Source: Hyphomonas sp.
GTDB lineage: Bacteria; Pseudomonadota; Alphaproteobacteria; Caulobacterales; Hyphomonadaceae
DNA length: 64,000 bases
Direction of reading: 5' to 3'
NCBI GenBank assembly: GCA_002700305.1
Contig: PACZ01000009.1
Coordinates: 1 to 64,000 of the forward strand
Shown here: piece by piece, positions 1 through 64,000 of the stretch
How positions within the stretch are numbered: the first letter of the stretch is position 1
How the letters are laid out: the number at the start of each line of letters is the position of its first letter
Notes under the pieces: generated by a model
Databases searched by the model: none
What the model was told of the DNA's origin: nothing
Seen by the model: the letters and a program-made list of their open reading frames with translations, nothing else
Position numbers and translations under genes: made by a program

Positions 1-112
1 GCTGCGATTGACGCGCCGGGCTTGTGAGTATCGGGTCCCGAAGGGGGAGGAAACGCCCAATCGGAGGAATGATTGGGTAATGCCCGGGACCCTTGGCATA
101 ACGCCTAGATAG
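1..112. other. nested inverted repeats at window edge, possible structured RNA
   Basis: A perfect 8-bp inverted repeat (33-40 with 85-92, arm GGGTCCCG) encloses a second perfect 7-bp stem (56-62 with 71-77, arm CCCAATC) whose 8-base loop is GGAGGAAT. Together they can fold as one branched element. A short open frame ends at 27 (last residues AIDAPGL) and could be the tail of a gene lying upstream of the window; another frame stays open to 112 but uses rare codons. I could not match the fold to 4.5S RNA, RNase P, tmRNA or a known riboswitch by eye. Further right, 155-170 holds a small CATGCA-atta-TGCATG palindrome just past the 3' end of the LysR gene. Either a terminator-like element or a small RNA is possible. 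Confidence 0.25.
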
Positions 113-186
113 TCCCTTTTCGCACTTGCACAACCACCACTGTGTCAGATCACTCATGCAATTATGCATGATTAACGGACGTTCAT

Positions 187-1092
187 TTAAAGCTGCCGCA
201 TGGCTGGCCGGCGCAGCTGCTCTGTTTCAGCCGTTACGAAGTCGCGGAACGCCGCAACACGCTTGGACCGGCGCAAATCGCTTGGGTAGATAAAATAGAG
301 ATCGAAGATCGGGCCGACATTTTCCGGCAGGACCTTCACCAGCCGCGGCATGGTGGAGGCCATGTATTCCGGCACGTCGGCAATCCCGAGGCCGGCATCG
401 ACCGCCCGCAGCATGGCGAAGACATTGTTCACCTTCAGCGTCGCCGGGCGCGGCGGGGCATCGTCCCGGCCGACACGGCAGGCAAAGCTCATCTCCTGCA
501 GGGGCGAGCTTTCGTCGCCATAGGCAATGATGCGGTGATTATCGAGATCCTGCGGCGTGCGCGGCATGCCGTTGGCCTTCAGATATTCCGGCGAGGCGTA
601 GAGGTTCGTCGCCACCGTGCCCAGCTTGCGCTGGATCAGGTCGGCCTTGTCGGCGGCCCAGAGGCGGATGGCGCATTCGGCCTCCAGCTTCAACAGGTCA
701 TATTCCCGGTCTTCCAGGCGCAGGTCGAGGTGCAGGTCCGGGTGCTTCTTCACAAAGTTGCCAAGGCGCGGCACCAGCCAGGTGGAGCCGAACGCGACCG
801 GGGCCGACACGATCAGCTCGCCCTGAGGGGTCTCCTGCTGGTCGCGCAGCGCCGTGTTCGCAGATTGGGCCGCCTGCGCCATGTCCATGGTCGAGCGGAA
901 CAGCGTGTGGCCGGCATCGGTCAGCACGAGGCCGCGCGCATGGCGCTGGAACAGCGACACGCCCAGCGTCTCTTCGAGCGCCGCGATCTGGCGCGAGACA
1001 GCCGACTGCGAAATGCCCAGCCGGTCACCGGCGGACGTCAGGCTGCCGGCTTCCGCCGCAGCGTGGAAAGAACGAAGTTTACCCCAGTCCAT
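187..1092 (-). CDS. LysR-family transcriptional regulator
   Basis: This 301-residue protein is the usual LysR length. Residues 1-60 form the winged helix-turn-helix: a LRSFHAAAEAGSLTSAG helix, then the recognition segment around ISQSAVSRQIAALE and the LGVSLFQR wing. The rest is the two-lobed effector-binding domain. I chose the ATG at 1092 rather than the TTG one codon upstream, since an AGAAG lies about ten bases before it. The gene follows the PLP decarboxylase by 39 bases on the same strand, so the two may be co-transcribed; control of the decarboxylase is a natural guess but not shown. LysR proteins normally autoregulate from a divergent promoter, which is not the arrangement here. The effector is unknown. 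Confidence 0.9.
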   Translation of the reverse strand: MDWGKLRSFHAAAEAGSLTSAGDRLGISQSAVSRQIAALEETLGVSLFQRHARGLVLTDAGHTLFRSTMDMAQAAQSANTALRDQQETPQGELIVSAPVAFGSTWLVPRLGNFVKKHPDLHLDLRLEDREYDLLKLEAECAIRLWAADKADLIQRKLGTVATNLYASPEYLKANGMPRTPQDLDNHRIIAYGDESSPLQEMSFACRVGRDDAPPRPATLKVNNVFAMLRAVDAGLGIADVPEYMASTMPRLVKVLPENVGPIFDLYFIYPSDLRRSKRVAAFRDFVTAETEQLRRPAMRQL

Positions 1093-1131
1093 CAATGACT
1101 TCTGACCGTTTCTTGTTGTGGCGGCAAGAGC

Positions 1132-2631
1132 CTAGCCTGCATCCTTCAGCGCGGCGTCGCGCACCGCCGCGACTTCGGGCGATGCAGCGATGCGCTGAAC
1201 CTCTTCCAGCAGGATGTCGAGGTCGGCCCGCGCCGTGCGGTGGTTGGTGATATTCACGCGGATGGCAAGGCGCCCCTTGAGGCGCGTGGTGGACGGCGCC
1301 GCGCTCCCCTGCTCCTGCAGCTGGATGACGATCTCGTCGTTCATCGCGTCAAGCACCTCGTCCGAAAGGCCCGGCTCGACATAGCGGAAGCAGCAGATGT
1401 TCAGTGCCACCGGCGCCAGCAGTTCGAGGCCCGGCGTCTTCTCCACCTGCTCGCCGAGATAAGAGGCCTGGTAGCAATTGCGCTCGATCATTCGGCCGAG
1501 GCGGTCTGTGCCAAACTCCGCGATCTGCGCCCACACTTTCAGGGCACGGAAGCCCCGCGACAGTTCCGGACCATATTCGACAGGCCACGGATTACCGCCT
1601 GCCAGGCCGCGCGCCTTGGCGGTCAGATAATCCGGCCGGTCGGTAAAGGCGGCGCGGTGCAGTTTCTCGTCGCGGATCAGGGCGAAGCCCGCATCGTAAT
1701 TCACGTGCAGCCATTTGTGGAAATCGAAGGCCAGCGAGTCCGCGCGCTTCACGCCGGTCAGGCGGTCCTTCACCCGGTCGCTCAGCACACCGAGCGATCC
1801 GAAGGCGCCATCGATGTGGAACCACATGCTCTCTTCGGCGGCGAGGTCTGCGAGCTCTTCCAGCGGGTCGATCGCGCCGACATTCACCGTGCCCGCCGTG
1901 CCGATCACGATGAAGGGCGTCAGGCCCGCATCCCGGTCGGCAGCGATGGCGGCCTTCAGGGCATCCATGTCGATTTCGAACCGGTCATTCGCCGGGATCT
2001 TGCGCAAGGCGTCAGAGCCGAGGCCCAGAAGGTCAAATGCCCGCGCGACGCAGGAATGCGTCTCGGTCGAGGTGTAGCCGACGAGGCCATGCCCGCAGAT
2101 GCCTTCCTTGCGGCTGAGGAAGTTCAGCCGCGTATCGCGCGCCACCTTTACCGCAATGATCGTCGCGATGGACGTGCCGGAAACGACAATGCCGCTCGCG
2201 GTCTCCGGAAACTCGAACAGTTCCCGGCACCAGGCCACGACCTGTTTCTCGACATAGATCGCGCCATGATCGCGCCCGCCGACATTGGCGTTCATCGCGC
2301 TGGCGGCAATCTCGGCCAGCAAATTCGCCGGCGTGCCCGAGCCATGCACCCAGCCGAAGAAGCGCGGATTGGTATTGCCCGCGCCATAGGGCAGCAGCGC
2401 TTCCATCCGGCCCATCACGTCCGGCACGCCCCAGCCCTCGCGGGGCAGCGGCGCCTTCAGCGTGTCCTTGATCTCGCCCGGCAGCTCGGTCCACACGCGG
2501 CCCTGACGGGCGTCCTGCAGCCGGTTGATGGCGGCATCCAGCATATGGTGGGCCTGCGCGCGGAACTCGTCCCAGTTTTCCGGGTCGAGGGATTCCTGCG
2601 GGGTCGGCTCTTCGATGGGCTTGTCAGTCAT
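1132..2631 (-). CDS. PLP-dependent group II amino-acid decarboxylase
   Basis: The 499-residue product belongs to the fold-type I group II decarboxylases (aromatic L-amino acid, glutamate and related decarboxylases), cytosolic enzymes that remove CO2 from amino acids using pyridoxal phosphate. Visible signatures are THSC near residue 192 (cofactor-stacking His), FHIDGA with Asp274 (pyridine nitrogen contact) and DFHKW with the Schiff-base Lys at about 306. The C-terminal small domain contains the expected RVNITNHRT strand. Substrate cannot be read from the sequence; tryptophan/tyrosine-type decarboxylase is my preference from overall pattern. It is the first gene of a probable two-gene unit with the downstream LysR regulator. 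The upstream 208-base gap is AT-rich and contains a TTGACA on the minus strand (2697-2702), but I see no convincing -10 for it. Confidence 0.88.
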   Translation of the reverse strand: MTDKPIEEPTPQESLDPENWDEFRAQAHHMLDAAINRLQDARQGRVWTELPGEIKDTLKAPLPREGWGVPDVMGRMEALLPYGAGNTNPRFFGWVHGSGTPANLLAEIAASAMNANVGGRDHGAIYVEKQVVAWCRELFEFPETASGIVVSGTSIATIIAVKVARDTRLNFLSRKEGICGHGLVGYTSTETHSCVARAFDLLGLGSDALRKIPANDRFEIDMDALKAAIAADRDAGLTPFIVIGTAGTVNVGAIDPLEELADLAAEESMWFHIDGAFGSLGVLSDRVKDRLTGVKRADSLAFDFHKWLHVNYDAGFALIRDEKLHRAAFTDRPDYLTAKARGLAGGNPWPVEYGPELSRGFRALKVWAQIAEFGTDRLGRMIERNCYQASYLGEQVEKTPGLELLAPVALNICCFRYVEPGLSDEVLDAMNDEIVIQLQEQGSAAPSTTRLKGRLAIRVNITNHRTARADLDILLEEVQRIAASPEVAAVRDAALKDAG

Positions 2632-2842
2632 GCGCGCGTAATCACCCGCTTTTGAGGCGTTTGCAAAGCATCTGATGTCACATGGGTGTCAACAAAATCT
2701 ATTGGCTGGCCGATAAAAAGCCCGCTCGCAACCAAGCACATAACAATCCCTGAGAGCAATTTTTTCAACTTTTAATTCATGAGCCTTTAAGAGCAGCGAA
2801 TTATGTCTTCCATACCGCCGCGATGCAGCTGGGGAGGCCGTG

Positions 2843-3661
2843 ATGGACAATATCTATATCAGCACGGGATGGCTGGCCTGCCTGGCGTTTGTTCTTGTCG
2901 GCGCGGTCGCCCTGACCTTCCGAAAGGCTTTGCCTCCAAGCCTCCGTCTCGTGATTCCCCTCGCTGCCGGCGCGTTCGCCTGCGTTACGGTTTACGCCAC
3001 AGGCGCACGGATCTGGATGGCTTCGGCGGACTACATGAAGGCCAACAGCGACCACAACAGAGTCCTGTTCCAGATGGGCTACGATTACTGGCCGGAAGAC
3101 TTTGTCGCGCTCAACAGAAAATTGAGTGAGGATCATGCGTCCAGGCGCAAATGGATCCGGGCACATGTGAAACTCGTGGAAACCGTCATGGATCGCGACG
3201 CCCACTACGCCGCCAATGCAGAGCCTTTCACCATAGATCTCGCCCTGAAGCACCGGGCGATTTTGCTCGAGACCGCGCGCGACGTTTACGGCGACGACTA
3301 TTGCGATGGTCTCCTGACGCCGATGGCGAGAATCAAAGGCGGCTCGCCGGAAGTTACCCGGGCCAACTCAAACCTTGCCCAATTGCGCATGCGGGCGATG
3401 ATCGAAGGGCGCGAAGCGGCGCGGCAAACCCCGCCGGCAACACAACTGGATTATGACCTTCTCCTGCGTTTCATGGAGGCGGATGGGGCCACCCCCGCCG
3501 AGCTGGATTATTTCCGCACAGCCGGAAAAGGCCCGGCCTGCGCGGCAACCCTGGCCGCCCTGCACAGTCTTCGCACGCACGATGATCCCGCGCTTGACCG
3601 GATCGGCCGGCAATGGATCAGGTTCAGGCCGGTGGCCGCGCCGTCATTGGCTAGCCCATAA
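2843..3661 (+). CDS. hypothetical membrane-anchored protein
   Basis: This 272-residue protein starts at the ATG at 2843, five bases after a GGGGAGG ribosome site; a GTG one codon earlier overlaps the same site. Two hydrophobic segments near the N-terminus (about residues 8-25 and 35-55) suggest a membrane hairpin, followed by a roughly 200-residue soluble, mostly helical domain with conserved-looking Trp, Tyr and Asp residues (for example GYDYWPEDF). I do not recognise a family. Its last 18 bases overlap, tail to tail, the end of the S24-type regulator on the other strand. Base composition and codon use look like the surrounding chromosome. Confidence 0.7.
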   Translation: MDNIYISTGWLACLAFVLVGAVALTFRKALPPSLRLVIPLAAGAFACVTVYATGARIWMASADYMKANSDHNRVLFQMGYDYWPEDFVALNRKLSEDHASRRKWIRAHVKLVETVMDRDAHYAANAEPFTIDLALKHRAILLETARDVYGDDYCDGLLTPMARIKGGSPEVTRANSNLAQLRMRAMIEGREAARQTPPATQLDYDLLLRFMEADGATPAELDYFRTAGKGPACAATLAALHSLRTHDDPALDRIGRQWIRFRPVAAPSLASP

Positions 3662-4261
3662 AATCCGGGCGATCCAGGCGATTTCGGAGGGCTTGAACTC
3701 GCGGGTCGGATAGTCCGGATTGAGCGAGGCGAGCGCGATGGTGCGGCTGTTCTTGCGCGCCAGCACCTTGGCCATGACCTCCCCGCCCGTGGTTTTCGCA
3801 ACGACCCGGTCGCCCTTTTTCACCTCTGCCCCGGGGGCAACGATGATGCGGTCGCCCGCGCGGTAGGCCGGTTCCATGGAATCGCCGCTGATTTCGAGGG
3901 CGTAGACGGTTTCGGTGCCGAGGCCGGGGAAGCGCACCTCTTCCCAGCCCTGCCCCGCAGGAAAGCCCGCATCGTCGAAATAGCCGTCGCGGCCTGCCTG
4001 CGCGAAGCCGATCAGCGGCGCGGTGGCGCCCCGGCGGCCATCGATCAGCGCGGCGAAATCGTCAAAGCCGCTGCCCACCGCGTCCAGCACGCGGGCGAGG
4101 CTCTCGGTGCTCGGCCAGCGCGGGCGGCCATCGGCGCCTTCGCGCTTCGACTTGTTGAACGCCGTCGGGTCCAGCCCCGCCCGCCGCGCCAAGCCCGACG
4201 CCGTCAGACCATGATGTTCGGCCAGCTGGTCAATTCCCCGCCAGATATCCTGGTGCCGCAT
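3644..4261 (-). CDS. S24-family (LexA/phage-repressor-like) transcriptional regulator
   Basis: The 205-residue protein has an N-terminal helix-turn-helix (about residues 15-62, SGLARRAGLDPTAFNKSKR) and a C-terminal S24 peptidase domain. The catalytic dyad is visible as Ser128 in SGDSMEP and Lys165 in GEVMAKVL, the same 37-residue separation as in LexA. An Ala-Gly pair at 89-90 is a candidate self-cleavage site. S24 regulators repress genes and are inactivated by RecA-stimulated autoproteolysis after DNA damage; many chromosomal members of this subtype have unknown targets. Two palindromic sites lie immediately upstream, next to a divergent small gene, so autoregulation and control of that gene are likely. 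No other phage gene surrounds it, so a prophage is not indicated. Confidence 0.87.
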   Translation of the reverse strand: MRHQDIWRGIDQLAEHHGLTASGLARRAGLDPTAFNKSKREGADGRPRWPSTESLARVLDAVGSGFDDFAALIDGRRGATAPLIGFAQAGRDGYFDDAGFPAGQGWEEVRFPGLGTETVYALEISGDSMEPAYRAGDRIIVAPGAEVKKGDRVVAKTTGGEVMAKVLARKNSRTIALASLNPDYPTREFKPSEIAWIARILWASQ

Positions 4262-4295
4262 AAGGCCACACTCCGCAGTTCTCGCGGAGGCCAGC

Positions 4296-4344
4296 GCTAT
4301 AGGATTATTTGCCTAGGGTCAAGCGGAGGAGGAATATTATCCTA
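4296..4344. promoter_or_regulatory. promoter and paired palindromic operators of the S24 regulator
   Basis: On the minus strand a -35-like TTGACC (4317-4322) and a -10-like TATAGC (4296-4301) are separated by 15 bases. Two related palindromes flank them: TAGG-N8-CCTA at 4300-4315, lying inside the promoter, and AGGA-N6-TCCT at 4330-4343. Both share a TAGGAT/ATCCTA arm with an AT-rich centre. They sit between the S24 regulator start (4261) and the divergent gene at 4378, a classical position for repressor sites serving both genes. The 5' leader of the regulator also has a small CTCCGC/GCGGAG hairpin (4271-4289). Binding is inferred from position and symmetry only. Confidence 0.45.
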
Positions 4345-4377
4345 GCACCTACTGCCACGCCTTGCTATGATAATAAT

Positions 4378-4689
4378 ATGATCAAAAACCTGAAAGCTTC
4401 CGAAATCGCTCAACAATTGGACCTGCCGGACGGAAGCGCAGTTGTTCTACTAGATCGCCTCGCGAAAGGCAGGCGCTTCAGCAAGGAAGAGCAGGCCAGA
4501 AATATATTTGCGGTCGATGCGAACGGTAACTTGCTATGGCAAGTACATAGTCGTTTCGATGCTGAGGGGAATCCCTTCACAAAACTTCATTTTGAGAATG
4601 ACACACTGACCGCCTATCGATGGGATGGGGGCTCTTACCAAATAGACACGCAGACCGGCGCAGCCACGCCCTTAATCCTGGAACGTTGA
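4378..4689 (+). CDS. small hypothetical protein, divergent from S24 regulator
   Basis: I place the start at the ATG at 4378, giving 103 residues (MIKNLKASEIAQQL...). An in-frame start at 4309 exists but would read through the operator region, and homology-like sequence begins only after 4378. The N-terminal third is helical; the rest is a run of short beta strands with the pattern NIFAVDANGNLLWQV, then AYRWDGGSYQIDTQTG. This layout resembles small beta-rich cytosolic proteins often met beside toxins or in defence islands as immunity-like proteins, but I do not assign a function. The gene is clearly AT-richer than the chromosome around it and stands alone on the plus strand. Confidence 0.7.
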   Translation: MIKNLKASEIAQQLDLPDGSAVVLLDRLAKGRRFSKEEQARNIFAVDANGNLLWQVHSRFDAEGNPFTKLHFENDTLTAYRWDGGSYQIDTQTGAATPLILER

Positions 4690-4733
4690 GAAGATAGCAA
4701 GCGTAAGGGGGATCGCATCACACCCCCGATTTT

Positions 4734-5102
4734 CTACATCGTGAATATTTGCCACAACGCTTCCCGGATTTCGTCAAGGGAGCGATTTGTTCGTATTCTT
4801 ATCTCTTCGTCGTCGTCCCAAACGTTGTATTCGGCAAACCCTCGTCCACCCTTCACCATGGTGAAGTATATTGACTTGGCATTCTCATAACCGACGTCCG
4901 TACCCGATGCTAATTCCGATCGCGCGGCTTCAACGCCTCTGATCCAGTTTCTTTCTCCCTGCTCAACAAGCATGTCATGCAATCTGGAAAGAAGCGCTTC
5001 GGCTTCTCTTGTTTTTTCTACGCCCTCCACAGCCGCCCCCTTTGTGAAATACGCAGGCAAACCCGCATGGTGCAAATCAGCTTCGTTCGACCCGCCTGAC
5101 AC
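4734..5102 (-). CDS. hypothetical protein, second gene of AT-rich pair
   Basis: This 122-residue soluble protein follows the 163-residue gene by 21 bases and is almost certainly in the same transcript. The middle is helical (EALLSRLHDMLVEQGERNW); the end is a compact block of aromatic and acidic residues (SIYFTMVKGGRGFAEYNVW) and a final amphipathic helix. I recognise the general pattern from uncharacterised bacterial proteins but cannot name a function. No signal peptide or membrane segment is present. Codon use and base composition match its partner, not the flanking repair genes, consistent with acquisition by transfer. Confidence 0.65.
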   Translation of the reverse strand: MSGGSNEADLHHAGLPAYFTKGAAVEGVEKTREAEALLSRLHDMLVEQGERNWIRGVEAARSELASGTDVGYENAKSIYFTMVKGGRGFAEYNVWDDDEEIRIRTNRSLDEIREALWQIFTM

Positions 5103-5123
5103 TCGCTGATCGCGAAAAATCTC

Positions 5124-5615
5124 TTAGGCGTTGCCCTCATCAATTTGATATAGTTCTGTTGCCACCAATTGGACCTTGGGCACCAAATTTAAAATTCGAT
5201 CTGATCGATCTGAGATGTCCTCAAGCGAAATTGTGCGGCAATCGAGATCTGGCTCCGTCCTGTGCTGCTTTACTCTTGCCACATGAATGACATTTGGCTC
5301 ATCAGGAATCAAAGTGATTGCTCCGTGCAGAAGGTGATTTCGAACATCTACTTCAGCCAAAACGTCATCCAGGAGCTCAATCCATCGAGTCAGCACCTGC
5401 TCATCTTCTACCACTCTTCGAAGCGCATTTTGTATAAATGGAATGCGTTGGCTTAGAGGAGATGGCGGGCTCTTCCCTTCGCCAGGATTGCCGTGCAGAT
5501 GGAAAAACGCGTGGACTATAGAATCCAAATGAAAATCTAACTGGGCCCAACAAAAGGCAAATCGTCCGAGTTCGAGAAAAATTCTTTGGAATTGAGGATC
5601 TACATCGTCACCCAA
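5124..5615 (-). CDS. hypothetical protein with HEPN-like R-x4-H motif
   Basis: The product is 163 residues, predicted mostly helical. Residues 12-38 (GRFAFCWAQLDFHLDSIV) form a long helix, and residues 91-98 read VRNHLLHG, giving Arg92-x4-His97. R-x4-6-H in the last helix of a four-helix bundle is the catalytic signature of HEPN ribonucleases, found in toxin-antitoxin and phage-defence proteins; some non-catalytic helical families keep a similar RNxxxHG string. It heads a two-gene minus-strand unit with the 122-residue gene. Both lie in an AT-rich patch between an S24 regulator and the repair gene pdeM. The HEPN assignment is a motif-level inference and needs structure prediction. Confidence 0.65.
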   Translation of the reverse strand: MGDDVDPQFQRIFLELGRFAFCWAQLDFHLDSIVHAFFHLHGNPGEGKSPPSPLSQRIPFIQNALRRVVEDEQVLTRWIELLDDVLAEVDVRNHLLHGAITLIPDEPNVIHVARVKQHRTEPDLDCRTISLEDISDRSDRILNLVPKVQLVATELYQIDEGNA

Positions 5616-5640
5616 TTAACGTTCCTCCGAACTCATTTTC

Positions 5641-6366
5641 TCACAACTTCCACTGCGCCCCGCGCGGCACGTCGCCCAGCAAACTCCCGCCCGAAAGCAC
5701 GAACACTTTCCCTTCGCCCAGCGCAAACGCCGTCAGCCCCTCCGGGAAGACTTTGCCGAAGGCGTCGTCGAGGACGTTGAGGCCGCCGGTGAAGGCGCCC
5801 ATGGCGGGCATCACTAGCCGGGCGCCGTCGCTGGCGAAGCAGCGGCGACGGACATTCCGTCCACGGCCTTTTACTTTGGCGACGGGGTGGAGGTGGCCGG
5901 AGACTTCGCCTGCCTCCCCTTCCGGTTCGTGGCGGAAGACGAGCCGGCCGAGGCGCACACTCTTTTCCGCGCGGCCGCCGAGATGGGCCGGCGGGTCGGG
6001 GTCGTGATTGCCTTCCACCCAGATCCAGTCATAGGCGGAGGTCAACGCGCGGATGCGTTCGGCATAAGGTTCCGGCAGGCGCAGCTCGGCGGCGCGGTCG
6101 TGGAAGCTGTCGCCGAGGGAAATAATGGTCTGCGGCATCAGCTGCGCGACCAGCCGCTCGACCACGGCGAGGGTTGCGCCCGTGTCATAGGGCGGCAGCA
6201 TCTGGCCGCGCGCGGCATAGGCGCTGCCCTTCTCAAGGTGCAGGTCCGAGACGACCAGAAGGCGCCGCTCCGGCCACCAGAGGCCGCCCTCCGGCAGCGG
6301 CACGAGCAGCTCGCCCGCAAGATGCAGGAAGGTCTCTTCACGCCGGTTTGCGAGGGCTGCGGTCAT
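5641..6366 (-). CDS. pdeM: ligase-associated DNA damage response endonuclease PdeM
   Basis: The 241-residue protein is a calcineurin-like metallophosphoesterase. Metal-binding motifs appear in order: SDLHLEKG (Asp41, His43), LGDSFHD (Asp86-Asp90), EGNHD (Asn120, His121) and GHLHP (157-161). This set and the length match PdeM, the endonuclease member of the ligase-associated repair group. The helicase member lies directly upstream on the same strand, separated by 145 bases that hold a tandem repeat. The exonuclease and ligase members lie 5 and 9 kb away on the other strand. It is cytosolic and has no signal peptide. Confidence 0.9.
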   Translation of the reverse strand: MTAALANRREETFLHLAGELLVPLPEGGLWWPERRLLVVSDLHLEKGSAYAARGQMLPPYDTGATLAVVERLVAQLMPQTIISLGDSFHDRAAELRLPEPYAERIRALTSAYDWIWVEGNHDPDPPAHLGGRAEKSVRLGRLVFRHEPEGEAGEVSGHLHPVAKVKGRGRNVRRRCFASDGARLVMPAMGAFTGGLNVLDDAFGKVFPEGLTAFALGEGKVFVLSGGSLLGDVPRGAQWKL

Positions 6367-6432
6367 GGGGCGACTCTGGCCTGCCCAGGCGGGCGGGTCA
6401 ATTTCGGAATGCGGCGGGCGGCGGAAGGCCCG

Positions 6433-6465
6433 CTATAGAGGGTCTATAGACGGTCCATAGACGGT
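6433..6465 (+). repeat. three tandem copies of an 11-bp repeat (CTATAGACGGT)
   Basis: Three head-to-tail 11-base units occur: CTATAGAGGGT, CTATAGACGGT and CCATAGACGGT, each differing from the consensus by at most one base. They lie between the stop of the helicase gene (6512) and the start of pdeM (6366). The same unit occurs as another triplet, in reverse orientation, at 32579-32611. The 11-base period is about one helical turn. It does not look like a promoter or terminator. Confidence 0.75.
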
Positions 6466-6511
6466 GTTTGTGAGGGTCTGCGGGGCGCTCTATCCAGCAC
6501 CTTACCACCCC

Positions 6512-9019
6512 TTAGTCGATGCGCATGGCATCGCGCACCAGCGTGTCTTCCGCCTCGCTGAGGATCGCGTCCTGAACGCTGGCGCCGAAGACGGGCTCCT
6601 TGCCGATTTCGAGCATGACAGGCACGGCGAAAGGACTGATCCGCTCCAGCGGCACATGGTCGATCTTGCCTTGAATTCTCAGGAGCATTTCGCCCAGGCG
6701 CCGCACATCCAGCAGGCCCGTCGCCGCATCCTGCCGTGCTGCCTGCAGAAGAACATGGTCCGGCTCATGGCTGCGCAGCACGTCATAGATGAGGTCGGTG
6801 GAGAAGCTCACCTGCCTTGAGTTCTTCTCCTTGCCGGGCAGATTGCGGTGGATCAGGCCGGAAATCTGCGCGCACTGGCCGAAGGTGCGCTTCATCAGGG
6901 CGCTCTCGTCCAGCCAGGCGTCGAGATCATCGCCCAGCATGTCCGGATGGAATAATTCTTCCATGTTTACAGGGCTGAGGTCTTCCATGCCCCATACGGC
7001 CATGGCGTATTCGCTGGCCACAAAGCCGGTCGGTTTCGCCCCGATCCGCTCCAGCCGCCGGGTCAGCAGCATGCCGAGCGTCTGGTGGGCGAGGCGCCCT
7101 TCGAAGGGATAGGTGACAAGATAGTGCCGGTCGCCGCGCGGGAAGGTCTCGACGAGGAGGTGATCGGGCGGCGGGATCTCGGAGCGCAGGTGCTGGATCT
7201 CGAACCATTCCTGGACTGGCTGCGGCAGGTGGCGCCATTCGTCCGGATTGTGGATCATGTGGCGCACGCGGTCGGCCAGGAAGGTCGTCAGCGGGAACTT
7301 GCCGCCATTATAGCTGGGGATCGCCGGCCGGTCGCCGGTGGCCCGCACGCAGAGCGCGTCCAGACCTTCAATGGTTACAAGGCTCAAGACCTCCCCGCCG
7401 AACAGGAATGTGTCGCCCGGCGTCAGTTGGGAGAGGAAATATTCCTCCATCTCACCCAGTTTGTGCCCGGCGCGGATCGCGCGCTTTTCGCCCGCCTGCG
7501 GCTTCCCCGCAAAGCTCGCCAGCCGCACCGACAGCATGGGCGCCTCGACGATGGCGCCGACATTCATCCGGTGCGCCTGCGCATCCCGCGGCGTGCGCGC
7601 CACCCAGCGCCCGTCCGGCCGCCGCACGATACGGTGATAGCGGTCATAGGTCTTCAGGGCGTATCCGCCGGTGGCAACAAAATCGACAATCCTTTCAAAG
7701 TCTTCCCAGCCCAGATCCTGATACGGCCCGGCGCGGACGATCTCGTCATAGAGCTCTGCGAGGTCGAACCCGTCGCCGCAGGCCCGGCCCATGACATGCT
7801 GGGCAAGCACGTCCAGCGCGCCGGTGCGCAGGCCCTCGCCGTCGATCTCGCCTGCCTCCACGGCGGCCTCTGCCGCGCGGCATTCCAGCACTTCGAACCG
7901 GTTGGTCGGCACAAGCACGGCGCGGCTCGCCTCGTCCATCCGGTGATTGGCCCGGCCGATCCGCTGGATCAGGCGCGCGGCCCCTTTCGGCGCGCCCATC
8001 TGGATGACGAGGTCCACCTCCCCCCAGTCGATGCCAAGGTCCAGCGTCGAGGTACAGACGACGGCTTTCAGGTGCCCGGCCGCCATGGCCGCCTCGACCT
8101 TTGTGCGCTGGTCCCGCGACAGGGAGCCGTGGTGCAGCGCGATCGGCAGGCCGTCCTCGTTCACGTTCCACAGCTCCTGGAACATCAGTTCGGCCTGGCT
8201 GCGCGTGTTGACGAAGACCAGCGTCATCGTCGCGCGTTTGATCGCCTCATAAACCTCCGGCACGGCAAAGCGCCCGGAATGGCCAGACCACGGAATGCGC
8301 TGATTTGAAATGAGAATATCAACATCCGCCGAGACGCCGCCTTCGGCCTGCAGGATACGCACGCCCTTCCCGTCGCCGCGCACATCCAGCCAGTCGGCCA
8401 GGCCCTGCGGGTCCCGCACTGTGGCGGACAGGCCAAGGAAACGGCAGGCTGGCGCCCAGCTCGCCAGCGTCGCGAGGCCGAGGGACAGAAGGTCCCCGCG
8501 TTTCGAGGCGGCGATGGCGTGGATCTCGTCCACGATCACGCATTTGAGGTCGGCGAAGAAGTCCTTCGCATGGTCCGACGCGATGAACAGGGCCAGCTGT
8601 TCAGGTGTCGTCAGCAGCACGTCCGGCGGGGTCTTCCGCTGGCGCTGGCGCACATGGGACGGCGTGTCGCCGGTGCGCGTCTCGATACGCAGGCCAAGGC
8701 CCATTTCCTCAACCGGCATCATCAGGTTGCGCTGCACATCCGTCGCCAGCGCCTTCAGCGGCGAGATGTAGAGCGTGTGGAGCGCCGGGATGCCGGAATT
8801 CTTGCGCGCCCCCTGCTGGCTGAGCTCGATCAGGCTGCCGAGGAAACCCGCCAGCGTCTTGCCGCCGCCCGTCGGCGCGATCAGCAGCGCGCTGTCGCCT
8901 GCCAGCGACCTCTCCGCCAGCGCCAGCTGGTGCGGACGGGCCGACCAGCCGCGCGCACCGAACCAGCCTGCGAAGGGCTCAGGCAAGGTAAATGCGGGGG
9001 GAGGCGCGCTGTCTGGCAT
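6512..9019 (-). CDS. ligase-associated DNA damage response DEXH-box helicase (Lhr-type)
   Basis: This 835-residue superfamily 2 helicase shows motif I APTGGGKT (Lys54), motif II DEIH (164-167), motif III LSAT (197-200), and in the second RecA domain STLDLGIDWGEVD followed by QRIGRANHRMDEASRA. The extended C-terminal part is the Lhr-core winged-helix region. Length and order match the helicase of the ligase-associated repair set, related to Lhr, an ATP-dependent 3'-5' translocase. PdeM is downstream on the same strand. The start at 9019 is supported by the compact N-terminus (LPEPFAGWFGARGW leading into the Q-motif RPHQLAL). Confidence 0.92.
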   Translation of the reverse strand: MPDSAPPPAFTLPEPFAGWFGARGWSARPHQLALAERSLAGDSALLIAPTGGGKTLAGFLGSLIELSQQGARKNSGIPALHTLYISPLKALATDVQRNLMMPVEEMGLGLRIETRTGDTPSHVRQRQRKTPPDVLLTTPEQLALFIASDHAKDFFADLKCVIVDEIHAIAASKRGDLLSLGLATLASWAPACRFLGLSATVRDPQGLADWLDVRGDGKGVRILQAEGGVSADVDILISNQRIPWSGHSGRFAVPEVYEAIKRATMTLVFVNTRSQAELMFQELWNVNEDGLPIALHHGSLSRDQRTKVEAAMAAGHLKAVVCTSTLDLGIDWGEVDLVIQMGAPKGAARLIQRIGRANHRMDEASRAVLVPTNRFEVLECRAAEAAVEAGEIDGEGLRTGALDVLAQHVMGRACGDGFDLAELYDEIVRAGPYQDLGWEDFERIVDFVATGGYALKTYDRYHRIVRRPDGRWVARTPRDAQAHRMNVGAIVEAPMLSVRLASFAGKPQAGEKRAIRAGHKLGEMEEYFLSQLTPGDTFLFGGEVLSLVTIEGLDALCVRATGDRPAIPSYNGGKFPLTTFLADRVRHMIHNPDEWRHLPQPVQEWFEIQHLRSEIPPPDHLLVETFPRGDRHYLVTYPFEGRLAHQTLGMLLTRRLERIGAKPTGFVASEYAMAVWGMEDLSPVNMEELFHPDMLGDDLDAWLDESALMKRTFGQCAQISGLIHRNLPGKEKNSRQVSFSTDLIYDVLRSHEPDHVLLQAARQDAATGLLDVRRLGEMLLRIQGKIDHVPLERISPFAVPVMLEIGKEPVFGASVQDAILSEAEDTLVRDAMRID

Positions 9020-9117
9020 GGCTTCAGATTAAACTACCGCAAGACACGGCATTTGCAGGTTTTTTTCCAGTCACTTTCCGGCAAAGTGCAGACTCCGCCC
9101 CAGCTGATGGAAAACCG

Positions 9118-9819
9118 ATGCACCCTGCCTGCCTGTCCCGCCTGCCCCTGATCGCCCTGCCCCTGCTCGCTTTTCCGGCCTTTGCGGAAACGCCGCTTGA
9201 GGCCGCCCTTGCCGCGCCAACAGATGGCCCCGCCTACCGGTTCGACATGAAGATCGACGACGACACCCTCAAAGGGGAAGCGCAGGTCGACCCGACTCGG
9301 CCAGAAGGCCAGCGCCTGACGCTGATCTCTCCCGATCCGGCAACGCTGGAAGGCGAAGCGGCCGAAACCTATGCAAAGCTCCAGGCCAGAACATCCGGCG
9401 AAAAGATCTGGTGCACCAGCTTCAAGTCCAACATCCCGGCCGATGCAAAACTCATCTCCGAATCCGGAGAAGCCGCCGTCTACAGTTTCACGCCGCTGCC
9501 GGGCGACGACAAGGACATGGAGAAGGTCTACAAACACCTGACGGGCCGGGTCACCGTGTCCAAGCTAACGCCCGCCATCCTTGCCTTTGAAATGTTCGCC
9601 GAAAAACCGTTCAAGCCGGCCATGGTCGCGCGGATCGACAATTTCTCCATGAAGGCCGACTGCAGCCCCGCGCCGGACGGGCGGACATATATCAGCGCGT
9701 TCTCACTCGACGTCAGCGGCAATGCGATGATGCAGCCGTTCAGCCAGTCGGACCACCGCGAGATCACCAAACTCGTGGCCCTGCCCGGCGATGCGACGCT
9801 GACCTCCGGCGATAAGTAG
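9118..9819 (+). CDS. hypothetical secreted protein
   Basis: The reading frame is open from 8992, but the real start is the ATG at 9118, which begins a clear signal peptide (LSRLPLIALPLLAFPAFA, cleavage before ETP). The mature protein of about 210 residues is beta-rich with two Cys residues (WCTS and ADCS) that could form a disulphide in the periplasm. I see no catalytic motif and do not recognise the family. It diverges from the helicase gene and converges on the serine hydrolase that follows. Codon use is typical of the window. Confidence 0.72.
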   Translation: MHPACLSRLPLIALPLLAFPAFAETPLEAALAAPTDGPAYRFDMKIDDDTLKGEAQVDPTRPEGQRLTLISPDPATLEGEAAETYAKLQARTSGEKIWCTSFKSNIPADAKLISESGEAAVYSFTPLPGDDKDMEKVYKHLTGRVTVSKLTPAILAFEMFAEKPFKPAMVARIDNFSMKADCSPAPDGRTYISAFSLDVSGNAMMQPFSQSDHREITKLVALPGDATLTSGDK

Positions 9820-9843
9820 GCGCGGACCGAGCCTGTTCCGCCC

Positions 9844-11400
9844 TTATTCGGTGAGGCCGTATTTGGCGAGGATCTCTTCACGGATCGCCTGAATGGCTTT
9901 CTCGCTGCGGGCGCGGCGCCGGTCGATCTCGGCTTCGATCTCGGCCTCGGCAGCTGCCCGCGTCGCCGCGACAGCAGACCGCTCGTCCTCCGCCGCCTGC
10001 AGCGCCATCAGCACATCGCGCGTGAAATTGTTGATGTTGAACCGGGCTCCGCCGATCACGTCGAAGCCGCGCCGAACGATGACGGCATTCATGCTCGGCA
10101 CGATCACGACATACTGGCCGCGATTGCCGGCCATGTAGAATGTATCCGCAGGCACGCCTTCGGCATCGGTCATCAGCCAGAACTGGGCGCCATAGCCGGG
10201 CGAGCCGGCAGGCGGCTGGGCCGGTGCGGGCGTGCGCACAAAGTCCACCCAGCCTTCCGGCAGGATGCGCTCGCTGCCCCACATGCCGTCCTGCAGATAG
10301 AGCTGGCCGACACGGGCCAGGTCACGCGCGGTCGACCAGACCTGGCTTGAGGAAACGAAATCGCCGTTCCAGTCCACTTCCATCGTGGTGTGGCGCGCGC
10401 CGATCTTGTGCAGCACTGCTTCATACGGGAAGCTGTGGAACTTGCTGTCGTCGCCGATAGCTTCGCGCAGGGAGCGCATGGCGATCAGCGTGTCGTCATT
10501 GGCATATTTGAACCGTTTGCCGGGCATCGCTTCCATCACTTTGGACGCAGCCTGGTCGACGACCCGTCCGCCGCCGAAATAGAGCCGGTCGGTCCGTGAG
10601 CCGGATTCACCGCTGTCGAGGCCGCTGGCCATGTGCATCAGGTTGCGGATCGTGATGTTGCGGCGCGGATCGGCGCCGGAATCCCAGGCCTCGATCACGG
10701 CCGGATAGTCGATGTCGATCATGCCTTGGCGGCGCGCGGCGCCCAGCACGGTGGCGGTGATCGACTTGGCCACGGACCATGTCCGCTGCGGCGTTTCATG
10801 ATCAATCCCGCGGGCATAGCGCTCGGCGACGATCTGGCCGTCCTTGACGACGACCACCGCGCTGGTGCGCGTGCCATTGCCATAGGTGCGCTCGTCAAAG
10901 GCGAAGGAGACCGGAATGTCGAGGCGCTCTGCCTCTTCTGTCCGCAGGCTGACCTGTACGTTCGAGCCGATGGCACTGCCCCGGTCCTCGCCGGTGGCTT
11001 CAGGCCAGGCGGCAAAGCGCGGCAGATAGCCGATCATGATTTCATCGGCGCCCGCCGGCAGCTGGGTACAGCCAAAGCCCGGCCGGTAAACCGCCATGCG
11101 CGGCGGCATGGAGCGGTCATACTGCACGCTCACCGTCTTTTCGTTGAGGTCGATCCGGGCGTCGGGCAACTGGTTAAAGGCACGGCGGAAATCGGTGTAG
11201 ATGCCGTCGAGGTCGTTGTCTTCAATCGTCGCCATATCCATGCCCGCAACGAATGTGTCGGAGCAGATGAAGCTCGCTTTCCAGCCAGCTGCCAGCGACT
11301 TGTCCATCAGGTCCGTATTCCCGCCTTCCTGGGCGAAAGATGGCAGGGCCATCAGGGCCAGCGCGACAGCGGAGGCAAAAACGGAACGGACTGGCTGCAT
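9844..11400 (-). CDS. serine hydrolase, beta-lactamase/penicillin-binding-protein fold
   Basis: The start is the ATG at 11400, nine bases after GAGGGAG, giving 518 residues with a signal peptide ending SFAQ. The beta-lactamase-related domain carries the S-x-x-K nucleophile motif as SVAK (Ser209, Lys212) and the Y-x-N motif as YAN (299-301); the usual KTG box is replaced around AGNRGQY. Such proteins are periplasmic esterases or peptidases more often than antibiotic-destroying enzymes. About 180 residues precede the catalytic domain. The last 50 residues form a charged Ala/Glu/Arg helix (EAEIEAEIDRRRARSEK), an unusual coiled-coil-like tail. It interrupts the DNA-repair genes without an obvious link to them. 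Confidence 0.85.
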   Translation of the reverse strand: MQPVRSVFASAVALALMALPSFAQEGGNTDLMDKSLAAGWKASFICSDTFVAGMDMATIEDNDLDGIYTDFRRAFNQLPDARIDLNEKTVSVQYDRSMPPRMAVYRPGFGCTQLPAGADEIMIGYLPRFAAWPEATGEDRGSAIGSNVQVSLRTEEAERLDIPVSFAFDERTYGNGTRTSAVVVVKDGQIVAERYARGIDHETPQRTWSVAKSITATVLGAARRQGMIDIDYPAVIEAWDSGADPRRNITIRNLMHMASGLDSGESGSRTDRLYFGGGRVVDQAASKVMEAMPGKRFKYANDDTLIAMRSLREAIGDDSKFHSFPYEAVLHKIGARHTTMEVDWNGDFVSSSQVWSTARDLARVGQLYLQDGMWGSERILPEGWVDFVRTPAPAQPPAGSPGYGAQFWLMTDAEGVPADTFYMAGNRGQYVVIVPSMNAVIVRRGFDVIGGARFNINNFTRDVLMALQAAEDERSAVAATRAAAEAEIEAEIDRRRARSEKAIQAIREEILAKYGLTE

Positions 11401-11578
11401 GTTTGAAAACTCCCTCTTCTCCGGGGGAAGTCTATGCACAGCTCTTCGTGTCGCAAGTGTGGCAACTCAGTTAGAATATCGAAAAATCTCTGAAAATTCA
11501 GGGGCAGGCATTTCAGCCGGGGTTGAAAATGACCGGCCCCCGCCTTCCCTGCGCCCTGCGGCCCGCTACATTGAGCAG

Positions 11579-12607
11579 ATGCTCCGCCCGGACCTCCTGC
11601 TGCAGCCAACGCCCAAGGGCCTGTATTGCCCGCCGGGGGACTTCTATCTCGACCCGGTGCGCGGCGCTGTCGACCGGGCGGTCATCAGCCACGGCCACTC
11701 CGATCACGCCCGCGGCGGACATGGCGCCGTCCTCTCCCATCCGCACACGTTGGCCATCATGGCGGCGCGTTACGGGCAGAATTTCGCGAAATCCACGCAG
11801 GCGCTGGAGTATGGCGAAGTCATCGACATCAATGGCGTCTCCGTCTGGCTGACGCCTGCCGGGCACATTCTCGGCTCTGCCCAGATCACGGTGGAATACA
11901 AGGGCCTGCGGATGACCTTTACCGGCGACTACAAGCGCCGGTGGGATCCGACCTGCGCCAGTTTCGAGCCCGTGGACGGCACCCACATCTTCATTTCAGA
12001 AGCGACGTTCGGCCTGCCCGTCTTCCGCCATCCGCCAACCGAGCACGAGATGGGCAAGCTGCTCCGTAACATCGCGGACTTCCCGGACCGCACGCATTGC
12101 GTCGGCGCCTATTCCCTCGGCAAGGCGCAGCGGATGATCCGCCACCTCCGCCTCGCCGGGCATGACGCGCCGATCTACATTCATGGCGCACTGGAAAAGC
12201 TTTGCCGCGTCTACGAAGACGCTGGCGTGCCCATGGGCGACCTGCGCCCGGCGACGCAGGACGACACCTCCAAAGCCGCGCGGGAAGCCTTTCGCGGACA
12301 GGTCGTGATCGCCCCGCCCGGCTCGTTCGAGGGCACTTGGGCGCAACGTTTCCCGGATCCGCTGATCGGCTTTGCCTCCGGCTGGATGAGCGTGCGCCAG
12401 CGCGCAAAGGCCAGCGGCGTGGAGCTGCCGCTGATCATTTCCGATCATGCCGATTGGGACGAGCTGACCGGCACGGTGCGAGACGTGAACCCCGACGAGC
12501 TGTGGGTGACCTATGGCCGGGAAGACGCCCTCGTCCGCTGGGCCATGCTGGAAGGACGCCGCGCCCGGCCGCTGCGCCTGGTCGGTTACGAAGAAGAGGC
12601 CGGTTGA
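11579..12607 (+). CDS. ligase-associated DNA damage response exonuclease (metallo-beta-lactamase fold)
   Basis: The 342-residue protein starts at the ATG at 11579; the upstream open frame is antisense to the serine hydrolase leader. The metal-binding HGHSDH box is at residues 38-43, followed by TPAGHILGSAQ, FTGDYK and ISDHADW, the pattern of the beta-CASP-like exonuclease (SNM1/Pso2-related) in the ligase-associated repair set. It would trim DNA ends before joining by the ligase encoded at 15184. In many genomes exonuclease and ligase are adjacent; here two envelope protein genes and a transferase separate them. Fifty-nine bases follow before the lipoprotein protease gene on the same strand. 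Confidence 0.9.
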   Translation: MLRPDLLLQPTPKGLYCPPGDFYLDPVRGAVDRAVISHGHSDHARGGHGAVLSHPHTLAIMAARYGQNFAKSTQALEYGEVIDINGVSVWLTPAGHILGSAQITVEYKGLRMTFTGDYKRRWDPTCASFEPVDGTHIFISEATFGLPVFRHPPTEHEMGKLLRNIADFPDRTHCVGAYSLGKAQRMIRHLRLAGHDAPIYIHGALEKLCRVYEDAGVPMGDLRPATQDDTSKAAREAFRGQVVIAPPGSFEGTWAQRFPDPLIGFASGWMSVRQRAKASGVELPLIISDHADWDELTGTVRDVNPDELWVTYGREDALVRWAMLEGRRARPLRLVGYEEEAG

Positions 12608-12666
12608 CCCCGCCCTCGGCACCGGCATTAACTGCAGACTACGGTGTTCCAGAAGGGGATTTCAGA

Positions 12667-13854
12667 ATGAAACGCCACCTGTTTGCCGGGGCCGCGCTGC
12701 TGGCGCTGAGTGCCCTGCCCGCCTGCGATGCAGTCCGCCTGCCGGGGATCAACCCTTCGGGCCAGGAAACGGCCGCTGCCGCTCCGCCTCAGGAACCTCG
12801 GACAAGCGATTCGGGTGTCATGATCGCGGAAGCTGCAACGCTGGATGATGCAGTGGGGGAAACGCCCACGGTCGACCGCGGCGCGCCGCCGGACGCAGAA
12901 GCTGAAGCCGGAGAAGAAGACACGCTGCTCTCCCCGGAAAGTATTTCAGGCGAAAAGACCGGCAGCGAAGAAACCGAAGAAGAAGCACCCGGCCTCACGC
13001 TCGCCGAACTGAACGCCGTGGCCTGCGGCCTGCCGGATGAGGCGCCGCCGACGCCGACAGTCGGTATGGTCGCCGGGGCAACCCAGACCGAAGACGCCGC
13101 CGTCGGCGCGGAGGCCGTGAACGGACTTGCCGCCAGCCTCAGCAGCTTCCCCGGCATCGTGAAGCTGGAGCCGGTCAAACCGGAAGAAGACGGCATGATC
13201 ACCACCGGCCATTGCGGCGCTGTGCGCATCGCGGATCACTGGCTGGTCACAGCGGCCCATTGCGTGGACCAGCCATATGACCAGCTGCGCATCATCGGCA
13301 CCGCCGAAAACCTGCGCTCGCCGCTCGCCCACACAACCGAGGGCGAGTTTGCCATCTGCCATGGCGGCTATGCCGGCACGGCCAATGGCTATGCCAATGA
13401 CCTCGCCCTGATCCGCCTGTCGGATGAGGAAGTCGAGGCGCTGGGCGATGTGCCGGTCGCCCGCTATGGCGCGACAGCCCTGCCGCTGGCGCCCGCCAAT
13501 TACCCGACCGGCGACATGGCCGGCTGGGGCCTGACGCATTTTGGCGGCAAGCTGTCGAACACGCTGCTGGCGGCCAGCATCCGGATCACGGGCACAGGCC
13601 CAGCCACGATCTATGTGGCCAGCCAGGCAGGGGCCGGCCCCTGCGTGGGCGACAGCGGCGGTCCGCTTTACGTGACCGAGGAAGACGGTTCGAAAACGGC
13701 TGTCGGCGTTCTTTCCGTTGTCGAACAGAACCAGGAGACAGGCCAGTTCTGCGCCGGAGACTATAATGGCCGCTACACAAACCTGCAGGGCTATGCCGGC
13801 TGGCTGAGCGATGTGATGGCGCTCTGCGACAGCGATGAAGCGGCCTGCCGGTAA
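12667..13854 (+). CDS. trypsin-like serine protease lipoprotein
   Basis: The frame is open from 12202, but the gene starts at 12667 with a lipoprotein signal (lipobox LPAC, Cys20). Residues 30-150 are a long, acidic, low-complexity linker rich in Glu, Ala, Pro and Thr. The chymotrypsin-fold domain then shows the full triad: His198 in VTAAHC, Asp245 in NDLALI and Ser330 in GDSGGP, with Cys residues placed for disulphides. The mature protease is therefore tethered to a membrane by a flexible arm in the periplasm or at the surface. The next gene overlaps its stop by one base, so a shared function is likely. Confidence 0.87.
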   Translation: MKRHLFAGAALLALSALPACDAVRLPGINPSGQETAAAAPPQEPRTSDSGVMIAEAATLDDAVGETPTVDRGAPPDAEAEAGEEDTLLSPESISGEKTGSEETEEEAPGLTLAELNAVACGLPDEAPPTPTVGMVAGATQTEDAAVGAEAVNGLAASLSSFPGIVKLEPVKPEEDGMITTGHCGAVRIADHWLVTAAHCVDQPYDQLRIIGTAENLRSPLAHTTEGEFAICHGGYAGTANGYANDLALIRLSDEEVEALGDVPVARYGATALPLAPANYPTGDMAGWGLTHFGGKLSNTLLAASIRITGTGPATIYVASQAGAGPCVGDSGGPLYVTEEDGSKTAVGVLSVVEQNQETGQFCAGDYNGRYTNLQGYAGWLSDVMALCDSDEAACR

Positions 13855-14426
13855 TGCGTCACGCGGTTCTGCTCACAGCCGTCGGCGTGCTCGCGGCCTG
13901 CGCCAGCCGGGGCACGGATGAGGCGAGCCGCTACGCCCCGCTGCCGATGCAGCCGGATGCCGCCTATGATCTGCCGACCGGCGGCCCGGAGTCGATCAGC
14001 ATTGCGGTCATGGATTGCAAAATGCCGGGCTGCCCGATCGTGAACGTTCTGCTGGACCCGGACAATTACTGGCAACGCACGTCCAATGACGGCGCCTATT
14101 CCGGCATCGCGCCGGGTGACCTCTACGCAGCGGTCAAATCGGCCTTCGAAGATCAGGGTTTTGACGATGTCGCCAGCGTTCTGGACATCACCAAGGACAA
14201 TCCTGCGGCCTGCCCGCAATACCTGCAGCGCGGTCTGGTTTATTACATCCACCTGGGCCGGGGCGGGCAACCGGGCCAGCGGATCAATTATGACACCGGC
14301 TGTTCCGGATCGCTCGATGCGCGCCGCGCAGAATTCGTGACGGAGGCTCTGGCGGAGATGACAGACCTCACCCATATTATCGATGGGGCTGTGACCCTGG
14401 AGGATGACATGGGCGACGAAGAATAG
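13854..14426 (+). CDS. hypothetical lipoprotein coupled to the serine protease
   Basis: This 190-residue product starts at 13854, sharing one base with the stop of the protease gene (TAATG), which implies translational coupling. The N-terminus is a lipoprotein signal with lipobox LAAC (Cys16). The mature part has five further Cys residues (MDCKMPGCP, AACP, TGCS) and ends in an acidic tail. I recognise no family. Tight coupling suggests a partner, substrate or inhibitor of the protease, but that is inference. Confidence 0.75.
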   Translation: MRHAVLLTAVGVLAACASRGTDEASRYAPLPMQPDAAYDLPTGGPESISIAVMDCKMPGCPIVNVLLDPDNYWQRTSNDGAYSGIAPGDLYAAVKSAFEDQGFDDVASVLDITKDNPAACPQYLQRGLVYYIHLGRGGQPGQRINYDTGCSGSLDARRAEFVTEALAEMTDLTHIIDGAVTLEDDMGDEE

Positions 14427-14438
14427 GTAACCGGATTC

Positions 14439-14469
14439 CCGGCTTCCGGATTCAGCCTCCGGAAGCCGG
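14439..14469. terminator. hairpin between convergent genes
   Basis: A perfect 12-bp stem (14439-14450 with 14458-14469, arm CCGGCTTCCGGA) with a 7-base loop lies between the 3' ends of the lipoprotein gene (14426) and the glutathione transferase gene (14481). There is no strong T-run on either side, so it is a terminator-like hairpin serving both directions rather than a textbook intrinsic terminator. Confidence 0.55.
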
Positions 14470-14480
14470 ACGGATCCCGC

Positions 14481-15095
14481 CTAGATCCCGACTTCCATCA
14501 TCTTCTGCCAGCCCGGACGGGCCTGCATCTTTTCAAACCATGCCTTTGTCGCGGGCCGGTTTTCCAGCCCGCCCTGCGCATTGGACATCAGGATCTGGAA
14601 GCCCATCAGACAGTCTGCCGCGGTGAACCGCTCGCCCGCGAAGTACGGATATTTCGACAGGTGCGCCTCGATCGTCGCCGCCGCCTTCTCGCGCTCGGCG
14701 GCCATCAGGGCCTGCGCCGGATTTCCGGTCATGTCGACCCGGGCAAAATAGACCTGCAGCAAGCCTGGAAGGAACACAGCGCCTTCGGCGGCATGGATCC
14801 ATTCCAGATAACGTGGAAATTCCGGTGAGCTGGGGCGCGGGTGCAGGTGATAGTCGGTATCATAGCGACCCATCAGGTATTCCGCGATGGCGCCGGTCTC
14901 GGCGATGACGACATCCCCATCTTCCAGCAATGGCGACTTTCCCATCGGGTGGATCTTTAGCAACTCCGGCGGCGCGAGGTTGGTCTCTTCATTGCGTTTG
15001 TAGTGCACGATCTCGTGCGGCACGCCGAGTTCGGCAAGCAACCAGACGATCCGCTGCGACCGGGAGGCGTTGAGATGGTGGAGCTTCAGCGTCAT
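14481..15095 (-). CDS. glutathione S-transferase family protein
   Basis: The 204-residue protein has the thioredoxin-like N-terminal domain (LHHLNASRSQRIVWLLAELG, then MGKSPLLEDGDVVIAETGAI with the glutathione-contacting Glu-Thr) and an all-helical C-terminal domain (AADCLMGFQI). Ser in NASRSQR is the likely thiol-activating residue. Members conjugate or reduce electrophiles in the cytosol. It diverges from the DNA ligase gene over an 88-base gap. The substrate is not readable from sequence. Confidence 0.88.
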   Translation of the reverse strand: MTLKLHHLNASRSQRIVWLLAELGVPHEIVHYKRNEETNLAPPELLKIHPMGKSPLLEDGDVVIAETGAIAEYLMGRYDTDYHLHPRPSSPEFPRYLEWIHAAEGAVFLPGLLQVYFARVDMTGNPAQALMAAEREKAAATIEAHLSKYPYFAGERFTAADCLMGFQILMSNAQGGLENRPATKAWFEKMQARPGWQKMMEVGI

Positions 15096-15183
15096 GTGGC
15101 GTTTCCTCTGGATGCGTTGATTTTATCGCGCGCCAGGACGTCCAGCGCTGTTATGCATCGCATTTGGCCCTATGTATCTGCAC

Positions 15184-16785
15184 ATGCAAGCTTTTGCCGA
15201 CCTGCTGGAACGCCTGCTGCTGACGCCCTCGCGGAACGGCAAGCTGCAATTGCTCACCAGCTATTTCGCCAGCGCGCCAGACCCTGACCGGGGCCATGCC
15301 CTCGCCGCCCTGACGGGCGAGCTGGACCTGAAAAGCATCAAACCCGCCGCCATCCGCGCCCTCGCCGAAGAACGGATGGACCCGGTCCTGTTCAACATGT
15401 CCTACGACTATGTCGGAGATCTCGCCGACACGGTCAGCCTCGTCTGGCAAGGCGAGCACGGGGCGAACCGGACGCCGCCCCTTTCGGAGATCGTGGAAAC
15501 CCTCCAGGACGCAACACGCGCCGAAGCCCCCCGTCTCGTCGCCGGCTGGCTGAACGGGCTGGACGCGACCGGGCGCTGGGCATTGCTGAAACTGATCATG
15601 GGCGGCCTGCGCATCGGCGTCTCCGCGCGCATGGCGAAAATCTCACTTGCGAACCTCGGCGATGTCGACATCACCGAGATCGAGGAGATCTGGCACGGTC
15701 TCGCCATTCCCTATGAGCCGCTCTTTGCCTGGCTGGAGGGGCACACAAGCCGTCCGTCACCGGATATTCCAGCGCCCTTCCGTCCTGTCATGCTGGCGCA
15801 CCCGCTGGTGCCGAAAGCGGACCGGGACAATGCCAACGCCATCGATCCGGAGCTCATCACACCGGACACATTCGCCGCCGAATGGAAGTATGACGGCGTA
15901 CGTATCCAAGCGTCGGTCGAGGGCACGGTGCGGCGCATTTATACGCGCACCGGCGACGACATTTCCCACACTTTCCCGGATGTGCTGGCTGGCATGACAT
16001 TCCAGGGCACGCTGGATGGCGAACTTCTTGTCCGCGCAGAAGACGGCGAAGGCGTCGCCCCCTTCAATGCACTCCAACAGCGCCTGAACCGGAAGACGGT
16101 CACGAAGCGGCTGATGGACAGCCACCCTGCTTTTATCCGCGCCTACGACCTTCTGCATGATGGCGAAGCCGACCTGCGCGCCCTGTCCTTTCAGGACCGG
16201 CGCAATGCGCTTGAAGACTTCATCGCCCGGCATGGAACAGAGCGGCTGGATCTCTCCCCGCTTGTCCCCGTGACGAACCTGCAGGACCTCGACACCCTGC
16301 GCATGAACCCGCCTGCCCCGGAAATCGAAGGCCTGATGCTCAAACGGTGGGACAGCGCCTATGTCGCCGGGCGGCCCGCAGGCCTCTGGTACAAATGGAA
16401 GCGCGATCCGTTCCTGGTCGATGCGGTTCTGCTCTACGCTCAACGCGGGCATGGCAAGCGGTCGGGCTTCTATTCCGATTTCACGTTCGGCGTCTGGAAG
16501 GGCGAAATGCTGACACCCGTCGGTAAAGCCTATTTCGGCTTTACCGATGAAGAGTTGAAGCAGCTCGACAAATTCGTCCGTGAAAATACGATTGAACGCT
16601 TCGGGCCTGTTCGTTCGGTCACACCCGAAATCGTTCTGGAAGTCGCTTTTGAGGGCCTGCAGCGGTCGGCCCGGCACAAATCGGGCCTTGCCATGCGGTT
16701 TCCGCGTATCAATCGCATTCGCTGGGACAAGCCCGCAGAAGAGGCAGACCGGCTGGAAACGCTGGAAGCCATGTTGCCGGAATAG
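15184..16785 (+). CDS. ATP-dependent DNA ligase (cisplatin-damage-response type)
   Basis: I place the start at the ATG at 15184 (MQAFADLLERLLLTPSRNGK), which matches the family N-terminus, not the ATG four codons earlier. The 533-residue enzyme has an N-terminal DNA-binding domain, the adenylation domain with motif I EWKYDGVR (nucleophile Lys235), and an OB-fold domain ending RFPRINRIRWDK. It joins nicked DNA using ATP and is the ligase of the four-member ligase-associated repair set found here. It lies 2.5 kb downstream of the exonuclease gene on the same strand. A strong bidirectional terminator follows. Confidence 0.93.
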   Translation: MQAFADLLERLLLTPSRNGKLQLLTSYFASAPDPDRGHALAALTGELDLKSIKPAAIRALAEERMDPVLFNMSYDYVGDLADTVSLVWQGEHGANRTPPLSEIVETLQDATRAEAPRLVAGWLNGLDATGRWALLKLIMGGLRIGVSARMAKISLANLGDVDITEIEEIWHGLAIPYEPLFAWLEGHTSRPSPDIPAPFRPVMLAHPLVPKADRDNANAIDPELITPDTFAAEWKYDGVRIQASVEGTVRRIYTRTGDDISHTFPDVLAGMTFQGTLDGELLVRAEDGEGVAPFNALQQRLNRKTVTKRLMDSHPAFIRAYDLLHDGEADLRALSFQDRRNALEDFIARHGTERLDLSPLVPVTNLQDLDTLRMNPPAPEIEGLMLKRWDSAYVAGRPAGLWYKWKRDPFLVDAVLLYAQRGHGKRSGFYSDFTFGVWKGEMLTPVGKAYFGFTDEELKQLDKFVRENTIERFGPVRSVTPEIVLEVAFEGLQRSARHKSGLAMRFPRINRIRWDKPAEEADRLETLEAMLPE

Positions 16786-16799
16786 GAAACGCATAAGAA

Positions 16800-16828
16800 A
16801 AGGCCGGGCGCATCAAACGCCCGGCCTT
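16800..16828. terminator. bidirectional intrinsic terminator
   Basis: A perfect 11-bp stem (16800-16810 with 16818-16828, arm AAGGCCGGGCG) with a 7-base loop lies between the convergent ligase (ending 16785) and HU (ending 16855) genes. Short A and T tracts at the stem ends suit termination in both directions. Confidence 0.8.
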
Positions 16829-16854
16829 CAGTAAGTCTGGAATTTCGTCTGTTA

Positions 16855-17277
16855 TCAGACGGATTCCTTGAGTTCTTTCGCAACGCGGAAAGCAACTTTC
16901 TTGGAAGCCTTGATCTTGATGGCTTCGCCGGTTGCCGGGTTGCGGCCCATGCGGGCCGGACGCTTGCGCACTTCCATCGTGCCAAGGCCCGTGAAACGGA
17001 CTTTTTCGCCCTTCTTCAGGCGCTTCGTGGTCATCGTGACCAGATCGCCCAGAACGGCTTCAGTCTGCTTTTTCGTCATGCCATGCGCTTCGGCCAGTTC
17101 AGCAGCCAGCTGGCGCAGGGTGACGGTCACGACCTTCTTCGGCGCAGCAGCTGTTTTCGCAGCGGTGCGTGCAGCAGGCTTTGCAGCCGGCTTCGCAGCA
17201 GCAGTCCGACGGGTGGTCGTTGCCGCTTTGGCGGCGGGTTTCGCAGCGGCCTTCTTGGCCACAGGTTTCTTTGCCAT
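16855..17277 (-). CDS. HU-family DNA-binding protein with basic N-terminal tail
   Basis: The 140-residue protein starts at the ATG at 17277, eight bases after GAGGA; a TTG two codons upstream is possible. Residues 48-140 are a complete HU/IHF fold, including the DNA-intercalating arm RKRPARMGRNPATGEAIKI. Residues 1-47 are an extra low-complexity tail of Lys, Ala, Pro, Arg and Thr (AKKPVAKKAAAKPAAK), like histone H1 tails. Plain bacterial HU is about 90 residues. Tailed HU proteins are known in some actinobacteria (C-terminal tail) and Deinococcus (N-terminal tail), where the tail adds non-specific DNA compaction. The gene is monocistronic, with a strong terminator downstream. Confidence 0.92.
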   Translation of the reverse strand: MAKKPVAKKAAAKPAAKAATTTRRTAAAKPAAKPAARTAAKTAAAPKKVVTVTLRQLAAELAEAHGMTKKQTEAVLGDLVTMTTKRLKKGEKVRFTGLGTMEVRKRPARMGRNPATGEAIKIKASKKVAFRVAKELKESV

Positions 17278-17402
17278 GAGCAAATTCCTCTATTCCGACT
17301 CAAATGAGTCGGCAGGCGAATAGCGTAAAAATGCCCGCCTGCCTTGCTTTTTTTCAGTTCGGCGCAATTTTCTTCAGACACGAACCCTGCCACACAGTGA
17401 CC

Positions 17403-18161
17403 ATGAAATCGCGTCTTCCCCTCATTCTGCTCGCACTCGGAATCCTTCAGCCCCTGTCCGGTGCGCTGGCCCCGCTGCTTGGAATTGGCACACCCATCGG
17501 CGAAGCAACGCGCGGAATACAGGCGCCGGAACAACCGCTTCCCGCCTACTTTTCGATCTGGAGCCTTATTTTTGGGGCATATATTGCCTTTGCCTACCTC
17601 ACATGGCGCCATCGCGAGCCATGGATGTTTCGCATCGCCCTGCCGCTCGCAGGCGCCGGCTTGGCAAACATCGTGTGGATGCTGAGCGCGCAATTGATTG
17701 CCGTGCAGCGGCTCGACTTCGTGCTCCTGTTCCCCATTGCTGCTTTGTCATGGACTGCCGCCGCGCGTTTCGACCGCATGCGCGGCATGGGCGGAAACCC
17801 GCAAAAACTTATTGCCGACGCTGCGACAGGACTGCTCTCCGGCTGGATCCTGGTGGCGATCGGGATCTCCGTGCCGCTGGTGATTCGCGGCTTTGCCGGT
17901 CTGGGCCCAACCGATCTTCCTTGGCAGATGCTATGGATCTTTTTAGGAACTGCTGCGTTGGGATCATGGATCTTTGCGCGCTATGTCAGCCGCAGCCTTT
18001 GGTTCTTTGCCGCCCTCGCCTGGGGGCTTATGGGTGTCATCGCAAACAATTGGACTATGACGGGAATGGGATGGCTTGCCATCATGACGGCCGTCTCCGG
18101 CGGCCTGATCCTCGGCCTGCGCCTCCTGCGCGGCGCGGATGGAACGACCGTCCCAGCCTGA
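17403..18161 (+). CDS. polytopic membrane protein, distantly TspO-like pattern
   Basis: I place the start at 17403 (MKSRLPLILLALG); the region before it overlaps the HU promoter. The 252-residue product has about seven hydrophobic segments with many Trp residues (PAYFSIWSLIFGAYIAF; WFFAALAWGLMGVIANNW). The first half recalls the Trp-rich helices of TspO/MBR proteins, but the protein is longer, and I would not assign transport or sensing from that. No clear ribosome site is visible. An 18-base gap to the first MscS gene suggests co-transcription with the channel genes. Confidence 0.75.
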   Translation: MKSRLPLILLALGILQPLSGALAPLLGIGTPIGEATRGIQAPEQPLPAYFSIWSLIFGAYIAFAYLTWRHREPWMFRIALPLAGAGLANIVWMLSAQLIAVQRLDFVLLFPIAALSWTAAARFDRMRGMGGNPQKLIADAATGLLSGWILVAIGISVPLVIRGFAGLGPTDLPWQMLWIFLGTAALGSWIFARYVSRSLWFFAALAWGLMGVIANNWTMTGMGWLAIMTAVSGGLILGLRLLRGADGTTVPA

Positions 18162-18180
18162 AACGACGACGGAGTAAAAA

Positions 18181-19017
18181 ATGGAATTTCTGAACAATAT
18201 CGACTGGGAAGCCCAGATGGCGGAGCATTGGCCTGTGATCGCTGCCTATGCACTGAAAGTGCTGGGGGCCCTCATTGTGCTGATCGCCGGTCTGCGCATT
18301 TCCGGCTGGATCGCTTCCCTCGTCCGCAAACAGGCGCTCAAGCGGCCGAACATCGACGACACGCTGGGCAGCTTTTTCGCCTCCATCACACGCTGGTTCC
18401 TGACGGCGGCAACCATTATCGCCGCGCTACAGCTGTTCGGCGTTCAGGCGACCAGCTTTGTGGCCATTCTCGGCGCCATGACCCTGGCCATCGGCCTGTC
18501 GCTGCAAGGCGCGCTCGGCAACATTGCGTCCGGCATCATGGTCATGCTGTTCCGCCCCTACAGTGTCGGCCAGTATGTCGAACTGGCCGGCGAAGGCGGT
18601 ACCGTAAAAGACATCAATCTGTTCCAGACCATTCTCGCCTCCCCCGACAATGTTCAGATCATCGTTCCAAACAGCCAGGCGATCTCCGGCGTCATCCGCA
18701 ACTATGCCGGATACCCGACCCGGCGCATCGATCTTGTCTTCAGCGTCGACTATGGTGACGGCCTGGAGAACGCGATGGAAGTGATCGAACGTGCCATCAA
18801 GGCCGATGACCGCGTGCTGGCAGACCCGGCGCCCGTCGTGCGGGTCAACACGCTGGGCGCCAGTTCTGTGGACATCGTGGCGCGTCCATGGGTGAAAACC
18901 TCTGACTATTGGGAAGTTCGCTGGACGCTGACCCGGACCGTGAAAGAAGCGCTCGACGCGGCCGGTATTTCGATCCCGTATCCGCATCAGGTGAATATCA
19001 CGCGTGAAGTCAGTTGA
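18181..19017 (+). CDS. mechanosensitive ion channel, MscS family (small)
   Basis: The 278-residue protein is close to the 286-residue size of E. coli MscS. It has three predicted membrane helices; the pore-lining third helix and beta domain appear as FVAILGAMTLAIGLSLQGALGN, followed by the signature YSVGQYVELAGEGGTVKDIN. Such channels open under membrane tension to release osmolytes during osmotic downshock. The start has a GGAG site at good spacing. A second, larger MscS gene follows after 31 bases, and a membrane protein gene precedes it, all on one strand. Confidence 0.92.
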   Translation: MEFLNNIDWEAQMAEHWPVIAAYALKVLGALIVLIAGLRISGWIASLVRKQALKRPNIDDTLGSFFASITRWFLTAATIIAALQLFGVQATSFVAILGAMTLAIGLSLQGALGNIASGIMVMLFRPYSVGQYVELAGEGGTVKDINLFQTILASPDNVQIIVPNSQAISGVIRNYAGYPTRRIDLVFSVDYGDGLENAMEVIERAIKADDRVLADPAPVVRVNTLGASSVDIVARPWVKTSDYWEVRWTLTRTVKEALDAAGISIPYPHQVNITREVS

Positions 19018-19048
19018 AGCGCATCAGACTGCGTGACAGAAGATTCGG

Positions 19049-20179
19049 ATGAAGCTTCCGATCGACACCACCGGCTGGCCGCCATGGGCCGCAACGCTCG
19101 AACCCTATGTGGAGAAATGGGGCATTGTTCTCCTGTCGGCAATTGCCGTCTGGATCGTTGCCAGCCTGTTGCGGCGCCTTGTGCTGCTGATCGGCAAGAA
19201 AGCCTTGTCCAAGGACAAGGAATTCGAAGGCTCGAACTGGGACCTTGCCGCTTCCATCACCCGGGTCTTCGCGCTGATCCTGCTCAGCCCCATTCCGCTT
19301 GGCCTCGCGGGTTACGACTGGGAAGCCATGGTGGAGCAGCGCGGGCCCGGCGCGATCGGGGCTGTCGCAATCCTGGTGATCGCCGTGATCATTGCCAACG
19401 GCGTCGCCCGCTCGCTGCGGCGGTTCGGGCGCAAGGCCCATCGACGCGCAGGGGCGGACGATACGCTGTTCGCCTTTGCGGCGTCCCTGTTCAAATATCT
19501 GATCTTCGCCGTCGCGATCGTCTTTGCCCTGACACAATTGGGCTTCCCGACCGCCTCGCTGGCAGCCCTGCTCGGCGCTGCGGGTCTCGCCATCGGTCTT
19601 GCCCTGCAGGACACGCTGAAGGCCGTTGCCGCCGGCATCATGCTGGCAATCTTCCGGCCATTCCGTATCGGCGACTATGTCAGCGCAGCCGGGCTTGATG
19701 GCGAAGTGATCGACATCACCCCCTTCCTCACGCAGGTGAAGCAAATCGACAATAAGATCGTCTCCATCACCAATGACAAGGTGTGGGCCGAGCCGCTGAT
19801 CAATCATACAAGGCAGACGCGCCGGCGCCTCGATCTCTATTTCGACATTTCCTATGATGACGACATGGACCTGGCGCTCCGGCTCGTCCGCGAAGTGGCT
19901 GACGCCCATCCGCGCATCCTCGCAAATGATGACACCTGGGTTGGCATCCACGCGCTCGCCTCTTCCAGTGTGCAGGTCAGATTGCGCGCCTACGTGGCCA
20001 CACCGGAATTTATCGATGTCCGCGCGGACGTCACCAAGGCAGTGAAAGAAGCCTTCGATGCAAACGGTGTGACCATCCCGTTCCAGCATGTCGTCTACGT
20101 CCCGTACAAAGCGCCTGGCAGCGACGAAGAAAAGACACAGGCCGCGCCTCCCCCGATGGCCCCCGGGACAGATGACTGA
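19049..20179 (+). CDS. mechanosensitive ion channel, MscS family (large)
   Basis: This 376-residue paralogue carries the MscS core (SLAALLGAAGLAIGLALQDTLKAVAAG; FRIGDYVSAAGLDGEVIDI) preceded by extra N-terminal membrane segments and followed by a short hydrophilic extension rich in Glu, Lys and Pro. In the pore helix the Gly/Ala packing pattern is kept. Divergence from the upstream channel suggests different gating tension or another conducted solute. The next gene overlaps its stop by eight bases, which implies coupling. Confidence 0.9.
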   Translation: MKLPIDTTGWPPWAATLEPYVEKWGIVLLSAIAVWIVASLLRRLVLLIGKKALSKDKEFEGSNWDLAASITRVFALILLSPIPLGLAGYDWEAMVEQRGPGAIGAVAILVIAVIIANGVARSLRRFGRKAHRRAGADDTLFAFAASLFKYLIFAVAIVFALTQLGFPTASLAALLGAAGLAIGLALQDTLKAVAAGIMLAIFRPFRIGDYVSAAGLDGEVIDITPFLTQVKQIDNKIVSITNDKVWAEPLINHTRQTRRRLDLYFDISYDDDMDLALRLVREVADAHPRILANDDTWVGIHALASSSVQVRLRAYVATPEFIDVRADVTKAVKEAFDANGVTIPFQHVVYVPYKAPGSDEEKTQAAPPPMAPGTDD

Positions 20180-20525
20180 CACACCGCCCCCAAGCGATCC
20201 GGCGCCTGCGCCACCACCGCCGGAAAAGCCCGGAAAGCCACCGAAACGCCCACTGCTGCTGCGCCTGTTCGGCATCAGCCTCTGGGGCGGGGTCAAACTG
20301 ACCGGGCTCTGCATCCTTGTCGGCTTCTTCGTACTGGCAGCGAACTTCAACCCGGCCGCTCAGGATGCGAACATTCCGGGGGCATTGGCCGCAATTGCGA
20401 AACAGGCCCTCTCAGCCGCAGGCTGGGCGATCCGAAATTTCTGGAAACCCGCGCTGGCAGGCGCCACGATCGTTCTCCCGCTCTGGGTTCTCTGGCGCCT
20501 GATCGGCCTGCCGTTTCGCAAGTAA
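20172..20525 (+). CDS. small proline-rich membrane protein coupled to MscS
   Basis: The ATG at 20172 lies eight bases before the end of the MscS gene, giving 117 residues. Residues 1-33 are Pro/Lys-rich and cytosolic in appearance (PPPPEKPGKPPKRP). Two hydrophobic segments follow (GVKLTGLCILVGFFVLAANF; ALAGATIVLPLWVLWRLIGL). No family is recognised. The overlap with the channel gene makes an accessory or assembly role for the channel plausible, without direct evidence. Confidence 0.65.
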   Translation: MTDTPPPSDPAPAPPPPEKPGKPPKRPLLLRLFGISLWGGVKLTGLCILVGFFVLAANFNPAAQDANIPGALAAIAKQALSAAGWAIRNFWKPALAGATIVLPLWVLWRLIGLPFRK

Positions 20526-20608
20526 ATTGCCTCTGACGCCGCGTTGAGGCTGGTCAGCCCGCCTCCCTGTCATATGATCCCCTCAAACAAAGATCCCGGG
20601 AGGACATC

Positions 20609-21508
20609 ATGGACACAAGCAAACTCATGTATCGCGACGGCCTGATGAAGGACGAGCGTATCCTGATAACAGGCGGCGGCACCGGCCTCGGCAAGGAAAT
20701 GGCCGAAGGCTTCCTGAAGCTCGGCGCCGAAGTGCACATCTGCGGCAGGCGTGGCGGTGTGTGCGAGGAGACTGCGACCGAACTCATGGACAAGCATGGC
20801 GGCAAGGTCGTGCCGCATGCCTGCGATATCCGGGTCGCAGAAGCCATCACCGACATGAATGATGAGATCTGGGCCAAGCATGGCCCGCTCACCGGCCTGA
20901 TGAACAATGCCGCGGGCAATTTCATCTCTCGTACGGAAGACCTCTCGATCCGCGGCTTTGATGCAATTTCCAACATCGTGTTCCGCGGGTCCTTCTACAT
21001 GACGCACGACATCGGCAAGCGCTGGATTGACCAGAAGCTGAAGGGCAATGTCTGCTCCATCCTGACGACGTGGGTATGGAATGGCGGGCCGTTGGTGGTG
21101 CCATCCGCCATGTCGAAAGCCGCCGTTAACACGATGACACAATCGCTTGCCGTCGAGTGGGGCCGATATGGCCTGCGCTTCAATGCAATCGCACCCGGCC
21201 CCTTCCCCACCAAGGGCGCCTGGGCACGCCTGTCACCGGATTCAGGCGAGAGCAGCATGGAGCGCGGCGTCGCCAACCCGATGGGGCGCGTCGGCGAAAT
21301 GCATGAGCTTGTGAACCTTGCCGTCCTGCTGATGGCGCCGGGCGCCGAGTACATCAACGGCCAGACCATTGCGATCGACGGCGGAATGTACAACGCATCC
21401 GGCGGAAACTTCAGTGCGCTGGCCGCCTGGAGCGACGAGCAATGGTCTGCAGCCCGCACCGCGATTGAAGGCGCGAATGCAGAGGACAAAGCCAAACGAA
21501 CCGTATAG
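20609..21508 (+). CDS. SDR-family oxidoreductase, 2,4-dienoyl-CoA reductase-like
   Basis: The 299-residue protein has the NADP-binding TGGGTGLG motif at residues 21-28, NNAAGNF, and the active-site stretch SAMSKAAVNTMTQSLAVEW. The usual SDR Tyr four residues before the catalytic Lys is replaced by Ser, a feature shared with dienoyl-CoA reductases of this fold, which use other residues. The family reduces 2,4-dienoyl-CoA intermediates with NADPH during beta-oxidation of unsaturated fatty acids. The start follows GGGAGG by six bases. A kinase-like gene follows after 36 bases. Confidence 0.87.
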   Translation: MDTSKLMYRDGLMKDERILITGGGTGLGKEMAEGFLKLGAEVHICGRRGGVCEETATELMDKHGGKVVPHACDIRVAEAITDMNDEIWAKHGPLTGLMNNAAGNFISRTEDLSIRGFDAISNIVFRGSFYMTHDIGKRWIDQKLKGNVCSILTTWVWNGGPLVVPSAMSKAAVNTMTQSLAVEWGRYGLRFNAIAPGPFPTKGAWARLSPDSGESSMERGVANPMGRVGEMHELVNLAVLLMAPGAEYINGQTIAIDGGMYNASGGNFSALAAWSDEQWSAARTAIEGANAEDKAKRTV

Positions 21509-21544
21509 GTTGCGAGCGTTTCGCAATCAGATGATCGGCCCGGA

Positions 21545-22285
21545 ATGACGACAACACCGCAGACGCCCCCTGACGACGGTATTCGCGCTTTGGCGGCCCG
21601 CCTCACCGAGTTGCAATCGGACCGGGCGGGCCTGATCGCCGGGCTCACGGGTTCAGTCGCTTCCGGCAAGACGACACTTGCCGGGGCGCTCGCCGACATG
21701 CTGGACGATACACTGGAAGTCGAAACCGTATCGACCGATGGCTTCCTGTTCCAGAACAGCGTGCTGGCCGAACGTGACCTGACCCTTCGCAAGGGCTTCC
21801 CGGAAACCTATGACCATCAGTCTCTCGGCGAAGCCCTCAGTGCCCTGCGCAATGGCGAGGCGCCGTTCCCGGCCTACAGCCATGTGACCTATGACGTGGA
21901 CCCGGCGCTGACGCGCACCATCGTGCAGCCAGACGTGCTCATCCTCGAAGGCCTCGGCTTCCAACCGCTGTCCCCGCCCCCGAGAGGGACGCATGAGCCG
22001 GACCTGCTGATCTATCTCGACGCCAGCGAGGATGACCTGCTCGCCTGGTTCCTGGAGCGTTTCGTGCGCCTCTGGAATGACGCCCGGAACGATCCGTCAT
22101 CCTTCTATGCGAATTTCCTGCACATGGCGGAACCGGAATTGCTCGAATTCGCTCAATCCGTCTGGGAGCGGATCAACCTGCCGAACCTGCGAGAGAACAT
22201 CGCCCCGCTGAAACAGCGGGCCGACATCATTCTCTTCAAGACCCGCGACCATACAGTCACCATCGCGGAAGACAGGCTGCTGTGA
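21545..22285 (+). CDS. P-loop kinase related to type I pantothenate kinase/uridine kinase
   Basis: The 246-residue protein carries a P-loop GSVASGKT (residues 36-43, Lys42) and the CoaA-like string VSTDGFLFQNSVL, RKGFPETYD, then YSHVTYDV and PDVLILEGLG. E. coli pantothenate kinase CoaA has the same blocks but is about 316 residues, so this is a shorter relative. It would phosphorylate a small hydroxyl substrate; pantothenate (first step of coenzyme A synthesis) fits the motifs best, but I would not fix the name. It shares a strand with the SDR gene and ends five bases from the convergent thioredoxin-like gene. Confidence 0.8.
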   Translation: MTTTPQTPPDDGIRALAARLTELQSDRAGLIAGLTGSVASGKTTLAGALADMLDDTLEVETVSTDGFLFQNSVLAERDLTLRKGFPETYDHQSLGEALSALRNGEAPFPAYSHVTYDVDPALTRTIVQPDVLILEGLGFQPLSPPPRGTHEPDLLIYLDASEDDLLAWFLERFVRLWNDARNDPSSFYANFLHMAEPELLEFAQSVWERINLPNLRENIAPLKQRADIILFKTRDHTVTIAEDRLL

Positions 22286-22289
22286 TGCG

Positions 22290-23057
22290 CTAGTTCACAC
22301 CGGAAATCTCATCCAGATATTTAAGGGTCGCAGGCGCGGTCCAGACACGCTCCTGGGTCGTGATACCACCTTCAAACACAGCATAGGGGACACCACCCGG
22401 CGCAAAGATGATATTTGTTGGCAACGACATTTCGAAAACCGACTGACCACTCGCATCCAGGAAGGCATCCACGCCTGCCCTGTCTGCAATGTATGGTGTC
22501 AGACCCCTCACCTGCTTACGGGCGAAAAGGGCGCCCACGGCGTCTTCCGTATCATTCTGCATCGGATCGACATTGACGGCGATTAGGGTAATGCCCTTCT
22601 CCGCATAAAGCGGAACAGCCTCACCCATTTCCGGAAGCTCATGGACACAAGGGGCGCACCAGCTGGCCCAATAATTCAGGATGACCCACCCGTCCTTTGC
22701 TTCGTCGAGTGCCACCCCAACATCGCCAGAAACGTTCCGGGGCCAATGAACATCAGCATCCGGTTCATATAACTGTCCTAAAGGCACACTACTCAAGCCA
22801 TCAGGCAATTTCTTGAGTCGTCGCTTCGCGAGTTCCGCCCGCTTCTTTGCCAGTTGTTCCTGACCCTTCGTGTAATTTCTTGCCTCGCTCTCGAGAAAAG
22901 CCGCATTGCGGTGCTGTTCGCGCAACTGATCCGGAAGTGCCGACAGGTCGACCAGATTGGGATTGCCACCAGGGCCAATTCGCAGACCGATGAAAACGCC
23001 GAAAGCGATTCCGGTAACCAAAGCGATGCCGGTCCACGCCCAGGATACGCGAGTCAT
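22290..23057 (-). CDS. membrane-anchored TlpA-like thioredoxin
   Basis: I start at the ATG at 23057, six bases after GGGAGG; a GTG upstream would overlap that site. The 255-residue protein has one N-terminal membrane anchor (GIALVTGIAFGVFIGL), a charged helical segment (residues 45-85) and a thioredoxin domain with active site WCAPC (Cys134, Cys137) in the context ILNYWASWCAPCVHELPEM. TlpA/ResA-type proteins reduce disulphides in the periplasm, often for cytochrome maturation. No cytochrome gene is near. It stands alone between convergent and codirectional neighbours; a TGTATTATAG stretch about 60 bases upstream could be its -10 region. Confidence 0.87.
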   Translation of the reverse strand: MTRVSWAWTGIALVTGIAFGVFIGLRIGPGGNPNLVDLSALPDQLREQHRNAAFLESEARNYTKGQEQLAKKRAELAKRRLKKLPDGLSSVPLGQLYEPDADVHWPRNVSGDVGVALDEAKDGWVILNYWASWCAPCVHELPEMGEAVPLYAEKGITLIAVNVDPMQNDTEDAVGALFARKQVRGLTPYIADRAGVDAFLDASGQSVFEMSLPTNIIFAPGGVPYAVFEGGITTQERVWTAPATLKYLDEISGVN

Positions 23058-23164
23058 GTGCACCTCCCTTGAAGTCAGCCCTCGCTGATCACCAAGAAAG
23101 GTACACTATAATACAAGCTGCTGCTGTCTACTTTAAATGTAAATCCGCGCGCGCTGCAGGAGCA

Positions 23165-24307
23165 CTAGCGGCTGGGGTCTATCAGGTACTTCTCGCCCGT
23201 CGCCTTCGCGTTGTAGGCATGCAGCGTTTCCAGATCGAGTGCCTCTGCCAGCGAAATCGTCTTCGTGTAGTGGCTGGCAAAAGTCGTATCCAGCTCATCG
23301 ATCACGCGCTTGTACATACGTGCACGCACTTCCGGGGGTGCCTTCTCCAGGAACGGTGTCAGCAGGTAACCGCTGAGGTTCCAGGCGAAACCGACACCCG
23401 GCGGCACGATGGTCGGCGACATGTCGAGCCGGCCATAGATATAGACCTGTGTCTCCGTGCCGGAGCCATAACGGGAATATTCCTTCATCTTGCGGCTGGC
23501 AGCGGCCTCCATGGCGATCAACAGCTGGCCGGCGAGCGGGCCGCCGCCAATGGCATCGAAGCCCATCGTGGCACCGGTCTCGACGAGGCCGTTGATGAGG
23601 TCCTCCATGAAGGTCGGCGAGGAGGAATTGACGATATGTTTTGCGCCAATGCCGCGCAGAATCTCGGCCTGTTCTTCCTTTCGGACAATGTTGAGGATCG
23701 GCACACCGTCCTTGAGGCAGATCTTGTTCAGCATCTGGCCAAGATTCGAGGCGGCAGCCGTATGAACCAGCGCCTCATGCCCTTTGGCCTTCATAGTTTC
23801 AACGAAAGACAGCGCGGTCAGCGGGTTCACATAGCAGGATGCGCCCTGCTCTGCCGTTGTGCCGTCCGGAAGTGCCATGCACTGCGAGACATGCAGTGTA
23901 CGGTATTGCTGGTACATGTTCCCGCCAAGGCAGGTGACCATCTTGCCGAGTAGGGCCTGCGCCGCCGGAGAGTCGCCCGCCGCGATCACGGTGCCGGCGC
24001 CTTCATTGCCCACGGCCAGCGACTGACCGAGCCGAGCCTTCATGGCGCGCAGGCCGCCTTCCGGCACATCCGCCGAAATAGTCGGATTGTCTTTCGTGCC
24101 ACCCTGCACGGCGGTCGACATGTCCGCGCCGCCAACAAGCAGGCCGAGATCGGACGGGTTGATGGGCGTACCTTCGACGCGCACCACCACCTGATCCGGG
24201 CCGGGTGCTTTCACCGGCGCCTCTGCAAGGGAGAGCTCGAGCTTGCCTTCCGGCGTTACCAGCGTGCGGATCTGCAGGCTTGTCTCGGGGAGTTGGTCGG
24301 CCATCAT
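23165..24307 (-). CDS. zinc-type alcohol dehydrogenase-like (MDR) oxidoreductase
   Basis: The 380-residue protein is a medium-chain dehydrogenase/reductase with the N-terminal catalytic fold (EGTPINPSDLGLLVGG) and a Rossmann domain whose cofactor loop reads VHTAAASNLGQML, a variation on the usual glycine-rich stretch. Structural-zinc cysteines of classical alcohol dehydrogenases are absent, so it is likely a zinc-free quinone/enone reductase. The start follows GAGAGGAA by five bases. It is the last of four codirectional genes headed by a TetR regulator, which suggests one catabolic or detoxification unit. Confidence 0.83.
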   Translation of the reverse strand: MMADQLPETSLQIRTLVTPEGKLELSLAEAPVKAPGPDQVVVRVEGTPINPSDLGLLVGGADMSTAVQGGTKDNPTISADVPEGGLRAMKARLGQSLAVGNEGAGTVIAAGDSPAAQALLGKMVTCLGGNMYQQYRTLHVSQCMALPDGTTAEQGASCYVNPLTALSFVETMKAKGHEALVHTAAASNLGQMLNKICLKDGVPILNIVRKEEQAEILRGIGAKHIVNSSSPTFMEDLINGLVETGATMGFDAIGGGPLAGQLLIAMEAAASRKMKEYSRYGSGTETQVYIYGRLDMSPTIVPPGVGFAWNLSGYLLTPFLEKAPPEVRARMYKRVIDELDTTFASHYTKTISLAEALDLETLHAYNAKATGEKYLIDPSR

Positions 24308-24344
24308 GTGTTCCTCTCTAAGAGTTTGAATTCTTGTATCTGAC

Positions 24345-25319
24345 TCAGGGTCTTATAATGACTTTACCGACAACTTCGCGGTCGGTCATCAGGCGCCAGG
24401 CTTCGCGCCAGTCATCCAGCGGGATCTCGCGGAAGACATGCGGGTGCACCTTGCCTTCTTCGGCCCATTTGCGGATCGCGGCCTGGTTCGCGCGCCCTCG
24501 CTCCGGGAAACGGCGGCCATATTCGCCTGCGCGAACCCCCACGACCGAAAAGCCCTTGATCAGTGGCATGTTCACTTTGACTTCCGGGATCCGGCCTGAC
24601 GTGAAGCCGACCACCAGAAGCCGCCCGTCGAACGCAATGCAGCGCACGCTCTCGTCAAAAACATCGCCGCCAACCGGATCGAAGATCACGTCGGCGCCTT
24701 TGCCTCCGGTCAGCGTCTTGACCTTGTCGCGGAAGCCTTGCGTGGCGTTGATCCCATAGTCGGCGCCATAGGCCAGCACCTTGTCGAGTTTTGCATCCGA
24801 AGCCGAGGTCGCAATCACGGTCGCACCCAAGAGCTTGCCCACATCCACCGCAGCCATGCCCACGCCGCCGCTGGCGCCATGCACAAGCAGGGTTTCGCCG
24901 GGTTGCAGGTTTGCCCGCACAACCAGCGCCACATAGGCCGTGATATAGGCAGCGGGAAAGGCGGCGGCCTCCGCAAAAGAGAACGGCGCGGGCTTGGCCG
25001 ACAGGCTTGCGGCCGGAAGGACAGCATACTCAGCATAGGCACCGGTCTTGTTGCCGCCGATCACCTCGTCGCCCGGCTTCCATTCCGTCACGCCTTCGCC
25101 GACCGCTTCGATCACGCCGGCGACTTCCATGCCGAGTGTGAAGGGCAATTCCGGTTTGAACTGGTATTTTCCCTGACTCATCAGGAGATCGGGGAAGTTC
25201 ACCCCGGCCGCCTTCACGCGGACGAGAACCTCGCCCTCCCCCGGCTCCGGTACGGCGATATCCCGCAGCTCCAGCCCGGAAAAATCATCCGTGATCCGGT
25301 GACAGACAAGCGCTTTCAA
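24345..25319 (-). CDS. NADPH:quinone oxidoreductase family (MDR) protein
   Basis: The 324-residue protein fits the quinone oxidoreductase branch of medium-chain reductases: NFPDLLMSQGKYQFKPELPF near residue 41, GMEVAGVIEAVGEGV, and the nucleotide loop VHGASGGVG at 146-154. It reduces quinones or alkenals with NADPH and needs no zinc. It ends 37 bases before the second MDR gene and starts nine bases after the esterase gene stop, so the three are co-transcribed. The two MDR proteins are clearly different and not a recent duplication. Confidence 0.88.
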   Translation of the reverse strand: MKALVCHRITDDFSGLELRDIAVPEPGEGEVLVRVKAAGVNFPDLLMSQGKYQFKPELPFTLGMEVAGVIEAVGEGVTEWKPGDEVIGGNKTGAYAEYAVLPAASLSAKPAPFSFAEAAAFPAAYITAYVALVVRANLQPGETLLVHGASGGVGMAAVDVGKLLGATVIATSASDAKLDKVLAYGADYGINATQGFRDKVKTLTGGKGADVIFDPVGGDVFDESVRCIAFDGRLLVVGFTSGRIPEVKVNMPLIKGFSVVGVRAGEYGRRFPERGRANQAAIRKWAEEGKVHPHVFREIPLDDWREAWRLMTDREVVGKVIIRP

Positions 25320-25328
25320 GCTGCGCCC

Positions 25329-26363
25329 CTAAAGCTTTGAATAAACGGCGCGGACCATGTCCGCGATTTCGAGGCAGGCCTTGCGCGAGCCCGGTGAAAT
25401 CAGCGTGAAGGCCGTGAAGGCGTGGGCCAGATGTTCATAGCATTTGTGCATTACCGGCACGCCGGCATCCTTCAGGCGGCGGGCATAATCGTCGCCTTCA
25501 TCGCACAGGGGATCATGCCCCGCCGTGATGACGACCGCCGGCGGCAGGCCATCCAGATGGCCCGTCTGGCCGGGTGACAGCATCCGGTCCGACTTGTCGA
25601 ACCCTTCCGGCAGGTATTCCTGCATGAACCAGTCCATCGTGTCGGTGGAGAGCGAGAAGGTCTCGCTGAACTCCTTGCGCGAAGGGAATTCCTCGACAAG
25701 GTCGATGGCCGGATAGATCAGCAGCTGCATCGCTGGCAGTGGCTTGTCTTCGCGTTGCATTTCCTGCGCGATGATGGCCGAGAAATTACCCCCCATGGAA
25801 TCGCCGCCCACGGACGCAACGCCTTCCGGCGCACCGAACTTCGCAGCATTACGCATGCCCCACTCATACGCCGCGCAGCAATCGTCGATCCCGGCCGGGA
25901 ACTTGTGCTGTGGTGCCAGCCGATAGTCGATCGACAGGACCGGGCATTTCACCCGGCTCGCCAGAATGGAACACCAGGCATGGCAGGTTTCGAGGTCGCC
26001 GATCACGCCGCCGCCCATATGGTAGTACACCATCAGCGGCGCCTTCGGATCCTGATCGTCGGGGCGGTAGATGCGGGCCGGAATCTGGTTCTTGTTCGGG
26101 CCGGGAATGGTCAGGTCTTCGGTCCGGACGCCCAGTTCAATCGGTGCCGCGACCGAGGCGAGTGTTTCCTTCGTCACCGCCTGGACCGTCTCGGCCGGCA
26201 GGCTGGACAACGGCGGCGCATTGCGACCATTCCACGCCATCAGCTGCAGCTGGGGCTCCAGCGTCCGGCCGCGAATGGTCAGCGGCTTGCCGCCTGCCAT
26301 TTTCACGAGCAGGCCGCCCGGCAGCTTCATGATGAGCTTGGTGATGGTCTGCTGAAGGCTCAT
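25329..26363 (-). CDS. alpha/beta hydrolase, hormone-sensitive-lipase family esterase
   Basis: The 344-residue protein has the family IV oxyanion motif as HMGGG (residues 115-119; usually HGGG), nucleophile Ser189 in GDSMGG, and later AGHDPLCDEGDDY (Asp) and HLAHAF (His). Such cytosolic enzymes cleave short-chain esters. The start follows GGGGAG at six bases. It is the second gene after a TetR regulator and precedes two oxidoreductases, so its products may feed them. Confidence 0.88.
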   Translation of the reverse strand: MSLQQTITKLIMKLPGGLLVKMAGGKPLTIRGRTLEPQLQLMAWNGRNAPPLSSLPAETVQAVTKETLASVAAPIELGVRTEDLTIPGPNKNQIPARIYRPDDQDPKAPLMVYYHMGGGVIGDLETCHAWCSILASRVKCPVLSIDYRLAPQHKFPAGIDDCCAAYEWGMRNAAKFGAPEGVASVGGDSMGGNFSAIIAQEMQREDKPLPAMQLLIYPAIDLVEEFPSRKEFSETFSLSTDTMDWFMQEYLPEGFDKSDRMLSPGQTGHLDGLPPAVVITAGHDPLCDEGDDYARRLKDAGVPVMHKCYEHLAHAFTAFTLISPGSRKACLEIADMVRAVYSKL

Positions 26364-26435
26364 GGCCGCTCCCCTGCTGTATTCTCGGGGGAAGCTTAGA
26401 CCTGCCGCACGTCGCTCGCCAAGAGGGCAAGCGCC

Positions 26436-27059
26436 TTACTTCGCGGCAAGCTCCTTCACGCCGGCCATCAGCATCCGGGAGGCAAACTCGGTCGCGCCAT
26501 CCACATCGACCGGCCGGCGGAGCAGCATGATCTCCCCCATTTCGCGGGCCGTTCCAATCGCGGCGGCGGTGAGAAACTCAATATCGATGTTTGAGGACGT
26601 GTCTGCCGACAGGATTCGCTCAAGATCTGACCGGATCTCCGCTGCGACGGCCAGCATTTCCGGCGTATCCACCCGCACGCCGATCAGCGCCATATGGGGC
26701 GCGCCTTCGGACAGGGCCTGGCGGTTCTCTTCAGCAATGAAGCTGAAATAGGCGTGATAAGCATCATGCATGTAATCATGCGCCGTGCGGGCACTGGCGC
26801 GGACGTCTTTGAGCATGTGGCGGAAGCGATGCGTGGAATCCTCCGCAATCGCTTCGAACACTTCTTCCTTGGACTTGAAGTAGTTGTAGAACGTGCCCGC
26901 GGCGAGATCGGTTTCCCGGATGATGTCCCGCACCGTCGTTGCCTCGAACCCGATCCGGGCGAAGACACGCCGTCCGGCATCCAGAATGGCCCGGCGGTTT
27001 GCTGCTTTGGAACGCGCTCTCTTGCCGGAACCCGATGCCGTTTTCACGTCAATTGTCAT
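26436..27059 (-). CDS. TetR-family transcriptional regulator
   Basis: The 207-residue protein has the TetR DNA-binding domain at about residues 20-66 (ILDAGRRVFARIGFEATTVRDI, then AAGTFYNYFKSKEEVFEAI) and a helical ligand-binding domain. It heads the minus-strand series esterase - quinone reductase - MDR with 72 bases before the esterase. A 17-bp inverted repeat lies 28 bases upstream of its start, so autoregulation and control of the following genes are likely. The basic N-terminal extension (SGSGKRARSKAANR) is common in the family. Confidence 0.9.
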   Translation of the reverse strand: MTIDVKTASGSGKRARSKAANRRAILDAGRRVFARIGFEATTVRDIIRETDLAAGTFYNYFKSKEEVFEAIAEDSTHRFRHMLKDVRASARTAHDYMHDAYHAYFSFIAEENRQALSEGAPHMALIGVRVDTPEMLAVAAEIRSDLERILSADTSSNIDIEFLTAAAIGTAREMGEIMLLRRPVDVDGATEFASRMLMAGVKELAAK

Positions 27060-27086
27060 GAATCGCCGTCCTTACCTGCCAACACC

Positions 27087-27113
27087 GTGACCCACGGCGT
27101 CACCATGTGTCAA
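27087..27113 (-). promoter_or_regulatory. putative TetR operator with -35 element
   Basis: An inverted repeat GTGAC-N7-GTCAC spans 27087-27103. Directly upstream on the minus strand is a perfect -35 TTGACA (27108-27113). The repeat covers the spacer/-10 zone in front of the TetR gene start at 27059, the place where an autoregulatory TetR dimer would block transcription. No good -10 hexamer is visible at the ideal spacing. The assignment is from position and symmetry. Confidence 0.45.
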
Positions 27114-27157
27114 CTTTTTAACGCTGCAAGGCTGCTATGCTTTTACTGCCAGAAAAA

Positions 27158-28204
27158 TCAGGGGGTTGCCGTATTGCCAGCCCGGCGGACGTGCCAGACC
27201 AGAGCATCGCCAGCAATGTCGCAATCGACCGTCATGAACGCCCGCTGCGAATGGATCGCGCCGCGCCAGATTTCGATCCAGCTTGAGAGCAGATTCTCCC
27301 GCTCTGCCCCTTCCAGGCCGCGCGCGATCCGCAGGCCGGTTTGATGCAGGATGGCTTCATCAGCGGAGTGCTCCATCCGGGTCTCATCGCCCATGCCTGC
27401 AAACATGGCAGCCAGGAATTCTACCGCCTCCACCGGCCCACCATCCACACCGCCGACGGCGTCGGCCATGCGCCGGAAATGCTGTAGCCCCGTCAGGCGC
27501 GCCGCAAGATGGCAAAGCTCAAGCGCCCGCGCCTTTCCCAGCACATTGACCAGTTCGCGCACGCCATTGCGGATATATTCCACGGCATAGTTGCGGTTTG
27601 CCTTGGCGAGACGTTCCGGCGTCCATTCGCCGGGCGGTGGCGCTGGCTGTTTCGCAGGATCGAACGGCGGCGGGCGCTCATCCGGCGCGAAGCAGAGCCG
27701 CTCGTCTTCCGAAAGCTCGTGATCATATTCGCGGAAATAGCCGCAAAGACCGAACTGGCCAGTCATGTCTTCCGACACGCAGACAAAGCCGAGGCGCGGA
27801 TTGCCAAGCGAGACGCCGTTCTGGCCATACCAGCCGCGCAGGAAGCCCCGGCTCGCCTCGACCGGAACGCCGCAGATCACTGCACCGTCATACATCCAGC
27901 GCGGATAGCGGAAGCGCACCCAGGCCTTGGTGTCGCTCTCCTCCATATATTCGACGGCCACACCGCCGACGCCGTTTGAGAGCACGTGATACTTCGCGCA
28001 GGCCACCGCGTCCGGCTCGCCATCGAGCCCCAGCTTGCGGAAGGAGGACAGGAACTTGTCCTCATGCTGACGGCGGAACAGGCGGAACATCCAGTCGCCG
28101 ACCACCTCAGGCCCCTCCCGCGTTGCCACCATCAGTTCCAGTCCCAGCAGGTACTGGTGGTGCAGCCCGGCCTGGGCCTCGATCGCGGCGGTGTTCAGCG
28201 CCAT
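27158..28204 (-). CDS. hypothetical protein, possible L-2-amino-thiazoline-4-carboxylate-hydrolase-like
   Basis: The 348-residue soluble protein has no signal peptide. It contains several Cys/His/Trp-rich blocks (RYPRWMYDGAVICG, GFVCVSEDMTGQFGLCGYF) and a helical C-terminal half (ALELCHLAARLTGLQHF). The pattern faintly recalls the ATC-hydrolase domain family, but I give this only as a suggestion. Its start is three bases after the stop of the DUF6498-type membrane protein gene, so it is the third gene of a tightly packed minus-strand unit. Confidence 0.6.
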   Translation of the reverse strand: MALNTAAIEAQAGLHHQYLLGLELMVATREGPEVVGDWMFRLFRRQHEDKFLSSFRKLGLDGEPDAVACAKYHVLSNGVGGVAVEYMEESDTKAWVRFRYPRWMYDGAVICGVPVEASRGFLRGWYGQNGVSLGNPRLGFVCVSEDMTGQFGLCGYFREYDHELSEDERLCFAPDERPPPFDPAKQPAPPPGEWTPERLAKANRNYAVEYIRNGVRELVNVLGKARALELCHLAARLTGLQHFRRMADAVGGVDGGPVEAVEFLAAMFAGMGDETRMEHSADEAILHQTGLRIARGLEGAERENLLSSWIEIWRGAIHSQRAFMTVDCDIAGDALVWHVRRAGNTATP

Positions 28205-28207
28205 GCC

Positions 28208-28906
28208 CTACCCTGCCTCCGCCATGGCGCCTGCCAGCGGGCCGGTGTCCCCGTCCATCCGGCGGCGGCGCATCATGTTCAATGCCATGCCGAATGCGAC
28301 GCGCAGCATGATCAGGATCAGCACGCCGAGCAGCGGCTGGCCAAAAGCCATCATCAGGCCTGCCCCCAGGATGATTGCGACGTGCAAAGTGACGATCCGG
28401 CCATAGGGCGCGAACATTTCGGTCGGCAGCTGGGTCTCGCGATAGCCGCCGCGGATAACGTAATCGACCAGGTAGAAGACGGCGTTCACCGCGATGATCG
28501 CCGCGACGAACCAAAGCATGTAAGGCCCGGTGCCAAGCGCCCAGTCGACGAGCGTGCGCATGCCGTCTATCCCGGGGGCGGCATCGCCAACCTTTCCGCC
28601 TGCAAAGGCGCTGAGGAAGATGCCGTGGCCGAAGCAGAACATGCCATAGTGCACGGTAAAGAACGGCACCATGAAGGCCGCCGCCGCGAGGTTCAGGATA
28701 TTGGCCGCGACAGTGCCGATCATGCGCAGGATGGTGAAGGCGCCGATGACAAGGTTTTCCAGCCAGTAGAGCGCGACCAGCGGCACAGCCTTCCAGCCGA
28801 AGAACACGACGGCGATCAGGGGCAGCAGGTCGACCAGCAGGGTCAGCCACGCCATCGGGTCGCGATAGGTACGGGCAAACAGGTCAGGATCGAAAAATCG
28901 GCTCAT
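28208..28906 (-). CDS. DUF6498-type integral membrane protein
   Basis: I start at 28906, where ATGA overlaps the stop of the preceding lipoprotein gene; the upstream frame is the lipoprotein gene itself. The 232-residue product has about six membrane segments (LLVDLLPLIAVVFFGW, LVALYWLENLVIGAFTILRM, MLWFVAAIIAVNAVFYL). The YWLENLVIGAF stretch is typical of the uncharacterised DUF6498 family. Function is unknown. Coupling on both sides places it in an operon with a lipoprotein and a cytosolic protein. Confidence 0.75.
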   Translation of the reverse strand: MSRFFDPDLFARTYRDPMAWLTLLVDLLPLIAVVFFGWKAVPLVALYWLENLVIGAFTILRMIGTVAANILNLAAAAFMVPFFTVHYGMFCFGHGIFLSAFAGGKVGDAAPGIDGMRTLVDWALGTGPYMLWFVAAIIAVNAVFYLVDYVIRGGYRETQLPTEMFAPYGRIVTLHVAIILGAGLMMAFGQPLLGVLILIMLRVAFGMALNMMRRRRMDGDTGPLAGAMAEAG

Positions 28907-29508
28907 TCCGGTGCGTTGCCTGCAGGCACGAGGTCCGGCAAGGGCGTATCGGTCTGTATATAGGTGAAGGCATGGCCCGGCCACCATTCACCGTCATCGC
29001 CAAGGAATTCCGACACACTGGACATGGTGCCATCCGCATTTATGCGTCCTGTGGAGCGCACTTTGAGGATGTGCGGCAGGCCTTTGACGTCTTCCTCCGC
29101 GGTCCAGCTGCCATCCGGGTTGAGCGTGAAAGTTCCGCTCGTGCGGAAGTTGGCGCTAGTGATGTAGACATAATCCAGCACACCCGGCGTTCGTGTCAGC
29201 TGGACATAGGTAATCCCGCCATAGGAGCCATCCTCCAATACGTGACGGTTGACCAGCACACTGCCGCCCAGATCCCAGTCCCATTCCGAATAGTCCGCTG
29301 GCTGGCCGTGTTCCTTGTCGGCTTCGCCCGGCTCGCCCCGCCACCGCGTCCCGGCGAGGTCCGCCAGCACGCCGAAGCCATACTCGGCGGCCGGAGCGTC
29401 CTGAATTGTCTCAACTTCTTCAGCCGCTGCCAGCGACACGGCTGGCGGAACCTGCGCACACGCCGCGATGGCCAGGACAGCCGCCCAGATCGTGAAACGC
29501 CTCGACAT
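28903..29508 (-). CDS. hypothetical lipoprotein, beta-barrel-like
   Basis: The ATG at 29508 follows GGAGGAAACGGGC, so I prefer it to the one five codons earlier. The N-terminus is a lipoprotein signal with lipobox IAAC (Cys17), giving 201 residues. The mature domain (residues 45-200) is a series of short strands with many Trp and Tyr residues (YSEWDWDLGGSVL, ITYVQLTRTPGVLDYVYI), like small lipocalin-type ligand-binding folds. The family is not recognised with certainty. Its stop overlaps the next membrane protein gene (ATGA). Confidence 0.7.
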   Translation of the reverse strand: MSRRFTIWAAVLAIAACAQVPPAVSLAAAEEVETIQDAPAAEYGFGVLADLAGTRWRGEPGEADKEHGQPADYSEWDWDLGGSVLVNRHVLEDGSYGGITYVQLTRTPGVLDYVYITSANFRTSGTFTLNPDGSWTAEEDVKGLPHILKVRSTGRINADGTMSSVSEFLGDDGEWWPGHAFTYIQTDTPLPDLVPAGNAPE

Positions 29509-29541
29509 GCCCGTTTCCTCCACCCTTTTGTTCTTAATCCG

Positions 29542-30213
29542 TCAGCTGCCGGCCGGATTATAGGCCGGGAACTCAAACGGATTGCGCGGGGCAAGCCCCT
29601 TCGACCCTCTGGGATTATTATAATTGCCGGTCAGAATCTCGAAATGCAGATGGATCGCCGTTGCATTGCCGGACCGGCCCATCATGCCGATTTCCTGCCC
29701 GAAGCCAACTTCGGTGCCGGCCCGGATACCCTGGGCAAAATGGTCTAGGTGGGCGTAGCGCGTATAGACGCCGCCGCCATGATCGATGAGGACCATGTTG
29801 CCATAGCCAGTCGAGACGCGCGCTTCGAGGATACGCCCTGGCGCAGCGGCATAGATCGGCCCGGCTGGAATGGACTGAAGGTCAATCCCGTCATGGCGCC
29901 GGGCGGAGCGGATGCCGAAACCTGACGACAGGCAGACATCGTTCGCCGGCGCCGTCGCCAGCACCACCGAACCGACAACGATGATCGGCTTGTAGTCGAC
30001 CACCCAGAAATCGCTGTCCATGGGCGGCGCGTTGGTCACATAGATCCCCCCGCACGAGCGGAGATAGGCATTTGGCTGGAAGGCGCCCTGCGCGGCCGAG
30101 ACCTGTGGCGGCCCCGGCGGCGGGGTGTAGGCCCGCACCTGTGGCGGCGGGGGCGATGATGCACAGCCCGCCAGGAAAATCAGTGTGAGTGCAGCCCCCA
30201 GCAGCTGCCTCAT
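29542..30213 (-). CDS. M23-family metallopeptidase lipoprotein
   Basis: The 223-residue product has a lipoprotein signal (lipobox LAGC, Cys17), a Pro-rich linker, then a LytM/M23 domain: FGIRSARRHDGIDL (zinc-ligand His and Asp), HGGGVYTRYAHL and AIHLHFEIL (catalytic and ligand His). M23 enzymes cut peptidoglycan cross-bridges or act as activators of amidases; with all ligands present this one looks active. The start overlaps the stop of the flavin monooxygenase gene (ATGA), a curious functional pairing. Confidence 0.88.
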   Translation of the reverse strand: MRQLLGAALTLIFLAGCASSPPPPQVRAYTPPPGPPQVSAAQGAFQPNAYLRSCGGIYVTNAPPMDSDFWVVDYKPIIVVGSVVLATAPANDVCLSSGFGIRSARRHDGIDLQSIPAGPIYAAAPGRILEARVSTGYGNMVLIDHGGGVYTRYAHLDHFAQGIRAGTEVGFGQEIGMMGRSGNATAIHLHFEILTGNYNNPRGSKGLAPRNPFEFPAYNPAGS

Positions 30214-31541
30214 GCGTGAGCCCTTGCGCGTTTCATGCCCTTCTCGATCTCCTTCAGCAGGTCGCGGCAGTAGAGGTTGAAGTCCACCTGCATGCGGTGG
30301 CGCGGGCTGTCATAGAAGTGCCCGAGATGCTCCTTCTCGTCCTCGACAGTAATGCGCTCCATTTCCGCAGCATCGGGGAAAGCGTACTCGCCATCAAGGG
30401 CTGCTGCGACCAGTTTGGACTGCTGTTCGGCAAAATTCACAAGGGTCGGCAAGGGCTGGGCGAGGCCGAGGAAGAAGATGGTCTCGCGGCCCGGCTTCAC
30501 CATCCGCTTGTAAAGCGGGAAGACATTGTCCTTCGGCGTCAGGTCGTCCTGCTTCAGGAAGGGGAAGGTTACGTTGTAGCCCGTCGCCCAGATGATCGCG
30601 TCAACCTGTTCGCGCGTGCCGTCGGTGAAGACGACGCCGTCGCCATCCAGCTTCTCGATGCCGGGTTTCGGCGTGATGTCGCCGCAGCCGACGCGGGTCA
30701 GGAATTCGCCTGACACGGACGGGTGGCCCTCCAGCGGCTCATGGTCCGGTTTCGGCAGGCCATAATCCTCCATCATGCCGATGGTTTTCTTGATCTTGCT
30801 GCGCGCCAGCTTGCGGCCGAGGCCTGACGGCATCCAGGCCGGCAGCACGGCCTTGTCCGCCGGTTTACCGTCCATGTATTTCGGCAACACCCAAACCCCG
30901 CGGCGCATGGAGATGAACAGCTTTTCCGCCAACGGGCGCTGGGACAGCTCCGACGAGATATCCATCGCCGAGTTCCCTGCCCCGACAATCATCACGCGCT
31001 TACCGCGGAAGTCGTACGGATCGAACGGGTCTGTATAGTTATGGGAGTGGACCTGGTAACCATCGAAATGCCCGGGATAAGTGGGCGTGCGCGGGTCCCA
31101 ATGGTGGCCGTTGGCAACGATGACGGCGTCGTATTCACGCGTCTCACCGGTCGACAAAGTCACTTTCCAGCGGCCGCCCGGCAGGTCTTCGACATTCGTG
31201 ACAGCCGTGTTGAACGTGATCGTCTCGCGCAGGCCGAAATGATCCACATAGTCGTGGAAATACTGCAGAAGCTGGGCGTGATGCGGGAAGTCCGGCCAGT
31301 CCTCCGGAACGGGATAATCCTCGAAGGCCAGGCGCCATTTCGACGTATCGATATGCAGCGACTGGTAACAGGACGAGGCCCCGTTCGGGTTCTTGTAGTA
31401 CCAGTTCCCGCCAATATCGTCCGACATTTCGAAACAATCGTATGGCAGGCCCTTGTCCTTCAGCCGCTTGGCCATCGTGAAGCCCGAACATCCTGCGCCG
31501 ATAATGCAGGTCTTCGGCTTGCCCGTTCCCTCGAATGCCAT
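30210..31541 (-). CDS. flavin-containing monooxygenase (FMO/Baeyer-Villiger type)
   Basis: The frame is open from 32126, but the gene starts at 31541 (MAFEGTGKPK) after a strong GGAGGAAACT site; the longer frame is antisense to a thioesterase. The 443-residue enzyme has the FAD loop GAGCSG (15-20), the DDIGGNW stretch, the FMO signature-like HFDGYQVHSHNY, and the NADPH loop MIVGAGNSAMDIS. It inserts one oxygen atom into soft nucleophiles or ketones using NADPH and O2. Two thioesterase genes diverge from it and may share its promoter region. Confidence 0.9.
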   Translation of the reverse strand: MAFEGTGKPKTCIIGAGCSGFTMAKRLKDKGLPYDCFEMSDDIGGNWYYKNPNGASSCYQSLHIDTSKWRLAFEDYPVPEDWPDFPHHAQLLQYFHDYVDHFGLRETITFNTAVTNVEDLPGGRWKVTLSTGETREYDAVIVANGHHWDPRTPTYPGHFDGYQVHSHNYTDPFDPYDFRGKRVMIVGAGNSAMDISSELSQRPLAEKLFISMRRGVWVLPKYMDGKPADKAVLPAWMPSGLGRKLARSKIKKTIGMMEDYGLPKPDHEPLEGHPSVSGEFLTRVGCGDITPKPGIEKLDGDGVVFTDGTREQVDAIIWATGYNVTFPFLKQDDLTPKDNVFPLYKRMVKPGRETIFFLGLAQPLPTLVNFAEQQSKLVAAALDGEYAFPDAAEMERITVEDEKEHLGHFYDSPRHRMQVDFNLYCRDLLKEIEKGMKRARAHA

Positions 31542-31631
31542 AGTTTCCTCCTGACCTGTGGTCATGTGTATGTTCTTTTTCAGCCGGATGTTATCCGAGG
31601 CGAAAGGCAGGTCAAATGAATGAGGCCCCAT

Positions 31632-32111
31632 ATGGAAGATGACGCGACGCCAACTGCCGAACCCTGGCAGGTCATGGGAGAAAACCTGGAAATCATGACC
31701 GGCGGCATCCCATGGGGACGCCGGATGAGCTTCCGCGTTACCAAGCTCGAAAAGGGCCGCGTCTGGGGCATTCAGCCCTGGAAAGAGCGCCTTGTCGGCG
31801 ATCCGGACACCGGCGTCATCCATGGCGGCGTGCTGACGTCTTTCCTCGACAACCTCTCCGGCATGGCGGCGAGTTCCGCGCTCGACAAGGCCCGCTTCGT
31901 TTCCACGCTGGACCTGCGTATCGACTATATGCGCGCGGCTGAACCGCACCGGGAAATCCTCGGTGAGGCGGAATGCTACCACATCACCCGCAGTGTCTGC
32001 TTCACCCGTGCCTGGGCCTATCATGAGAGCCGGGAAAAGGTGATCGCCACCGCCGCAGGCGCCTTCGCCATCAACAAGCCGCGCTCGGTTGAATCGCTGA
32101 GGACCAGATAA
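31632..32111 (+). CDS. PaaI-type hotdog-fold thioesterase (first of pair)
   Basis: I choose the ATG at 31632, eight bases after a GAGG; an in-frame ATG at 31620 is possible. The 159-residue protein is a hotdog thioesterase with the catalytic/binding stretch TGVIHGGVLTSFLDNLSG and STLDLRIDYMRAA. Such enzymes hydrolyse acyl-CoA thioesters. The next thioesterase gene overlaps its stop by one base (TAATG), so the pair may form a heteromer or act in sequence. Confidence 0.87.
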   Translation: MEDDATPTAEPWQVMGENLEIMTGGIPWGRRMSFRVTKLEKGRVWGIQPWKERLVGDPDTGVIHGGVLTSFLDNLSGMAASSALDKARFVSTLDLRIDYMRAAEPHREILGEAECYHITRSVCFTRAWAYHESREKVIATAAGAFAINKPRSVESLRTR

Positions 32112-32542
32112 TGTCTGAAGATACACTCTCGACCCGCGCCGAACAGGTACAGGCCTTCCTGGCCCGCACGCCCTTCGCGCAGGAAATCGGCATGCGCTGC
32201 GAAGTCATGGGCGATGAAATGACAGCCGTCATGCCGTTCCAGAAGAAACTGATCGGGAATTTCACGATCCAGGCCCTGCATGGCGGCGCCATCGCGGCCT
32301 TTCTGGAACTGACCGCCATGGCACAGGTCTACCTCGTGACCGAACACCTGGAACGCCCACCCCGGCCGATCAATATATCGATCGACTATCTCCGCCAGGG
32401 CCACGCCCAGGACACGTTTGCCCGCGCGACCATCACCAAGATGGGCCGGCGCATATGCTCGGTCCGGGCCGAAGCCTGGCAGGGCGAGCGGTCAAAACCG
32501 GTCACCAGCCTTCTTGCGCATTTCAAGGTGAGTGGCGACTGA
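32111..32542 (+). CDS. PaaI-type hotdog-fold thioesterase (second of pair)
   Basis: The 143-residue protein shares the hotdog pattern with its neighbour: LIGNFTIQALHGGAIAAFLEL and INISIDYLRQG. Sequence similarity to the first is low outside these blocks, so duplication is old. One-base overlap with the upstream gene implies translational coupling. Acyl-CoA substrates are likely; chain length is not readable. After its stop, a GAGGGG/CCCCTC hairpin (32541-32563) may end transcription. Confidence 0.87.
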   Translation: MSEDTLSTRAEQVQAFLARTPFAQEIGMRCEVMGDEMTAVMPFQKKLIGNFTIQALHGGAIAAFLELTAMAQVYLVTEHLERPPRPINISIDYLRQGHAQDTFARATITKMGRRICSVRAEAWQGERSKPVTSLLAHFKVSGD

Positions 32543-32578
32543 GGGGGTGGATAAGGTCCCCTCCGGACCATCACGAAC

Positions 32579-32611
32579 ACCGTCTATAGACCATATATAG
32601 ACCGTCTATAC
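32579..32611 (-). repeat. three tandem copies of the 11-bp repeat, second locus
   Basis: On the plus strand the units read ACCGTCTATAG, ACCATATATAG and ACCGTCTATAC. The first is the exact reverse complement of the consensus CTATAGACGGT at 6433-6465. The triplet lies between the convergent 3' ends of the second thioesterase gene (32542) and a serine hydrolase gene (32623). A gene-promoter role is unlikely here. Confidence 0.75.
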
Positions 32612-32622
32612 GGCCCCTCTTC

Positions 32623-33759
32623 CTATGGAAAAGCGCGGGCGAGGGCGAGGTTCCACTGAAGGTCGGCCTCCCAGTTCGCATCGTTCTCTTCCATCAGGGC
32701 GAGCCGGACGACGATCAGGTCCCGGCTCGGCACGATGAAGATTGTCTGGCCTTCATGCCCCTGAGCATAGAACGCGTCGCCTTCACCCGGCAGCAGCCAG
32801 AAGCCGGCGCCATAGAAATCCACCGGGCCACCCGGCGGCGGTGTGCGGGTCATGTCGACCCAGCCTTCCGGCAGGAGACGTTCGCCATCCCAGATGCCAT
32901 CGCGCAGATAGAGCAGACCGAATTTCGCATAGTCCCGCGCCGTGGCCCAGACATGCGAGCCGCCCAGATAGGTGCCTGACAGGTCGAACTCCGGCTGGGC
33001 ATCCATGCCGAGCGGCTTGAACAGGACCTGATCGATCCAGGCCGCCATCGGCGCATCGGCCGGCTTGCAGGAATCCTCAGCCGACGCGGTGGAGCACCAG
33101 CTATTGGCGCCGATGACATTCTGGAGCGCGCGGCCGACCAGGCTGAAACTGGCCGTCGAGTAATTCCACCTTGTGCCGGGCGCATACTTCAGCGGGAACG
33201 AATCCCGGATATAGCCGATCACGTCGAACTGACCTGCGCCATACATCATCTGGGCCACATCATTGGCTTCGAGAATGTCGGACTCGAATTCGTGATATTC
33301 CAGCCCGTCGGTCATGGTGATCCACTGGCGCCAGGTAATGGCCGCACGCGGATCACCTTCAGAAAACACGCCGGGCATCGGCGCATCGATATCGTCTACC
33401 AGGCCGAGTTGCACCGCGCGGCCCACCAGCGCCGAGGTAACGGATTTGGCGAGGCTCCATGACATGTGCCGCGTACCGGCGTCGAACCCGTCCCGGTAAA
33501 CCTCCGCGACCAGCCTGCCCTTGTGGACGATCACCACCGCATGGGTCTCGCCGCCAAGGTCCCCCCGGCCGCCGACCATGGCGATGTCCAGCAACTCCTG
33601 TATCTCGCCGGCATGCTCCGCCGGAAGCGCGCCGCTCTCCCAACCCGCACTTGGCCAGGCCACCCCATCCGGCTGGGCCGGCAGCGGCACAAGCGCCTGC
33701 GCTACGGCAAACGGCGCGGCAATGCAGGCAAGGCAGATCAGGAATATGTTGCGCAACAT
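32623..33759 (-). CDS. serine hydrolase, beta-lactamase/penicillin-binding-protein fold
   Basis: The 378-residue protein has a signal peptide (MLRNIFLICLACIAAPFAVAQA) and the S-x-x-K motif as SLAK (Ser102, Lys105). The second motif is YST (200-202) and the third box is replaced by AQGHEGQ. It is smaller than the related hydrolase at 9844 and lacks its N-terminal extension and helical tail. A periplasmic esterase or D,D-peptidase-like role is likely. It diverges from the small membrane protein gene at 33804. Confidence 0.86.
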   Translation of the reverse strand: MLRNIFLICLACIAAPFAVAQALVPLPAQPDGVAWPSAGWESGALPAEHAGEIQELLDIAMVGGRGDLGGETHAVVIVHKGRLVAEVYRDGFDAGTRHMSWSLAKSVTSALVGRAVQLGLVDDIDAPMPGVFSEGDPRAAITWRQWITMTDGLEYHEFESDILEANDVAQMMYGAGQFDVIGYIRDSFPLKYAPGTRWNYSTASFSLVGRALQNVIGANSWCSTASAEDSCKPADAPMAAWIDQVLFKPLGMDAQPEFDLSGTYLGGSHVWATARDYAKFGLLYLRDGIWDGERLLPEGWVDMTRTPPPGGPVDFYGAGFWLLPGEGDAFYAQGHEGQTIFIVPSRDLIVVRLALMEENDANWEADLQWNLALARAFP

Positions 33760-33803
33760 GGCGCTTCTCTCCTATTGTCCTGATCCGGACTTAGGGGAAA
33801 AAA

Positions 33804-34136
33804 GTGAAACACGTCAAAGCACTTCTGGTCTTAGCAGGTATTATTGCGTTCTCCGCTGGGTTGATAGCTGTATTTTACCCCAACCAGCAGGCAGCGCATG
33901 CAGACTCACTCGCCCGGGCGGAGATTCTGGCTTCCCTCGGTGCCAAGCAGGTCTGCTCCTGCCTTCACATCGCAGAGCGTGACCTGGACAGCTGCCAGCG
34001 CGATTTCACCTTCGACATGACCGGCATTTCCTATACGGATGAAAATAACACAACCCGGGCCATGTCGCATGACGGCCAGGTAAACGCGCAAGCGAAATTC
34101 ACCCCCGGCCTTGGCTGCACCCTGATCGCGCCATGA
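33804..34136 (+). CDS. small membrane-anchored Cys-containing protein
   Basis: The gene begins with GTG at 33804, preceded by a clear AGGGGA site. The 110-residue product has one N-terminal hydrophobic anchor (ALLVLAGIIAFSAGLIAVFY) and an exported-looking domain with four Cys residues (VCSC, SCQR, GLGC) that could form two disulphides. The region is slightly AT-richer than average. I recognise no family. It shares four bases with the next lipoprotein gene (ATGA), so they are coupled. Confidence 0.7.
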   Translation: MKHVKALLVLAGIIAFSAGLIAVFYPNQQAAHADSLARAEILASLGAKQVCSCLHIAERDLDSCQRDFTFDMTGISYTDENNTTRAMSHDGQVNAQAKFTPGLGCTLIAP

Positions 34137-34576
34137 AGCGCGCCCTGTTCGCCTGCCTCCTGCTGATCGGTGGGTGCACCGCCGCGCCGGACATGGAAGG
34201 CGGACACCCGCTCGGCTGGATGAGCGGGTGCTGGGAGAATGCGGACGGGGACTATCGCGAAGTCTGGTCCGCGCCTGATCATGGCTATCTGTTCGGATAT
34301 GCTTTGGCGCTGAAGGATGACCGGGTCAGCTTTTTCGAACAGTCCCGCATCGACCCCGGCAAGGGCTTTACCTTCAATGCCTACCCTGCCGGCAAGGGTC
34401 CTTCCCCGTTCCGGGAAATCGAGCGCGGCGCCTCCCACATCGTGTTTGCCGATCCAGGCCACGACTATCCGCAGCGCATCCGCTACGCCCGTGAAGGCGA
34501 CCGGATGACGGCGGAAATTTCGCTGATCGATGGCTCGCGTGGACAGGGCTTTGCCTTCCGGCGCTGCCGGAACTGA
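34133..34576 (+). CDS. DUF6265-type lipoprotein
   Basis: The 147-residue product starts within the stop of the preceding gene (ATGA). Its N-terminus is a lipoprotein signal (lipobox IGGC, Cys15). The domain begins LGWMSGCWENADGDYREVWSAP and continues as a short beta-barrel-like fold, the pattern of uncharacterised DUF6265 proteins. The function is unknown. It faces the convergent RsiV-like lipoprotein gene, whose stop is four bases away. Confidence 0.75.
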   Translation: MKRALFACLLLIGGCTAAPDMEGGHPLGWMSGCWENADGDYREVWSAPDHGYLFGYALALKDDRVSFFEQSRIDPGKGFTFNAYPAGKGPSPFREIERGASHIVFADPGHDYPQRIRYAREGDRMTAEISLIDGSRGQGFAFRRCRN

Positions 34577-34579
34577 CAT

Positions 34580-35467
34580 TCACTCGCCGAGACGCTGGAT
34601 CTCTGCCGGGTCTCCCGCGAACAGGGACTGGTATTCCGGCTTCAGCAGGTTCCGGAAATCGGCTTCCGGCACCGTGATGTGATAGGCTCCCTCTGCATAC
34701 GAACCGATTTCGTATGGCGCGTAGTGCAGCGCGAACCCGCCGAGCTTCCCGGCTTCGGTCGATGCGACAAGACTGATATTGCCGGCCAGAACATCTGAAA
34801 CACCCATGGCGTCCTTAGACTCGCCAAGGAACATTTCATAACTGTCGGGAGACCCGCTACGATCCGTCTTGGCCCGCGCCACCAATTCATACACCTTCGG
34901 GGCCAGCGCAGCCGCGGCGGCTTCCTTGTCGGAGAAAAGGTTTCCGATCCGCATCCGTTCACCGGTCTGCGTGTTATAGATGCGCCCGTCGGTCATATAG
35001 TTGCCGTGCGCCCCACCGGTGTGGGTGTAGATAAATCCCTCCAGCCCGGCGAGCGGCCCGGCGGCGCCGGTCACCTGCCAGTCGATTTTCATGGCATAGG
35101 GCCGGAAATAGTCCGGATCCATTTTCTGGTAGGTCTTGGCATCTTCCAGCATGGCATCGATGCGGGCCTGCGCATCCGCCACGATGTCCTGTGCCAGCTC
35201 CGGGGTGAAGGAAAAGACCGCTTCATCGATGCTGACGTCTGCAGTCAGAACATCATTGTCCACCACGATCGTGCGCGGCATGGCGGCCAGGATCGCTTCC
35301 GGAGATTCCGCAGGCGTTGCCTGTGCCTCCCCGTCAGTCGTGTCCGTGCCGGTCAGTTCCGCCACGGGCGGAGAATTGGATGTGCCCCCGGCTTCCCCTG
35401 CCTGCCCGCAGGCCCCGGAAAGGCTGGCCATCAAAAGGGCGGCAGAGAGAAGCAGGGTTTGTTTCAT
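34580..35467 (-). CDS. DUF4163/DUF3298 (RsiV-like) lipoprotein
   Basis: The 295-residue product has a lipoprotein signal (lipobox SGAC, Cys20) and a low-complexity linker, then the DUF4163-DUF3298 region: YAMKIDWQVTGAAGPLAGLEGF, YTHTGGAHGNYMTDGRIYNTQTG, and FALHYAPYEIGSYAEGAYHI. These domains occur in the Bacillus anti-sigma factor RsiV, where they bind lysozyme, and in many stand-alone envelope proteins of unknown role. No sigma-factor gene is nearby, so a ligand-binding envelope lipoprotein is the safer call. PutA lies nine bases upstream on the same strand. Confidence 0.8.
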   Translation of the reverse strand: MKQTLLLSAALLMASLSGACGQAGEAGGTSNSPPVAELTGTDTTDGEAQATPAESPEAILAAMPRTIVVDNDVLTADVSIDEAVFSFTPELAQDIVADAQARIDAMLEDAKTYQKMDPDYFRPYAMKIDWQVTGAAGPLAGLEGFIYTHTGGAHGNYMTDGRIYNTQTGERMRIGNLFSDKEAAAAALAPKVYELVARAKTDRSGSPDSYEMFLGESKDAMGVSDVLAGNISLVASTEAGKLGGFALHYAPYEIGSYAEGAYHITVPEADFRNLLKPEYQSLFAGDPAEIQRLGE

Positions 35468-35476
35468 CGTCTTTTT

Positions 35477-38400
35477 CTACAGGCTCAGCAGTTCTGCGTC
35501 ACCTCCCTGTGCCGTGATATTCACGGTCAGCGCCCTTTCTGCGGCGAAGCGATGGAGATAATGCGGCCCGCCGGCCTTGGGCCCGGTGCCGGAAAGGCCT
35601 TCCCCGCCGAAGGGCTGCACGCCGACGACCGCACCGATCATTGACCGGTTCACATAGGTGTTGCCGACCGGGCAAGCCGCGCGGACTTCCTTGTAGAAGC
35701 TGTCGAGGCGCGAATGCACACCCAGCGTCAGGCCATAGCCCTTGGCGTGGAGTTTGGCGCCAACCTCGTCAATATCGTCCGGGTCGTAGCGGATCACATG
35801 AAGGATGGGGCCGAACTTCTCTTCCGTAATCTGATCGAGCGAGGACAGCTCCACCAGCGCCGGGCCGAAACCATAACCTTCGCGGCCGATCTGGCCGGCA
35901 TCGATCTGGTGGAGGACTTTCGCACGGGACTTCATGTCTTCGAGGTGTGCCTCCAGCATGTCGCGCGCCTCGGCATCGATGACCGGGCCGATGTCCGTTT
36001 CAGGCAGGGCCGGGTCGCCAAGTTTCAGCTCATCCATCGCGCCGATCAGGCCTTCGATCAGATGGTCGGCGGTGGCTTTCGGCAGGAAAGCAACGCGCAG
36101 CGCCGAACAGCGCTGGCCCGCCGATCCGAAGGCGGAGATGATCATGTCATCCAGCACCTGTTCGCGCAGGGCCGTCGTGTCGACGAACAGGCCGTTCAGG
36201 CCGCCGGTCTCCGCGATCAGCGGAATGATCGGCCCATCTCGGTCCGCCAGGGTGCGGTTGATCATGCGGGCGGTGTTCGTGCCGCCGGTGAAACAGACGC
36301 CGGAAACCCGCAGATCAGAGGTCAGCTTCGCCCCGACCGTCTCCCCCTTGCCGGGCAGCAGGTGTAGCGCATTCACAGGCAGGCCGGCCTTGTGGAACAG
36401 TTTCACTGCCTCGAACGCGATCAGCGGCGACTGTTCAGCCGGCTTGGCGACAACCGTGTTGCCCGCGGCGAGCGCCGCAGCGACCTGCCCGGTGAAGATC
36501 GCCAGCGGGAAGTTCCAAGGGGAGATGCAGCAGAAGACGCCCCGTCCGTGCAGGGACAGATGGTTGGTCTCCCCGGTCGGACCCGGCAGGCGCACAGGCC
36601 CGGCGAAATCCTTTTCGGCGCCCATTGCATAATAGCGCAGAAAATCGACCGCTTCGCGCACTTCGGCGATGCCGTCATTCAGCGTCTTGCCGGTCTCGCG
36701 CGCCATCAGGGCGATGAGACGGGGCATGTTGTCTTCCAGTGCCTCGGCCATGGCGCGCAGATGGCTCGCCCGCTGCGGCCCGCCAAGCTTGTCCCATTCC
36801 GGCTGGAAATTGACCGCCGCGTCCAGCGCGCGGTCCATCGCAGCCTCGCTGGCCTCCTTGCAGGCACCCAGCACGGTCTCGGTATGGAAAGGCACGCGGC
36901 AGAGCTCTCCGCCGCCGGTGTCCGGTTTGCCGGAAACGATCGCCCCAGCCGCAATGGCGGGACTGTCGCGGAATGTGCGGATGGCGGCGGCGATGTCGTC
37001 GCGTACATTTTGCTGCGACAGGTCAAGGCCAGACGAGTTACGCCGTTCCGGGCCGTAAAGACGCGGCGGCGTCGGGATACGCGGGTGGCGGCGCGGGCCG
37101 GCCTCCACCTTGGTGATCGGGTCGGCGACGACCTGTTCGGCCGGCACATCCGGATCGAGGAAGGAATGCACGAAGCTGGTGTTCGCACCGTTCTCCAGCA
37201 GGCGGCGGACAAGATACGGCAACAAATCCTTGTGCGCACCGACCGGGGCATAGACCCGCACTTTCTTGCCGGCCTTTGCCGCCGCATAAAGCGCCTCGCC
37301 CATGCCATGCAGGCGCTGGAACTCGAACGCCGTGACGCCCATGGAGTCTGCCATAAGGTCTACGGTCGCCAGCGTATGGGCATTGTGCGTGGCAAATTGC
37401 GGATAGAGGACCGGGCTCGCCTCAAGCAGCTGTTTCGCGCAGGCGAGATAATGGAAATCCGTGCCCTGCTTGGTGGTGAAGACCGGAAAGTTCGGGAAGC
37501 CTTCGACCTGGGCGTGCTTGATCTCGCTGTCCCAATAGGCGCCTTTCACGAGGCGCACCATGAAGCGTTGACGGGTGTCGCCAGCCAGCTGTTTCAGTTT
37601 CTCGATGACGCCGCGGGCGCGCTTCTGATAGGCCTGCACGGCAATGCCCAGCCCGGACCAGCCCTTGAGCGACGGCTCTCGCGCGAGCGCTTCCATCAGC
37701 TTCAGGGAGATCACCAGCCGGTCGGCTTCTTCCGCATCCAGACAGAGATTGATGTTCGCGTCGGCCGCCTGCTTGCAGAGGCCCAGCAGACCGGGATAGA
37801 TCTCTTCCATCACCCGGGCTTCGTTGACCGCCTCATAGCGCGGATGCAGAGCGGAGAGCTTGACCGAGACGCCATTGGCCGCTTCCGGCTTGATCGATTT
37901 GTCCTTGCTGGCGGCCACCTGTTCGATGGCGCTCTGGTAGGCTTTCAGATAACGTTCGGCGTCGGCCGCGGTGCGGGCGCCCTCCCCCAGCATATCGAAG
38001 CTGAAATGCGCCGCATCGCCCTGGCGCACCATCCGGCCGCCGCGCTTCAGCGCATCCTTCACGTTCCGCCCAAGGACGAACTGCTCGCCCATGATCCGCA
38101 TGGCCTGCATCATGGCGGCGCGGATCACCGGCTCACCGCTCTCGCGCACGAGGCCGGACACGAAATGGCCGGGGCCCTTCTTGGCCGCCGCCGGCACGCC
38201 GATGACGCGCCCCGTCAGCATCAGCCCCCAGGTGGAGGCATTGACCAGCCAGGATTCCGACTGCCCCTGATGAGCACCCCAGTTTCCGGAGCGGATCTTT
38301 TCGGCGATCAGATCGTCGCGGGTCTCGGCATCGGGCACGCGCAGCAGCGCTTCGGCAAGGCACATGAGAGCGAGGCCTTCGGCATTGGACAGGCCGAACT

Positions 38401-38611
38401 CCTCCAGGAAGCTTTCCATCATGCCCTTGCGCCGCCCGGTGGCCCGCGCGGTCTCGACCAGGTCGAGCGCCCGTCGCATCGCCGCCTGCCGCAGATCATC
38501 ACTGACAGGCGTCTCTTTCAGGAGATCCTCCAGCAAGGCCTCCTCATCAACAAACTTGTTGGAGTCGAGCGCGTCCCAGACAAATTGCGTGGCGGCGAGG
38601 GCGTCGGTCAT
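35477..38611 (-). CDS. putA: bifunctional proline dehydrogenase / glutamate-semialdehyde dehydrogenase
   Basis: The 1044-residue enzyme oxidises proline to glutamate at the membrane. Residues up to about 500 are the FAD-dependent proline dehydrogenase barrel (GVSVKLSALHPRYEAV; FMVRLVKGAYWDSEIK; ATHNAHTLATV). The second half is the aldehyde dehydrogenase (ISPWNFPLAIFTG; GGTNTARMI; catalytic Glu in LIAETGGLN; catalytic Cys near 835 in GQRCSAL). It is shorter than E. coli PutA (about 1320) and lacks the ribbon-helix-helix repressor domain, so its control must come from elsewhere. It diverges from a glycosyltransferase gene over a 202-base gap. Confidence 0.95.
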   Translation of the reverse strand: MTDALAATQFVWDALDSNKFVDEEALLEDLLKETPVSDDLRQAAMRRALDLVETARATGRRKGMMESFLEEFGLSNAEGLALMCLAEALLRVPDAETRDDLIAEKIRSGNWGAHQGQSESWLVNASTWGLMLTGRVIGVPAAAKKGPGHFVSGLVRESGEPVIRAAMMQAMRIMGEQFVLGRNVKDALKRGGRMVRQGDAAHFSFDMLGEGARTAADAERYLKAYQSAIEQVAASKDKSIKPEAANGVSVKLSALHPRYEAVNEARVMEEIYPGLLGLCKQAADANINLCLDAEEADRLVISLKLMEALAREPSLKGWSGLGIAVQAYQKRARGVIEKLKQLAGDTRQRFMVRLVKGAYWDSEIKHAQVEGFPNFPVFTTKQGTDFHYLACAKQLLEASPVLYPQFATHNAHTLATVDLMADSMGVTAFEFQRLHGMGEALYAAAKAGKKVRVYAPVGAHKDLLPYLVRRLLENGANTSFVHSFLDPDVPAEQVVADPITKVEAGPRRHPRIPTPPRLYGPERRNSSGLDLSQQNVRDDIAAAIRTFRDSPAIAAGAIVSGKPDTGGGELCRVPFHTETVLGACKEASEAAMDRALDAAVNFQPEWDKLGGPQRASHLRAMAEALEDNMPRLIALMARETGKTLNDGIAEVREAVDFLRYYAMGAEKDFAGPVRLPGPTGETNHLSLHGRGVFCCISPWNFPLAIFTGQVAAALAAGNTVVAKPAEQSPLIAFEAVKLFHKAGLPVNALHLLPGKGETVGAKLTSDLRVSGVCFTGGTNTARMINRTLADRDGPIIPLIAETGGLNGLFVDTTALREQVLDDMIISAFGSAGQRCSALRVAFLPKATADHLIEGLIGAMDELKLGDPALPETDIGPVIDAEARDMLEAHLEDMKSRAKVLHQIDAGQIGREGYGFGPALVELSSLDQITEEKFGPILHVIRYDPDDIDEVGAKLHAKGYGLTLGVHSRLDSFYKEVRAACPVGNTYVNRSMIGAVVGVQPFGGEGLSGTGPKAGGPHYLHRFAAERALTVNITAQGGDAELLSL

Positions 38612-38677
38612 AAATGGTGGTCCCTTCTGGCATAAACTTGGTACAAAAGCAGAATAACGGGGCAGGTCTTATGCCGG

Positions 38678-38695
38678 TTCCCACCCTTATGGGAA
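38678..38695. promoter_or_regulatory. 18-bp palindrome between putA and glycosyltransferase
   Basis: A perfect inverted repeat TTCCCA-N6-TGGGAA lies in the 202-base gap between the divergent putA (start 38611) and glycosyltransferase (start 38814) genes. The rest of the gap has AT-rich patches that could hold promoters, but I see no sure hexamers. The palindrome may be an operator for one or both genes. No regulator gene is adjacent. Confidence 0.3.
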
Positions 38696-38813
38696 AAAAC
38701 TATATCGTCTCTACCTGTCGAGTGCGAGGGTAGTGGACAGCGAAAGGGGCCTTTACGGTCCCGTGCAAGCCCGCCATGTTGCGCGCGGCTGCGTGGCATT
38801 GATGGGAGTCCAC

Positions 38814-39983
38814 ATGCGGATCATGCTCGTGACAGACGCCTGGGATCCTCAGGTCAATGGCGTCGTGCGCACCATGAAGCGCGTCATCGCCGAATCCGAG
38901 GCGATGGGCCATGAATGGGAGATTGTGCATCCCGGGCAGGGCTTCATGACCATGCCCTTGCCGACCTATCCGGAAATCAAGCTGGCCCTGTTCGCACGGG
39001 GCGAGATCGAGGAGCGGTTCAACGAATTCGAGCCTGATGCGGTCCATATCGCGACCGAAGGTACACTCGGCATGGCCGGCCGGGCCATGTGCCTCAAGAT
39101 CAAACACCCCTTCTCCACCGCCTATCACACCCGGTTCCCGGAATATGTCTCGGCCCGCCTGCCGATCCCGATCTCCTGGGGCTATAATTTCGTGCGCTGG
39201 TTCCACAAATATTCCGGCAAGGTGATGGTGCCGACTCCGTCCATGGTGGAGGAATTGCGGGCCAAGAAGTTCATCAATCTCGTGGCCTGGGGTCGCGGGG
39301 TCGATACGGACCTCTTCCACCCGTCCCGCCGGATCGAGGAAGGCCAGCCGGGCGACCCGTTCGAGGACCTGCCGCGACCGATCTTCCTGAATGTTGGCCG
39401 GGTGGCCGTAGAAAAGAATATCGAAGCCTTCGCCGAACTGGACCTGCCGGGAACCAAAGTGATCGTTGGCGACGGCCCACAGCGCGAGGAACTCCAGAAA
39501 CGCTACCCGGAAGTCAAATTCCTCGGCGCGCGTTTCAATGAGGACCTCGCCACCGTTTATGCCAGCGCCGATGTCTTCGTATTCCCCAGCCTGACGGACA
39601 CGTTTGGCCTGGTCGTGCTGGAAGCCATGTCGTCCGGCACGCCGGTGGCCGCCTATGATGCAACCGGCCCGCGCGATGTGATCCCGGGCTCGAACGCCGG
39701 AACCATAACCCCAGTCGACGGGGACCTGGCGGCCGGTGCGATCGCCTGCCTGGACCTCGACCGCGACACCTGCCGCAAATATGCCGAAGGCTATAGCTGG
39801 CAGGCCTGCGCGGAGGCCTTTATCGAGAACCTCCAACCCCTGCCCGCTCCGGCCAGGAAACGTTTCTGGCAGAAGATCCGCCTGCGCCGGCGCAAGAAGC
39901 CGCTGGAACTGGTTATCCCGCCGCTGCTGGACCTCAGCCCGAAGCCGAAAGATTCCGGCGAGAAGCCCGACGACAAGGCCTGA
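38814..39983 (+). CDS. family 1/4-type glycosyltransferase
   Basis: The start at 38814 follows GGGAG; the open frame before it has no such support. The 389-residue GT-B fold enzyme shows DAWDPQVNGVVRTMKRV at the N-terminus, the acceptor-side HTRFPEY, GRGVDTDLFHPSRR, and the donor-binding FPSLTDTFGLVVLEAMSSGTP. This resembles GDP-mannose-dependent mannosyltransferases of glycolipid synthesis. The C-terminal 40 residues are a Lys/Pro-rich cytosolic tail. The PstS-like gene converges 16 bases downstream. Confidence 0.88.
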   Translation: MRIMLVTDAWDPQVNGVVRTMKRVIAESEAMGHEWEIVHPGQGFMTMPLPTYPEIKLALFARGEIEERFNEFEPDAVHIATEGTLGMAGRAMCLKIKHPFSTAYHTRFPEYVSARLPIPISWGYNFVRWFHKYSGKVMVPTPSMVEELRAKKFINLVAWGRGVDTDLFHPSRRIEEGQPGDPFEDLPRPIFLNVGRVAVEKNIEAFAELDLPGTKVIVGDGPQREELQKRYPEVKFLGARFNEDLATVYASADVFVFPSLTDTFGLVVLEAMSSGTPVAAYDATGPRDVIPGSNAGTITPVDGDLAAGAIACLDLDRDTCRKYAEGYSWQACAEAFIENLQPLPAPARKRFWQKIRLRRRKKPLELVIPPLLDLSPKPKDSGEKPDDKA

Positions 39984-39999
39984 ATCCCAGGAACAGCTT

Positions 40000-41109
40000 C
40001 TAGTTCTCAGACGCCGCCTTCAGCGCGGCCGCCCTTGCCTGTTCGGTGGCGCGGTCCTCTTCCGTGAGCGGGATCAGCCCCTTGTCCAGCAGGTACCCAT
40101 CGGGGCCCATGGCGCCGTCCGACACGAACTCTTCGACGAACTCGGCAATGCCGGGCACGAAGCCGAGATTTTCCCGCTTCACATAGATGTACAGCATGCG
40201 CGACAGGCCATAGTCGCCATCCTTGATGTGCACGAAATCCGGTGGGACGCCGGAGAGCAGGCCGGCCTTCACCCTGTCTGAATTCTGCTCAAGGAAGGAA
40301 AAACCGAGAATACCGATCGCAGCCGGTGTCTTGGTCAGGGCCTGCACAACGGCGGCGTCATTCTCCCCGAAATCGATCCAGGCGCCATCCGTGCGGATTG
40401 TGTGCGCGCGCTGCAGGAAGGCCGTCTCGTCGAGGTCGCTGAGCGCGCTCATCTGCGGGTCGTCCAGCGCGCCATGCTCCATGCCGAGTTCGACAAAGGC
40501 GTCCCGTGTGCCTGAGGTCGGCGGCGGGCCGAAGACCAGGATCGGCTCGTCCGGCAGGGACGGGCTGACTTCGCTCCAGGACTTGTAAGGATTGGGCACG
40601 AAGCCGCCCTGCCCGTCCGGCAGATCCTTGGCGAGGGCGCGATAGAGCTCCGCCTTGGTGATATCGAAATCCGGCCCGGCCTTCGAATTGGCGATGACGA
40701 TCCCGTCATAGCCGACGCGGAACTCCGCCGGGTCATTCACGCCATTGGCCGCACACAGAGCCCGCTCGGTCTGCTTGATAGGGCGTGAGGCGTCGGAAAT
40801 GGAGGGCTCTGACGGCCCGGCGCCAAGGCAGAACGCCTTGAAGCCGCCGCCCGTCCCGGTCGTCTCCACGACAGGCGTTGGCCATTTGGTAACCGCGCCG
40901 AACTGTTCGGCAACGGTCGTGGCGAACGGCGAGACCGTGGAGGAGCCGACAATCTTGATCTTCTCGGCATCCACGCCGGTGATCGAGGGTATGACGATCC
41001 GGTCGCCGACCTCCAGCTCCGACAGGTCCGTTCGTCCGCATGCGGCAGCCAGCAGCAAGAGTGCTGCAGCAAGGACAGGCCGGACGGCCGGGAGGCACCT
41101 ACGCGTCAT
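40000..41109 (-). CDS. PstS-like substrate-binding lipoprotein
   Basis: The frame is open from 41187, but a lipoprotein signal begins at 41109 (MTRRCLPAVRP... lipobox AAAC), so I start there. The 369-residue protein has the phosphate-binding-protein blocks KIVGSSTVSPFATTVAEQF, TGTGGGFKAFCLG, and FGPPPTSGTRDAFVELG. In PstS these contact phosphate through the SST and SGT segments. No PstCAB transporter genes are adjacent, so it may feed a distant transporter or act as a sensor. It diverges from the ornithine decarboxylase leader. Confidence 0.88.
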   Translation of the reverse strand: MTRRCLPAVRPVLAAALLLLAAACGRTDLSELEVGDRIVIPSITGVDAEKIKIVGSSTVSPFATTVAEQFGAVTKWPTPVVETTGTGGGFKAFCLGAGPSEPSISDASRPIKQTERALCAANGVNDPAEFRVGYDGIVIANSKAGPDFDITKAELYRALAKDLPDGQGGFVPNPYKSWSEVSPSLPDEPILVFGPPPTSGTRDAFVELGMEHGALDDPQMSALSDLDETAFLQRAHTIRTDGAWIDFGENDAAVVQALTKTPAAIGILGFSFLEQNSDRVKAGLLSGVPPDFVHIKDGDYGLSRMLYIYVKRENLGFVPGIAEFVEEFVSDGAMGPDGYLLDKGLIPLTEEDRATEQARAAALKAASEN

Positions 41110-41216
41110 GCTCTTCTCTTTCCCAAGGGTGTCCGCATGTATCCGGAATTCTGTATGACTCCAAACATCGTACGCCTTCTTCAACAACTGCTACAGGCCC
41201 CGTCAAAGAAGGTTTC

Positions 41217-41267
41217 ATGAAAAATCTCAGCCAGGGGCAAAATTTTTCCTTGCGCCCCCGGAAATAG
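41217..41267 (+). CDS. putative 16-residue leader peptide (upstream ORF of ornithine decarboxylase)
   Basis: A 17-codon frame starts at ATG 41217 and ends with TAG at 41265-41267, encoding MKNLSQGQNFSLRPRK. An AGAAGG ribosome site lies five bases before the ATG. Its last codons contain a C-run (41255-41259) that can pair with an upstream GGGG (41234-41237) or with the G-run at 41330-41334 in the leader that follows. It is too short to prove by sequence alone, but start signal and position suit a regulatory leader peptide. Confidence 0.45.
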   Translation: MKNLSQGQNFSLRPRK

Positions 41268-41386
41268 TCCACTAAATGCCCCTTCGAAATAAAGAGATGT
41301 GGCGGACACTCTGCGCTAACCCACTCGGTGGGGGCCCCCGTACTAACGCCCAAAGCTGGTTAAAAGCCCTTTGGAGGTTAGGTGTC
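41268..41386 (+). promoter_or_regulatory. structured 5' leader of ornithine decarboxylase, candidate speF-type RNA
   Basis: Alternating complementary segments occur: CTAACC (41316-41321), CTAAC (41343-41347), GGTTA (41358-41362) and GGTTAG (41376-41381). The last overlaps the GGAGG ribosome site (41373-41377), so pairing with either CTAAC copy would hide it, while GGTTA at 41358 competes. A CCCAC-TCG-GTGGG hairpin (41320-41332) and a GGGGGCCCCC palindrome (41330-41339) add further alternatives. The speF RNA motif is known upstream of ornithine decarboxylase genes in alphaproteobacteria; whether this is that motif needs a covariance search. Confidence 0.5.
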
Positions 41387-42580
41387 ATGCACTCCTATGC
41401 TACCCCAATTCATATCGTTCGTGAGTCCCAGCCGGACATTCCCGTCTGGTGTTTCCGTCCGGAGCGCGTCACCGCGTCGGCGAAATGGTTTCGCGAGTCC
41501 TTCTCGGCCGAGCCGTTCTATGCCGTGAAGGCAAACCCCGGCGTGCACGTGCTCGACGCCCTCTGGGCCGGCGGCGTGCGCAGCTTCGATTGCGCCTCCG
41601 ATACGGAAGTCGAGCTGATCCGTACACGTTTCCCGACAGCGCGCATCGCGTTCCTGCACCCGGTGAAGAACCGCCGTGCGATCGCCCGCGCCTACAAGGA
41701 ATTCGGCGTGCGCATCTTCGTCACCGATACGATGGCGGAACTGAACAAGATCCTTGAGGAAACCGGCTATGCCGACGACCTGACGATCATTGTCCGTGTC
41801 GCCGTGTCCTGCGACGGCGCCGCCCTGCCACTGGCCGGAAAATTCGGCGCAAGCGCTGAAGACGCCGCGGAAATCCTGCGCGAAGCCCGCCGCTATGCAG
41901 ACGAGCTGGGCGTGTCGTTCCACGTTGGCAGCCAGGCTCTGAAGCCAACGGCCTGGGCAACCGCCATGGCCGACGTGTCGCGGATCATCATCACCGCAGG
42001 TGTCACGGTCGATATCGTCGATGTCGGCGGCGGCTTTCCGTCCGTATACGCTGACAACGCCCCGCCGGCGCTGGAATCCTATGTCGCCATGATCGAAGCC
42101 TCGTTCGAGGAAATGTTCGTTCTCGAAAACGCAGACCTGTGGTGCGAGCCGGGCCGTGCGCTGGTCGCCGAATCGGAAAGCCTGCTGTGCCGGATCGAAC
42201 TGTCGAAAGACGGCGCGCTCTATATCAATGACGGCTCCTATGGCGCCCTCTATGATGCCGTGCACGAGCGCTGGCAGTTCCCGAAACGCGCCATCGCCGG
42301 TGACGGCCGCAAACTGCACGGCATGAAGCCTTACCGCGTCTATGGCCCGACCTGCGATTCGACCGACAAGTTCCCGGACGAGATCATGCTGCCGGCCGGT
42401 CTGACCGAAGGCGACTATATCGAGTTCGGCAACCTCGGCGCCTATGGCCGTGCCATGTCCAGCCGCTTCAACGGCTTCGGCGAAACCGAAGTGGTGGAAG
42501 TACAGGACGCACCGTGGCCGAGCCTTTACGGGTCGGTCGGTGCCGAAGTCGTGTCCATCGGGTCCAGAGCCACGCTCTGA
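41387..42580 (+). CDS. fold-type III ornithine/lysine-type decarboxylase
   Basis: The ATG at 41387 lies nine bases after GGAGG and matches the family N-terminus; an upstream in-frame ATG at 41276 lies inside the leader. The 397-residue enzyme is an alanine-racemase-fold decarboxylase: PLP Lys48 in FYAVKANP, the HVGSQ strand, VDVGGGFP (phosphate cup), CEPGRALVAES, and catalytic Cys323 in GPTCDSTD. It makes putrescine from ornithine, the first step of polyamine synthesis, in the cytosol. Its last 55 bases overlap the end of murI on the other strand. Confidence 0.92.
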   Translation: MHSYATPIHIVRESQPDIPVWCFRPERVTASAKWFRESFSAEPFYAVKANPGVHVLDALWAGGVRSFDCASDTEVELIRTRFPTARIAFLHPVKNRRAIARAYKEFGVRIFVTDTMAELNKILEETGYADDLTIIVRVAVSCDGAALPLAGKFGASAEDAAEILREARRYADELGVSFHVGSQALKPTAWATAMADVSRIIITAGVTVDIVDVGGGFPSVYADNAPPALESYVAMIEASFEEMFVLENADLWCEPGRALVAESESLLCRIELSKDGALYINDGSYGALYDAVHERWQFPKRAIAGDGRKLHGMKPYRVYGPTCDSTDKFPDEIMLPAGLTEGDYIEFGNLGAYGRAMSSRFNGFGETEVVEVQDAPWPSLYGSVGAEVVSIGSRATL

Positions 42581-43395
42581 AGCTCCGGAAAACCGTATCG
42601 CCTGAGGACGAGCGCGAGATCCGCCTCGTCCTCGGGATGACTGGTCAGATAAGCGTGCCCGCCAATACCGCGCGCCTCGGTCTCTACCGGCAGTACACGG
42701 ATGGTCTGGCGCGCAATTGCAGCCCCTGAATCGACATAGCTGACAGGCTGGGGCGCGCTGGCAATCAACTGGCCGCGCACAAGCGGGAAATGCGTGCAGG
42801 CCAGCACGATCGTGTCGATCTTCTCCCCGCCCGGTACATCGAACAGGGGCGCCTGCGCTTCGGCAAACCGGTCGATATGGATGTCCTCCCCCCGCGCATG
42901 CGCCTCGGCCAGCCGGACCAGCTCGATACTGCCATGCATTATGACGCGCAGATGGCCGGCGAATTTCTCAATCAGTTCGGACGTATAGGCCCGGCGGATC
43001 GTGCCGGGCGTCGCCAGCAGGCCGATCGTGCCGGTGCGGGTAAGCTGGGCGGCAGGCTTGATCGCCGGCACGGTGCCAACGACCGGAATGTCGAGCGCGG
43101 CACGCACATCCTGCAGGGCGAGCGTCGAGGCGGTGTTGCAGGCGATGACGAACACGTCCGGCCGCACCCGGTCGCAGAGCGCCTTGGCCACTTTCGGCAG
43201 GCGCTCGCGCAGGGCCTCGTCAGATTTGTCGCCATAGGGAAAGAAACCGGAATCGGCGGCATAGTGCACACCAAGCACCGGACCCAGCGCGCGGATCTCC
43301 TCCGCAACCGTCAGGCCCCCGACCCCGGAATCGAAGACAAGCACCCGCCCGCGGGCAGGAGACGGAACAAAATTACCGGGCAGCATCTCAACCAT
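42526..43395 (-). CDS. murI: glutamate racemase
   Basis: The 289-residue enzyme converts L- to D-glutamate for peptidoglycan. Signatures are VFDSGVGGLTV (Asp22, Ser23), catalytic Cys86 in IACNTAS, and the second catalytic Cys200 in LACTHFPL. The length is usual for the family (about 270-290). The 3' end runs 55 bases into the ornithine decarboxylase gene on the opposite strand; both C-termini look intact. The upstream neighbour on the same strand is the inositol-monophosphatase-family gene. Confidence 0.93.
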   Translation of the reverse strand: MVEMLPGNFVPSPARGRVLVFDSGVGGLTVAEEIRALGPVLGVHYAADSGFFPYGDKSDEALRERLPKVAKALCDRVRPDVFVIACNTASTLALQDVRAALDIPVVGTVPAIKPAAQLTRTGTIGLLATPGTIRRAYTSELIEKFAGHLRVIMHGSIELVRLAEAHARGEDIHIDRFAEAQAPLFDVPGGEKIDTIVLACTHFPLVRGQLIASAPQPVSYVDSGAAIARQTIRVLPVETEARGIGGHAYLTSHPEDEADLALVLRRYGFPELQSVALDPMDTTSAPTDP

Positions 43396-43453
43396 GAAGA
43401 AAACCTAATCGCATTCGCAAAAGGCGAAAACGGGGCAAAACCCGTGGCGATTT

Positions 43454-44185
43454 TCAGGCCCAGCGCGCATCGATGCCATACCGGCCGGGCGCAATCCTGC
43501 CAGCCTCAACCGACAGGCCCGCCTCGCGGCAGATGATGTCTGCGGCGGCAATGTCCCACAGGCCGCAGCCCTGCTCCACATAACCGCCCAGCCGCCCGAG
43601 TGCGACGGAGGCCAGAGAGAAGACGGCGCAGCGGTAACGCACCACGGCATAGCCCTGATCGCGGAAGGTCTGCGCCCGGGCATCGGTCTCCGGCCCCGGC
43701 TCGAAGTCGTTCTCTCCGAGCGCCACGATCTTTACCGGTCCGCGCGATGCGGCGCGGGGCTGAGCGACCCCGTTCACGCGCAGGCCAGTCCCGCTTGCCG
43801 CGGACAGCAACAGGCCTAGTTCCGGCAGCGCAATGGCCCCGAGCGTCGAAACGCCCTGCTCGATATATCCGGCGGAAATGCCCCAAAGCGGCAGACCGAG
43901 CAGGAAATTCGATGTCCCGTCGATCGGGTCCAGCGCCCAGCCGGTGATCCCTTCGCCAAGATGGCCGCCCATTTCCTCCCCGATGATGCGCCCTTCCCCG
44001 AATTCATCTGCCAGACACTGTCGAAGCAGAGCTTCGACTTCGAGGTCTGCGCTCGAGGCGAACTGGCCGGCTGATTTCTCGTCCACGACCAGCGTCTCAC
44101 GCCTGCGCGTCCAGGACAGGGCCAAGTCCGACGCTTCCTGCATGATGTGTTCAAGCGGTTCGAGCGCGGCTGTGCCGGAATTCAC
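43454..44185 (-). CDS. inositol monophosphatase family protein
   Basis: The 243-residue protein has the metal-binding EE pair (Glu70, Glu71 in GEEMGG), DPIDGTSNF (86-94) and the C-terminal GCGLWDIAAADIICREAG. Family members dephosphorylate inositol phosphate, histidinol phosphate, fructose bisphosphate or PAP with Mg2+; the substrate here is not fixed. It precedes murI on the same strand by 58 bases and diverges from the copper operon over a 184-base gap. Confidence 0.9.
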   Translation of the reverse strand: MNSGTAALEPLEHIMQEASDLALSWTRRRETLVVDEKSAGQFASSADLEVEALLRQCLADEFGEGRIIGEEMGGHLGEGITGWALDPIDGTSNFLLGLPLWGISAGYIEQGVSTLGAIALPELGLLLSAASGTGLRVNGVAQPRAASRGPVKIVALGENDFEPGPETDARAQTFRDQGYAVVRYRCAVFSLASVALGRLGGYVEQGCGLWDIAAADIICREAGLSVEAGRIAPGRYGIDARWA

Positions 44186-44334
44186 GGTGAAGCCTCCATC
44201 ATTGCGCGCAAAGGTTGCGCTTTGGCGTCATCTGACGGTCGCCGCAGCTCTCTGACAAGGGCCACCCGGTAAAGTCGCCGCCGCTTTGTGATTTTGAAAA
44301 CCTGCCGGCTGATGCTTATTTGGACCTCAACCAC

Positions 44335-44352
44335 CTCCCGGATCGCCGGGAG
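44335..44352 (+). promoter_or_regulatory. inverted repeat before the copper operon
   Basis: A 7-bp inverted repeat CTCCCGG-ATCG-CCGGGAG lies 18 bases before the first gene of the copper operon (44370). It may be a leader hairpin or an operator. An ACCTCAA element nearby (44324-44330) faintly resembles one half of copper-responsive MerR-type sites, without the second half. No CueR or CopRS gene is in the window. Confidence 0.35.
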
Positions 44353-44369
44353 CTCTGCAGGCTTTGCGC

Positions 44370-44768
44370 ATGTTCTTGATGAGATCCTTCTTTCTGGCAG
44401 GCCTCGCCCTGTTCTTCGCGGCCCAGCAGGCGCTTTGCGCCTGTGACGCGCCGCAGGCCCAGATGGCAGGAGCTGTGGAGATGGCACACAGCATGCCAGC
44501 CGGTCATGCCTGCGATGAAATCCAGGCGCCGCATCACGACAAATCGGCCTGTCCCCACTGCAATGCAGCTTCTGACCTGATCGCGCAAACCCCTCACGCC
44601 ATGGCCACACCGGCCCTGCCAGTCAGTGCGGCCCCGGCGGTGTTCCTGCCATCCGAGGCATTCAGAGTCTCGGCGCCGCCCCAGCGGCCGCCCAAATACA
44701 TGCTCTACGAAGCGTCCGGCCCGCCACGGCTGACGCCGCTCCAGCTGAAAACACGCTTTCTGAATTGA
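44370..44768 (+). CDS. small exported Cys/His-rich protein of the copper operon
   Basis: I start at the ATG at 44370; a TTG two codons upstream is possible. The 132-residue product has a signal peptide ending near ALCA. The mature part carries likely copper ligands: HSMPAGHACDE, APHHDKSACPHCN (a C-x-x-C pair with neighbouring His). The C-terminus is Pro-rich. It resembles small proteins (DUF2946-like) encoded before copper oxidases in proteobacteria. Seventy-five bases separate it from copA. Confidence 0.7.
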   Translation: MFLMRSFFLAGLALFFAAQQALCACDAPQAQMAGAVEMAHSMPAGHACDEIQAPHHDKSACPHCNAASDLIAQTPHAMATPALPVSAAPAVFLPSEAFRVSAPPQRPPKYMLYEASGPPRLTPLQLKTRFLN

Positions 44769-44843
44769 GACCGGCCCGGTGGGCTGCGCCGCCTGTGCGC
44801 CTGCCCGTGATGCCTGTTCTCTCAATTCAGAAGGAGTCTTCCC

Positions 44844-46793
44844 ATGTTCAATCGACGGCATTTCCTGCAGGGCAGCGCCCTGATGGGCCTTTCGTCCCTG
44901 CTGCCCGCTTCGCTGCTGCCGGCCTGGGCCCGCAGCGCCAGCGACGGCAATACCGGCCTCGCACCCACCACGGCGACGGAGTTCAACCTATCCGTCGGCC
45001 GCTTCCCGGTCCGCATTGACGGACGCACCGGCGAAGCGGTGGGCGTCAACGGCACGTTGCCTGCGCCGCTGATCCGCTTTCGCGAAGGCGACGAGATCAC
45101 GCTCAACGTCACCAACACGCTGGACGAAGACACCAGCATCCACTGGCACGGCTTGCTCGTGCCGTTCCAGATGGACGGCGTGCCTGGCGTGACCTTCCCC
45201 GGTATCCGGCCGGGTGAGACATTCACCTACAAATACGCCGTGCCGCAATCGGGCACTTATTGGTACCACTCCCATTCCGGCCTGCAGGAACAGGAAGGCG
45301 TCTACGGCCCGCTCATCATCGACCCGCATCATCACGACCCGGTCAGCTATGACCGCGAATATGTGCTGGTCCTCTCCGACTGGAGCTTCGAAAGCCCCTA
45401 CCGGATCTTCGCCAAGCTGAAGAAGATGAGCGATGCCTATAATTTCCAGCAACGCACCATGGGCGACTTCCTGAAGGACGCGCAGGAACGCGGCCTCGGT
45501 TCCGCCTGGGACGAGCGCGCCATGTGGTGCCAGATGCGCATGTCGCCGCGCGACATCGCGGACGTAACGGGCGCGACCTATCACTATCTGATCAACGGCC
45601 ACGCCACCGCCGACAACTGGAACGGCATCTTCCAGCCGGGCGAACGCGTGCGGCTGCGGATCATCAACGCCTCGGCCATGACGATCTTCAATGTCCGCCT
45701 GCCCGGCCTGCCGATGACCATCGTGGCCGCCGACGGCCTCAATGTGCAGCCGCTGGAAGTCGACGAGTTCCAGATGGGCGTCGCCGAAACCTATGACGTG
45801 ATCGTCGAGCCGAAGGACGACCGCGCCTATGCGTTCGTTGCCGAAAGCATCGACCGTTCCGGTCAGGCAGTCGCGACGTTCGGGCCGCGCCCCGGCATGC
45901 GCGCCGAAGCCCCTGCCCTGCGCGCTGTCCCGACCCTGACCATGAAGGATATGGGGATGGATCACGGCTCAATGGATCATGGGAGCATGGACATGGGCGG
46001 GATGGATCATTCCGAAATCGACCATGCCGCGATGGGTCATGACATGAGCGCGATGGAGATGTCCGGCCATGAAGGCCACGACATGGGTGGTATGGCAATG
46101 GACCACTCCGCACACGGCATGACAGAAGACGCCAACTGGCCGGTGGAAAAAAAGGACATAAAGCGCGGCCCCGGTGTCGCAAATGTCGCCATGATGCCGA
46201 TGAGCCGTCTTGATGAACCCGGCATCGGACTCGAAAACGTCAGCCACCGGGTGATGCGCTATTCCCAGCTGCGCAGCCTCACCCCCAATCCGGACCTGCG
46301 CCCACCCGGCCGCGAGATGGAGATCCACCTCACCTCCAACATGGAACGTTATATGTGGAGTTTCGACGGGGTGAAATTCTCGGAGGTGAAAGAGCCCATC
46401 ATCTTTCATGAAGGCGAGCGCCTGCGCGTGACGCTGATCAACAACACGATGATGCCACATCCGATCCACCTGCACGGCATGTTCTTCGACCTCGTCAATG
46501 GCGGCGGTGATCATAAGCCCCGCAAGCACACCGTGATCGTGAAACCGGGGGAAAAGCTCTCCTTCGACGTCTCGGCAGACCATGTCGGCGACTGGGCATT
46601 CCACTGCCACCTGCTTTATCACATGCATGCCGGCATGATGCAGGTTGTCTCAGTCCTGCCGTCTACGGACAAACCCGCAATGGACCATGAGCATATGGAC
46701 CACGACATGCCCATGGAGCACGAAATGCCGATGGATCACGACATGATGGATCATTCCGCCATGGGCCACGACAAGCACGGGGAGATGAAGTGA
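44844..46793 (+). CDS. copA: periplasmic multicopper oxidase CopA
   Basis: The 649-residue enzyme oxidises Cu(I) to less toxic Cu(II) in the periplasm. It begins with a twin-arginine signal (NRRHFLQG) and shows the copper ligand motifs in order: HWHG (100-103), WYHSHS, HPIHLHGMFFD and HCHLLYHMHAGMM (type 1, 2 and 3 sites). Residues about 370-425 form a Met/His-rich insert with repeated MDHGSM-type units, and the C-terminus ends in a similar tail. Both are copper-binding segments typical of CopA. The start follows GAAGGAG. CopB overlaps its stop. Confidence 0.95.
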   Translation: MFNRRHFLQGSALMGLSSLLPASLLPAWARSASDGNTGLAPTTATEFNLSVGRFPVRIDGRTGEAVGVNGTLPAPLIRFREGDEITLNVTNTLDEDTSIHWHGLLVPFQMDGVPGVTFPGIRPGETFTYKYAVPQSGTYWYHSHSGLQEQEGVYGPLIIDPHHHDPVSYDREYVLVLSDWSFESPYRIFAKLKKMSDAYNFQQRTMGDFLKDAQERGLGSAWDERAMWCQMRMSPRDIADVTGATYHYLINGHATADNWNGIFQPGERVRLRIINASAMTIFNVRLPGLPMTIVAADGLNVQPLEVDEFQMGVAETYDVIVEPKDDRAYAFVAESIDRSGQAVATFGPRPGMRAEAPALRAVPTLTMKDMGMDHGSMDHGSMDMGGMDHSEIDHAAMGHDMSAMEMSGHEGHDMGGMAMDHSAHGMTEDANWPVEKKDIKRGPGVANVAMMPMSRLDEPGIGLENVSHRVMRYSQLRSLTPNPDLRPPGREMEIHLTSNMERYMWSFDGVKFSEVKEPIIFHEGERLRVTLINNTMMPHPIHLHGMFFDLVNGGGDHKPRKHTVIVKPGEKLSFDVSADHVGDWAFHCHLLYHMHAGMMQVVSVLPSTDKPAMDHEHMDHDMPMEHEMPMDHDMMDHSAMGHDKHGEMK

Positions 46794-47602
46794 TGCGCAG
46801 AACGCTTCTTTCCGCATTCGCCGCGCTCGCCATCGCAACAGGTGTCTCGGCGCAGACGCACGACCAGCATGGCGACGCTTCAGGCGACAAGCCCTGGTCC
46901 CAGGCCGATGCCTATTTCGACCCGGCGGAAATGGACGCCGCCCGCGCGCATGCACAATCGCACTCCGGCGACACGCCCTTCGCCATGATCCGGTTTGACC
47001 GGCTGGAGGCTCAGTCCTTTGACGGGGAAACCGTCGGCGTCTGGGATGCCGATGCCTGGTATGGTGGGGACATCAACAAGGTCTGGCTGAAAACCGAAGG
47101 CGAATATTCCTTCGAGGAGAGCGACCTCGAAGAGGCCGAAGTCCAGCTGCTCTGGTCCCGCGCCATTTCCCGCTACTTCGATCTTCAGACCGGGGTGCGC
47201 TATGATTTCGAACCGGATGGCCTGGCCCACGCAGTTCTGGGTGTACAGGGTCTCGCCCCCTATTGGTTTGAAGTCGATGGCGCCGCCTTCCTCAGCGAGA
47301 AAGGCGACCTCACCGCCAGTTTCGAGGCGGAGTATGATCTGCTCCTCACCAACCGGCTGATCCTCCAGCCAAGGCTGGCAGCGGGCTTGTCGGCGCAGGA
47401 CATTCCGGAGCGGGCGCTTGGCTCGGGCCTGACGAAGCTGCAGGCTGGCCTCCGCCTGCGCTACGAATTTGTCCGGGAATTCGCGCCCTACATCGGGGTC
47501 GAACACAGCGCCAGCTTCGGCCGGACGGCTGATCTGATCGAAGCGGCGGGCGGCGAGGCGGATGAGACGCGCTTCGTCATCGGTATCCGCACCTGGTACT
47601 GA
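46793..47602 (+). CDS. copB: outer-membrane copper resistance protein CopB
   Basis: The gene starts at ATG 46793, sharing a base with the copA stop (TGATG); a GTG one codon upstream is less likely. The 269-residue protein has a signal peptide (TGVSAQ) and the CopB domain (FAMIRFDRLEAQSFDGETVGVWDADAWYGG), ending as an outer-membrane beta-barrel with an aromatic C-terminus (IRTWY). The Met-rich N-terminal stretch of some CopB proteins is reduced to a few His residues. It works with CopA in copper tolerance. Confidence 0.92.
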   Translation: MRRTLLSAFAALAIATGVSAQTHDQHGDASGDKPWSQADAYFDPAEMDAARAHAQSHSGDTPFAMIRFDRLEAQSFDGETVGVWDADAWYGGDINKVWLKTEGEYSFEESDLEEAEVQLLWSRAISRYFDLQTGVRYDFEPDGLAHAVLGVQGLAPYWFEVDGAAFLSEKGDLTASFEAEYDLLLTNRLILQPRLAAGLSAQDIPERALGSGLTKLQAGLRLRYEFVREFAPYIGVEHSASFGRTADLIEAAGGEADETRFVIGIRTWY

Positions 47603-47631
47603 TCCGGCGGGTCTGGTCCAATCCCACTATA

Positions 47632-47667
47632 CAGACCCCTTTGTTTTCCTTGAAATAAAGGGGTCTG
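47632..47667. terminator. hairpin after the copper operon
   Basis: A perfect 11-bp stem CAGACCCCTTT / AAAGGGGTCTG (47632-47642 with 47657-47667) with a 14-base loop lies 30 bases after the copB stop. It can serve as the operon terminator; there is no T-run directly after it on the plus strand. It also sits 80 bases before the next gene, so a leader role is possible. Confidence 0.55.
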
Positions 47668-47746
47668 CATCGCCTTTGGCATGAGTCTTGTTGTGCGTTG
47701 CAGCATAGAGGCGTACTGTTCAGGACAGAAAAGGGATACAGGACTG

Positions 47747-48049
47747 ATGGAATATTGGCTTATGCCCTGGCGCGCGACATTGTCTGTTGCGGCCGCCACG
47801 CTCGAAACCACGCTGGTCATGCAGAAGAGCCTCGCCGGCCTGACAGGGATGAGCGGCTTTGAGCCGCTGGATGAAAACCGCCTGCGTGACGCCTTTCATT
47901 CGGCCGCTGACGTGAACCTGCGCCGCTGGGGCGATACGGCGGAAATGCTGCAGAATCTGCCATCCTGGTACCGGGATCTTGGCCGCATGCCGGGCGACCT
48001 GATGACCGACTGGTTCGACGCCCATCACCGGACCGCCAGCACCGACTGA
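47747..48049 (+). CDS. small hypothetical protein, phasin-like pattern
   Basis: I start at ATG 47747, preceded by AGGA; the upstream open frame begins within the preceding hairpin region. The 100-residue product begins MEYWLMPWRATLSVAAATLE and is predicted helical and amphipathic, with further Trp residues (LRRWGDTAEML, LPSWYRDLG). The pattern resembles short phasin-type granule proteins, but similarity is too weak for a firm name. It converges on the PhoR-like kinase gene, 14 bases away. Confidence 0.6.
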   Translation: MEYWLMPWRATLSVAAATLETTLVMQKSLAGLTGMSGFEPLDENRLRDAFHSAADVNLRRWGDTAEMLQNLPSWYRDLGRMPGDLMTDWFDAHHRTASTD

Positions 48050-48063
48050 TCCGGCGCAAGCCG

Positions 48064-49461
48064 TCAGGCGTCTTCGGCCTTGCGCCGCATGGCGGGAAGC
48101 CAGACGGCGAACGCGGATCCCTGCTCCATCACCGTTTCCACCGCCATGCCCCCGCGATGGTGGGCCATGATGTGTTTCACGATGGCCAGGCCCAGCCCCG
48201 TGCCTGTGATCTTGCCGCCGCGGCTCTGGTCTGTGCGGTAGAAACGCTCGCCGAGGCGCGGCAGGTGCTGGCGTTCGATGCCCGGCCCCTCATCCTCAAC
48301 CCGGATCCACACCGCCGGCTCGCCCGGGCCCGGCCGGTTGACCGACTGCAACAGCGTCATCCGCTCGCCATTCTCCCAGACCTGGCCGGACTTCGCCCGC
48401 GCTTCGACCGTATCGGCCGCTGCGCCATAGGTGACCCGGACCGTACCGTCCTTGCGGCAATATTTGATGGCGTTGGAGATCAGGTTCTCGACCACCTGGA
48501 TGAGTTCGTCCCGGTTGCCGATGACCGGCAGCGCCTCATCGGTGCCGGAGACAACCAGCGTCACCCCGCGTTCGTCCGCCATGCCGCCCAGTGCGGCTGT
48601 GCCAGACACCAGCACGTCCTGCATGTCCACCGTGTCGCGCGGGGCGACCTGCTCGGACGACTCGATCCGGGACAGGGACAACAGGTCTGAGATGAGGCGG
48701 GACATCCGCTCCGATTCCACGGCCATGATGTCCAGGAACCGGCCCCAGCTTTCCGGGTCATCCTTTGCCGGGCCGCGCATTGTCTCGATGAAACCGGACA
48801 AGGCCGTCAGCGGCGTACGCAATTCGTGGCTGGCATTGGCAATGAAGTCAGACCGGGCGCGCGCTGCCCGTCGCAGCGGGGTCAGGTCCTCCAGCACGAT
48901 CAGCACCCGGCCGGCATCCAGCGGCCGGGAGACATGCGCCCGCCAGGTCTCATTCGGCCCGGCATCGACATCCACGGCCAGCGGCGCATCAACCTGGGTG
49001 TGGATGGCCTTGTCGATCGCCGACAGCAGCGCCGGGGAGCGAATGACCGTCGAAGCACGCGGCCGGACGCGGTTGTCGAGGCGCAGAATGTCCTCCGCCT
49101 CGGCATTGAAGGCAATGATCCGACCGTCGAAATCGATCTCGAACGCCGGCAGAGGCAGGGCCTTCAAGGGAATGGACGCCGCCGACGGGCCGGGCGCAAT
49201 ACTGTCTGCTGCGCCGTCCACCACGGCCGAGGCCGGCAGGACGGTCGCCGACCCGACATAATAGGCCCAGGCAACAGCGCCCGCCGCGATCAGGGCGGCA
49301 GCGGATTCGATCAGTCCGATGGAGCCGGTCACCAGCAGCAGCACGAGAACCGCCGCAAAGCACGATATAAGCACGACAAAGTCACGGACCCGCAGGGTCG
49401 TGGCACGGCGTATGCCTCTTTCAGCCCCCTTCTGGGTCGTGGTTGAAAGCACTTCAGTCAT
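48064..49461 (-). CDS. PhoR-like sensor histidine kinase
   Basis: I start at ATG 49461; a GTG nine codons earlier is possible. The 465-residue protein has two closely spaced N-terminal membrane helices (FVVLISCFAAVLVLLLVTG; SAAALIAAGAVAWAYYV), a PAS-like domain (PLPAFEIDFDGRIIAFN), the phospho-acceptor ASHELRTPLTALSGFIETM, and the ATP-binding blocks NLISNAIKYC, DEGPGI and GTGLGLAIVKHI. This layout matches PhoR, the phosphate-limitation sensor. No response-regulator gene is adjacent in the window, although phoB usually neighbours phoR. Confidence 0.88.
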   Translation of the reverse strand: MTEVLSTTTQKGAERGIRRATTLRVRDFVVLISCFAAVLVLLLVTGSIGLIESAAALIAAGAVAWAYYVGSATVLPASAVVDGAADSIAPGPSAASIPLKALPLPAFEIDFDGRIIAFNAEAEDILRLDNRVRPRASTVIRSPALLSAIDKAIHTQVDAPLAVDVDAGPNETWRAHVSRPLDAGRVLIVLEDLTPLRRAARARSDFIANASHELRTPLTALSGFIETMRGPAKDDPESWGRFLDIMAVESERMSRLISDLLSLSRIESSEQVAPRDTVDMQDVLVSGTAALGGMADERGVTLVVSGTDEALPVIGNRDELIQVVENLISNAIKYCRKDGTVRVTYGAAADTVEARAKSGQVWENGERMTLLQSVNRPGPGEPAVWIRVEDEGPGIERQHLPRLGERFYRTDQSRGGKITGTGLGLAIVKHIMAHHRGGMAVETVMEQGSAFAVWLPAMRRKAEDA

Positions 49462-49584
49462 GCGGTTTCCCGGTGGGATCCCTTCCACACACTCGTAGCT
49501 TTTAGGCGCTATCGCGACAGCGGGAAGATGCCAAGCCCTTCCCGGCTGGCTGCCTCAGCATGCATCGCTGGCAGACCTGTATAT

Positions 49585-49639
49585 AATTATTGAAAATCGA
49601 TAATTCCTCATTGACAGTCGAGTAGAGCGAGCGTAACGC
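49585..49639 (+). promoter_or_regulatory. putative promoter and operator of the RND efflux operon
   Basis: A perfect -35 TTGACA (49611-49616) is followed after 17 bases by TAACGC (49634-49639), a weak -10. Immediately upstream is an AT-rich inverted repeat AATTAT-N9-ATAATT (49585-49605), placed where a repressor or activator could act. The operon starts at 49674. No regulator gene is adjacent, so the binding protein is unknown. Confidence 0.4.
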
Positions 49640-49673
49640 AACTGCTTATACCAACAGGAGCAATGCCGAAGGC

Positions 49674-51128
49674 ATGAAACGATCAATCCTCTTCGCGGGC
49701 ACGGCAATTCTTGCGGCGTGCGCCTCCTCTCCGGCAAATATTGGCGGTCTTGCGGGCGAACCCGTTGATTTCTTTGCGCAAGCTCCGGACGCTCCGGCAG
49801 AATGGACCGCAAGCGGTGTGGCCGGCAAAGCACCGAAAGGCGACTGGCTGAGCCAGTTCAATGACCCCGTGATGATGTCGCTGGTTGCCGAAGCCCTGGA
49901 AAACAACCCCACCCTGAAATCCCGCGCCGCCACGATGCGCGCCGCCGAAGCCGCTACGCGGAGCGCGCGCTCTGCCGGCCGGCCTGGCCTCAGCGCCTCG
50001 GTGACCGCAGGCGGCAACTCCGTGGGCGTGGAGACACCGACCGGCACGACCCGGACGGAGAGCGAAATCTACGGCGTCGGCCTCGATGCAAGCTGGGAGC
50101 TGGACCTCTGGGACCGCATCGGCGCGTCCGTGAATGCCGCCGAAGCCGACTATGCCGCGTCCGAAGCCGATCTGTCCGCCGCAGAACTGTCCCTGGCGGC
50201 CCAGACAGCCATTGCCTGGATCAATCTGAACGAGGCAATCGCGCAGGAGCGCGTGGCCGAGCTGACCTATGATGCCCGTGATCGTGTCCGCCTCCTGACC
50301 GAGCGCCGCTTCCAGCGCGGCCTGGTCGATGCCCTGGATGTGCGTACTGCCCGGTCGGCCCTGGCCAATGCCGAAGCCACGATTGCCACCCGCCGGCAGA
50401 TCACAGGGGAAACGGCCCGCCGCCTTGAGATCCTTCTTGGACGCTATCCCGCTGCAGAAATTGCCGCCCCGGCGGAACTCCCGTCGCTTGGCCCGCTGGA
50501 GCCGGAAGGCAACCCTGCCCTTCTCCTGTCGCGCCGTCCGGATATTGCCGCCTCCGAAGCCCGGATTGAAGCAGCCGGCATGCGGGCCGAAACCGCCCGG
50601 CTGGCCATGCTGCCTTCCCTCACGCTGAGCGGCAGCGTGTCGACCACTGAATCCGATCTCGCCGATGCATTCGACCCGGAGCTCATCGCCGCGCGCCTGG
50701 TGGCCAATCTGATCGCACCGATCTTTACCGGCGGCCGCCTGGATGCCCAGCGCGATGCGGCGGTCGCACAGGCCGAAGCCGCTGTTGCAAACTATGCCAA
50801 CATCGTCCTGTCTGCCTGGGGCGAGGTCGAGAACGCCATCGCCGCCGACCAGTATCTCGCAGAGCAGGAACAAGCCCAGGCCCGCGCCCTTGAAGAAGCC
50901 CGCCTTGCCGAAGACCTTGCCCTGCGCAAGTATACAACCAGCGGCACGCTGACGATCTTCAACCTGATCGATGCCCAGACACGGCGCCTGACCGCGGAAA
51001 GCCAGCTGATCTCAGTCAGCGCCAACCGCGCCACCAACCGTATTTCGTATCACCTCGCCCTCGGCGGCGGATTGCCGGTCCTGACCGCCTCGACCGCAAC
51101 GACGCCCACCGAAGCCGCCGCAGAGTAA
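49674..51128 (+). CDS. RND efflux outer-membrane lipoprotein (NodT/OprM family)
   Basis: The 484-residue protein has a lipoprotein signal (lipobox LAAC, Cys16) and two outer-membrane-factor repeats. Typical strings are WELDLWDRIGASVNAAEADYAASEADL and LLSRRPDIAASEARIEAAGMR, then LIAPIFTGGRLDAQRDAA. It forms the trimeric exit duct of a tripartite pump. It is first in an operon with the adaptor and the pump genes, 19 and then -4 bases apart. A C-terminal Ala/Thr/Glu-rich tail follows the barrel. Confidence 0.93.
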   Translation: MKRSILFAGTAILAACASSPANIGGLAGEPVDFFAQAPDAPAEWTASGVAGKAPKGDWLSQFNDPVMMSLVAEALENNPTLKSRAATMRAAEAATRSARSAGRPGLSASVTAGGNSVGVETPTGTTRTESEIYGVGLDASWELDLWDRIGASVNAAEADYAASEADLSAAELSLAAQTAIAWINLNEAIAQERVAELTYDARDRVRLLTERRFQRGLVDALDVRTARSALANAEATIATRRQITGETARRLEILLGRYPAAEIAAPAELPSLGPLEPEGNPALLLSRRPDIAASEARIEAAGMRAETARLAMLPSLTLSGSVSTTESDLADAFDPELIAARLVANLIAPIFTGGRLDAQRDAAVAQAEAAVANYANIVLSAWGEVENAIAADQYLAEQEQAQARALEEARLAEDLALRKYTTSGTLTIFNLIDAQTRRLTAESQLISVSANRATNRISYHLALGGGLPVLTASTATTPTEAAAE

Positions 51129-51147
51129 GCCCCAGGAGTCCCGCCCC

Positions 51148-52419
51148 ATGGCCCGTATCATCGCCATCGCCGCCCCGATCGCCATCATCGCCGTCCTCGG
51201 TGTCGGCGGAGTTGCTGTCCTGTCAGCGCTCAAGCCGGAACCGGAAAAAGCCGAGGAAGCCCGCATCGGCCTCAACGTGTTCGCAGAGAAAGTCCGCAAG
51301 GGCGATCTTCAGATCACGGTCGAAGCACAAGGCGAAGTCCGCCCGCGCCGGGAGATCATCGTGGCGCCGCAGATTTCCGGCCGGATCGCTTATGTCTCTC
51401 CGGACTTCATCGATGGCGGCTTCATCAAACAGGGCCAGCTGCTGGTCCGTGTGGAAGCGGCCGACTATGAACTCGCCGTCGTGCGCGCCCGGTCCGGCGT
51501 GGCGTCTGCCGAACAGGGGCTGACCCGCGAAATCGCCGAGGCCGAACTTGCCCAGCAGGATATTGAAGATCTCGGCATCACCAATGTCTCGCCGCTCGCC
51601 CGCCGCGAACCGCAGCTGGCACAGGCCCGCGCCGCACTGGATGCGGCCAAGGCGCAGCTGAAGGATGCGGAACTCGCCCTGGAACGGACCGCCGTCTACG
51701 CACCGTTCTCCGGACGCGTCTGGGAACGCGATGTCGATATTGGCCAGGTCGTCGCCACCGGCCAGTCTCTCGGCCGGATCTTCGCCAATGATGTTGTCGA
51801 AGTCTCGCTACCGCTGGATGATGAAGAGATGGGCCGCCTCGGCCTTCCCCTTGCCTTCGCCGCCAGCGAGACACAGCCGGGCCCGAAAGTCGACTTCAGC
51901 GCCGTGGTCGGGGGCGTTGAACGCCACTGGACGGGCGAAGTCGTCCGGACCGCTGCGGCCGTCAATTCTCAGACACGCCAGATCAACGTGATTGCCGAAC
52001 TCAAAGATCCCTATGGCAAAGGCGCCGACAATGGTGCGCCGATGGCACCGGGCCTGTTCGTCAATGCCGTGATTGAGGGCAAAACCATCCCGGACGTCCT
52101 GATCGCGCCGCGCGCGGCCCTGCGCGGCGATGACCGGATCTTCATCGGCAATGCCGATGAAGGCACACTGTCGATCCGCACGGTCGACCTGATCTATTCC
52201 GATACGGACGGGGCCTATGTCCGGTCTGGCATCGAACCCGGCGAGTTCGCCATCACCTCCCCGATCCAGGCCGCCTTCGACGGCATGAATGTGACGGTGA
52301 TGGAACGCCAGCCGGACGGAACCATCAAGACTTACGAACCGACGGAAGACACGTCGGACGACAAAGAAACCGAGGAAACAGCCATGCGTCTCTCCAGCGC
52401 CAAGGGAGCCTCTGAATGA
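51148..52419 (+). CDS. RND efflux periplasmic adaptor (membrane fusion protein)
   Basis: The 423-residue protein has an N-terminal membrane helix (IIAIAAPIAIIAVLGVGGVAVL), a lipoyl-type domain (VEAQGEVRPRREIIVAPQISGRI), a coiled-coil hairpin (residues about 110-180, with AQARAALDAAKAQLKDAELALE), and a beta-barrel part. It bridges the inner-membrane pump to the outer-membrane duct. The acidic C-terminus (DDKETEETA) is an extension. The pump gene overlaps its stop (ATGA). Confidence 0.92.
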   Translation: MARIIAIAAPIAIIAVLGVGGVAVLSALKPEPEKAEEARIGLNVFAEKVRKGDLQITVEAQGEVRPRREIIVAPQISGRIAYVSPDFIDGGFIKQGQLLVRVEAADYELAVVRARSGVASAEQGLTREIAEAELAQQDIEDLGITNVSPLARREPQLAQARAALDAAKAQLKDAELALERTAVYAPFSGRVWERDVDIGQVVATGQSLGRIFANDVVEVSLPLDDEEMGRLGLPLAFAASETQPGPKVDFSAVVGGVERHWTGEVVRTAAAVNSQTRQINVIAELKDPYGKGADNGAPMAPGLFVNAVIEGKTIPDVLIAPRAALRGDDRIFIGNADEGTLSIRTVDLIYSDTDGAYVRSGIEPGEFAITSPIQAAFDGMNVTVMERQPDGTIKTYEPTEDTSDDKETEETAMRLSSAKGASE

Positions 52420-55400
52420 AAGGCATCGTCGCCTGGTTCGCCCGCAACGCCGTTGCCGCGAACCTTCTCATGATCGTCTGCTTCGTCGGGGGCATCTTCG
52501 GATACACCGCGATGGAGCGGGAAATGTTCCCGATCGGCACGTTCAATGGCGCGACTGTATCGATGGCCTGGCCCGGCGCTTCGCCTCAGGACATCGAGGA
52601 ACAGATCGTCACGCGGATCGAGGAAGCTGTGGCCGACCTCGACGGCATCAAGCGCATCACATCGACCTCTTCGGAAGGGTTCGGTTCGGTCAATATCGAA
52701 GGCCAGAACGACATCGACATGATGGAGTTCCTGGATGAGGTGAAGTTGCGCGTCGACCAGATCAACAATCTGCCTCAGGCAGCCTTCCAGCCGCAGGTGC
52801 GGCGATGGGAACAGCGCGGCCAATTCATGGGTCTGGCCATTCACGGCAAGGTCGACGGCCGGGAGCTGAAACGCCTCGGCGACCGGGTCCGCGACGACAT
52901 CGCCCAATTGCCGGGCGGCGAGCTTGCCGAACTCCAGGGCACGCTGGACGAACAGGTAAATATCGAGGTCACCGAGGAATCGCTGCGCCGTTTCGGCCTG
53001 AGCTTCGCCGATGTGGCCAATGCCATTCGCCAGTCCTCTCTCAACTCCTCCGGCGGACGGATCGAGTCCTCCACCGGAGACGTGGCGATCACGGCCCGCC
53101 AGCTCGCGGACACAAAAGACCAGTTCAACCGCATCATCATCCGCCAGACGACCGAACAAGGCACGGTCCGCGTGGAGGACGTTGCCAATGTCATCGACGG
53201 CTTCGTGTCCGACAAGTTCAGCGCGCTTTATGGCGGTGAACCAACCGCGTTCGTGATGATCCCGGCGCCGGACAAGATGGACGTCGTCAAATACACCAAG
53301 GGCTTCCGCGATTATGTGGAGCGCGCCAACGATCCGAAGAGCGGAATCCTGCCGCAGGGCGTCAAGATCGACATCCTCTGGGACGATTCAGAAGCCTTCA
53401 ACGACCGCATGAACCTGATCATGTCATCTGCCCTGCAAGGTGCGGTGCTGGTGTTGATCGTCCTTCTGCTGTTCCTGCGCCCGATGGTGGCCTTCTGGGT
53501 GACGATCGGCATCATGACCGCGTTCGGCGGCGGCATCCTGATCCTTCCTTATCTGGGCGTTTCCTGGAATATCCTGTCGACCTTCGCCGTGCTGCTGGTG
53601 ATCGGCGTGATCGTGGATGATGCCATCGTGGTGGGGGAGAACATCCACAGGGAGGTCGAGAGCGGCCGGCGTGACGGCATCGATGCGGCCATCGTAGGAA
53701 CGCAGATGGTTCTGAAGCCGATCATCTTCGGCGTCCTGACCACGATTATCGCCTTCCTCCCCTGGGCCTTCCTCAGCGGGCCGGAACGGCAGTTTACCCA
53801 GCAGATCACCTTTGTGGTCGTCGCGGCGCTCGCTTTCTCGATCATCGAATGCATGCTGATCCTGCCGGCCCACCTTGCCCATATGAAAAAGCAGAGCTTT
53901 GACGGGGCGAGCGGCGCGCTGATGCGTATCCAGCGGCGGATCGCGGACAGCCTCCTCTGGTTTGCCAACAATATCTACAAGCCGGCGCTCGAGTTCGCTC
54001 TGAAGTTCCGGTATGCGACGATGGCCCTGTTCTTCTGCCTGTTCTACCTGGCCTTCAACCTGTCAGCCTTGAAGATCGTGCCGTTCAAATTCATGCCCGA
54101 GATCGAAGCTGACCTGATCCAGGTGCAGATCGAGATGCCGGACGGCACGCCGTATGAGCGCCTCATCCAGGTGCGTGACCAGCTGCAGGCCGGCATTGAG
54201 ATCAGTGAACAGCAGACCAAGGACGAGCATCCGGAAATCAAGGACGGCCTGATCCGCGACGCATCCGTCATCGCCTACGGCACCAATGTCCGTGCCTTTG
54301 TCGGTCTTGCTGCGCCGGAAGACCGGCCGGACACAATCCGCTCCAAAGACCTTGCCGAACTGCTGCGCGCGAATGTCGGCGAGATTCAGGATGCCGAAGA
54401 GATCAACTTCGCCTTCACGTTCAATGACAATGACACGGGCGTCCGGTTTGCCCTCAGCAACCAGAACCTCGACCGCCTGCGGGAAGCCGCAGAAACGGTG
54501 AAGGCGCAACTGGCGACCTATTCCAATGCCTATGATATTGGCGACAATCTTTCATCGGCTGCCGAAGAGATCCGGATCAGCATGAAGCCAGGGGCCGAGA
54601 CCCTTGGAGTCACTCTGGCGGATGTCTCCCGCCAGCTGCGCCAGGCCTACTATGGCGAGGAAGTCCAGCGCCTGCCCCGTGATGGGGAAGATGTCCGGGT
54701 CATGGTACGCCTGCCGGAATCCGCCCGTGAGGACCTCGACAGCCTGAACTCCCTCCGTGTGCGCACGGCAGATGGGCGTGAGATTCCTGTCACCCAGGTT
54801 GCCGACTTCTCCTACGCACCAGGTATCAACCGCATTCAGCGGCGCGACCGGATGCGCTCGGTCTACGTCTTCGCTGAAGTCAAGGGCGAAGGCGGACGCG
54901 GCGAGATCATGGCGGACATGGAATCGAATTTCTGGCCGAAATTCCAGAAACAGTTCCCGGACGTGAAGCGCGGCGAAGCCGGCGGCTTTGAAGAAGAAAA
55001 CCAGTTCATGACTGAGATCGGCCGTCTGTCGCTGATGGCGATCGGGGCCATGTACATCCTGCTGGCGATTGCCTTCCGCTCCTATGCCCAGCCCCTTCTG
55101 CTGATGATGGCCCTGCCCTTTGCCTATGCAGGCGCCCTGTTCGGCCTCTGGCTCTGGGATACGCCGATGGCGCTGTTCTCCTTCTTCGGCATTGCCGCCG
55201 CAGCGGGGGTCGTGATCAACGACAACCTCGTGCTGATCGACTATGTCAACAAACGCCGGGAAGAAGGCGCAGGCGCCGTTCAGGCCCTGGTCGATGCAGG
55301 TGTCTCGCGTTTCCGCCCGATCCTGCTGACGTCGCTGACCACAATGGTCGGGATCCTGCCCCTGCTCTCACAGCGGTCGGTTCAGGCCCAGTTCCTGAAG

Positions 55401-55649
55401 CCCATGCTGGTTGCGCTGGGTTCGGCCGTCGGGTTCGCGATCTTCATCACGCTGTTCCTTGTGCCGGCGATGTACGTGATCGGCGCAGAGATCAAGCGTG
55501 TGTTCGCCTGGACCTGGGGCGGGCAGCCATTCCGCCATATTGGCGACGGCTACTCCGGCCATGTCACGATCGATGAAGAAGAACTGATTGGCACAAGCGG
55601 CGGTCATGACAGTGACAGTGACAGTCCGCCTATGGCGCCGGCCGAATGA
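52416..55649 (+). CDS. RND-family efflux pump permease (AcrB-like)
   Basis: The 1077-residue protein has the twelve-helix RND layout with two large periplasmic loops. The proton-relay pair in helix 4 is visible in VIGVIVDDAIVVGENIHREVE, and helix 10-11 regions include GIAAAAGVVINDNLVLIDYVNKRR. The porter-domain start WPGASPQDIEEQIVTRIEEAV is typical. It exports hydrophobic or toxic compounds using the proton gradient. Helix 10 keeps Asn-Asp in place of the usual motif, common in this branch. Substrates cannot be read off. The acidic C-terminal tail is 60 residues. Confidence 0.94.
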   Translation: MKGIVAWFARNAVAANLLMIVCFVGGIFGYTAMEREMFPIGTFNGATVSMAWPGASPQDIEEQIVTRIEEAVADLDGIKRITSTSSEGFGSVNIEGQNDIDMMEFLDEVKLRVDQINNLPQAAFQPQVRRWEQRGQFMGLAIHGKVDGRELKRLGDRVRDDIAQLPGGELAELQGTLDEQVNIEVTEESLRRFGLSFADVANAIRQSSLNSSGGRIESSTGDVAITARQLADTKDQFNRIIIRQTTEQGTVRVEDVANVIDGFVSDKFSALYGGEPTAFVMIPAPDKMDVVKYTKGFRDYVERANDPKSGILPQGVKIDILWDDSEAFNDRMNLIMSSALQGAVLVLIVLLLFLRPMVAFWVTIGIMTAFGGGILILPYLGVSWNILSTFAVLLVIGVIVDDAIVVGENIHREVESGRRDGIDAAIVGTQMVLKPIIFGVLTTIIAFLPWAFLSGPERQFTQQITFVVVAALAFSIIECMLILPAHLAHMKKQSFDGASGALMRIQRRIADSLLWFANNIYKPALEFALKFRYATMALFFCLFYLAFNLSALKIVPFKFMPEIEADLIQVQIEMPDGTPYERLIQVRDQLQAGIEISEQQTKDEHPEIKDGLIRDASVIAYGTNVRAFVGLAAPEDRPDTIRSKDLAELLRANVGEIQDAEEINFAFTFNDNDTGVRFALSNQNLDRLREAAETVKAQLATYSNAYDIGDNLSSAAEEIRISMKPGAETLGVTLADVSRQLRQAYYGEEVQRLPRDGEDVRVMVRLPESAREDLDSLNSLRVRTADGREIPVTQVADFSYAPGINRIQRRDRMRSVYVFAEVKGEGGRGEIMADMESNFWPKFQKQFPDVKRGEAGGFEEENQFMTEIGRLSLMAIGAMYILLAIAFRSYAQPLLLMMALPFAYAGALFGLWLWDTPMALFSFFGIAAAAGVVINDNLVLIDYVNKRREEGAGAVQALVDAGVSRFRPILLTSLTTMVGILPLLSQRSVQAQFLKPMLVALGSAVGFAIFITLFLVPAMYVIGAEIKRVFAWTWGGQPFRHIGDGYSGHVTIDEEELIGTSGGHDSDSDSPPMAPAE

Positions 55650-55672
55650 TCTGCTACCAATTTACCATGAGA

Positions 55673-55702
55673 CATGCCCCTCGCTCGTTGCGGGGGGGCA
55701 TG
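55673..55702 (+). terminator. hairpin between RND operon and peptidase gene
   Basis: An imperfect stem with arms CATGCCCC and GGGGCATG, extended by a wobble and one bulge to a small loop, lies 24 bases after the pump gene stop and 26 bases before the peptidase start. It lacks a T-run. It may end the efflux transcript or shape the peptidase mRNA leader. Confidence 0.45.
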
Positions 55703-55727
55703 AGATTTGAGCAAGGAGAGACTCAGG

Positions 55728-57914
55728 ATGAAACACCTTCTGATCGGCACCGCCGCAATCGCGCTGCTGGCCGGATGCGCACCGAAAGCGTCTGAACCCG
55801 CTGAGGGCGACAAGGTAGCCTTCGTTGAAACCACCCCACCGGTCGCAAACGAAGACGGCAAATTCGAAACCAGCGAAGGCCTCCTCCTGTCAGCGCCGGA
55901 CTACTGGGGCAGCTGGGGAATCGACCTCAGCGTTCAGAATACGGACATCTCTCCCGGTAGTGATTTCTATGCCTGGACGAACGGCAAATGGCTCGACTCC
56001 TTCGAAATCCCGGCAGACCGCTCACGGTATGGTTCCTTCGACCTGCTTGCAGAAAAATCCGAGCAACGCGTACGCAACATCATCGACGATCTCGCCGCTG
56101 AAAAACCAGCCCTCGATACGCCGGAAGGCAAGATCGGGGCTTTCTACAACGCCTATCTCGACACCGACGCCATCAACGCAGCCGGGCTCTCCCCTGCCCA
56201 GCCCTATCTGGACAAGATCAATTCGGTCCAGTCGCTCGAAGATCTGGCTACTGTCTTTGCAACGCCGGGGTTCAGCTCGCCGTTTGGTGGCTTCGTCTTT
56301 GCCGACGACATGGATCCAAATACGAACATTTTCCAGATGAGGATCACGGGCCTCGGCCTGCCGGATCGTGACTACTATCTGAAAACCGATGACAAATCTG
56401 TGGAGCTTCGCGCCAAATACCGCGATCTGCTGACCTTCATGCTGGACAAGGCCGGCTATGAAGACGCCGCTGGCGAAGCGCAGAAAGTGCTGGACCTGGA
56501 AACCGCGATTGCCAAGGCAGACTGGGACCGCGCGCTCTCCCGCAATCCGGAAATCACCTATAACAAGGTAACCCGTGACGAACTCGTCGACATGGCCGGC
56601 GACTTCCCGCTGGTCCGCGCCTTGGACACGATGGGCGTGGGCGGCGAAAAGGAATTCCTCGTCGCCGAAGTGCCCCCGACCCAGGAAGAGCTGGATGCGG
56701 CGGGCATTTCCGCTGAGGACGCCGCCAAGCTGGGCGGCGGTTTCCCGGAAATGTTCGACATCGTCAGCGAAACACCGCTGGATACGTGGAAAGCTTATCT
56801 GACCGCGCATTTCCTGTCGGACTTCTCCAGCGTCCTGCCGGAAGACATCGACGCGGCTGACTTCGCCTTCTACGGCACGGCGCTGCGGGGCCAGCCGGAA
56901 CAGCGTGAACGCTGGAAGCGCGCTGTGAGCGCCACCCAGGGCACACTGGGCGAGGCCATCGGCAAAGTCTTTGTCGAGCGCTACTTCCCGCCGGAAAACA
57001 AGGCGGCCATGGATGACCTCGTCGCCAATCTGCGCAAGGCCATGGCCGCAAACCTGGAAGACCTCGGCTGGATGAGCGAAGCGACAAAGGTGAAAGCTGA
57101 AGCCAAGCTCGACGCCTTTACGCCGAAGATCGGCTATCCGGACGAGTTCGAAACCTATGATACGCTGGTGGTCGGCAACAATGCGCTCGACAATGCCATC
57201 GCGTCCCAGAAATGGCAGACCGAGGACAATATCGCAGACCTCGGCCAGCCCGTGGACCGGACACGCTGGTTCATGACGCCGCAGACCATCAACGCGTATT
57301 ACAATCCGTCTTTCAACGAGATTGTCTTCCCGGCCGCCATCCTGCAGCCGCCTTTCTTCAACATCTCGGCAGACCCGGCCGTGAATTATGGCGCCATCGG
57401 CGGCGTCATCGGTCATGAGATGGGACACGGGTTTGATGACCAGGGGGCCAAATATGACGGCGAAGGCGTGCTCAAGAACTGGTGGACGGAAGAAGACCTC
57501 GCCGCGTTCCGCCAGCTCGGCGACGCGCTCGCCCGGCAGTATTCGGCCTATTGTCCGCTGGACGATGGCGAAACCTGCGTGAACGGGCGCCTGACGCTGG
57601 GCGAGAACATCGGCGACCTTGGCGGCCTGTCCCTCGCCTATCGCGCCTACAAGATGTCCCTGAACGGCAAGGAAGCGCCGGTGATCGACGGCCTGACCGG
57701 CGACCAGCGCTTCTTCATGGCCTGGGCCCAGGTCTGGCGCGCCAAATACCGCGACGAGGCAACCCGTCAGCAGATGCTGTCAGACCCGCACTCCCCGCCT
57801 GTCTATCGCGTGAACGGCGTCGTGCGGAACCTGGATGAGTGGTACGATGCGTTTGATATTCAGCCGGGAGAACCGCTCTACCTCCCGCCGGAGGACCGCA
57901 TTCGCATCTGGTAA
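55728..57914 (+). CDS. M13-family (neprilysin-like) metallopeptidase lipoprotein
   Basis: The start at 55728 follows GGAGAG at eight bases and gives 728 residues with a lipoprotein signal (lipobox LAGC, Cys17). The catalytic domain carries NAYYNPSFNEIVFPAAIL, zinc motif HEMGH (His563, Glu564, His567) and the third ligand Glu626 in GENIGDLGG. M13 enzymes such as PepO cleave oligopeptides of up to about 40 residues; the lipid anchor places it in the periplasm or at the surface. A strong terminator follows. Confidence 0.93.
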   Translation: MKHLLIGTAAIALLAGCAPKASEPAEGDKVAFVETTPPVANEDGKFETSEGLLLSAPDYWGSWGIDLSVQNTDISPGSDFYAWTNGKWLDSFEIPADRSRYGSFDLLAEKSEQRVRNIIDDLAAEKPALDTPEGKIGAFYNAYLDTDAINAAGLSPAQPYLDKINSVQSLEDLATVFATPGFSSPFGGFVFADDMDPNTNIFQMRITGLGLPDRDYYLKTDDKSVELRAKYRDLLTFMLDKAGYEDAAGEAQKVLDLETAIAKADWDRALSRNPEITYNKVTRDELVDMAGDFPLVRALDTMGVGGEKEFLVAEVPPTQEELDAAGISAEDAAKLGGGFPEMFDIVSETPLDTWKAYLTAHFLSDFSSVLPEDIDAADFAFYGTALRGQPEQRERWKRAVSATQGTLGEAIGKVFVERYFPPENKAAMDDLVANLRKAMAANLEDLGWMSEATKVKAEAKLDAFTPKIGYPDEFETYDTLVVGNNALDNAIASQKWQTEDNIADLGQPVDRTRWFMTPQTINAYYNPSFNEIVFPAAILQPPFFNISADPAVNYGAIGGVIGHEMGHGFDDQGAKYDGEGVLKNWWTEEDLAAFRQLGDALARQYSAYCPLDDGETCVNGRLTLGENIGDLGGLSLAYRAYKMSLNGKEAPVIDGLTGDQRFFMAWAQVWRAKYRDEATRQQMLSDPHSPPVYRVNGVVRNLDEWYDAFDIQPGEPLYLPPEDRIRIW

Positions 57915-57939
57915 CCCAGGCACGAAATATCGCAAACTG

Positions 57940-57970
57940 AAGGCGGCGCTACAGGAAGCGCCGCCTTTTG
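57940..57970 (+). terminator. intrinsic terminator of the M13 peptidase gene
   Basis: A perfect 10-bp stem AAGGCGGCGC / GCGCCGCCTT (57940-57949 with 57958-57967), loop of eight bases, is followed by a short T stretch. It lies 25 bases after the peptidase stop. Confidence 0.8.
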
Positions 57971-58061
57971 CATTTGTGCTAATGAGATATTAATGCATTC
58001 GGTTCACATCTTGCGAGACAGGGTGGAGTTGGTCAGCGAACTGGAGCGCACAAACGACGCC

Positions 58062-58418
58062 ATGGCTATAAAAACGCGCCTTTTTGGGACAAAAAAGCCG
58101 GATAGTCCCGATCTGGGACGAATCCAGCGTACGCTGCAGCAGTCCAACATACCCATCGCTTCGCGTACCGATCACCAGAATTTGTCCCGCCCGAAACGGG
58201 CCCAGGTGTACCGGGACGCCGCTGTGGCCTATGATTCCGGCTACCGGCGCAAAGGCATTATCCTGGACTATACTTCCAAAGGCGCGCGGCTGCGTTTCCC
58301 CACAAATGAGAAACTGCCGCCCACCGTGTACCTCTATGCAAGAGCCGTTGGCCTGGAAGGGCCCGCCCGGGTGGTGTGGCAACATAATTCCGAGGCCGGT
58401 CTTGCCATGGAGGTCTGA
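58062..58418 (+). CDS. PilZ-domain protein
   Basis: I prefer ATG 58062 (MAIKTRLFGTKKPD); the frame is open from 57993 but neither start has a strong ribosome site. The 118-residue protein carries the c-di-GMP binding PilZ elements: a basic segment (NLSRPKRAQVYRD; GYRRKG) and DYTSKGARLRF (the D/N-x-S-x-x-G box, here with Thr-Ser). PilZ proteins relay c-di-GMP signals to motility or surface-polysaccharide systems; no such gene is adjacent. Binding should hold if the basic segment is positioned correctly. Confidence 0.75.
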   Translation: MAIKTRLFGTKKPDSPDLGRIQRTLQQSNIPIASRTDHQNLSRPKRAQVYRDAAVAYDSGYRRKGIILDYTSKGARLRFPTNEKLPPTVYLYARAVGLEGPARVVWQHNSEAGLAMEV

Positions 58419-58612
58419 CCGCCTTTCCTGAGGTTTTTTGCCCTCTCAGCCGGCGCGTTTTTCCGATCTCAGAGTTGCTTTTCGGCACTCATTCGGCCCC
58501 GTCTCAGTTTGCCGCACCGGTTCTGACCTTTGGTCGGACTTGACGTGCCCCCTTGTCAGGCGCTTTGTGCCTTCCGAAGTAAACAGCACGCAGATGCAGC
58601 AAGGAGACGCAT

Positions 58613-59794
58613 ATGGCTGACCAGGATCCGGTCGTAATCGTTGGCATGGCCCGTACCCCGATGGGTGGGCTTCTCGGAGACCTCGCCGGTCTCAGCGCCA
58701 ATGAGTTGGGAGGCATCGCGGTCGCCGCCGCCGTCAAGGAAGCTGGCCTCGCACCCGGCGAAGCCAACGAGATCATCATGGGCAACTGCCTGCCCGCCGG
58801 CCAGGGCCAGGCCCCTGCCCGTCAGGCCGGGTTCAATGCCGGTCAGGACAAAGGCCTCGAAGCCGTAACCATTAACAAGATGTGCGGCTCCGGCATGCAG
58901 GCCACCATCATGGGCCGCAACGCCATCCTCGCAGGCGACGCGAATATCGTCATCGCTGGCGGCATGGAATCCATGACCAACGCCCCGCACCTGATCAACG
59001 CCCGCAAGGGCCACAAGTACGGCACCATGGCGGCAGAAGACCATATGGCCCTCGACGGCCTGTCCGATGCTTACTCCAAAGGCCCGATGGGTCTCTTCGC
59101 TGACAAGATCGCCGGCGAATACCAGTTTACCCGCGAACAGCAGGACGCCTACGCCATCGAAACGCTGAAGCGTGCGCAGGACGCGACGGCCTCCGGCAAG
59201 TTCAAGCGCGAGATTGCTCCGGTCACCATCAAGTCCCGCAAAGGCGAGACCGTGGTCGACGTTGACCAGCTGCCGCGCGAAGCCAAGCCGGAGAAAATCC
59301 CGGATCTGCGCCCCGCCTTCTCGAAAGACGGGACCGTGACCGCTGCCAATGCATCGGCCATTTCCGATGGCGCTGCCGCCCTCGTCCTTATGAAGAAGTC
59401 CGAAGCTGAAAAGCGCGGCCTGAAGCCGATCGCCACGATCGTGTCGTCTTCCAGCCACGCACATGAGCCGGAATACTTCACCACGGCGCCGGTGCCGGCC
59501 ATGCAGAAAGCCCTCGCCAAGGCTGGCTGGGGTGTCGACGAAGTCGAACTCTGGGAAGTCAACGAAGCCTTCGCGGTCGTTCCGATGATCGCCATGAAGG
59601 AACTCGGCATCAGCCACGACAAGGTGAACGTCAATGGCGGCGCCTGCGCCATGGGCCACCCGATCGGCGCTTCCGGTGCCCGTGTGATCGTCACGCTGCT
59701 GGCCGCCATGGAAGACCGCGGCGCCAAGAAAGGCGTGGCTTCGCTCTGCATCGGTGGCGGTGAAGGCATCGCCATGTGCCTTGAGCGCGCATAG
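58613..59794 (+). CDS. acetyl-CoA C-acyltransferase (thiolase)
   Basis: The 393-residue enzyme starts after a clean AAGGAG site. Catalytic residues are Cys91 in NKMCGSGMQ, His in GHPIGASGAR near 350, and the second Cys in SLCIGGGEG near 380. Thiolases cleave 3-ketoacyl-CoA in beta-oxidation or condense acetyl-CoA; this length and motif spacing fit an acetoacetyl-CoA thiolase-type enzyme. It is monocistronic, with a 194-base upstream gap and a strong terminator after it. Confidence 0.94.
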   Translation: MADQDPVVIVGMARTPMGGLLGDLAGLSANELGGIAVAAAVKEAGLAPGEANEIIMGNCLPAGQGQAPARQAGFNAGQDKGLEAVTINKMCGSGMQATIMGRNAILAGDANIVIAGGMESMTNAPHLINARKGHKYGTMAAEDHMALDGLSDAYSKGPMGLFADKIAGEYQFTREQQDAYAIETLKRAQDATASGKFKREIAPVTIKSRKGETVVDVDQLPREAKPEKIPDLRPAFSKDGTVTAANASAISDGAAALVLMKKSEAEKRGLKPIATIVSSSSHAHEPEYFTTAPVPAMQKALAKAGWGVDEVELWEVNEAFAVVPMIAMKELGISHDKVNVNGGACAMGHPIGASGARVIVTLLAAMEDRGAKKGVASLCIGGGEGIAMCLERA

Positions 59795-59831
59795 ACCCTC
59801 GCCCAACAGCGAAAGATAATCTAGAAATCAG

Positions 59832-59863
59832 CGAGCCTGGGACAGATGTCCCGGGCTCGTTTG
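59832..59863 (+). terminator. intrinsic terminator of the thiolase gene
   Basis: A 12-bp stem with one G-T pair (59832-59843 with 59848-59859, arm CGAGCCTGGGAC) and a 4-base loop is followed by TTTG. It lies 38 bases after the thiolase stop and 15 bases before the next gene. Confidence 0.8.
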
Positions 59864-59877
59864 TTTCCGGAGACCTC

Positions 59878-60336
59878 ATGATTATCAAACCCGGCGATTT
59901 CAACGACGCGCAGATCCGGGAGTTGCTGCGCCAGCACCTGCAGGGCATGGCCGAAACGTCGCCTCCCGGCCACAGCTTCGCGCTGGACCTGAGCGGCCTG
60001 CAGCGCCCGGACGTTACATTCCTGTCGGTCTGGGACGGTGAGACCCTGCTGGCCATCGGTGCCATAAAAGAGCTGGCTGCTGACCATGGCGAACTGAAAT
60101 CCATGCGTACACGGAAAGACAACCTGCGCCGTGGCGCGGCGACCGCCATGCTGAACGCGCTGCTGAACCTGGCCCGCGAGCGCGGCTATCGGCGGATCAG
60201 CCTGGAAACCGGCTCAGGCGAGGCGTTCGAACCGGCGCTCGCCCTCTACCGCAAGCATGGCTTCAAAAGCGGAGATGCCTTTGCCGACTATGTCGGCAGT
60301 GAGTTCAATCAGTTCCTGCATCTCGATCTGGCCTGA
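59878..60336 (+). CDS. GNAT-family N-acetyltransferase
   Basis: The 152-residue protein has the GNAT acetyl-CoA loop in RKDNLRRGAATAMLNALLNLARERG and the later strand RISLETGSGEAFEPALALYRKHGF. The start follows GGAG at six bases. It acetylates an amine substrate that cannot be deduced. It converges on the Lrp-type regulator gene, 17 bases away. Confidence 0.88.
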   Translation: MIIKPGDFNDAQIRELLRQHLQGMAETSPPGHSFALDLSGLQRPDVTFLSVWDGETLLAIGAIKELAADHGELKSMRTRKDNLRRGAATAMLNALLNLARERGYRRISLETGSGEAFEPALALYRKHGFKSGDAFADYVGSEFNQFLHLDLA

Positions 60337-60353
60337 CCGGCCGGAACCGGGCG

Positions 60354-60839
60354 CTATTTCACATTCTCGACCAGATCGAGCGGCAGGGCCGTCGTGCGCT
60401 TCGCCACGCGGATCACGATGCGCGACTGTACATCCGAGACCAGCGCAGAGCCGAGCAGCTTGTCACGCAGGAAGTTGTCATAGGCGTGCATGTCGGTGGT
60501 CACGACATGGATCATGTAGTCCACCTGCCCGGTCACGGTCATGACTTCCGTCACCTCCGGCCAGGCCAGGACCATGTCTTCGAAGGCCTGGAGGTTTTCA
60601 CGGTTCGGGAGGGCCAGTTTCACGCTGGCGATCACCTCGAAATTCAGGCCGAGGGCAAAATTATCCAGAATTGTTACACGTCCCCGGATAAATCCGGCTT
60701 CTTCCATCCGCTTGATCCGCCGCCAGCAGGGAGAGGAGGAAAGTCCCACGCGATCGGCGATTTCCGCAACGGAAAGCCCCGCGTCCCGTTGGATGATGTC
60801 AAGAATCTTGGCATCAACTGAGTCTATTTCTTGGGCCAA
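60354..60839 (-). CDS. Lrp/AsnC-family transcriptional regulator
   Basis: The 161-residue protein has the N-terminal helix-turn-helix (DAKILDIIQRDAGLSVAEIADRVGLSSSPCWRRIKRM) and the RAM ligand-binding domain (VIASVKLALPNRENLQAFEDMV; TGQVDYMIHVVTTDM). Lrp/AsnC regulators sense amino acids. It diverges from the indolepyruvate ferredoxin oxidoreductase gene over 127 bases that hold a 15-bp palindrome, an arrangement suggesting direct control of that aromatic-amino-acid enzyme. Confidence 0.91.
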   Translation of the reverse strand: MAQEIDSVDAKILDIIQRDAGLSVAEIADRVGLSSSPCWRRIKRMEEAGFIRGRVTILDNFALGLNFEVIASVKLALPNRENLQAFEDMVLAWPEVTEVMTVTGQVDYMIHVVTTDMHAYDNFLRDKLLGSALVSDVQSRIVIRVAKRTTALPLDLVENVK

Positions 60840-60862
60840 TTTTCTATCTTCCTTGCATATTA

Positions 60863-60877
60863 GGGCATGTTTTGCCC
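60863..60877. promoter_or_regulatory. 15-bp palindrome, candidate Lrp/AsnC operator
   Basis: GGGCA-TGTTT-TGCCC is a perfect 5-bp inverted repeat around an AT-rich centre. Lrp-family sites are typically about 15 bp with this symmetry. It lies 24 bases upstream of the Lrp gene start (60839) and 90 bases upstream of the oxidoreductase start. The assignment rests on position and shape. Confidence 0.45.
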
Positions 60878-60966
60878 CAAACTAGCAAATACAGCGCAAG
60901 ATAGGCAAGCTTTTTCGTGAGTTTTGTCGAATAATCTTCCAGTTCCTTGGAGCGGACAGATTACCC

Positions 60967-63900
60967 ATGCATCATCGTGAAGTTACGCTGAACGACAAAT
61001 ACGATCTTGTCGAGGGCAAGGCGTATATGACCGGTATTCAGGCACTGGTTCGCCTGCCCCTTGATCGAAAACGCCTCGATCTGCGCAAAAATGCCAACAC
61101 AGCAGGATTTATCTCCGGTTATCGCGGGTCTCCCCTTGGCGGATATGACCAGCAATTGCGCGCCGCCCAGAAATGGCTGGACGCGCATGACATCAAATTC
61201 TGGGAAGGCCTGAACGAAGACCTTGGCGCCACAGCCGTCTGGGGCAGCCAGCAGCTCGGCCTGTTTCCCGGCGCCCGGTATGATGGCCTGTTCGGCATCT
61301 GGTATGGCAAAGCCCCGGGCGTCGACCGCACGGGCGACGTTTTCAAGCATGCCAATGCCGCAGGCTCGTCCGCACTTGGCGGCGTACTCGCCATTGTCGG
61401 CGACGACCACAATTGCAAATCCTCCACCCTGCCCTCCCAATCCGAATTCGCGATGATGGATGCCGAGATTCCGGTCCTGAACCCGGCCTCGATCCAGGAC
61501 GTGCTGGACTATGGCATCCATGGCTGGGAGATGAGCCGCTTCTCGGGCGCCTGGGCCGGCATGGTCGCGCTGGCCGACACGATGGATTCCGGGTCCGTTG
61601 TCGGGGTCGATCTTGAACGCTTCAACATCGTCCAGCCGGATTTCGCCATGCCCGAAGACGGCGTGCACATGCGCCGGGGCGATGCACCGCTCCTCAAAGA
61701 GCAGCGCCTGCGCCAAGTGAAGCTGCCGGCCGCGCAGGCTTATGTCCGCGCCAACCGTCTGGACCATGTGATCCTGCCTTCGCCAAAGCCGCGTGTCGGC
61801 ATCATCGTTACCGGTCAGGCCGCCCGCGACGTGTTCGAAGCGCTCGCCGCGCTCGGCATCGACGCGCAGGAAGCCGGCCGCCTCGGCCTCGCTGTCTACA
61901 AGGTCGCCATGCCGTGGCCGCTGGAGCCGGAAGGCGTGCGCGAATTCTGCACCGGGCTCGACCGCGTGCTGGTGATCGAACACAAACGCCCGCTGATCGA
62001 AGACCAGCTCCGCTCCGCCCTCTATCGCCTGCCGGACAACCAGCGCCCTTATATCGAAGGCAAGTTCGACCGGGACGGCAAACGCCTGCTGTCAGACATC
62101 GCTTCCATCACCATTCCGGAAATGGCCGCAGCGCTGATGCAAGTCATCCCGGAAGGCTGGGATACATCCCGCGCCGATGCTTATTTCGACCGTGTGGGCC
62201 GCGCCGGTGAAGCGGCACGCTCCAATGCGTCGCCGACCATCCGTACCCCGCACTTCTGTTCGGGCTGTCCGCACAACACGTCGACGGTTGTGCCGGAAGG
62301 CTCCCGCGCGCTTGCCGGGATCGGCTGCCATTACATGGCGAACTTCATGCCGGACCGGCACACGGACATGACCAGCCAGATGGGCGGTGAAGGCATCGCC
62401 TGGGTCGGCCAGCACTGGGCCACTGACGAGCCGCACGTCTTCGTCAATCTGGGCGACGGCACCTATTCCCACTCGGGCAGCCTTGCCATCCGCGCCGCGG
62501 TCACCTCCGGCGCGAACATGACCTACAAGATCCTTTACAATGACGCCGTCGCCATGACTGGCGGGCAGCATGTGGAGTCCGGCCAGACCCCGGCCCAGAT
62601 CGCCCAGCAGGTCCGCGCCGAGGGCGTCCGCACGATCGTCATCGTCACTGAAGACACGACCCGCTATGCGAACGTCAAAGGCCTGCCTGGCGGTGTGAAG
62701 ATCTACGACCGCGACGATCTGGAAGACGTGCAGCTGACCCTGCGCGACACGCCCGGCGTCTCCGTCATCATCTATGACCAGATCTGCGCGACCGAGAAAC
62801 GCCGCCGATCGAAGCGCGGCCTGCGCGCACCGGACCGTACGCGCGTGATCATCAACACCGAAGTCTGCGAAGGCTGCGGAGACTGTTCTGTGAAATCGAA
62901 CTGCCTCTCCGTCGAGCCGGTCGAGACCGATCTTGGCCGCAAGCGCCGGATCAATCAGTCCACCTGCAACACTGACCTTTCCTGCCTGAAAGGCTTCTGC
63001 CCGAGCTTCGTCACCATCACCGATGGCGAACCGGCCTGGGAAGATCAAGAACGCCCGGCCTTCAGCGCCGACGGCCTGCCCCTGCCCGAAACGCCGAGCC
63101 TCGCCCAGCCTTACAATGTGCTGTTCACCGGCGTCGGCGGCACAGGCGTCACGACGGTCGCGGCCGTGCTGGCCATGGCCGCCCATGTGGACGGTCATGC
63201 CGCTTCCAGCCTCGACATGACCGGCCTTGCCCAGAAGGGCGGCCCGGTGCTGTCGCATATCCGTTTCGCGCGCGAGCCGGAGCAGATTTCCACCGGCCGC
63301 GTGCCGCCCGCCAGCGCCGATGTCGTCATCGCCTGCGACCTGGTCGTGGCCGCTGGCGGCGATGCGCTGAACCTGATGGATGCAGAACGCACCGCGGCCT
63401 ATGCCAATAGCGACGTAACGCCGACCAGCGAGTTTATCCGCAACCGGTCCAAGCGGTTCGAGAGCGATCTTCTCTCCGCCCGCGTCAAGCGGCAGGCGAG
63501 CGAGTTCGACACCTTCGATGCCGAGGCCCTCGCCGTGGGCTATCTGCACGACGCGATCTACACCAACATGATCATGGCGGGCTTTGCCTGGCAGAAGGGC
63601 CGCTTGCCGGTGTCCCTGCGCGCGCTTTACCGCGCAATCCGCCTGAACGGCACGAAGGTCGACGACAACATGTCCGCCTTCAATATCGGCCGCATTGCCG
63701 CTGCAGCGCCTGACCGGCTGATCCGTCCGGAAGACCCGCGCGGCGACGCACCGGAACAGAGCCTGGAAGAGCTTATCGAGGATCGTGCAGCCCGTCTGAC
63801 CGGCTATCAGAATGCCGCCTATGCTGACCGCTACCGCAAGATCGTCGCAAAGGTCCGCGCTGCTGAGCAAGGCATTGGCGCGGGCGACAAGCTCACGCGG

Positions 63901-64000
63901 GCGGCGGCCTTCTATGCCTACAAAGTGATGGCCTACAAGGACGAGTACGAAGTCGCCCGTCTCTACACGGACGGAAAGTTCGCCAAACAGCTCGCCAGCC
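60967..64000 (+). CDS. indolepyruvate ferredoxin oxidoreductase, fused type (3' end outside window)
   Basis: The frame runs open from ATG 60967 to the window edge, about 1011 residues; fused family members are near 1150-1190, so some 150 residues are missing. It starts MHHREVTLNDKYDLVEGKAYMTG and shows GYRGSPLGGYD, HFCSGCPHNTS, the thiamine-diphosphate region NLGDGTYSHSG, the ferredoxin-type cluster motif VCEGCGDCSVKSNC, and the gamma domain FTGVGGTGVTTV. It decarboxylates aryl pyruvates to aryl-acetyl-CoA with ferredoxin. One Lrp regulator diverges from it. Confidence 0.92.
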   Translation, partial: MHHREVTLNDKYDLVEGKAYMTGIQALVRLPLDRKRLDLRKNANTAGFISGYRGSPLGGYDQQLRAAQKWLDAHDIKFWEGLNEDLGATAVWGSQQLGLFPGARYDGLFGIWYGKAPGVDRTGDVFKHANAAGSSALGGVLAIVGDDHNCKSSTLPSQSEFAMMDAEIPVLNPASIQDVLDYGIHGWEMSRFSGAWAGMVALADTMDSGSVVGVDLERFNIVQPDFAMPEDGVHMRRGDAPLLKEQRLRQVKLPAAQAYVRANRLDHVILPSPKPRVGIIVTGQAARDVFEALAALGIDAQEAGRLGLAVYKVAMPWPLEPEGVREFCTGLDRVLVIEHKRPLIEDQLRSALYRLPDNQRPYIEGKFDRDGKRLLSDIASITIPEMAAALMQVIPEGWDTSRADAYFDRVGRAGEAARSNASPTIRTPHFCSGCPHNTSTVVPEGSRALAGIGCHYMANFMPDRHTDMTSQMGGEGIAWVGQHWATDEPHVFVNLGDGTYSHSGSLAIRAAVTSGANMTYKILYNDAVAMTGGQHVESGQTPAQIAQQVRAEGVRTIVIVTEDTTRYANVKGLPGGVKIYDRDDLEDVQLTLRDTPGVSVIIYDQICATEKRRRSKRGLRAPDRTRVIINTEVCEGCGDCSVKSNCLSVEPVETDLGRKRRINQSTCNTDLSCLKGFCPSFVTITDGEPAWEDQERPAFSADGLPLPETPSLAQPYNVLFTGVGGTGVTTVAAVLAMAAHVDGHAASSLDMTGLAQKGGPVLSHIRFAREPEQISTGRVPPASADVVIACDLVVAAGGDALNLMDAERTAAYANSDVTPTSEFIRNRSKRFESDLLSARVKRQASEFDTFDAEALAVGYLHDAIYTNMIMAGFAWQKGRLPVSLRALYRAIRLNGTKVDDNMSAFNIGRIAAAAPDRLIRPEDPRGDAPEQSLEELIEDRAARLTGYQNAAYADRYRKIVAKVRAAEQGIGAGDKLTRAAAFYAYKVMAYKDEYEVARLYTDGKFAKQLAS

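Follow-up and report, generated by a model that had tools for sequence, protein, structure and literature searches.

A conserved, probably structured leader RNA with two closely spaced start codons precedes a predicted ornithine decarboxylase gene in Hyphomonas

We analyzed a 64,000-nt stretch of Hyphomonas sp. DNA (the window; contig PACZ01000009.1, positions 1 to 64,000) and found that its putative ornithine decarboxylase (ODC) gene is preceded by a conserved leader RNA (positions 41298 to 41389, plus strand). Two start codons lie at its 3' end: the ODC ATG at 41387 (start 2) and, two bases upstream of it and in another frame, a GTG at 41382 to 41384 (start 1). The preliminary description of this DNA, which had read the region as a translated-leader or riboswitch control of polyamine synthesis, missed the GTG. 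The conserved element ahead of ODC is genuine. It is probably structured and, to judge from its sequence, likely controls ODC translation. We consider it somewhat more probable than the contrary that this cis-acting leader sets the frequency of ODC translation starts through the two competing start codons; we infer that there is a switch, as well as its ligand and the direction in which control acts. Thus, of the earlier reading, leader control by a conserved and probably structured RNA stands, while a 16-codon upstream ORF, the pairings favored then and an assignment to the speF motif do not.

The ODC gene (41387 to 42580, plus strand) encodes a PLP-dependent decarboxylase according to Pfam (PF02784, E 3e-41; PF00278, E 6.8e-10). 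The nearest solved relatives of the protein are lysine/ornithine and ornithine decarboxylases, NCBIfam gave matches below the cutoff only, with lysA as the best, and from homology we infer ornithine as the substrate. The ODC gene is flanked by a minus-strand PstS-like gene and by a glutamate racemase gene that is convergent with it.

Conservation was computed on 37 Hyphomonas sequences, which stem from the window genome, 35 of 36 genomes of the same genus and genome G250; the duplicates L064-L067 were not counted, and G001 (84% complete), with a weak ODC match only, is outside the set. The leader occurs in 10 distinct versions in these 37 genomes, and it is single copy in the window genome according to a DNA-level search. 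Between 41297 and 41386, ten-base blocks have average conservation values of 0.88 to 1.0, with the exception of block 41317 to 41326, a hairpin loop (0.73). The 5' flank (41167 to 41296) averages 0.46 to 0.80, with peaks at promoter-like boxes, and the coding blocks 3' of the leader average 0.70 to 0.96. Such near-total conservation of the primary sequence would also fit a binding site, and a protein or small RNA could bind the leader, or the leader could merely stabilize the mRNA. Both variants leave the constant spacing of the two starts, described below, unexplained, and we consider them quite unlikely. An N-terminal extension of ODC from an ATG at 41297 was considered and rejected: the ATG is missing in 4/37 sequences, and in 13/14 sequences of the third clade the frame is shifted and stopped.

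Upstream of the leader, CTTGC (41249 to 41253) and TA (41273 to 41274) are invariant in Hyphomonas. They are part of a likely promoter (41249 to 41278, plus strand) with a −35-like box TTGCGC (41250 to 41255), a 17-base spacer and a −10-like box TAAATG (41273 to 41278). A scan with the strict sigma-70 consensus found no promoter. Transcription would start near 41283, which would leave out of the mRNA the 16-codon ORF that had been proposed as a leader peptide. This ORF, with its AGAAGG site, is present in the sequence (ATG 41217 to TAG 41267, plus strand), and control by an arrest peptide encoded in it could be envisaged. However, it overlaps the conserved promoter-like boxes, including the −35-like one, and is therefore probably outside the transcript. 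Furthermore, in an alignment across relatives neither its frame nor its length was conserved. In the nearest clade, a homologous start (ATG or GTG) is present in 9/10 sequences, with frames of 14, 16, 16, 25, 25, 25, 33, 48 and 48 codons; in the other 27 Hyphomonas sequences the start is absent, and a regular expression matched two unrelated sites only (L017 and L019). We judge the ORF not functional and give control by an arrest peptide almost no credence. In E. coli, ornithine stalls the ribosome on the SpeFL upstream ORF (uORF) of speF, according to the part of the report considered (PMC7815308). There, as presumed here, ODC is under leader control, but unlike that arrest peptide, neither the peptide of the 41217 ORF nor that of the uORF beginning at start 1 is conserved in Hyphomonas.

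The segments on which a switch had been proposed are all present: CTAACC at 41316 to 41321, CTAAC at 41343 to 41347, GGTTA at 41358 to 41362 and GGTTAG at 41376 to 41381, as are the ribosome-binding site GGAGG (Shine-Dalgarno sequence, SD; 41373 to 41377, plus strand), which is invariant in Hyphomonas, and the ODC start at 41387. According to structure prediction, the SD is sequestered in a hairpin CUAAC-CCAAAG-GGUU / AGCC-CUUUGG-GUUAG (41343 to 41381, plus strand) of −14.0 kcal/mol (z −3.09; matched by 1/200 shuffles), whose ends were picked after the fold had been seen. Folded alone, this segment forms an identical hairpin in 10/10 versions, and the hairpin is part of the whole-leader minimum-energy fold in 4/4 versions tried. 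Among the 10 versions, one A-U is changed to G-U with the pair kept, and no pair is broken; the bases varying after GGTT form the loop of the GGUU/AGCC hairpin. In the ensemble of 41283 to 41410, the pair probabilities of the hairpin are 0.93 to 1.0 (innermost pair, 0.55); G41373, G41374 and G41377 of the SD are paired, and A41375 and G41376 are open. The stability of that whole stretch (128 nt) was not above that of shuffles (z 0.39; 126/200).

Two further elements belong to the predicted folds. In the minimum-energy fold, GACAC (41305 to 41309, plus strand) pairs with GUGUC (41382 to 41386) and covers start 1; its first 4 pairs are intact in 10/10 rows of the alignment, but invariant. A hairpin with a CCC/GGG stem, here CCCAC/GTGGG (41320 to 41332, plus strand), keeps its stem in 10/10 rows; 5 to 9 loop bases separate CCC from GGG, and the changes in loop length among Hyphomonas versions are not multiples of three. 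A perfect 10-base palindrome, GGGGGCCCCC, which cannot close on itself, is present at 41330 to 41339 in 10/10 versions.

The first CTAACC (41316 to 41321, plus strand) is a possible alternative partner of GGTTAG. This pairing, which was thought to cover part of the ribosome site, loses one of six pairs in 4/10 distinct rows, and the pairing of CTAAC at 41317 with GGTTA at 41358 loses one of five pairs in 8/10 rows; neither loss is compensated. The suggestion that the ribosome site is covered by pairing is supported, but the partner in the predicted fold is the second CTAAC, in the CTAAC/GTTAG hairpin, and this predicted burial of the SD is better supported than the pairings proposed before. 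The sequence varies very little among Hyphomonas genomes, and no covariation was found there for any CTAAC/GGTTA pairing or other helix. A two-state switch is possible. The nested part of an alternative fold has −16.0 kcal/mol, not including the gain from pairing GGCG (41301 to 41304, plus strand, within the core GGCGGAC) with CGCC (41347 to 41350) as helix H1, and the hairpin state has −18.1 kcal/mol (−27.4 with the CCCAC hairpin). The GGCG/CGCC pairing is possible and invariant, and it has probability 0 in the nested ensemble. Complementarity between the CTAAC region and the sequence after the SD was dropped as proof: cross-type shuffles were as good in 0/1000 cases, but against within-type shuffles it was not special (68, 810 and 418 of 1000), and Hyphomonas shows no variation there.

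The two starts have a layout of an SD, four bases, an NTG codon, two bases and a second NTG (SD-N4-NTG-N2-NTG), here SD-N4-GTG-N2-ATG. It was found in 104/145 Caulobacterales ODC genes examined: in 37/37 from Hyphomonas, 6/6 from genera of family f1 other than g179, 24/24 from f2, 19/19 from f4, 16/16 from f5 and 2/24 from f3. The 41 genes without it are 17/17 from g179, 22/24 from f3 and 2/2 divergent f4 genes. The ODC genes were taken from part of the 178 genomes with a match, and the second ODC copy of G034 is outside the sample. The distance from the SD to start 1 is other than four bases in 6/104 genes with the layout. As a control, an NTG at −5 was present in 18/278 SD-preceded ATG ORFs of the examined contigs, some Hyphomonas ODCs still being included. 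Outside the order, a class-wide sample (27 of 52 genomes with an ODC match) had the layout in 5/27 ODC genes, two of which are the 2/2 ODC genes of f17, from another order. The layout in L170 is probably due to chance, and by eye it was absent from L171, L173 and L174. In L166 (f102, another family; 1.2-Mb genome) the ODC start reads SD-ATG-AG-ATG, and the uORF begins with MRW as in f5.

All layout-bearing genes of Hyphomonas, f1, f2 and f4 have GTG as start 1. This would fit a direct action of polyamines, which raise UUG- and GUG-dependent initiator tRNA binding in E. coli, as stated in the section of the report considered (PMC4405209): at high polyamine levels, the weak GTG or TTG start 1 would be favored and less ODC made, with no aptamer involved. 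However, start 1 is ATG in 16/16 f5 genes, start 2 is also weak in f2 and f4, and a conserved RNA is left unexplained, so that we regard direct polyamine action as unlikely. The uORF beginning at start 1 has 48, 29 or 12 codons in Hyphomonas (48 in the window), 11 or 13 in f5, 23 to 31 in f2, 17 to 31 in f4 and 2 in L081 and L083. The spacing of the starts is conserved, whereas the peptide varies in both length and sequence; we therefore do not regard the peptide as the signal, and going by the sequences, it can hardly be the conserved function. In L081 and L083 the TGA of the two-codon uORF overlaps the ODC ATG (ATGA), an arrangement that would permit termination-reinitiation. At about ODC codons 6 to 12, CCCCTGGACCTGGTCCG is identical in 24/24 f2 and 19/19 f4 genes; the ODC frame translates it as PLDLVR and the uORF frame as PWTWS, a possible double constraint.

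Core strings of the Hyphomonas leader recur in other Caulobacterales. GGCGGA is present within 260 bases upstream of ODC in 37/37 genes of Hyphomonas, 6/6 of other f1 genera (g179 not included), 24/24 of f2, 19/19 of f4, 23/24 of f3 and 0/16 of f5. In f2, f3 and f1 (without g179), the leaders combine GGCGGA with CTAACGCC, and in most of them a UGGGUU-like box comes next; in f4, GGCGGA and the UGGGUU box are kept, and GATGCCGG replaces CTAACGCC. The leader is also present in Caulobacter, a well-studied genus. Short blocks kept across families, around an arm that ranges from none to over 100 nt, would suit a metabolite-binding riboswitch in which ornithine, a polyamine or a related molecule binds an aptamer made up of GGCGGA, CTAACGCC and (C)UGG(G)UU, and so would the occurrence of the leader at one biosynthetic gene. 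Binding would then move the SD between an open and a closed state, and the two starts would be secondary. With CTAACGCC present in 0/19 f4 leaders and with little covariation, such a riboswitch is a possible but doubtful reading. In the f3 leaders L094 (178 to 357), L040, L100 and L102, the core unit occurs twice in tandem (GGCGGACCUGGAAACAGCGUCCACUAACG.., then GGCGGACCUGACA..UGUCCGACUAACGCC).

Searching the named genomes with the pattern GGCGGACN{19,49}CTAACGCCN{2,5}CTGGKTW, itself derived from ODC leaders, gave at least 119 loci, and in 115 of the 119 listed an ODC gene starts within 250 bases. Of the remaining matches, three are no more than 170 bases away from where the locus ends, and one (L294) has no ODC following. 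A covariance model, R1, was built from 16 f2 and 4 f3 leaders (alignment A2); one of its 20 rows, L095, is faulty in that it matches no locus, mixes two f3 leaders and differs in the variable loop. R1 had one match each in 50/120 genomes of the order, and by coordinate comparison all 50 are at the start of an ODC gene. Under the stricter filters of the whole-genome search, it had no match in the window genome or the other listed Hyphomonas genomes. The top R1 match of the window is full length and lies at 41296 to 41389, with 11.7 bits and a weak E value of 0.25 over 119 kb. As R1 misses the Hyphomonas genomes, the tie of their leader to the others rests on the core strings and on its place. 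Over the class, R1 matched 4/385 genomes, three within the order and one not ahead of ODC; at L152, the match outside the order, no ODC was seen by eye among the listed ORFs.

The genus g179 (L301-L317) shares its family with Hyphomonas, but none of its 17 ODC genes has the layout, an R1 match, or GGCGGA or CTAACG within 300 upstream bases. With g179 wholly negative, the element is not universal in the family. The g179 ODCs are 42 to 46% identical to the window ODC and may be a separate lineage. In f5 (L105-L112, L119 and L042), ODC has a different conserved leader of the kind CGCCAAUCCCAUGGGACCUCUCCGCAAGAUUGGCG, in which CAUGGGACCUC can pair with GAGGUUCCAUG over the SD and first start (L108 and L110 folded); with ATG-N2-ATG starts and 13-codon uORFs, it looks odc1-like.

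In the literature (mostly open papers), speF and odc1 were the only alphaproteobacterial ODC leaders among the matches listed. The odc1 (uORF-25-1) motif has 272 alphaproteobacterial examples (Brewer et al. 2021; PMC8632094). According to the sections of that paper considered, the right side of a stem contains the SD, the 5' end forms a pseudoknot with the loop, and two UUG starts are two bases apart, the first opening an 11-residue uORF of constant length. Both starts were used in a lacZ reporter, and three changes near the pseudoknot cost expression from the main start. Measured against this description, the Hyphomonas leader likewise precedes ODC (by Pfam) in alphaproteobacteria, is predicted to form an extended stem whose right side contains the SD, and places a second start exactly two bases ahead of the main one (37/37). 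The candidate counterpart of the odc1 pseudoknot would be the GGCG/CGCC pairing described above. It differs in its starts (GTG and ATG), in its uORF of 48, 29 or 12 codons and in its core GGCGGAC...CTAACGCC, and it is set apart from odc1 by description. We propose that it is a sequence-distinct, probably peptide-independent variant of the odc1 kind; by analogy it would work like odc1, without being counted as a member. The f17 leaders L154 and L157 fit odc1 (TTG-AA-TTG, an 11-codon uORF and a long stem over the SD and start 1), and these two odc1-like leaders had no meaningful match in Rfam 15.

In the two-start model, the predicted hairpin and closing helix would bury the SD and the GTG, while the ODC ATG would sit at the edge of the helix. 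Should this fold open, or give way to a rearranged one such as the GGCG/CGCC plus CTAACC/GGTTAG alternative, a ribosome could enter and use either the GTG, making an out-of-frame, throw-away peptide, or the ATG, making ODC; the GTG/ATG ratio would then set polyamine synthesis. We favor this model on account of the conservation of the leader relative to the upstream flank, the loop indels that are not multiples of three, the kept SD hairpin, the distribution of the layout compared with the control, the two-codon uORFs, the core ahead of ODC in nearly all listed pattern loci and the use of both odc1 starts in the published reporter (PMC8632094, in the part considered). Against it we count the lack of covariation in Hyphomonas, the unremarkable energy of the whole leader, the absence of layout and core in g179 and of the layout in most f3 and the divergent f4 genes, the E value of R1 in the window and the complementarity that fails against within-type shuffles.

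More broadly, and only tentatively, at somewhat less than an even chance, we suggest that an uncatalogued class of leader RNA in several Caulobacterales families selects between two ODC starts, the peptide being irrelevant. If so, start-codon selection would, together with odc1, be a common control of polyamine synthesis in alphaproteobacteria, and the leader class would possibly sense a ligand of the polyamine pathway. The same layout occurs with other starts, two-codon uORFs and other leaders, the spacing and buried SD being kept and the peptide not; this contrast makes start selection directly testable.

The leader has no match in Rfam 15 by covariance-model search. Below-threshold Rfam matches to c4-a1b1 near 40690, to alpha_tmRNA in L047 and, mostly to microRNA models, in L154 were taken as chance. 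The spermidine riboswitch is a variant of SAM-I that acts as a transcription-termination switch, according to the portion of the report considered (PMC10853860); it shares with the leader the control of polyamine genes by RNA but differs in its SAM-I architecture, to which no Rfam match of the leader corresponds. The speF motif, which likewise precedes a COG0019 ODC gene in alphaproteobacteria (Corbino et al. 2005; PMC1273637, part of the paper), had been suggested for this position. Its model, RF00518, has a consensus different from the Hyphomonas leader and gave no match in the genome, in a search whose controls were positive in 0/14, or up to E 10 in 41270 to 41400. In a class-wide search, the model passed its cutoff in 4/190 genomes. 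In the sections considered, the descriptions of the speF and odc1 leaders give no signal (PMC1273637, PMC8632094). RF00518 was found in 6/190 class genomes, next to ODC homologues that are 31 to 36% identical to the window ODC. At 6/6 of the speF loci L057-L062, the speF leader has a member of the ar45 sRNA family as its neighbor, with every match exceeding the gathering score.
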